A model generated the notes under the pieces. The model saw nothing but the letters and a program-made list of their open reading frames with translations. It did not search any database and had not been told where the DNA came from. Shown here in pieces: positions 1-22,861 of a DNA stretch of 22,861 bases. The stretch spans positions 1 to 22,861 of IMG/VR virus record IMGVR_UViG_3300025646_000405; one strand, written 5' to 3'. The stretch's first letter is position 1, and each line of letters starts with the position of its first letter. The stretch comes from a virus. The position numbers and the translations under genes were made by a program.

Positions 1-1217
1 TGTAGCGGAACGTATGGGCAGTAGAAGATACCTGCGTCATATGGTGATTCACCCTTATAACCAGTTACAAAGAAGTTGTAACCAGCTGGGCTGTATGGAT
101 CAATATAGACGCGGATCTTACCCGAAAGAACACCAGCAAATGTGCTTTGTGTATCATCAACGTTTAGTTGAGGAGCAATTGCTGGGCTTAGGCTCATGAA
201 ACCAGACATGGCAAGAGCAGCTGCGGTATCGCTATCGCAGATGATGAAGTTACCACGGCCACGGCGTGTTTCCTTGGCGATTTGGTTGCATTCACGTTCA
301 ATTTGGAAGCTGAGGCCACGGAAGCGTTCAGCAGACCAACGACCGTCAGAGTCAACATCAAGATCGTATACGCCACCACCAGCGGTGTTTAGATCTTGTT
401 GTACTGAACCCTTCTTAGCAACATGGTAAATTGTCTTGACGATTTCGCGGTTGATTTCGGCAAGAATTTCTGTGCTTAGAAGATTTGCTAGTTCAGCCTC
501 TGCATCAAGACCGTGAACGGCCTTGAGATCTTGTGCAAGTTCAACTGTGTAGTTGCTGGACAGAGCGCGTGTACGAGCTTGTACTGCAACACGATCAATT
601 GAGAAGGCCATTTGGTTCCAGTTTGCATATGGTGAGTTCTTACCAATAGCTTCACCATTTTCTGTAAGGATACCACGGATGGCATCTATGCTTGCTGGTG
701 TGATACCAGATGCATAGTTCCAACCAGCGGAAAGACCCTTAGATGCTGCAAATGCACCTAATGTCCAACCTGAACCACCATAAGATGGTTGTGGCTCTTG
801 GAACATAGCTTCGACATATCCGGCATTTCCATAGGTTGTACCTGTTCCACCGAATTGATAATTTGAGCGCATTGCAAAAATTAATCCGGTTGGAGCGGTC
901 ATCGGTTGAACGCCGCAGATATCATAGGCCATCAGATTTGGCATTGAACGACGAACCAGTGAAATTAATACTGGATCGTAGCCAGATACCTTACCTTGAT
1001 TGTAAAGGCTAGAAGTGGAAGGACCACCGAGATTGGCATTGCCACCCATATCTTCTGTGAGATATTGAGTGCGCATAGCTTGTTCTTGGTTTTCAAGAAG
1101 TACTGCAGTTACTTTTTTGCGGTAATCGTCTTGGATTGAGGGAAGAGCTTCGTGTCCGAGGACAGGCTCCCATTTTTCTGTTAAAACGTCATATGGTGTA
1201 TTTTCTGCGAATTGCAT
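1..1217 (-). CDS. gp23: Major capsid protein gp23 (C-terminus cut by window edge)
   Basis: This gene builds the hexameric lattice of the T4-type head. I translated it from the ATG at 1217; it is open for 405 codons to the left edge, so the C-terminus is missing. The N-terminus starts MQFAENTPYDVLTEKWEPVL, and the body carries T4/cyanophage gp23-like segments such as SLVRRSMPNLMAYDICGVQP and FQIERECNQIAKETRRGRGN. A candidate gp21 cleavage site, Leu-Thr-Glu before Asp, lies at residues 53-56 and would remove an N-terminal propeptide as in T4. The start has a clear AGGAG ribosome site 11 nt upstream and a late-type CTAAATA box at 1246-1252. Codon use is richer in G/C-ending codons (AAC, GGC, CGC, ATC) than in the neighbouring genes, as expected for a very highly expressed protein. 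It follows the scaffold gene, the usual T4 order. Confidence 0.95.
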   Translation of the reverse strand, partial: MQFAENTPYDVLTEKWEPVLGHEALPSIQDDYRKKVTAVLLENQEQAMRTQYLTEDMGGNANLGGPSTSSLYNQGKVSGYDPVLISLVRRSMPNLMAYDICGVQPMTAPTGLIFAMRSNYQFGGTGTTYGNAGYVEAMFQEPQPSYGGSGWTLGAFAASKGLSAGWNYASGITPASIDAIRGILTENGEAIGKNSPYANWNQMAFSIDRVAVQARTRALSSNYTVELAQDLKAVHGLDAEAELANLLSTEILAEINREIVKTIYHVAKKGSVQQDLNTAGGGVYDLDVDSDGRWSAERFRGLSFQIERECNQIAKETRRGRGNFIICDSDTAAALAMSGFMSLSPAIAPQLNVDDTQSTFAGVLSGKIRVYIDPYSPAGYNFFVTGYKGESPYDAGIFYCPYVPL

Positions 1218-1245
1218 TTTTAAGTTTTCTCCTGTGAGTTAAAAT

Positions 1246-1252
1246 TATTTAG
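1246..1252 (-). promoter_or_regulatory. Late-type -10 element upstream of gp23
   Basis: The minus strand reads CTAAATAATTTTAAC. This resembles the T4 late -10 box TATAAATA and shares the downstream AATTTTA context with the gp22 and gp13 boxes. It ends 28 nt before the gp23 ATG, which leaves room for a leader of roughly 23 nt carrying AGGAG. Confidence 0.7.
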
Positions 1253-1264
1253 AAAAATTTATTT

Positions 1265-2314
1265 TTAAACTTTTCTGTTTAGTCTGCCGATAGCACCAAC
1301 ATAATTTTCTACTAATGTTGTTGGTGCTGATTTTACTGGGGTAAATGTTTGTTCTGGTTCAACAACCTTTGCTGGTCTAGAAACACTATTAGTATTCATA
1401 TAGTTTTCTCTAATGCTTACTAATTTTTCTCTATATTCTTCTGGAGAAGCAAAGGATACGTTTTCCATTAAATTTTGAAGTTTTGCGACTTGTGTGTCTG
1501 CTAGATCTCTTGTTTCAGCAACAAAAATTCCAGCACATTCAGTTAAAGAAACTTCTTTCTTTAATTTCATATTAACATTTAAAGCCTCATTCAACTTATT
1601 CTCAAGATCTCTGTTTTCTGAATAGAGATCATCAAGAACATTATATTTCTCGTTTGGAACATCAATATAATGGTTTTCGAATAGGTTCTTTAGACCGTTG
1701 ATAAAGTTTTCTGCGATTTGTGTTTTAATTCCTTGTTCAACAGAAACGGCATTTTCTGTCATCCATTCTTCTACAACGAAGTCAAGATAATCATCTACCT
1801 TTTCTACAAGATTTTCAGTAATGTCTGTTAGATATGTTTTTACGTTAGAATCAACGTTTTCAACAATTAGTGCAACGGTTTTTTGAACTCTGTCTTCTAC
1901 TGCAGCTTCAAAAATTGCTTCAAGTTGAACTACGGTGTCTTCAGATACGTTTTCTTCACCGAGAAGAGAAACTAAACCAGCACGGAATTGTTCACGCGCT
2001 TCCATTTTCATTTGTTCTTCTTCATCAGTATTTTCGGTTTCTTCGGTTTCTTCTACTTCTTCACCCTCTTCTTCACCCTCTTCTTCAGATGAAGCAGCAG
2101 CCATTTTCATGCCACCACCCATTGAAAGTTGTGCAGCCATAGGAACAACTGGTGCACCTACTGGGGTTGTTGCTGCCATTCCTGTTACTACTGGTGATGC
2201 TGTCATGGAACCTCTTCCTGTAGCATCGTAGTCTGGTTTACCGTCTGAAATTGCACCTAAACCCATGGCTTCGGCTGCTGCTTCAGAAATTGTATTTCTT
2301 TTCTTGTTTTTCAT
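1265..2314 (-). CDS. gp22: Prohead core scaffolding protein gp22
   Basis: This is the internal scaffold that shapes the prohead and is later degraded by gp21. The protein has 349 aa from the ATG at 2314; an in-frame TTG at 2320 is less likely, because the AGGA site is about 10 nt from the ATG. T4 gp22 is about 270 aa, so this one is longer. The N-terminus carries ISEA (residues 9-12), a good match to the T4 protease rule (Leu/Ile-X-Glu before Ala/Gly). There is a Met/Pro/Gly linker at about 38-70, then a strongly acidic Glu-rich run at about 75-105, and helical, charged coiled-coil-like sequence to the end. Position between protease gp21 and capsid gp23 is the T4 arrangement. The assignment rests on context, charge pattern and helical character more than on a conserved motif. 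Confidence 0.85.
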   Translation of the reverse strand: MKNKKRNTISEAAAEAMGLGAISDGKPDYDATGRGSMTASPVVTGMAATTPVGAPVVPMAAQLSMGGGMKMAAASSEEEGEEEGEEVEETEETENTDEEEQMKMEAREQFRAGLVSLLGEENVSEDTVVQLEAIFEAAVEDRVQKTVALIVENVDSNVKTYLTDITENLVEKVDDYLDFVVEEWMTENAVSVEQGIKTQIAENFINGLKNLFENHYIDVPNEKYNVLDDLYSENRDLENKLNEALNVNMKLKKEVSLTECAGIFVAETRDLADTQVAKLQNLMENVSFASPEEYREKLVSIRENYMNTNSVSRPAKVVEPEQTFTPVKSAPTTLVENYVGAIGRLNRKV

Positions 2315-2345
2315 AATCAAAGGATCCTTTATTTTGATGTAAAAT

Positions 2346-2353
2346 TATTTATA
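2346..2353 (-). promoter_or_regulatory. Late promoter (TATAAATA) upstream of gp22
   Basis: The minus strand reads TATAAATAATTTTAC, an exact match to the T4 late -10 consensus. It lies in the 68-bp gap between the 184-aa gene and gp22, 31 nt before the gp22 ATG, so the transcript should have a leader of about 26 nt with an AGGA site. Confidence 0.8.
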
Positions 2354-2382
2354 TTGTGTAATTATTCTAAAAATTAAATTTA

Positions 2383-2937
2383 TCAATTTTGTGATAAAGA
2401 AGTTTTTCGTTGTGGGTGAACAAGTTTTATTTTTCCAGAACCACCCATGACATTTTCTATATTTCTTTTAGCCATTTGTCCCAAATTTGCATTTACAAAA
2501 TCAAATCCAGTCAACTGTTGAAGTTGTCCCAAAATAGAATCACCAAGATTTGTTAACATGGCGGTACCAGCACCTTTTGCAACATTTCTTGCAAATGATC
2601 TTGGTGCAAATTTTCTTGCAAATCCAAGCCCTCCACCCTTCATCAATCTTGCAAGAGATGGAGAAATTAAAGATAGCCCAGCTCCTCCCAGATAAAGACC
2701 TTGGGCACCAAGTTTTCCAATATCATCAGTATCTCCTAATAAAATGTCTTCAACGTTTGTAGTTGGTCTCCAAGATTGTGTTTTTTCTTTACTGAAACCC
2801 GATCCGCGACCACCATCAAAACCATCTTTTTTATTACCATAATTTTCCATAAAAAATGAAAAATTTTTAGATTCTGAAAAATTTTTGTTTCCTTCATCTA
2901 ATGAACGAATCATGTAATTTTTTAAAGTTTTGTTCAT
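2383..2937 (-). CDS. Unknown 184-aa protein between protease and scaffold; possible processed head protein
   Basis: I do not recognise a family. The protein is polar at the N-terminus (Asn, Ser, Phe-rich, residues 1-60). A Gly/Ala/Leu-rich segment follows at about 80-145, containing short hydrophobic helices separated by basic residues (for example ARLMKGGGLGFARKFAPRSF), and a basic tail closes it. Residues 13-16 read Leu-Asp-Glu-Gly, which fits the gp21 cleavage rule, so the protein could be a head-internal protein trimmed during maturation. Its ATG overlaps the gp21 stop (ATGA), and no ribosome site is visible, so translation is probably coupled to gp21. T4 itself has no gene at this position. 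A membrane-active or DNA-contacting internal protein is possible, but this is inference from composition and location. Confidence 0.75.
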   Translation of the reverse strand: MNKTLKNYMIRSLDEGNKNFSESKNFSFFMENYGNKKDGFDGGRGSGFSKEKTQSWRPTTNVEDILLGDTDDIGKLGAQGLYLGGAGLSLISPSLARLMKGGGLGFARKFAPRSFARNVAKGAGTAMLTNLGDSILGQLQQLTGFDFVNANLGQMAKRNIENVMGGSGKIKLVHPQRKTSLSQN

Positions 2938-3581
2938 GATAATTTTTTGAAGTATTGTTCAAAAACTTTTACTATGTTTTTATTGAGATTTCTGGACGAA
3001 GAATTTTTTATTAACTTATATGCTCTTTCATTATCTCTTTCTTGCCACATACCATTTTCAAAAATCCATTCTTTTCCTTCCATAATACCGTTTACAAAAG
3101 CATTTGGAGCAGAAGGATCGGCAACAATATCAATTGCAGCCAACATAAAATCCTCTTGAACTTCTTGGAAACCATTTCTTGATTTTAGAGAACCCATACC
3201 CCGTGTTGAAACGCCGAGCTGTGCTCCCTCATCGATAAGATTTTTTACAATTTTTCCCATTGGGGTATCAAGAACTTTTGCTTTTCCGATGATGTTATTA
3301 CCATCTTCATGAAGTTCTTTTACTATATGAGAAACACGATCTAAATTTACTGTAGGCCCAGTTGGGTGGTTTAATTCGCCCAAGGCACGACCTTTAGCAA
3401 CATATTCATTAATATATCTTTTGCATTCTTTTATTAAAATATTTTGTGGATAAATTCTTCCATTTCTATTTTTTTGCTCTGCTTGCATAAAAATGCCTTC
3501 AATGAAATAGTTCTTGGAACCATTTCCGGCATCTTCTTTAATATATTTGATATCTTCAGTTAATTCAGTTATCAGTTTCAT
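2934..3581 (-). CDS. gp21: Prohead core protease gp21
   Basis: This serine protease of the T4 prohead cuts scaffold, core and capsid proteins at Leu/Ile-X-Glu sites during head maturation. The protein has 215 aa, close to T4 gp21. Motifs seen: IEGIFMQAEQKNRNGRIYP near the N-terminus (residues 27-45), GELNHP with the probable catalytic His72, GVSTRGMGS with the probable nucleophile Ser125, and DIVADPSAPNAF at 151-162. These are the hallmarks of the T4-type (U9/S80) prohead protease. Its start overlaps the end of the 56-aa core gene by 17 nt, and its stop overlaps the start of the next gene as ATGA, so the whole segment is one coupled unit. Confidence 0.95.
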   Translation of the reverse strand: MKLITELTEDIKYIKEDAGNGSKNYFIEGIFMQAEQKNRNGRIYPQNILIKECKRYINEYVAKGRALGELNHPTGPTVNLDRVSHIVKELHEDGNNIIGKAKVLDTPMGKIVKNLIDEGAQLGVSTRGMGSLKSRNGFQEVQEDFMLAAIDIVADPSAPNAFVNGIMEGKEWIFENGMWQERDNERAYKLIKNSSSRNLNKNIVKVFEQYFKKLS

Positions 3582-3735
3582 TTGATACTTTCATTATTTT
3601 TTTTGCTACGTTTTTGTATTCTTCTTCCAATCTGGAAGCAACTTTGCCGTAGAGTGCTTGTGTGGCGGTGTCTTTAAAAGATACCGCGTTTTCTTCAATT
3701 ACACTCTTGATCATTTCTCTGATGTTTTCTTTCAT
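3565..3735 (-). CDS. Small prohead core protein, gp67-like (56 aa)
   Basis: This short gene starts at the ATG at 3735 and ends at the TGA at 3565. It begins MKENIREMIKSVIEENAVSF and continues as a charged helix with ALYGKVASRLEEEYKNVAKK near the end. Small, Lys/Glu-rich, helical proteins with an A-x-K-V-A-x-R-L pattern at this site, between portal and protease, are the gp67-like prohead core proteins of T4-like phages. The start overlaps the preceding stop as ATGA and has an AAGGA ribosome site about 7 nt away. The end overlaps gp21 by 17 nt. Precise coupling on both sides supports it as a real gene despite its size. Confidence 0.8.
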   Translation of the reverse strand: MKENIREMIKSVIEENAVSFKDTATQALYGKVASRLEEEYKNVAKKIMKVSNETDN

Positions 3736-4148
3736 AGGATTTCCTTTGTTGATTTTGAAAAATTTATGTGTTGTTTAAAATTATTAGGATTTTTGAATAC
3801 TTCGTTTACCATTCTTAAACGATTTTTTCCATTTAATTTTTCAAACAATACTTTAATATTTTCTATATCTGATTCCGTAATATTTATAATTGATTCATCT
3901 TTAAATTTAAATTTTCCGGGTTCAAAAGATTCTAAAAAAGAAACAAATCCACTAATCATCGTGTTGTTTTCTGTTAATTGAGGTTCAGCCAACATCAATT
4001 TTTTACAAATATTTTGTTTTGTTTCGGTAATACAATCGTTTAATTTAATAGAAAGGGCCTGAATAATATTTTGTTTAAAGTATTCTTCGTCTTCCCGAAG
4101 CATTTCAAAAATACCATTTTTTAATAATGTTTTTGTTATTGGTTCCAT
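3732..4148 (-). CDS. Probable prohead core/assembly protein (138 aa) between portal and gp67-like gene
   Basis: The protein is charged, helical and has no signal peptide or membrane segment. Residues about 28-52 (ALSIKLNDCITETKQNICKK) have the same pattern as the gp67-like gene downstream: a short helix of the type A-x-x-K-L-x-x-x-x-x-x-x-K-x-x-x-x-K. The C-terminal half (from about residue 88) is a second helical region containing VLFEKLNGKNRLRMVNEVF. The gene follows the portal with a 1-nt gap and an AAGG site, and it overlaps the next gene by ATGA. T4 has gp67 and gp68 near here, so a gp68-like or fused core role is plausible. That is inferred from position; I cannot name it by sequence. 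Confidence 0.7.
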   Translation of the reverse strand: MEPITKTLLKNGIFEMLREDEEYFKQNIIQALSIKLNDCITETKQNICKKLMLAEPQLTENNTMISGFVSFLESFEPGKFKFKDESIINITESDIENIKVLFEKLNGKNRLRMVNEVFKNPNNFKQHINFSKSTKEIL

Positions 4149-4149
4149 A

Positions 4150-5697
4150 TTATTGGCCTTCCGCTTGCATTTGTTGTTGCTGCTGCATCATTTGAGCCAT
4201 CTGTTCTTGTTGCATTTTTGCTCTATCTACTTCCATTTCTTTATCCATCTGTCTCAAATCTTCTTCTGTTTGTCTTAAAATATTTCTACGAATATAAGCA
4301 CTAGAAAAATATTTTCCGACATATGGGTCTACAATGGAAATCATTTTTAATCTTTCAGCTAAAATTTCTGATTCTTTTAGATCCCAGAAATAATTATCTG
4401 TATTAAAAACAATTCTCATCATTGGCTTTATTTCGCGCCAATCATCATCGGTCATAACACCGCGCAAAAGCAATTGAACACGTAAGGTTTCAAGGAACAA
4501 TTTTGAAAATTGGTGTCGTAATCTTTCGATAAATTTATAGAATTTTACTTCTTCTCTCGTAATTTCAACAGAACGGCCCATATTAAATCCTGTGGATTCT
4601 GATGTAAGTCTGCTGATTGGAACATTTAAAGAATTGTATAATTTTTTACGGAAGTAATCTACGTCTTCAATTTGGGACATTGCCTGTCCACCGGGAAGAG
4701 TTGAAATTTCAGTGCCACGTGAACCTTCTCTTCTGGGCAACCAATAATCTTCAAGAACCGAAAGATGATTTCTTTCATCTCTCACTTCTCCTGTGGATTG
4801 ATTGTAAATCAATTTATTTCTAAATCGACTCATCATATCTCGCATGTATTGTTCGGCTTTTTGTTTTGGTAATTGCCCTACGTCAACATAAAACACTCTT
4901 CGTTCTGGTGCTCTAGCAATTCTATAAACAAGAAGAGCGTCTTCCAGCTGTCGTAACATATTTAAAGGACGAATTGCTTTGTGAAGATATCCTAAAACTC
5001 TTTTTGTATTGAGATCTACGATACCTGAAGGAACATATACAACACTATCAAGAGAAAGGTGGAGACCGCCGGGTCCGGTCATCATATACGTTTCTCTGTC
5101 AGTATTGGTATAATGATAAAATTCTTCAATGTCTTTTATCAATGATACTGGTTGTCCCTCAACGCGATCCATTTCCTTTTTAATTTTTCTAACTTTTTTA
5201 ATCTTTAGCGGATCTATTGGAACTATTTCTTTAATACCATCGGATGGAAGATCTTTATCAATTATTATGTTGTAAAATATTTTTGAATCGATGTACCATC
5301 TTCTAAAAATTTCATAAGATTTAGAATTAAAATCATAAAGATATAAGATTTTTTCAAATTCTTTTTGTATTTTTAATTTTATATTTTCTGCCAACGGTAT
5401 GTTAGTCATATCCAGTTTTACTGGTCTATTGTCTGTACCGCCCACTATAGAAGCATTTACAATTTCATCTACCGCATTGTCAATTTCTGGATAAATTGAC
5501 ATATTTCTGTATTGAACTATTGAAGCATTTTCATCTTTTAATGAACTGGCATAGTCTAAAGCAGTTCCAAAAAATCCGCCTGCTTCGACAGTAACTGTAC
5601 CATCGAACATTTCTGGTGCGGCAAAAGATTGTAATGATTTTTCTTGTTTGGTTTGTGTTTTTTTACCAAACTGGAATCCAAAGGCTTCAATTTCCAT
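4150..5697 (-). CDS. gp20: Portal vertex protein gp20
   Basis: This is the dodecameric portal, the nucleus for prohead assembly and the channel for DNA packaging by gp17. The protein has 515 aa against about 524 in T4. Family-typical segments are YPEIDNAVDEIVNASIV (about 70-86), VYVPSGIVDLNTKRVLGYLH (about 220-240), AIRPLNMLRQLEDALLVYRI and APERRVFYVDVGQLPKQKAE (about 240-285), and the long stem and wing helices afterwards, including SRLTSESTGFNMGRSVEITR. The C-terminus is a Gln/Met-rich tail with a run of five Gln. The gene lies between the tail-tube genes and the prohead core genes, the standard T4 order. Confidence 0.95.
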   Translation of the reverse strand: MEIEAFGFQFGKKTQTKQEKSLQSFAAPEMFDGTVTVEAGGFFGTALDYASSLKDENASIVQYRNMSIYPEIDNAVDEIVNASIVGGTDNRPVKLDMTNIPLAENIKLKIQKEFEKILYLYDFNSKSYEIFRRWYIDSKIFYNIIIDKDLPSDGIKEIVPIDPLKIKKVRKIKKEMDRVEGQPVSLIKDIEEFYHYTNTDRETYMMTGPGGLHLSLDSVVYVPSGIVDLNTKRVLGYLHKAIRPLNMLRQLEDALLVYRIARAPERRVFYVDVGQLPKQKAEQYMRDMMSRFRNKLIYNQSTGEVRDERNHLSVLEDYWLPRREGSRGTEISTLPGGQAMSQIEDVDYFRKKLYNSLNVPISRLTSESTGFNMGRSVEITREEVKFYKFIERLRHQFSKLFLETLRVQLLLRGVMTDDDWREIKPMMRIVFNTDNYFWDLKESEILAERLKMISIVDPYVGKYFSSAYIRRNILRQTEEDLRQMDKEMEVDRAKMQQEQMAQMMQQQQQMQAEGQ

Positions 5698-5714
5698 AAT
5701 TAATAATTACCTTT

Positions 5715-6248
5715 TTAAGTTCTTGATATATTTGTTATCTGAAGATAGTCAAAAGCGATGATAACGTTAAAACTATTTAACATATTATTTGAAGACATGT
5801 TTAAATTTAAGGGATCAATTTTTGTTGGCCAGCACCCATGAAGAATATATTCTTTTAGCGGTGTGCCAGTATCATTTAAATTTAAATGTTTTACACGCCA
5901 ATTGTTTGCTTTATAATTTTCATAATTTGTTCCACTTCCAACAAAAGAAACGTTAGTAGCATGCGCATTGATTTTTTCTTGCCATGTATGAAACATTCCC
6001 CACATATCTTGCTGTGTTCCAATATCGTCTAAAACATTGAATGACCACGTTGAATATTGTTTTTCACCGGGGTAATAATATTTTCTTCCAAAATTAGAAT
6101 ATTCTATTGTTGTTGTGGTTAACTGAGGTAAAATTGTTGCTCTTACATGAAATTTTGTAAATTTTCCACCAGTAGGAATATCACCAACAATTTCAAAACG
6201 GTTTTGCCGGGTTCCACCTAAGAAATTATTTTTGAATTCGTTAATCAT
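5715..6248 (-). CDS. gp19: Tail tube protein gp19, paralogue A
   Basis: This is the second of two tandem tail-tube-fold genes (177 aa; T4 gp19 is 163 aa). Shared family features are the N-terminal F-K-N-x-F-x-G-G-x-R-x-N-R-F-E pattern (residues 5-19), a beta-rich core, the NWRV segment, and FNVIIAFDYLQI near the C-terminus. The start overlaps the stop of the upstream copy (ATGA) and has a strong GGGGGA ribosome site inside the end of that gene. Which of the two copies is the bulk tube protein cannot be told from sequence alone; this one has the better ribosome site. Confidence 0.85.
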   Translation of the reverse strand: MINEFKNNFLGGTRQNRFEIVGDIPTGGKFTKFHVRATILPQLTTTTIEYSNFGRKYYYPGEKQYSTWSFNVLDDIGTQQDMWGMFHTWQEKINAHATNVSFVGSGTNYENYKANNWRVKHLNLNDTGTPLKEYILHGCWPTKIDPLNLNMSSNNMLNSFNVIIAFDYLQITNISRT

Positions 6249-6793
6249 AAAGATCCCCCTGATCTTAATCCCTTTGTTACTTTCATATAATCAAAAGTTA
6301 AAGAAATATTAAACGAAACAAAATTGGTTTCTCCCATACTCAGATCAATTTGTCCAACTACGTTTGGCCAGCATTTAAAAAGTTGAATTGTTCTCAAAAC
6401 AGTTCCATTTAAATCTAATTGATTTACTCTCCAATTAGTTTGGTAACGATTATATGCAAAATCATTGTTTTCAACTCTATGGGTTACGTGACCATCCATG
6501 GCCTCTTTCCATTGATTAAATGCTTTCCACAAATTGTTTACGTTGTTATCATCATAAACACCAACCAACCAAGGTGTATAAGAACGATCCCCGGCAAAAG
6601 TAACAGTTCTTCCTCTATAAGGAATACCTATTGTATTAATTTGTGCACCGGGCAAAGATGAAGAAACAATTTTAAATTTTGATTCTGTATTGTTTATAGA
6701 AATACCAGATGGCCAAGAAGGAAAAACTTCAAACCTATTTGGTCTGCTTCCGCCTCTAAATCCATTTTTAAAATTTAATATTGAATTGCTCAT
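6245..6793 (-). CDS. gp19: Tail tube protein gp19, paralogue B
   Basis: This is the first of the two tandem tube genes (182 aa). It aligns end to end with its downstream neighbour: FKNGFRGGSRPNRFEVF at the start, a VYDD segment, W-x-x-F-x-x-W in the middle, TNWRVNQLDLNG, a CWP triplet, and FNISLTFDYMKV at the end. Spacing of these blocks is the same in both copies, so the pair comes from duplication followed by divergence. It directly follows the sheath gene with a TAATG overlap and no evident ribosome site, so it is probably translated by coupling to the sheath. Tube subunits stack as hexameric rings inside the sheath. Confidence 0.87.
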   Translation of the reverse strand: MSNSILNFKNGFRGGSRPNRFEVFPSWPSGISINNTESKFKIVSSSLPGAQINTIGIPYRGRTVTFAGDRSYTPWLVGVYDDNNVNNLWKAFNQWKEAMDGHVTHRVENNDFAYNRYQTNWRVNQLDLNGTVLRTIQLFKCWPNVVGQIDLSMGETNFVSFNISLTFDYMKVTKGLRSGGSL

Positions 6794-8094
6794 TATTGTG
6801 TGAATGTTACGTTAATTGTGAAAGAATCTGTTCCTAGTAAAGGTTTGACAATTAACGTAATATTTAATGTTGAACTATTGTCAGTATTGTTACTTGAATC
6901 ACAAATTATTTGTGTTCTTGTATTATCAAGATATGCAGAATATTGATTTAATTCAGTTTCTATATCGGTGTATACCGAATCTCTTGTTGCAGTGTTGTTA
7001 ATTTCAAATGAGTATTTTAAACCAATTTGATTTAACATTTGAGTTAGTTCTTGTTTCATCTTTGCGGGGCCAACACGATCTTCTACTGTTATTGAAGATG
7101 CACCTGTTGCCCCAACTAAATCTGATCCTAAAAATCTTGGAGTATAATTTACAAAAAAGTTTACTTTTTTGTTTCTTAATGTAGTTCTTTCTGTGCTATT
7201 CCAATCGGTTGATTGGTTGAGCGAGCCATTTAAAACATATGATCTGTCCAGCCCACCTATTGTTAAAAATAGCTCGTTTCTATTTTTAGCTCTTGCAAAA
7301 AATCCAGCCACATCAGATACTGTAGATATTGTATATGACATGCTTCCATTATCTAAAAGACTGCTTACATCAAATGTTGTAGGTGCTTCTGGAGTACTTG
7401 CAGTGGTTTGTGATTTTGTTCCACGAATATTAAATATTCTTTTTGCTTCATTTCCAGTAAGTGATATACCTCCATTAAAAAGTGTAGTAAAATCTAACAT
7501 ATCTGTAGATGCACCTGTAAATCCATTAGAAGCTTGTGTTGGGAACACACCTACGACGTAAGATTTACCTTCAATCCATTTAGCAATATTTCCAAAATTA
7601 TTTTGAGCTATAACAACATCTAAATTTTCATTTGTATTATTTTCAAAGGTATCAAATCCGGCTGTTGTTCCGGTTAGGACCAAATAACCACCATAAGCCA
7701 AATAGTTTATAGCATAGATAAAATCGAGACCACGTGTGGTGGGTGTTATTGTCGATACGCTATATGTAAATAACGCAGCGGTTCCACCGGGACTTTGTGC
7801 CAGTAAAGCATTTGTTATTCCTGAAAGTTTGTTTAAATCGCCTACTAAATCGTTTGGATTTGTGTATAAGATATAAGAATCACTAGTAGTTCCCTTAGCC
7901 GGATTGAAATATGCAGTATTTGATCTTGCATAAATTAACCAACCAAAAAGACCGCCCAGATCAGCAGTAGCCCCGCTGTTATTAAAAGTTGGTGCGACAT
8001 AAGTGCTACCTGCTTGCATAGCAGCGTAAAATGGTACCCCGATTGATTCTTTTTGGTAATGGCTTGGGTTTATAAATGAACTGAGACTGGTCAT
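6793..8094 (-). CDS. gp18: Contractile tail sheath protein gp18
   Basis: This protein polymerises around the tail tube and contracts on infection. It has 433 aa, well short of T4 gp18 (659 aa), so the outer protruding domains of T4 are probably absent. Recognisable features are the N-terminal EIxV-like strand (KESIGVPFYAAMQ), the LAYGGYLVLTG segment after an alpha-helix (about 145-165), the AGFFAR region, and the C-terminal domain with a helix-rich ELTQMLNQIGLKYSFEIN followed by beta strands and a final TFTINV-type strand that normally exchanges with neighbours. The gene stands between large terminase and tail tube, as in T4. It has an AAAGGAT ribosome site and a TATAAATA promoter just upstream. 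Confidence 0.88.
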   Translation of the reverse strand: MTSLSSFINPSHYQKESIGVPFYAAMQAGSTYVAPTFNNSGATADLGGLFGWLIYARSNTAYFNPAKGTTSDSYILYTNPNDLVGDLNKLSGITNALLAQSPGGTAALFTYSVSTITPTTRGLDFIYAINYLAYGGYLVLTGTTAGFDTFENNTNENLDVVIAQNNFGNIAKWIEGKSYVVGVFPTQASNGFTGASTDMLDFTTLFNGGISLTGNEAKRIFNIRGTKSQTTASTPEAPTTFDVSSLLDNGSMSYTISTVSDVAGFFARAKNRNELFLTIGGLDRSYVLNGSLNQSTDWNSTERTTLRNKKVNFFVNYTPRFLGSDLVGATGASSITVEDRVGPAKMKQELTQMLNQIGLKYSFEINNTATRDSVYTDIETELNQYSAYLDNTRTQIICDSSNNTDNSSTLNITLIVKPLLGTDSFTINVTFTQ

Positions 8095-8114
8095 TTTTAT
8101 CCTTTTCTATCTAT

Positions 8115-8122
8115 TATTTATA
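8115..8122 (-). promoter_or_regulatory. Late promoter (TATAAATA) upstream of the tail sheath gene
   Basis: The minus strand reads TATAAATAATAGATAG, an exact T4 late -10 consensus. It lies in the 32-bp gap between gp17 and gp18, 20 nt before the sheath ATG. A start about 6 nt downstream leaves a leader of some 14 nt containing AAAGGAT. Confidence 0.8.
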
Positions 8123-8126
8123 AAAA

Positions 8127-9779
8127 TTATGTAGGATACCAAACAACACCGTCATTTACAAAATTATCCTCATCTAAATCTTTATTTTCCATCATGAATA
8201 GAACATTATCTTCTTCTGGTTTTTTTGCTTCTTCGTAATTAAATTTAGCGGATTCGATCAAATCTGCATAATATTCTTGACGACTTAGCCAAGCAAAAAA
8301 TACCAATGTCATAATCAAATCATCAGAATGGCCTTCTTCAGCTTTATATGTATTTGATTTAGAGACAAATGTCATAACTTCTTGAATAATTCTCTCATCG
8401 TTTAATAACAATTTGTCTTCTTCAATAAGTCGTTTTAATATGGCACACCCCAATTTTTTAGTTTGTGCTGTGGTTCTCAGCCCCATTTCACTTTTTCCAG
8501 AAGCAAATCCTTGAGATAAAATTTGTCCTTTTCTTCCCATTATTTTTGTCATTAACAAATTTTCATATTCAAGGTCGTTGTATAATATAGAAGAAACCTG
8601 ACCGCCAATGTCATTGGTTTCAATTAAAACATATGCATTGTTATATTTTTCAGCAACTTTTTTTATTGTTGTTGGAAAATTAAACGGGCTAATTGTATTA
8701 TTTTTAAAAGAAGCCACAACTTTATACGGAGAAGATGTTCCGTCTATAACTGTAAATGCAGAGGAATCTGACCCCTGTCCTCTGGAAACATCAGCCTGTA
8801 AAAAATAAATTTTATCGGTAATAGGTGTTTCAAATATTCTTAAACCTTCTTTATCTTCTTCTAAAAAATCCTCAGCAGCTAAAACATTTAATTTAGTTGA
8901 AGAAATTAATGTGTTTGAAGAACCTAAAAAGTTACAGCCATATTCTTGTTCAAACTGTTCTGGGCTAGTATTTGCAATTTGTTCTTCCGCCCATTTATCG
9001 TCTCTTAATTTTGGAGAACCCGGACTTATTGGGGTTTCCTTCCACGAAACATCCACTGGAATAAATTTATTTTTTAATTTATGCCCTTCCGGTCTTTTTG
9101 CGTCAACCCAAAGTTTATGAAAATGATTCATACCATTTGGTGTGGATACAATAATAAGTTTGGTCGTAGTACCAGCAGAAATTGTCGGATATGTCGATGT
9201 ATAGAATTCTTCAGCTACATGGCTTGGCAAGAAGGCGTACTCGTCTAACAGCAATAGGTTATAAGAGCCGCCACGGATCGCTGTAGACGATGTTGCGTCG
9301 CACATGACCCTAGACCCGTTTTCAAGCTTAAAGCTCGTCTTATTCCATTCTACAACTCCTTGTTGTAGAAAATGCGGTAAATTTTCATATGCAAGTTGAA
9401 GTTTTGAAAATAATTCCTCTTTTGCGGTTTTTAAACGGTTTGCTAGGATCGCTACAGTAACACTTTGGTTAAATGTTATGTAATGGCATATATAACTCGT
9501 AACACAGGTAGATTTACCACACTGTCTTGGCCATTTTGAAATAACAAATCTATTGTCGTGAATTTTATTTATAAAGTTTTTTTGGTAATCATATAGATTA
9601 AAAGGAACTATACCTTTATCCAGAGTTTTTACTTTTACATACTTTTCGCAAAAATAAACAGGATCTTTTGCACAACGAATATACTCTTCGACCTCTTCTT
9701 TTGTATATTGTAAATCTACACCCGGTAATTTTAATTTTGGGTTATTTCTGTAGCCGAGAGTATCATTGTTTTTGTTCAT
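8127..9779 (-). CDS. gp17: Terminase large subunit gp17 (packaging ATPase and nuclease)
   Basis: This is the DNA-packaging motor. From the ATG at 9779 the protein has 550 aa (T4: 610). Visible motifs: Walker A at residues 85-91 (RQCGKST), Walker B at 175-180 (LLLLDE), the coupling segment VSTPNG at 211-216, and the RNase-H-like nuclease domain with Asp330 in FLQADVSRGQG, Glu387/Asp390 in VLIETNDIGG, and Asp486-Asp487 in EEGHSDDLIM. A longer reading frame begins at an ATG at 9797, but only the 9779 start has a ribosome site (GAGG, 9 nt away). The gene overlaps the end of gp16 by 17 nt, the usual coupling of the two subunits. Confidence 0.97.
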   Translation of the reverse strand: MNKNNDTLGYRNNPKLKLPGVDLQYTKEEVEEYIRCAKDPVYFCEKYVKVKTLDKGIVPFNLYDYQKNFINKIHDNRFVISKWPRQCGKSTCVTSYICHYITFNQSVTVAILANRLKTAKEELFSKLQLAYENLPHFLQQGVVEWNKTSFKLENGSRVMCDATSSTAIRGGSYNLLLLDEYAFLPSHVAEEFYTSTYPTISAGTTTKLIIVSTPNGMNHFHKLWVDAKRPEGHKLKNKFIPVDVSWKETPISPGSPKLRDDKWAEEQIANTSPEQFEQEYGCNFLGSSNTLISSTKLNVLAAEDFLEEDKEGLRIFETPITDKIYFLQADVSRGQGSDSSAFTVIDGTSSPYKVVASFKNNTISPFNFPTTIKKVAEKYNNAYVLIETNDIGGQVSSILYNDLEYENLLMTKIMGRKGQILSQGFASGKSEMGLRTTAQTKKLGCAILKRLIEEDKLLLNDERIIQEVMTFVSKSNTYKAEEGHSDDLIMTLVFFAWLSRQEYYADLIESAKFNYEEAKKPEEDNVLFMMENKDLDEDNFVNDGVVWYPT

Positions 9780-10206
9780 CTGAAACAACCTCAACATCTA
9801 TAACATTTTTTTCTGTACTTCGTTCTTTATTTAAAAGATTTTGTAAATCTTTAGTAGAACCAACAAACACAGAATTGTTTGTTTGTTTTATTTCAACTTT
9901 ACTTCCTGTAGTATCTTTTGCTTTTTTATGAACATCTAATACATTATTATTTAAATCAGCCATAGTTTTTAATAATATGGCAACAACTTCAAATGCTCTT
10001 GGACTATCAGATTCAGTTGCAACCCGTAAAGCACTTTCTAATGCTACATTTCCATTTGATATTAAATTTTTTAAATTATCTTGTACTATTTGATAATCTT
10101 TTTGAAAATTTGCTGAATCAAATGTACCACCAGCATTTTTATCATTAGTTGGTGGTTTGTGTTCAGGAACAGAAAAAAAGTTAGCTAAATTTTTATTGAT
10201 ATTCAT
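9763..10206 (-). CDS. gp16: Terminase small subunit gp16
   Basis: This small protein recognises phage DNA and regulates gp17. It has 147 aa (T4: 164). The central region (about 30-95) is two long helices, with DYQIVQDNLKNLISNGNVAL followed by ALRVATESDSPRAFEVVAIL, the characteristic gp16 core (polar helix, N-G-x-x-A-L-E, then S-x-x-A-R-A-F-E-V). The N- and C-termini look disordered. It overlaps gp15 upstream by 14 nt and gp17 downstream by 17 nt, with no clear ribosome site, so coupled translation is likely. Confidence 0.93.
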   Translation of the reverse strand: MNINKNLANFFSVPEHKPPTNDKNAGGTFDSANFQKDYQIVQDNLKNLISNGNVALESALRVATESDSPRAFEVVAILLKTMADLNNNVLDVHKKAKDTTGSKVEIKQTNNSVFVGSTKDLQNLLNKERSTEKNVIDVEVVSDEQKQ

Positions 10207-10864
10207 TTTTAAAATCTAACGTAATACCACTAGTATTAATTGTAGTTGTTGATACAATTTTTCCAAAAATATAACTTTTTGCAATAAAGCTGAAAGAAGA
10301 AATGTTTATTCTTCTATTTCCAAAATCTCCATCAAATCTTTCACTTAAATTATTTGTAGCCATTACAATTGGAATTTGAACGTTTGTGTTTACCTCATTC
10401 ATATCCAGCTCAATAATATGATCGGGCACAAAATATGGCATAATTTGTTCCACAATCTGCATAGTATCATCTGTGTGGCGGGTATAAATGTATAAATTAA
10501 AAGTTAAATTTACTGGTATTTCGTTATAAACAAAGCTACCAGAATCTACGCAATTTTGTCCAGAAACAGTTTTTCCAGCGGTCGGTGAAAATCTACCTCT
10601 TCTTCTGCTTGGATCTGGTGTTATATTTGCCATAATATAACTCATTCTTGGCAATTGATTTTCAATTCTTGTCCCATCCGTAATAGAAGAGGGATTCAAA
10701 TATCTTTGAATAAATTTTTCTTGTGAAGCATATGTAATAGGAACACGAATTCTTAAATTATTACCACCATCTGGATTTGTGTGTTCTACATGTATATCAT
10801 TGAACAATGAACCGAATGCTACTACGGTCTTTCTAATATTGTTGTTATAAAAATAATCAAACAT
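10193..10864 (-). CDS. gp15: Tail terminator / sheath stabiliser gp15
   Basis: This protein caps the completed tail and joins it to the head through gp13/gp14. It has 223 aa (T4: 272). The N-terminus has the family signature: MFDYFYNNNIRKTVVAFGSL followed by FNDIHVEH, then RVPITYASQEKFIQRYLNPS and the PRMSYIMANITPDPSRRRGR segment (about 72-91). The C-terminal half contains IVEQIMPYFVPDHIIELD, typical of gp15-like tail completion proteins. It sits in the T4 order gp13-gp14-gp15-gp16-gp17. No good ribosome site precedes the ATG. Confidence 0.93.
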   Translation of the reverse strand: MFDYFYNNNIRKTVVAFGSLFNDIHVEHTNPDGGNNLRIRVPITYASQEKFIQRYLNPSSITDGTRIENQLPRMSYIMANITPDPSRRRGRFSPTAGKTVSGQNCVDSGSFVYNEIPVNLTFNLYIYTRHTDDTMQIVEQIMPYFVPDHIIELDMNEVNTNVQIPIVMATNNLSERFDGDFGNRRINISSFSFIAKSYIFGKIVSTTTINTSGITLDFKNEYQ

Positions 10865-10879
10865 ATTCTATATTACTTA

Positions 10880-11545
10880 TCATGTATTATCACACACAGC
10901 AAACGGATCATTTGGATCAAATGTATATCCTTGAGCTTCTGTTTCAAGAATGTCATTAATGCCAGCTGTTGTGCCTAAAATATTATTCTTTGGAATGATA
11001 GTACTTCCAGAAAGACCTTTTGTAGAAGTATATGGTGTATTGACAGACGAATTTGCAGTATCGATTTTTTCGTAACTGTATGTAAACAGTTCTGCAGTAA
11101 TTTGATAAGAATAAAGTTTTCCTAATGGATAAAGGGGATTTTCATGTTCTACAAAATTTATTTCAAATAAAGATTTTGATAAAGGAAAATATATAAGATC
11201 TCCTTCTCTTGGTCTTATTACAGTTGGATCTTGATTGGTTACCTGATCTCTAAATCTTCTTCTTGCTACTAATAGAGTAATTTTATCTTTAATTTCTATT
11301 CCAAATTGTGTAATGATATCTGTGCCATCAAATCCTTTAAAGGATTGAATATACATTTCAACTGTATAAATTTTTTCAAAAGAAGAACCGGGGTCCTCGC
11401 CAAATAATTTATCTACAACAAAATATTTTCTTGGAATATAATAACAATCCTGACCCATAGCTTGTATAACTTCTACAGTTATATCTTCAACCAAGTCTTG
11501 TTCTGAATGTCTATTGGTTAAATTTATATATGGGTTTGTTGCCAT
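10880..11545 (-). CDS. gp14: Neck protein gp14
   Basis: This is a neck component that, with gp13, seals the packaged head. It has 221 aa (T4: 256). Family landmarks are NPYINLTNRHSEQDLVEDIT (residues 4-23), DCYYIPRKYFVVDKLFGEDP (33-52), a YIQSFKGFDG block, FGIEIKDKITLLVARRRF, and IYFPLSKSLFEINFVEHE in the second half. An AGGAT ribosome site stands 5 nt before the ATG, inside the end of gp13; the gap to gp13 is 3 nt. Confidence 0.94.
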   Translation of the reverse strand: MATNPYINLTNRHSEQDLVEDITVEVIQAMGQDCYYIPRKYFVVDKLFGEDPGSSFEKIYTVEMYIQSFKGFDGTDIITQFGIEIKDKITLLVARRRFRDQVTNQDPTVIRPREGDLIYFPLSKSLFEINFVEHENPLYPLGKLYSYQITAELFTYSYEKIDTANSSVNTPYTSTKGLSGSTIIPKNNILGTTAGINDILETEAQGYTFDPNDPFAVCDNT

Positions 11546-11548
11546 TTA

Positions 11549-12376
11549 TTATCCTATTAACGGATCTGGTGGTAATTCGTGGGTTTTTAATAATGTATTT
11601 TCAATTTCTAATAATTCTCTTGTAGCATCAGCCATGATAGCACCAGCATTTAATTGGGCTCCACCGGGAAGAGGAACGCCAGAAAATTTCATTAAGTTTT
11701 GAGCCCACTGCTTTTTTAGTAAAGCGGCAAAATAAAGTTTAAAAATTCTGTCTTCCCAAATTTTAGGATATTGGTTCGGATCTATTTTAACATAGGCTTC
11801 AATCATCAAATACCTAGAGCTAGTCAATTTTGTAAAATCTGTATCTAAAAATAACCTATCTGTTGCTTTAGAGTAAGTAAATGATACCGGGTAATTAAAT
11901 ACATCATTAATCAATTCAACATAGCTCATCGATTGCATGTATGATGCCATAGGACCCATTGGATAACCACTTTGATTGAAGTACAAACCAAAAAAATCAA
12001 ATAAAGTCATTTGATATCGCAAATCAAACATATAGTCACCGACTTTATGACTTGGAGCGTATACCTTGGTTATAGTTCTAATGTCAGCAGCAATTGGCCA
12101 CATTCCGGTAGAACCATCTGGAAAAGTTCTTTCTTGAGCCCCCATTGCATTTCCAAAAGTTCTTACGTCGAAAGATTTTCTAGCAATATCTTCTTCTGTT
12201 ACCTGATAAACATATAGAGCACGATGATTAAAATCAAAATGTCGCTCGTACATATATTCTAAAGCTTCATCCACTCTGTCTTCAATTTGCTGAGTATCTA
12301 CGTTTATTTGAATAACAGGATGACCAAGATGTCTTAGCGTATAATCAATAAATTCTTGTCTTGTGGTTACTGCCAT
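11549..12376 (-). CDS. gp13: Neck protein gp13
   Basis: This protein forms the head-proximal ring of the neck. It has 275 aa (T4: 309). The N-terminus is diagnostic: YTLRHLGHPVIQINVDTQQI followed by EDRVDEALEYMYERHFDFNH. Later landmarks are WPIAADIRTITKVYAP, DLRYQMTLFDF, and a C-terminal helical part (IFKLYFAALLKKQWAQNLMK) ending in ALLKTHELPPDPL-like residues. The ATG has no ribosome site and lies 5 nt from a late-type CATAAATA box, so the message may start at the initiation codon. It begins a run gp13-14-15-16-17 that can be expressed from this promoter. Confidence 0.95.
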   Translation of the reverse strand: MAVTTRQEFIDYTLRHLGHPVIQINVDTQQIEDRVDEALEYMYERHFDFNHRALYVYQVTEEDIARKSFDVRTFGNAMGAQERTFPDGSTGMWPIAADIRTITKVYAPSHKVGDYMFDLRYQMTLFDFFGLYFNQSGYPMGPMASYMQSMSYVELINDVFNYPVSFTYSKATDRLFLDTDFTKLTSSRYLMIEAYVKIDPNQYPKIWEDRIFKLYFAALLKKQWAQNLMKFSGVPLPGGAQLNAGAIMADATRELLEIENTLLKTHELPPDPLIG

Positions 12377-12381
12377 AAAAT

Positions 12382-12389
12382 TATTTATG
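12382..12389 (-). promoter_or_regulatory. Late-type -10 element (CATAAATA) abutting the gp13 start
   Basis: The minus strand reads CATAAATAATTTTATG, where the last three bases are the gp13 start codon. Only 5 nt separate the box from the ATG. With T4 late promoter spacing, transcription would start at or within a base of the A of the ATG. No ribosome-binding sequence is present upstream. Confidence 0.72.
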
Positions 12390-12435
12390 AATTTTATATA
12401 ATTTTATTTGACAGTGTTTATTTTTTAAAAATAAC

Positions 12436-12819
12436 TTAAGTTTTTTTTATAGTAATTTCAGTTATTTGAATATTCTCTGGATCTAAATTTTCTATAATTT
12501 GTTTTCTTTCATTTATAAAATTTGGATCATAATTAATAAAACCGGGCATTTTTAATGGGCATCCAAGTTTTGGAAAATCTAATTTTGAATATTCATCACC
12601 TTCTCCTAGAAGCCATGTGTGCTTTTTATCACCACAACCACATGCACCACAATAATGGCGATTCGGGATTTTGCTTTGTTTTAAATTTTCGCAAGGACTA
12701 ATAGTATCGTTACCAAAACAAGACAAAACTCTTAATTTTTTAATATCGATATCTACTTTTTTATTAGTTATTCCTCTTGAAGCATAAGCCATAGCAAGAG
12801 AAATCATTTTACTAATCAT
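12436..12819 (-). CDS. Cys-rich protein (127 aa) in the baseplate wedge operon
   Basis: I cannot name this gene. Six cysteines cluster at residues 34, 43, 57, 60, 62 and 87; the densest motif is HYCGACGCGDKKHTW (residues 55-69), with C-x2-C-x-C. The last Cys is in KLGCPLKMPGF. This arrangement suggests a bound metal (zinc or an iron-sulfur cluster). The ATG overlaps the stop of the tail-protein-I-like gene (ATGA) and has a GGGAG ribosome site, so it is produced together with wedge proteins. A structural metal-binding baseplate accessory is one possibility; an enzyme or assembly factor cannot be excluded. After it a 59-bp gap precedes gp13. Confidence 0.8.
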   Translation of the reverse strand: MISKMISLAMAYASRGITNKKVDIDIKKLRVLSCFGNDTISPCENLKQSKIPNRHYCGACGCGDKKHTWLLGEGDEYSKLDFPKLGCPLKMPGFINYDPNFINERKQIIENLDPENIQITEITIKKT

Positions 12820-13457
12820 AAGGTAACACTCCCAATAATAACAGAAATTCCAGCAGGATATACGAACTCTCTCATAAATGAATCATACTCTATAAATGAA
12901 GAATAATATTGAGTATCTACTTTTATACCAATTGTCGCAGAATTTGGTGTTTCTATATAAATTTTATTCCAAGGTATTCCTAAAAGAGTGGTTGCAAGAT
13001 ATTTAATGGCTGCTGGTGTGCCCTTTATTGGATAATACTCAATTGGGCATTTTATTGAAAACTTTCTTATATTTGGTAAAACTTCTTTTAATGGTGAAGC
13101 ATCAAAATCTGAACCCGGAAAATAAAAATCAGCCAAAGCTAATAAAAATATTTCGTTCATATAAATTGGAACACGAATTGTTTCCCAATTCAACTGAGCA
13201 CCATAACCATATTCTATGCTAAACAACCATCTTAAATAATTTTTTACAATTGAAACTATTAAAACGTTATCCGGGTCTTCTTCATATTTTTTTAAAATCC
13301 AATTTGGAAATAAAGATTCTACAGTGATATTATCACCAAACCATCTTTCCCCATCTACATCAAAAAAATCAGTTCCATATGCAGATTTTACTTTCAGAAT
13401 TAATTCTGAAATTTTTGCTTGTTCGGAAACAGGAAGATTGCTTAAAAGTAAAATCAT
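12816..13457 (-). CDS. Baseplate wedge protein of the P2 tail-protein-I type
   Basis: The protein has 213 aa. The middle and C-terminal parts carry the features of P2 gpI-like wedge proteins: PLKEVLPNIRKFSIKCPIEY followed by the K-G-T-x-x-A-I-K-Y segment (about 146-155), a Leu-Leu-Gly turn, and a C-terminal F-x-x-x-V-x-P-A-G-I-S motif. In T4 the equivalent role is within gp7. It follows the gp6-like gene with an ATGA overlap and lacks a strong ribosome site, so it is translationally coupled. The gene order gp25-gp6-this gene equals W-J-I of P2. The assignment is from pattern recognition. Confidence 0.65.
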   Translation of the reverse strand: MILLLSNLPVSEQAKISELILKVKSAYGTDFFDVDGERWFGDNITVESLFPNWILKKYEEDPDNVLIVSIVKNYLRWLFSIEYGYGAQLNWETIRVPIYMNEIFLLALADFYFPGSDFDASPLKEVLPNIRKFSIKCPIEYYPIKGTPAAIKYLATTLLGIPWNKIYIETPNSATIGIKVDTQYYSSFIEYDSFMREFVYPAGISVIIGSVTL

Positions 13458-14524
13458 AAACTATATTTTATAGAAATTCCAGCAACAGATTTTTCATAAA
13501 GATAATCCAACAATTTTTGTTCTAGAGAAGAATCCATGCCAGTTACATATACTTTAATTTGACCGGGGGTGTCTCCATCATTTACAATAATATTGGATAA
13601 TGTTTCTGTACCAGCAATATCGGAAGAATTTATTGCTAATTTAAAATCATTTTTTGTAACACATCTTTCAATAGAAGTTGCTCTAAATTTTAATTTAGAT
13701 TTTGCTTTTGATAAAGATAGGGTGTCATAACCACCGGAAGGAAGATCAGTTGTACCGAATACAATTCCTGATTTATTTTGTAAAATGCAATTGTTTCCAA
13801 CATCTCCGTTAGAACGAATAGCAGTAACTAAAACCTTATAACTTGTAGTTATTTCTTTTGCAGTTGGAATATTATTTGTAATAATATAACCGAGATTCCC
13901 ATTAATAACAGAATAATGGTTTTGGGAACCAGATGAATCTTTTGATGAACGACTAACCTGAGTCCAGACTTCTGATACATTTGAACCAACTTCTATAGTT
14001 TCAAAAGTTATTGTTTCTGGATCTACTGTATAAGGAATTTCTATTGATTGTGTTTCATAATTATAATCTGTATAAGAAATCAAATTACCAGCATAAAAAT
14101 TAATTGATGCTGTCGTATTTGGAGCCATTGATTCTTTGTTGTAGAAAAATACTTCTGAACCATTTGGTGAAACAGAAGTAAATACATCATATGCTTCTAA
14201 TGTCACACCAGCAATAACGGTTCTTTTTGTTTTTGCAGTTTTAGTTGGTTCCAAAAGAGTGCAGTGATTTGAAGCAATTCCCAGCAATGCTGTTAATGAA
14301 GTTGAAGTAGTTTCAAAAGAATTTAAATAACCATATTGTGCATAAATTCCATTGTATGCTGTTGCAGTAGCTAAAATATTTAATAGCATGTTTACTGCAC
14401 TAGCATTATTGGTAAAATCTAAATCTTTTAAATCTTCTTGTTGACTTAAAAAAGCTATTAAAGAATCTTTAATATCTGTAAAGTCCAAAGAAGCTACATT
14501 CAATTTTTGTAAATTATATGCCAT
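13454..14524 (-). CDS. gp6: Baseplate wedge protein gp6 (short form, J-like)
   Basis: This protein forms the inner ring of the baseplate that links wedges. The N-terminus is typical: LDFTDIKDSLIAFLSQQEDL followed by DFTNNASAVNMLLNILATAT and AYNGIYAQYGYLNSFETTST (residues 13-75). The C-terminus has SKAKSKLKFRATSIERCVTK followed by a NDFKLAINSSDIAGTETLSN block, as in baseplate J-like proteins. At 356 aa it is about half of T4 gp6 (660 aa) and close to P2 gpJ (302 aa), so the extra T4 domains are missing. The frame is open throughout with no sign of truncation. The start overlaps gp25 (TAATG) and has a GAGG ribosome site. Confidence 0.85.
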   Translation of the reverse strand: MAYNLQKLNVASLDFTDIKDSLIAFLSQQEDLKDLDFTNNASAVNMLLNILATATAYNGIYAQYGYLNSFETTSTSLTALLGIASNHCTLLEPTKTAKTKRTVIAGVTLEAYDVFTSVSPNGSEVFFYNKESMAPNTTASINFYAGNLISYTDYNYETQSIEIPYTVDPETITFETIEVGSNVSEVWTQVSRSSKDSSGSQNHYSVINGNLGYIITNNIPTAKEITTSYKVLVTAIRSNGDVGNNCILQNKSGIVFGTTDLPSGGYDTLSLSKAKSKLKFRATSIERCVTKNDFKLAINSSDIAGTETLSNIIVNDGDTPGQIKVYVTGMDSSLEQKLLDYLYEKSVAGISIKYSL

Positions 14525-14904
14525 TAGATGTCAACCTCAATAAAGCACCCTGCTCTGTTTTGTTTATTTATACCATTAAAAGCAGTATACAATACTTCAA
14601 ATTGTAAAGTTGTTTCTGTAAAGTTAATAACTTTTACCTCAACATTTGTAATATTTGGTATTTTTGAAGTAATTTCTGCTGCTAATTTAACTTCCATTAC
14701 TGGAATATTTCCTTTTCCATCAAAAATATAATTAAAATAATCTGATCCTAAATTTTTATCACTAGTAAGTTCACCTTTTTGAGTTTTTGCAATATGCTCT
14801 ATGTATTGAGCAATTGCATTATATCCAGTAACAATAGAAATATCTTTTTTATTATTGCTGGTATTTATTTTTTTTAGAGTTATAGAAAAATCTTTAATCG
14901 GCAT
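14524..14904 (-). CDS. gp25: Baseplate wedge protein gp25 (W-like)
   Basis: This small sheath-initiator/wedge protein of the GPW/gp25 family joins baseplate to the first sheath ring. It has 126 aa (T4: 132). The signature is GYNAIAQYIEHIAKTQKGEL (about 27-46), followed by SDKNLGSDYFNYIFDGKG, matching the family pattern of an invariant Glu in G-E and a conserved G-x-x-x-x-x-x-L/I-F. A late-type box stands 6 nt before the ATG and no ribosome site is visible. The upstream gene stops 14 nt before this start. Confidence 0.9.
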   Translation of the reverse strand: MPIKDFSITLKKINTSNNKKDISIVTGYNAIAQYIEHIAKTQKGELTSDKNLGSDYFNYIFDGKGNIPVMEVKLAAEITSKIPNITNVEVKVINFTETTLQFEVLYTAFNGINKQNRAGCFIEVDI

Positions 14905-14910
14905 TTTAAA

Positions 14911-14918
14911 TATTTATG
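14911..14918 (-). promoter_or_regulatory. Late-type -10 element (CATAAATA) abutting the gp25 start
   Basis: The minus strand reads TAACATAAATATTTAAAATG: stop codon of the upstream gene, the CATAAATA box, six bases, then the gp25 start. This box fills the whole intergenic gap. The predicted start of transcription is the base before the ATG, giving a leaderless message. Confidence 0.72.
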
Positions 14919-15728
14919 TTAAACATAAACACCAGTCAAATCTGCTATTTGCGATAATGTTAATGACGTTTCGTGTGTTCCTAAACTTAAAACATGTTTA
15001 ACACCAATTATATAATAATATCCAGTCAAAAATGAATTTGTATTGTTATAAGGATATCCGCTGGCATTATTGACATTTAAGTAAACAAGTTGTCCAATTT
15101 TTAAATTAAAATCACCAGCAACAGTAACCATGGATTTTTTACTGCTTTTGAATGCTTCTAAAAATTCTGCACGATTTACTGGTGTTTGCTTTGGAGTATT
15201 CCAAAATGTTGCATCATTTAATCTTAATTTTAAATATGCTTCATAGTTTTGTCTAATATCAGGACACGTTGTGCTATAAGGTGCATGAGGACTGCCCCAG
15301 AGACATCCCAACCAATCCTCTCCTAAAAAATTTTCATATGTTGGGCCTTTTACTAATTGGCCTTCATATGACATATCATCAAATAAAGTATCTTTTTCTA
15401 AATCTTCGCTAGTCGGAAATTCTCCGAATTCTATTGGTTTTGCTCCAGTCCACAGAGTGTAGCCATATACGGGAATTGGTTCACCCGGTCCCTGTTGTCC
15501 TTCTGGTACTGGTCCTTCTTCTTCTCCAACCTGTTGTAAAAAACCTAAACTTTTAGCTAAATCTTCAATTTCTGGAAATTTTTTAAAACACTCCGATATT
15601 GAAGCTGGGGTTCCCGTTGCACCTCTTGTTAATTGTGCATTAGCACATTCATAAACACCCTTCGATGTTACTGAATATTTTGCTTCTTTGCTATTGTTTG
15701 AACCATATATTTTTATTTGATCGCTCAT
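14919..15728 (-). CDS. Hub-domain baseplate protein (269 aa), possible C-terminal part of a split hub
   Basis: The start is placed at 15728, where ATG overlaps the previous stop (ATGA) and GGAG lies 9 nt upstream; an in-frame ATG at 15761 lies inside the previous gene and lacks this site. The C-terminal region reads AGDFNLKIGQLVYLNVNN, then TGYYYIIGVKHVLSLGTHET and SLTLSQIADL. This is the G-x-x-x-L-x-x-G-x-x-V ... Y-x-I-x-x-V-x-H ... T-x-L-x-L pattern of the barrel domain that ends contractile-tail hub proteins (T4 gp27/P2 gpD type). The N-terminal half is unrecognised and contains a Pro/Glu/Gly-rich linker at about 65-85. Calling it a hub subunit is inference; the motif is seen. Confidence 0.6.
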   Translation of the reverse strand: MSDQIKIYGSNNSKEAKYSVTSKGVYECANAQLTRGATGTPASISECFKKFPEIEDLAKSLGFLQQVGEEEGPVPEGQQGPGEPIPVYGYTLWTGAKPIEFGEFPTSEDLEKDTLFDDMSYEGQLVKGPTYENFLGEDWLGCLWGSPHAPYSTTCPDIRQNYEAYLKLRLNDATFWNTPKQTPVNRAEFLEAFKSSKKSMVTVAGDFNLKIGQLVYLNVNNASGYPYNNTNSFLTGYYYIIGVKHVLSLGTHETSLTLSQIADLTGVYV

Positions 15729-17734
15729 TGACAATCTCCATCTACAACATTTTCTGCCCAAAAATAATTTAAATATTGTCCCTCATAATTTGCATAAACG
15801 GTATTTCCACTTTCAACCAAAAGTTGTTCAAGTGGTATTCTATGCATTTTTACTATGTGGTATATATCACCACTGTTACCAAATGTGGCTTTCGCACCTA
15901 TTGGTCTGTATCTAAATCCACCATATAAAGTCGGATGCCATCCCGGTGGCAGATATGTTCCAGACAAACCACGTTCATTTAAATTTATTGCCCAAGAATC
16001 GTCTTGCGTTAATCCAGATTGAAGTGATGCGTCCAATTCCCATTTTTCTAATTCATGGAAATAATATGTTGATCCAGAATATCCACTTGCTCCAGTTGGA
16101 CCACTAGCACCATAAGGGCTATTAAATTTAATTTTAGACCATTGATATCGATATTTTTTAGCATCGTTTAATGTTTGTGTTGCTTTATTGTCTATTTCAT
16201 ATTTCAATAATGCAGCAAAAAAGCTATCTTCTTCTTTGCCCATACAACAAAGCGAATACATTACAAAATTTTGCAATTCTATTTTTCTGATTTTTTCTAA
16301 ACGACTTTCTTCATTTCCTATTGTATGTTTAAAAGCATCATAACGAATCTTCATAACCTTTGAAAGATTTGAAGCTGTACCCCCAATAGAAATATTATTG
16401 TTTTCTAAGTGATTTGGATAATGTGGATGTATTTCTGTCATATCAAACATATTTTTCCATATGTCTGTGCTGTCAATAAACGGCATAATGCCTGTCAATC
16501 CCATAAATGTTAAATTTGCTATATTTTTTTCTATTCCCGGATTATTTGATAGGTGATTTATAAAATTTTCTCCATTTACAGCATCCAGAGAATCATAAAA
16601 TCCCCACTTTTTATCATAAATTAATTGATCTGCTTGCTCAATAGCATATGTTGCGCCGGAAGATCCCACTATTTCAATATTATATTTTTGACCTTCATCT
16701 TGAAATTGAAATGTGAGAGCAGTTGTAGTATAATTTCCATAAGATACCCCATCCATAGGAAGATTAGAAGGAACACTATCTAAAAATTTAGGAGTCTTTC
16801 TAATATAATAAAAATTTTTAGATAAAAATTGAAAACTGGGGTTTGTTACATAGGCATAACATTTTCGATAGTCTTTTCTATCATTGAATCTACGAATAAC
16901 ATCATCGCCATCATATATTGCAAGATTTCTAAAATCTCTGTCTATAGTAGAAAAACTGGGGTCATTTGATGGAACCCGATAAAAATATTTAAAATTTACG
17001 GATCCATCAAATTCAGTCCAAAGCATAAAATTAGGCAAGCCCACATTGCTTATGCTTTCATTTGTTTTTTGCTTATCACCTACGGAATATTCTGAAACAT
17101 AATTCAAATATTGTAATGAATTGTCACTAGTTACTTGTTCTCTTGTTGATATAGTGTTTAATGGTTTATATAAAATGTAATTTGATGCAAAATCGTTATA
17201 TCCAGTTATACCAAAATTTGATGTATTAAACCCATTACCAACCGCATAGGTTACACCATTCATCGCGGTCTGCAAATCTTTTTTAATTACTTCTTTTACA
17301 AAATCATTTACTTTAAATACTTCCGGATGTTTTAAATTTAAATTTTTGACAAGAGATTTTTTTTGTATGTGTGTATAATACAAATTGGTAAAATATATTC
17401 CAACAAAATTTTGTTCAGTGTCTGAGGCAGCGTTATTTAAATAAGAAACACCAGTTATTTCAAATATCCAAAAATTTTTATTAAAAAACTCTATTTTGAT
17501 TCGATCTATTTTATATTGTAATAAACGAGAAACTATGTCAAGTTTATCTTGTACTAAAATTACACCTTTTGGCAAAAGATCTGTAACATCTTCTACTAGT
17601 TCTATTCTTTCAAATAAACATTCAATATTTTGTTTTGTTATGTCAATCGGCTGTCCAGTTGCAGAAGAACTGTATAAAATAATAGAACTAATAGTAGAAT
17701 ATGCCGGATTAAAACGTGGAGAACGGTTTGCCAT
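15725..17734 (-). CDS. Large baseplate hub candidate, gp27-like N-terminal half (669 aa)
   Basis: The N-terminal 150 residues look like a hub D1-type domain: ECLFERIELVEDVTDLLPKG then VILVQDKLDIVSRLLQYKID, then a strand-rich region ending in a FTNLYYTHIQKKSLVKNLNL segment. The rest (about 170-669) is beta-rich, aromatic-rich and not recognised. Residues 542-556 are five collagen-like Gly-X-Y triplets (GASGPTGASGYSGST). T4 gp27 is only 391 aa, so this would be an enlarged form. It starts 1 nt after the gp53 stop without a ribosome site and overlaps the next gene as ATGA. Its position between gp53 and gp25 supports a baseplate role; the hub identity is moderate. Confidence 0.55.
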   Translation of the reverse strand: MANRSPRFNPAYSTISSIILYSSSATGQPIDITKQNIECLFERIELVEDVTDLLPKGVILVQDKLDIVSRLLQYKIDRIKIEFFNKNFWIFEITGVSYLNNAASDTEQNFVGIYFTNLYYTHIQKKSLVKNLNLKHPEVFKVNDFVKEVIKKDLQTAMNGVTYAVGNGFNTSNFGITGYNDFASNYILYKPLNTISTREQVTSDNSLQYLNYVSEYSVGDKQKTNESISNVGLPNFMLWTEFDGSVNFKYFYRVPSNDPSFSTIDRDFRNLAIYDGDDVIRRFNDRKDYRKCYAYVTNPSFQFLSKNFYYIRKTPKFLDSVPSNLPMDGVSYGNYTTTALTFQFQDEGQKYNIEIVGSSGATYAIEQADQLIYDKKWGFYDSLDAVNGENFINHLSNNPGIEKNIANLTFMGLTGIMPFIDSTDIWKNMFDMTEIHPHYPNHLENNNISIGGTASNLSKVMKIRYDAFKHTIGNEESRLEKIRKIELQNFVMYSLCCMGKEEDSFFAALLKYEIDNKATQTLNDAKKYRYQWSKIKFNSPYGASGPTGASGYSGSTYYFHELEKWELDASLQSGLTQDDSWAINLNERGLSGTYLPPGWHPTLYGGFRYRPIGAKATFGNSGDIYHIVKMHRIPLEQLLVESGNTVYANYEGQYLNYFWAENVVDGDCQ

Positions 17735-17735
17735 A

Positions 17736-18584
17736 TCAAATATAATTAGCCGTAATAAAAGAAGATTTTAACAATCCTATTGAATCTATTGGGTACGCTT
17801 TTATAATTTTTGGAGTTTCAGTTATTAATTGTTCAAAAGTAACTTCAGATGTCTCTTCCAGATCACCTTCAGATTTTGGTTCTTCGACTCCTTTATCGAT
17901 GTCGCCTTTTGATCCTCTACCACCTGTAAATTTTAGCTCTAAAACTACTTTACCAGTTTTTGGATTGAAATTGTACGCTGGTTTACTTGATGCAGGCTGT
18001 GTTACTGTATTTACTAAATTTTTTTGTATTTCATAATTACCACCTGTACCCGGATATATTACAACATAGTTTGATCCAGTTGTACCAGAAGTTAGCGCGG
18101 TTCCTTGCTTTTGTTCTTTTACAAACATGCTATCCGAATAATAAAAATCTTCATCTACTATAGTAAATGCGCCATTTAAATCAAAATTTCCAACTGAAGA
18201 GTAAGAAGCAGAATTTCCACTATTTGAAATTTGATTTAAAATAATACTTCCCTTTGGAAAAACATATGCTGTTGTGCCTGCGGTATCACCGGAAAAAGTT
18301 ACATTTAACTTGGGTTCTATTTCTTTTTTTGCTATTTCTGTATTAATGGGATTAATTAAAAATGGATTAAAATTATTGTTTGCTAAAACAAATATCCAAA
18401 AACTGTCCGGATCTTCATAAACTTGAAATGACGCTTCTATGAGTGTGCTTTTATCATCAAATGTTATTGAAGAATCTGGTGGGTCTAATTTAGATGAATC
18501 GATATAAGTAAAAAAATCACTTATTTGAAATTCACCTATCGTGGTTTCAAAAGATATTTTTGGTAAATTTTCAAAATATTTCAT
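17736..18584 (-). CDS. gp53: Baseplate wedge protein gp53
   Basis: This wedge protein clamps neighbouring wedges together. The start is placed at the ATG at 18584 (MKYFENLPKISFETTIGEFQ), which has GGAAG at a good distance and lies 1 nt after the gp48-like stop; a longer frame from 18629 has no such support. Length is 282 aa (T4: 196). The family mark is the LysM-like segment near residue 60-75, YEDPDSFWIFVLANNNFNPF, where gp53 proteins have a P-x-x-x-W-x-x-x-x-x-N-x-x-x-P pattern. The central part is beta-rich with Ser/Thr/Gly-rich strands; a charged Gly/Lys/Glu linker follows before the C-terminal AYPIDSIGLLKSSFI. Confidence 0.75.
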   Translation of the reverse strand: MKYFENLPKISFETTIGEFQISDFFTYIDSSKLDPPDSSITFDDKSTLIEASFQVYEDPDSFWIFVLANNNFNPFLINPINTEIAKKEIEPKLNVTFSGDTAGTTAYVFPKGSIILNQISNSGNSASYSSVGNFDLNGAFTIVDEDFYYSDSMFVKEQKQGTALTSGTTGSNYVVIYPGTGGNYEIQKNLVNTVTQPASSKPAYNFNPKTGKVVLELKFTGGRGSKGDIDKGVEEPKSEGDLEETSEVTFEQLITETPKIIKAYPIDSIGLLKSSFITANYI

Positions 18585-18585
18585 A

Positions 18586-19404
18586 TTAATTTCTTCCAGC
18601 AGATATTTCAGACTTAGACCAAACTGCATTTACTGATGGAACATAAGTTCCAGTTTCAAATTCTGTAAATTGTAAGCCCAACAATGTTACAGAAGATGCT
18701 CCATTTGGTAAATACCTTATTATTGGATCTGAATCATCATTCTTTTTAACAACAACAGTATTTAATACACATACAAGAGGTTCGCCTAACCAATTTGCAG
18801 TCAAATTTCTTTCTCCACCAATAGCAACTCCATTACCAGATGTAACTACCAGAGTCCATAAATTTTGAGGATAAGATCTTTCAGGCAAACCATTTGCTAC
18901 AGTTGGATAGGATGCTTTTCTAAATGTGCCGCAAATTCCTTCTATTTGATCCGCTTCAAATTGATTTTTTGGAACTAAAACGTATTGAAAATAATATTGC
19001 TTTCTTCCTTCAGAGATCATAGACATTTCAGCAATATTGCTAAACCTTCTATAAGTTGATGTCGCAAACACCCTTTCATAATAAGAAAGTGCTGGAGCAG
19101 CCATTCTAGCAACCATTGATAGTATTCCACTAACACCAACCCCACCACTGTTAGCTAATCCTGCTCTTGTTAATATGGGGCCTACTGGATTGCTGTTGCT
19201 CTCTCCATATTCGTGTTGTATCTGATAACCCGGTTCCTTTGGCATTGGAAGCCGTATATGACCACCAAAAGCAGAAGAACGAGATATTACTCCAGATCTG
19301 GTTCTTTCCGTATTGACAAGGGAATAAGGTGCACCAAAAAAATTCAACCATAAAGGTTGTTCGTTAGCGTATTGACCTGAAGGATATTCGTAATAAAGAC
19401 CCAT
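18586..19404 (-). CDS. gp48: Baseplate tail-tube cap protein, gp48-like (gp48/gp54 family)
   Basis: This protein sits on the baseplate hub and starts the tail tube. It has 272 aa (T4 gp48: 364, gp54: 320). Typical segments are PLWLNFFGAPYS (about 19-30), IRLPMPKEPGYQIQHEYGES (about 50-70), a hydrophobic Gly/Ala part at about 80-105, then RKQYYFQYVLVPKNQFEADQ followed by IEGICGTFRKASYPT, the tube-fold helix region, and VTLLGLQFTEFETGTYVPS near the end. The two T4 relatives are homologous, so gp54 is an alternative name. The ATG lies 6 nt after a CTAAATA box, and no ribosome site is seen. It is divergent from gp4 across a 35-bp gap. Confidence 0.72.
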   Translation of the reverse strand: MGLYYEYPSGQYANEQPLWLNFFGAPYSLVNTERTRSGVISRSSAFGGHIRLPMPKEPGYQIQHEYGESNSNPVGPILTRAGLANSGGVGVSGILSMVARMAAPALSYYERVFATSTYRRFSNIAEMSMISEGRKQYYFQYVLVPKNQFEADQIEGICGTFRKASYPTVANGLPERSYPQNLWTLVVTSGNGVAIGGERNLTANWLGEPLVCVLNTVVVKKNDDSDPIIRYLPNGASSVTLLGLQFTEFETGTYVPSVNAVWSKSEISAGRN

Positions 19405-19410
19405 TTATAA

Positions 19411-19417
19411 TATTTAG
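19411..19417 (-). promoter_or_regulatory. Late-type -10 element upstream of the gp48-like gene
   Basis: The minus strand reads CTAAATATTATAAATG, where ATG is the gp48-like start. Six bases separate the box from the start codon. It is the left half of an inverted pair with the gp4 box (19427-19433), with nine bases between them. Confidence 0.7.
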
Positions 19418-19426
19418 ACAAATTAG

Positions 19427-19433
19427 CTAAATA
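19427..19433 (+). promoter_or_regulatory. Late-type -10 element upstream of gp4
   Basis: The plus strand reads CTAAATATTTTTAATG, where ATG is the gp4 start. Six bases separate the box from the start codon and no ribosome site is present. This is the only promoter-like box seen in front of the rightward operon. Confidence 0.7.
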
Positions 19434-19439
19434 TTTTTA

Positions 19440-19859
19440 ATGGCTTACAAAACTAAATTTTTACCAAAAAACAAAGAAAAATACATAGGAGATGTTGGGG
19501 CAATAGTTTGCCGTTCCCTGTGGGAAAGATCTGTTTGTAAATTTTTTGATGAAAATTCTAACATCATAAAATGGTCATCTGAAGAAATATCAATTCCATA
19601 TTTAAATCCTTTGGATAATAAAATGCACAATTATTATCCAGATTTTTTAGTACAATTTAAAACAAATGAAAATGTAAAAACATGGTTGATTGAAGTTAAA
19701 CCAAAAAAACAAACATTCTTAAAAGAAAATTGTTCCAAAAAAGAAAAAATAACATGGATAATAAATTCTTCTAAATGGAAAGCTGCTGAAAACTATTGTA
19801 AAAAAAATAACTTTGAATTTAAACTAATAACAGAAAAAGAGATATTCGCAAATGTCTAA
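19440..19859 (+). CDS. gp4: Head completion nuclease gp4
   Basis: T4 gp4 (also called gp50/gp65 region) acts late on the packaged head so that it can join the tail. The protein has 139 aa (T4: 150). Family landmarks are F-x-P-x-N-x-x-K-Y-x-G-D (residues 7-18), CRSLWERSVCKFFDENSNII (24-43), KWSSEEISIPYLNP and the N-Y-Y-P-D-F segment. The residues form a PD-(D/E)xK nuclease pattern: Pro67-Asp68, then Glu85-Val-Lys87, followed by PKKQ. The C-terminal SSKWKAAENYCKKNNFEFKL and ITEKEI are also typical. It leads the rightward operon and overlaps the next gene by 8 nt. Confidence 0.93.
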   Translation: MAYKTKFLPKNKEKYIGDVGAIVCRSLWERSVCKFFDENSNIIKWSSEEISIPYLNPLDNKMHNYYPDFLVQFKTNENVKTWLIEVKPKKQTFLKENCSKKEKITWIINSSKWKAAENYCKKNNFEFKLITEKEIFANV

Positions 19860-20445
19860 TCCACAAAATTCAATTTTAGAAATTAAAAACTTTTTTAATA
19901 GACACGGCGGTCTACAAAGAGATAATAGATATTCTGTTTCTTTTTTTGGATTGCCTGCACGAATTCCACAAATTCCAGAGACAGAATTAATTTCCTTGGG
20001 AATAAATGCTGGAGCAAGATCAATAGATGGTCTAGCAGATAATTTAATGGGTTATGGCCCCGGCAGAATTGTGCCCAGATCACAAAAATATGTTGGAGGA
20101 ATTCTTTTAACTTTTCCTGTAACACACGATAATTTTATAATAAATTTCTTTGATGCTTGGTTCAATGAAATTTATTCTGGTACAAGATTCGGTGGTGGAG
20201 GAGGAGGATCCTCTCAGAGACCTAGAGGGCCATATCAATTAGAATTTTATGATACCATAGTAAAAAATTGTGGATTAAAGTTAAAATTGTTAGACTTAAA
20301 TGGAAATATAAATCGTGTTTTAACTTTTTATGAAGTATATCCGTTAGAAGCTCTTCCTTTAGAATTAAATATGATGCAACAAAATGAATATTTAAAATAT
20401 CAAGTTTTAATGAATTATAGAGAATACAACATAGGAGACAGGTGA
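19852..20445 (+). CDS. Tube-fold baseplate protein, gp54-like (tail tube initiator candidate)
   Basis: The protein has 197 aa with the tail-tube pattern: F-F-N-R-H-G-G-x-x-R-D-N-R-Y (residues 14-27) followed by SVSFFGLP, a G-x-x-x-x-P turn, then VGGILLTFPVTHDNFIINFF and DAWFNEIY (81-108). After a run of six Gly (114-119) come LEFYDTIVKNCGLKLKLLDL-type strands and a C-terminal LMNYREYN. This resembles the gp19 genes at 5715-6793 and the T4 gp48/gp54 tube-fold proteins. Position just before gp26 in a baseplate operon favours a tube initiator over a bulk tube subunit. The ATG overlaps gp4; the next gene overlaps its stop (ATGA). Confidence 0.65.
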   Translation: MSNPQNSILEIKNFFNRHGGLQRDNRYSVSFFGLPARIPQIPETELISLGINAGARSIDGLADNLMGYGPGRIVPRSQKYVGGILLTFPVTHDNFIINFFDAWFNEIYSGTRFGGGGGGSSQRPRGPYQLEFYDTIVKNCGLKLKLLDLNGNINRVLTFYEVYPLEALPLELNMMQQNEYLKYQVLMNYREYNIGDR

Positions 20446-21107
20446 TGACAGTTTTAAAAATGATACGTGAAAGTTTTCCAAAATACAAATGTGTGTTGCC
20501 AATTTGTAAAAAGGAAGTGTATTTTACACCATTTAAAATAAAAGATGCAAAAAATATTGCAATAATTTTACAAGAACAAAATAAACATTTAGCATTTTCT
20601 ACTATGATTGATATCATCAAAGAAAATACCGAAAATCTAAATGTAACAGAATTAACTGGTTTGGACGCAGAATATTTGTTTCTTCAAATAAGATCTAAAA
20701 GTGTTGATGAAAATTTAAATTTAATATTTAACAATCAAAAAGTTCAATTAAATATAAATGACATAACATTTTCTGGTCAGATTCAAGAAAAAACAATATC
20801 AGTCGGATCAGATATTGTTTTATCTTTAAAAACACCCAAGGTAAAACAACTTTTAAAATTAAAATCTTTTGATAAAAACGAATTAATGAAAGCTAGCATT
20901 CAAAGCGTTTCAATAAAAAATGAAGTATATGAATGCAATAAATTTTTAACTGACGAATTAAAAGAAATTTTAGAAAATTTACCACTAAAAGTTGGAAATA
21001 AATTTGAAGAATTTTTAAATTCCGAACCTCAATTGTGTGCATTAATTGACATAAACAATGAAAAAAAGAAAGTGACGGGTATTCTCAATTTTTTTACTTA
21101 TCGGTAA
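20442..21107 (+). CDS. gp26: Baseplate hub assembly protein gp26-like (0-frame product, 221 aa)
   Basis: The sequence begins MTVLKMIRESFPKYKCVLPI and continues as VYFTPFKIKDAKNIAIILQE, which fits the T4 gp26 baseplate family: a short beta N-terminus, then F-K-x-x-D-x-K helix. T4 gp26 (208 aa) helps build the central hub. The rest is a mixed helical/beta domain ending in beta strands. The start has AGGAG and overlaps the previous stop. The frame ends at a TAA (21105-21107) that lies inside the 5' arm of a hairpin directly after a T7 slippery site. A -1 shift there would extend the protein by 67 codons. Confidence 0.75.
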   Translation: MMTVLKMIRESFPKYKCVLPICKKEVYFTPFKIKDAKNIAIILQEQNKHLAFSTMIDIIKENTENLNVTELTGLDAEYLFLQIRSKSVDENLNLIFNNQKVQLNINDITFSGQIQEKTISVGSDIVLSLKTPKVKQLLKLKSFDKNELMKASIQSVSIKNEVYECNKFLTDELKEILENLPLKVGNKFEEFLNSEPQLCALIDINNEKKKVTGILNFFTYR

Positions 21108-21148
21108 AGTTTTTTGATTTAACTGATTATTATTCGTCTAACTTTACC
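21089..21148 (+). promoter_or_regulatory. Candidate programmed -1 frameshift signal
   Basis: In the 0 frame the sequence is AAT TTT TTT ACT, so T-TTT-TTT (21089-21095) is a canonical X-XXY-YYZ slippery heptamer. After a 7-nt spacer, GGTAAAGTT (21103-21111) can pair perfectly with AACTTTACC (21140-21148) to form a 9-bp stem with a 28-nt loop. The 0-frame stop lies inside the stem. The -1 frame is open from 21062 to 21298 and contains no ATG upstream of the conserved part. A T-run length error in the assembly is the main alternative. Confidence 0.7.
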
Positions 21149-21298
21149 TTGATCACACAATATAACTGGTCTATACAAGAAATAGAAAATCTAATTCCTT
21201 GGGAAAGAGAAGTGTATATGACTATATTAATTTCAAATGAGGAAAAGAAAAAACAAAGTCTTGCAGAAAAACAGATGGCAAAGGAGTTTAGAATTTAA
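21095..21298 (+). CDS. -1 frame extension of the gp26-like protein (67 codons)
   Basis: Read in the -1 frame after the T7 run, the sequence continues YLSVKFFDLTDYYSSNFTLI, then TQYNWSIQEIENLIPWEREV, then YMTILISNEEKKKQ and a short charged tail. The I-P-W-E-R-E-V-Y segment followed by a charged helix resembles the C-terminal helix of T4-like hub assembly proteins and other tail assembly chaperones. There is no ATG in this frame before the Met inside the conserved helix, and no ribosome site, so independent translation is unlikely. The full fusion would be 285 aa. The stop TAA overlaps the start of the next gene as TAATG, evidence that ribosomes do reach this point. Confidence 0.72.
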   Translation, partial: YLSVKFFDLTDYYSSNFTLITQYNWSIQEIENLIPWEREVYMTILISNEEKKKQSLAEKQMAKEFRI

Positions 21299-21942
21299 TG
21301 AATGAAGAAAATTTTTCAATTGATATTGATGCAGAAAAACAATTGATGGCCCCAATTATCAATTTTGAAAGTAATCAAACACCTGATGTTGGTGGCGTTC
21401 TAGATCCTAGTCCTGTTGAAAATCAATTATTATCTTCCACAATAGATTCTCCAGAATTAATAACAGAAAATATACAACCAAGTTTACAAGAAATTAATTT
21501 TGAAAATACAATAATTGAAACATCTTCAGAACAAATACTAAATGAAAATTCATTTGTAGAACAAAACGCACAAGAAATAAATTTTGAAACAAATTTTGTA
21601 AACGAAATTACTGAACAACCAAAAGTAGAACTTCCAGAATCAACTTTATTTGAAAATACCGTAATTGAAAATGCATCCGTTCAATTACCAAATTATTCAG
21701 AAACTATAAAACAATTTAATGTTGCCCCAAGCCCAGAATTGATAATGCAAAAAACTGAAAGATTGGAAGAACAAATTGTTTCTATGGGAAATAGTATAAA
21801 CAATTTAGAAAATTCTGGACGCGGTAAGTGGTTACATCCAAGAGAAAAAGATAATTTTGAAGAAAGACCTACAGTAGAACCAAGTAATCTTATATTTGAT
21901 ATAAAAATAAATCAAATGAAAAACTTACCAAATTGGGTATAA
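21298..21942 (+). CDS. Asn/Glu-rich 214-aa protein of unknown function
   Basis: I do not recognise a family. The first 130 residues are acidic, Asn/Glu/Ser-rich and probably disordered, with degenerate copies of an I-N-F-E-N/T-x-x-I-E unit near residues 19-24, 64-74, 92-101 and 116-125. Residues about 148-172 form a short coiled-coil-like helix (ELIMQKTERLEEQIVSMGNS). The last 40 residues (GRGKWLHPREKDNF onward) look structured and basic-aromatic. It starts at the stop of the -1 extension (TAATG) and ends at the bidirectional terminator. It lies directly after a putative frameshifting chaperone, where tape measure genes sit in other tailed phages, but it is far too short for a T4-length tail; a hub or tape-associated role is speculation. 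Confidence 0.75.
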   Translation: MNEENFSIDIDAEKQLMAPIINFESNQTPDVGGVLDPSPVENQLLSSTIDSPELITENIQPSLQEINFENTIIETSSEQILNENSFVEQNAQEINFETNFVNEITEQPKVELPESTLFENTVIENASVQLPNYSETIKQFNVAPSPELIMQKTERLEEQIVSMGNSINNLENSGRGKWLHPREKDNFEERPTVEPSNLIFDIKINQMKNLPNWV

Positions 21943-21969
21943 AAAAAGCCCCCTTTCGGGGGCTTTTTT
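21942..21969. terminator. Bidirectional rho-independent terminator
   Basis: A perfect inverted repeat pairs AAAAAAGCCCCC (21942-21953) with GGGGGCTTTTTT (21958-21969) around the loop TTTC. The G/C stem flanked by A and T tracts serves both strands. The stop of the 214-aa gene ends at the left arm and the gp32 stop starts at the right arm, so the two convergent genes share it. Confidence 0.95.
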
Positions 21970-22823
21970 CAATCATTCTCCATTTCGGAGAAATACTTTA
22001 GAGGATCTTTTTCCTCTACATCCGTAATGTTGGTTTCCTCAACATCATCTTCAATGCTACTGGATTCAGTAAATTGAGCACGGATATCATCACCAACAGA
22101 CTTCTTAAAGCGAGCATTCAGTTCGTCAAAGCTCTTAAACTGGCTCTTATCGATAAATGGCTTTAATGGATATTGCTTCTTCCAAATTTCTTCAAGCTTC
22201 TTGTCATCACCACCAAACAGTGGTGCTGGCGATGCAAACTCGCTGCGGTCATAGTTTACATATCCACCCACATTGCGAATCTTGATCTTAAAGTCTGCGC
22301 CAGTCCAGAAGTTGAAAGGATCTACCGCAACCTCATCTTGGAATTCTGGATGGGCGAGGCTCTGAATCTTTTGGAAGATCTTAGTACCATACTGATAAAG
22401 GAAGACCTTTCCCTTATTCTCAGGATTGGCAGGATCTTCAATAACCAAAATATTGGAAATGTAAGTCAGCTTACGCTTACGATTACGTGCGATGTTCTTA
22501 TCATCTTCAATACCACTATTCCACAGTTCCGTGTTTGCTGCACAGACTGGGCACTTTTCACCGATGGTCGTAGGGCAATTCTCGTAGAACCAACCACCCT
22601 TGCCCTTGAAGGTATGACTGTAAACGGCCACGAATGGCGTTTCTTCTCCTTCGATTTCCGGTAGGAAACGAACCACTGCATAGCCGTTTCCAGCCTTGTC
22701 GATTCCCGGCTTCCAGATTCTTTCATCCTTATAAGAATCCTTGGCGTTCATCTTGTCAAGACGCTCAGTTAAATTTGCGATTGAGTTCTTACTCTTCTTT
22801 TTAAAATCTGAAAAATTTGCCAT
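21969..22823 (-). CDS. gp32: Single-stranded DNA-binding protein gp32
   Basis: This protein covers single-stranded DNA in replication, recombination and repair. It has 284 aa (T4: 301). The basic N-terminus (MANFSDFKKKSKNSIANLTE) is the cooperativity region. The core holds a zinc site: His70, Cys83, Cys91 and Cys94 (spacing H-x12-C-x7-C-x2-C, as in T4 where the Cys gap is x9). The core also has Tyr/Trp/Phe residues of the OB fold (WFYENCP, VFLYQYGTKIFQKIQSLAHP, FNFWTGADFKIKI). The C-terminal 30 residues are strongly acidic, the usual partner-binding tail. Codon use is G/C-richer than in the structural genes, as in gp23. The ATG is preceded by GGGGA, which lies against a hairpin that may control it. 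Confidence 0.97.
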   Translation of the reverse strand: MANFSDFKKKSKNSIANLTERLDKMNAKDSYKDERIWKPGIDKAGNGYAVVRFLPEIEGEETPFVAVYSHTFKGKGGWFYENCPTTIGEKCPVCAANTELWNSGIEDDKNIARNRKRKLTYISNILVIEDPANPENKGKVFLYQYGTKIFQKIQSLAHPEFQDEVAVDPFNFWTGADFKIKIRNVGGYVNYDRSEFASPAPLFGGDDKKLEEIWKKQYPLKPFIDKSQFKSFDELNARFKKSVGDDIRAQFTESSSIEDDVEETNITDVEEKDPLKYFSEMEND

Positions 22824-22833
22824 ATATGTCTTT

Positions 22834-22861
22834 CCCCGAGGAACTACCTCGGCCTTTAGTT
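22834..22861 (-). promoter_or_regulatory. Hairpin / possible pseudoknot in the gp32 leader
   Basis: On the minus strand CCGAGG (22852-22847) pairs with CCTCGG (22841-22836) around the loop TAGTT; the right arm runs straight into the GGGGA ribosome site. The loop is also complementary to AACTA at the window edge (22861-22857), which would make a pseudoknot. T4 gp32 represses its own translation through a leader pseudoknot. Loop lengths are tight and the leader is cut by the window, so the pseudoknot is uncertain; the hairpin is clear. Confidence 0.5.

Follow-up and report, generated by a model that had tools for sequence, protein, structure and literature searches.

Gene organisation at the gp26-like locus

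The stretch of DNA analysed here (the window, 22,861 nucleotides, the full length of IMG/VR virus record IMGVR_UViG_3300025646_000405) carries a gene whose 0-frame product was assigned to the family of T4 gp26, in agreement with a sequence-only reading made earlier on this DNA. The protein matched PF12322 (T4 baseplate protein) with E=5.7e-26 (92 bits, cutoff 24.5) and phrog_150 (baseplate hub) with E=9e-26 over profile positions 9–232 of 282. An AGGAG ribosome-binding site is located at 20433–20437, 7 nt ahead of the ATG at 20445. This ATG is probably the real start and the listed GTG start at 20442 wrong, which would give products of about 220 and 284 amino acids in place of the 221 and 285 proposed earlier.

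An AlphaFold2 model was available for the 0-frame (N-terminal) part alone, as no single frame encodes the fusion, and had a pLDDT of 90.7. Its best named matches in BFVD, which are predicted viral proteins, were T4-like baseplate hub subunits and hub assembly chaperones (E about 1e-12). Among the solved structures listed as matches, the top probability was that of the HK97 tail assembly chaperone (TAC, 2ob9; prob 0.47, TM 0.52 by target), a fold match that is not significant (E=2.0) and to a protein half as long as that of the window. A sequence-profile search of solved structures gave nothing relevant.

Towards its end, the 0 frame reads AAT TTT TTT ACT TAT CGG TAA, where the first T of the run of seven is the third base of the Asn codon. 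The coordinates and the X_XXY_YYZ phase of the heptamer, given before by the sequence-only reading, were confirmed. The stop codon does follow soon after the slip, but the distance of 12 nt mentioned there includes the stop codon itself (Table 1). Starting at 21062, the −1 frame contains no stop until a TAA at 21296–21298 that overlaps the ATG of the next gene (TAATG), the same limits and overlap as noted earlier. From its upstream stop to the 14th codon past the slip, this frame contains no ATG, GTG or TTG in the window, consistent with the earlier remark that its conserved part is not preceded by an ATG. Counting the re-read base 21095, the extension comprises 67 amino acids; it matched phrog_634 (‘baseplate hub assembly catalyst’, T4 gp51) with E=1.3e-17. 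A weaker match was to positions 243–279 of phrog_150, the end that the 0-frame protein lacks.

Table 1. Features of the gp26–gp51 locus, in positions of the window.
Feature	Position	Strand	Basis or remark
Short form, ~220 amino acids, T4 gp26-family baseplate hub assembly protein, TAC-N (lambda G-like) part	20445–21107	+	PF12322, phrog_150, AlphaFold2
Weak SD-like remnant CGGG	21076–21079	+	Compared with near relatives
Slippery heptamer U_UUU_UUU, in phase	21089–21095	+	Kept as U_UUU_UU(C/U/A) in related loci
−1-frame extension, T4 gp51 homologue (specific to TAC-NC, lambda T-like part)	21096–21298	+	phrog_634
Possible downstream stimulator, 9-bp stem (21103–21111 with 21140–21148), 7-nt spacer	21103–21148	+	Fold z about −2.5
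0-frame stop codon TAA	21105–21107	+	9 nt past the heptamer

The window belongs to a lineage remote from cultured phages, its terminase being about 49% identical to those of cyanophages. A chaperone of the lambda G/GT type is located between the tail tube and tape measure genes. In the window, a tail-tube-like gene (phrog_45, E=4e-12) is located directly upstream of gp26; the next gene downstream (21298–21942) encodes 214 amino acids, too few for a tape measure, and the 22.9-kb record yielded no gene recognised as one. The counterparts of this gene in L096 (3357–3779) and L098 (3354–3833) give, with the window copy, a range of 140–214 amino acids, so the tape measure of this clade is either encoded elsewhere or unrecognised. 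In Caulobacter phage Cr30, one small gene separates this locus from the annotated tape measure.

The gene after the gp26–gp51 unit varies in length; both termini of its product are conserved, MNE..SID..AEK at the start and EERPT.P.NL.F at the end. The window copy had one weak PHROGs match (E=0.03). It occupies the position of the tape measure of other T4-like phages, or of the small gene preceding it. At 19440–19859, a protein of 139 amino acids with a TnsA-like endonuclease N-terminal domain (PF08722, E=5e-23) was found, which may be the counterpart of the head-completion protein gp4 of T4, based on its size and its position beside the tail genes. Three large proteins in the structural block (15725–17734, 17736–18629 and 6793–8094) had no PHROG match at E 0.001, even though the genes around them are clearly of T4-like head and tail type.

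Conservation of the slip site and alternative readings

Related loci were fetched by N-terminal similarity, not by the slip site, and annotated phages were added. When viral contigs were scanned, the window protein by itself found a near-identical contig only, and scans with a relative and then with the fused alignment returned 80 loci each. T_TTT_TT(C/T/A) was found in phase at the gp26 end in 169 of 169 loci, and the heptamer was present in all clusters at 95% (136), 80% (81) and 50% identity (21). Six T's followed by C make up the heptamer in 116 of the 136 clusters. The alignment of homologues, a check proposed with the sequence-only reading, showed the T run to be kept, and none of the close relatives encodes the whole protein in one frame: the two-frame structure is found in all of them.

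Phe codons in these genes are TTT in 73% of cases, and about 40% of codons have T at the third position. Since only one of 67 Phe-Phe pairs elsewhere in the genes reads T_TTT_TTY, the invariance of the heptamer is not explained by the amino acids or by codon preference. All 33 aligned extensions matched phrog_634, and conservation of the −1 protein starts at the slip in the alignment, not at an ATG.

A gp51 gene is annotated separately, but always in the −1 frame, in P-SSM4, S-SM2, S-ShM2, Mosig, Cr30, EniLVp02, phiN3, D480 and Mendera. Phages at a greater distance have this junction too: it is T_TTT_TTT in Sinorhizobium phage phiN3, as in the window, and T_TTT_TTC in Vibrio phages D480 and EniLVp02, Stenotrophomonas phage Mendera and jumbo phage phi30-3. 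The exception is CBA120 (Ackermannviridae), with a gp51-like −1 extension and no canonical heptamer. Here (L171, 2110–2320), gp26 is followed by GAG ATT TTC ATT TAA, in which there is no X_XXY_YYZ heptamer. In a number of GenBank records (AY940168, GU071095, NC_015281, MT647606 and others), gp51 is annotated as a small gene starting from an internal codon.

The two annotated genes of these GenBank genomes, cyanophages among them, imply that the gp51-like part has a gene to itself, expressed by termination–reinitiation or from an internal start after the gp26 stop, and in 51 of the 81 clusters an ATG within 14 codons past the slip could serve this purpose. The window and its near relatives L093–L099 have no ATG there, however, and 19 of the 81 clusters contain no −1 start codon on either side of the slip. 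Upstream of the slip, a −1 start codon was absent from 79 clusters and present in two, and in seven clusters, including some near relatives, a −1 stop lies directly before the heptamer. By this survey, an independent gp51 start was ruled out as a general explanation. With conservation that begins at the slip and a heptamer that is invariant despite codon preference, a separate gp51 gene is very unlikely. The run of seven T's might also permit some slippage of the RNA polymerase, which would gain or lose a U and produce mixed mRNAs. The six T's plus C of most clusters are nevertheless short for transcriptional slippage, and the exact X_XXY_YYZ phase and an upstream SD-like element point to the ribosome, making a transcriptional origin highly unlikely.

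Homopolymers are error-prone and one extra T would join both frames into a single long gene of 285 amino acids, so that the sequence-only reading had cautioned against a run of seven T's misread for eight. This caution is answered by a second, independent contig (L002/L092) that contains the same seven T's; over 3,660 bp it is 99.78% identical, differing by 8 substitutions and not by any gap. The relatives also agree in their two-frame structure, many with just six T's and then C; a sequencing or assembly error is extremely unlikely and was rejected as explanation. The in-frame long form of T4, gp51, would be in line with a fused gene that was lately broken by an indel, but lineages with under 50% identity share the exact codon of the break and both parts remain conserved, leaving a negligible probability for non-functional decay.

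A programmed −1 frameshift that extends the gp26-like baseplate-hub assembly protein, the central claim of the sequence-only reading, is on these sequence comparisons strongly supported by the universal slip site, the gp51 homology of the extension, the −1 stops before the slip and the seven T's of the second contig. The window is very probably carrying the TAC locus of an uncultured T4-like myovirus, which encodes the gp26 short form and a slip-made gp26–gp51 fusion, and the locus is put forward as a real candidate for a programmed −1 frameshift, one with very high conservation.

Candidate stimulators of the slip

The 9-bp stem in the window is the predicted minimum-energy fold downstream of the slip (−11 kcal/mol), with 3–5 of 200 shuffles being as good. 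The window is AT-rich, and 0.66% of its positions are followed by a perfect 9-bp stem at 5–9 nt spacing, so that the stem taken by itself counts as modest evidence. Within the clade of the window (L093–L099, 39–52% identical), L093 to L097 have the same stem, again after a 7-nt spacer. L098 has a broken 3′ arm, but another hairpin can form there starting at the same point, and L099 shows no clear hairpin. By pair count, no compensatory changes were found in the near clade and the arms code for conserved residues; the stem is therefore plausible, not proven. There was no Rfam match in 20900–21400. In the wider family, the downstream RNA is barely more structured than shuffles (mean z −1.2) and the stem was rejected as a family-wide stimulator on this value and the lack of covariation in the near clade. 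The hairpin described in the sequence-only reading thus exists as a predicted fold with the 7-nt spacer, but it is clade-specific and did not hold as a general stimulator.

Of the wider-family clusters, 74% have an SD-like GAGGG some 10 nt before the slip, versus 2.6% background. The near relatives contain AAGGAGGT 16–23 nt upstream of the slip, or GAGGTGG in L099. The corresponding element of the window has decayed and reaches −3.9 kcal/mol versus −10 to −11.5 kcal/mol in the relatives. Judging from this distribution, the upstream GAGGG is the likelier stimulator in most relatives, rather than the stem.

Cyanophages, pelagiphages, Cr30, phiN3, EniLVp02/D480 and Mendera share with the window a gp26 followed by a −1-frame gp51 and a T_TTT_TT(C/T) junction. 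These phages usually have T_TTT_TTC with GAGGG about 10 nt upstream, whereas the window has T_TTT_TTT, a weak SD-like element, the 9-bp downstream stem and a next gene that is not of tape-measure size. Tentatively, the slip site could have been kept across the T4-like group while the stimulator was exchanged, with T4 having replaced frameshifting by two genes. The exchange series would then comprise GAGGG about 10 nt upstream in most phages, AAGGAGGT with a hairpin in the clade, and a hairpin alone in the lineage of the window, a possible though somewhat doubtful succession. If true, this would be a natural series in which a programmed frameshift was tuned and then replaced by gene duplication.

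Relation to T4 gp26 and gp51 and to other tail assembly chaperones

The production of a short and a long chaperone by a slip is well known in tailed phages. The tail assembly chaperones of T4-like phages were reportedly identified by Vladimirov, Gautam and Davidson in 2022 (Virology 566:9-15), in a paper whose title is said to refer to a mechanism other than frameshifting.

In T4, gp26 (208 amino acids) and gp51 (249 amino acids) are encoded on opposite strands. The two proteins could be aligned with each other (E=2e-6) and cover positions 14–235 and 13–280, respectively, of the 282 of phrog_150. T4 gp26 ends where the short form of the window ends (GLKEFFEL) and T4 gp51 spans to the end of the long form. 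Judged from these alignments, T4 holds both forms as two genes, gp26 for the short and gp51 for the long. The protein family and the short and long products are the same as in the window, but T4 has two paralogous genes on opposite strands where the window has one gene and a putative −1 slip.

The frameshift type of the tail chaperones and the equivalence of T4 gp26 and gp51 are already known from the literature. Both gp26 and gp51 have been listed as hub assembly chaperones, gp51 being required and not found in the particle (PMC3004832), and a 2016 review considers T4 an exception to G-T frameshifting among long-tailed phages (PMC5009743). In the passage of PMC10885494 that refers to Vladimirov et al. 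2022, some T4-like phages are described with one short gene and one fused gene. A passage of PMC12846349, citing the same work, mentions poly-T slippery sequences in T4-like TAC-N genes. The resemblance to lambda G/GT, and to P2 E/E+E′, consists of a −1 slip, putative in the window, shortly before the short ORF ends, an extension that forms a separate C-terminal domain and a function as tail-assembly helpers (PMC5009743); the slip sequence of lambda is different from that of the window and no sequence similarity was demonstrated here. For the TAC locus of Vandenendeviridae and Andersonviridae comparative evidence points to a −1 shift close to the TAC-N end, on the poly-T motif GTTTTT (PMC12846349), in this case in other phage families and with another slip motif than in the window.

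In the proposed mechanism, most ribosomes would read gp26 up to the stop codon and produce the short form. A fraction, at a slip rate that would set the share of the two forms, would slip back one base on U_UUU_UUU with tRNA-Phe in both sites and continue into the gp51-like domain, yielding the long gp26–gp51 fusion. If the roles are those of lambda G/GT (PMC5009743), coating of the tape measure protein would fall to the short form, and recruitment of tail tube subunits to the C-terminal domain of the few long molecules.

The comparison adds to earlier work in its breadth, in the apparent exchange of stimulators and in a correction of the gp51 annotation, as it suggests that what is called ‘gp51’ in these genomes is for the most part the end of a gp26–gp51 fusion rather than a gene of its own. 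The heptamer in 169 of 169 loci indicates that T4-like phages outside the close relatives of T4 rely on frameshifting as a rule. With frameshifting being usual there, the two-gene arrangement of T4 may be the derived state.
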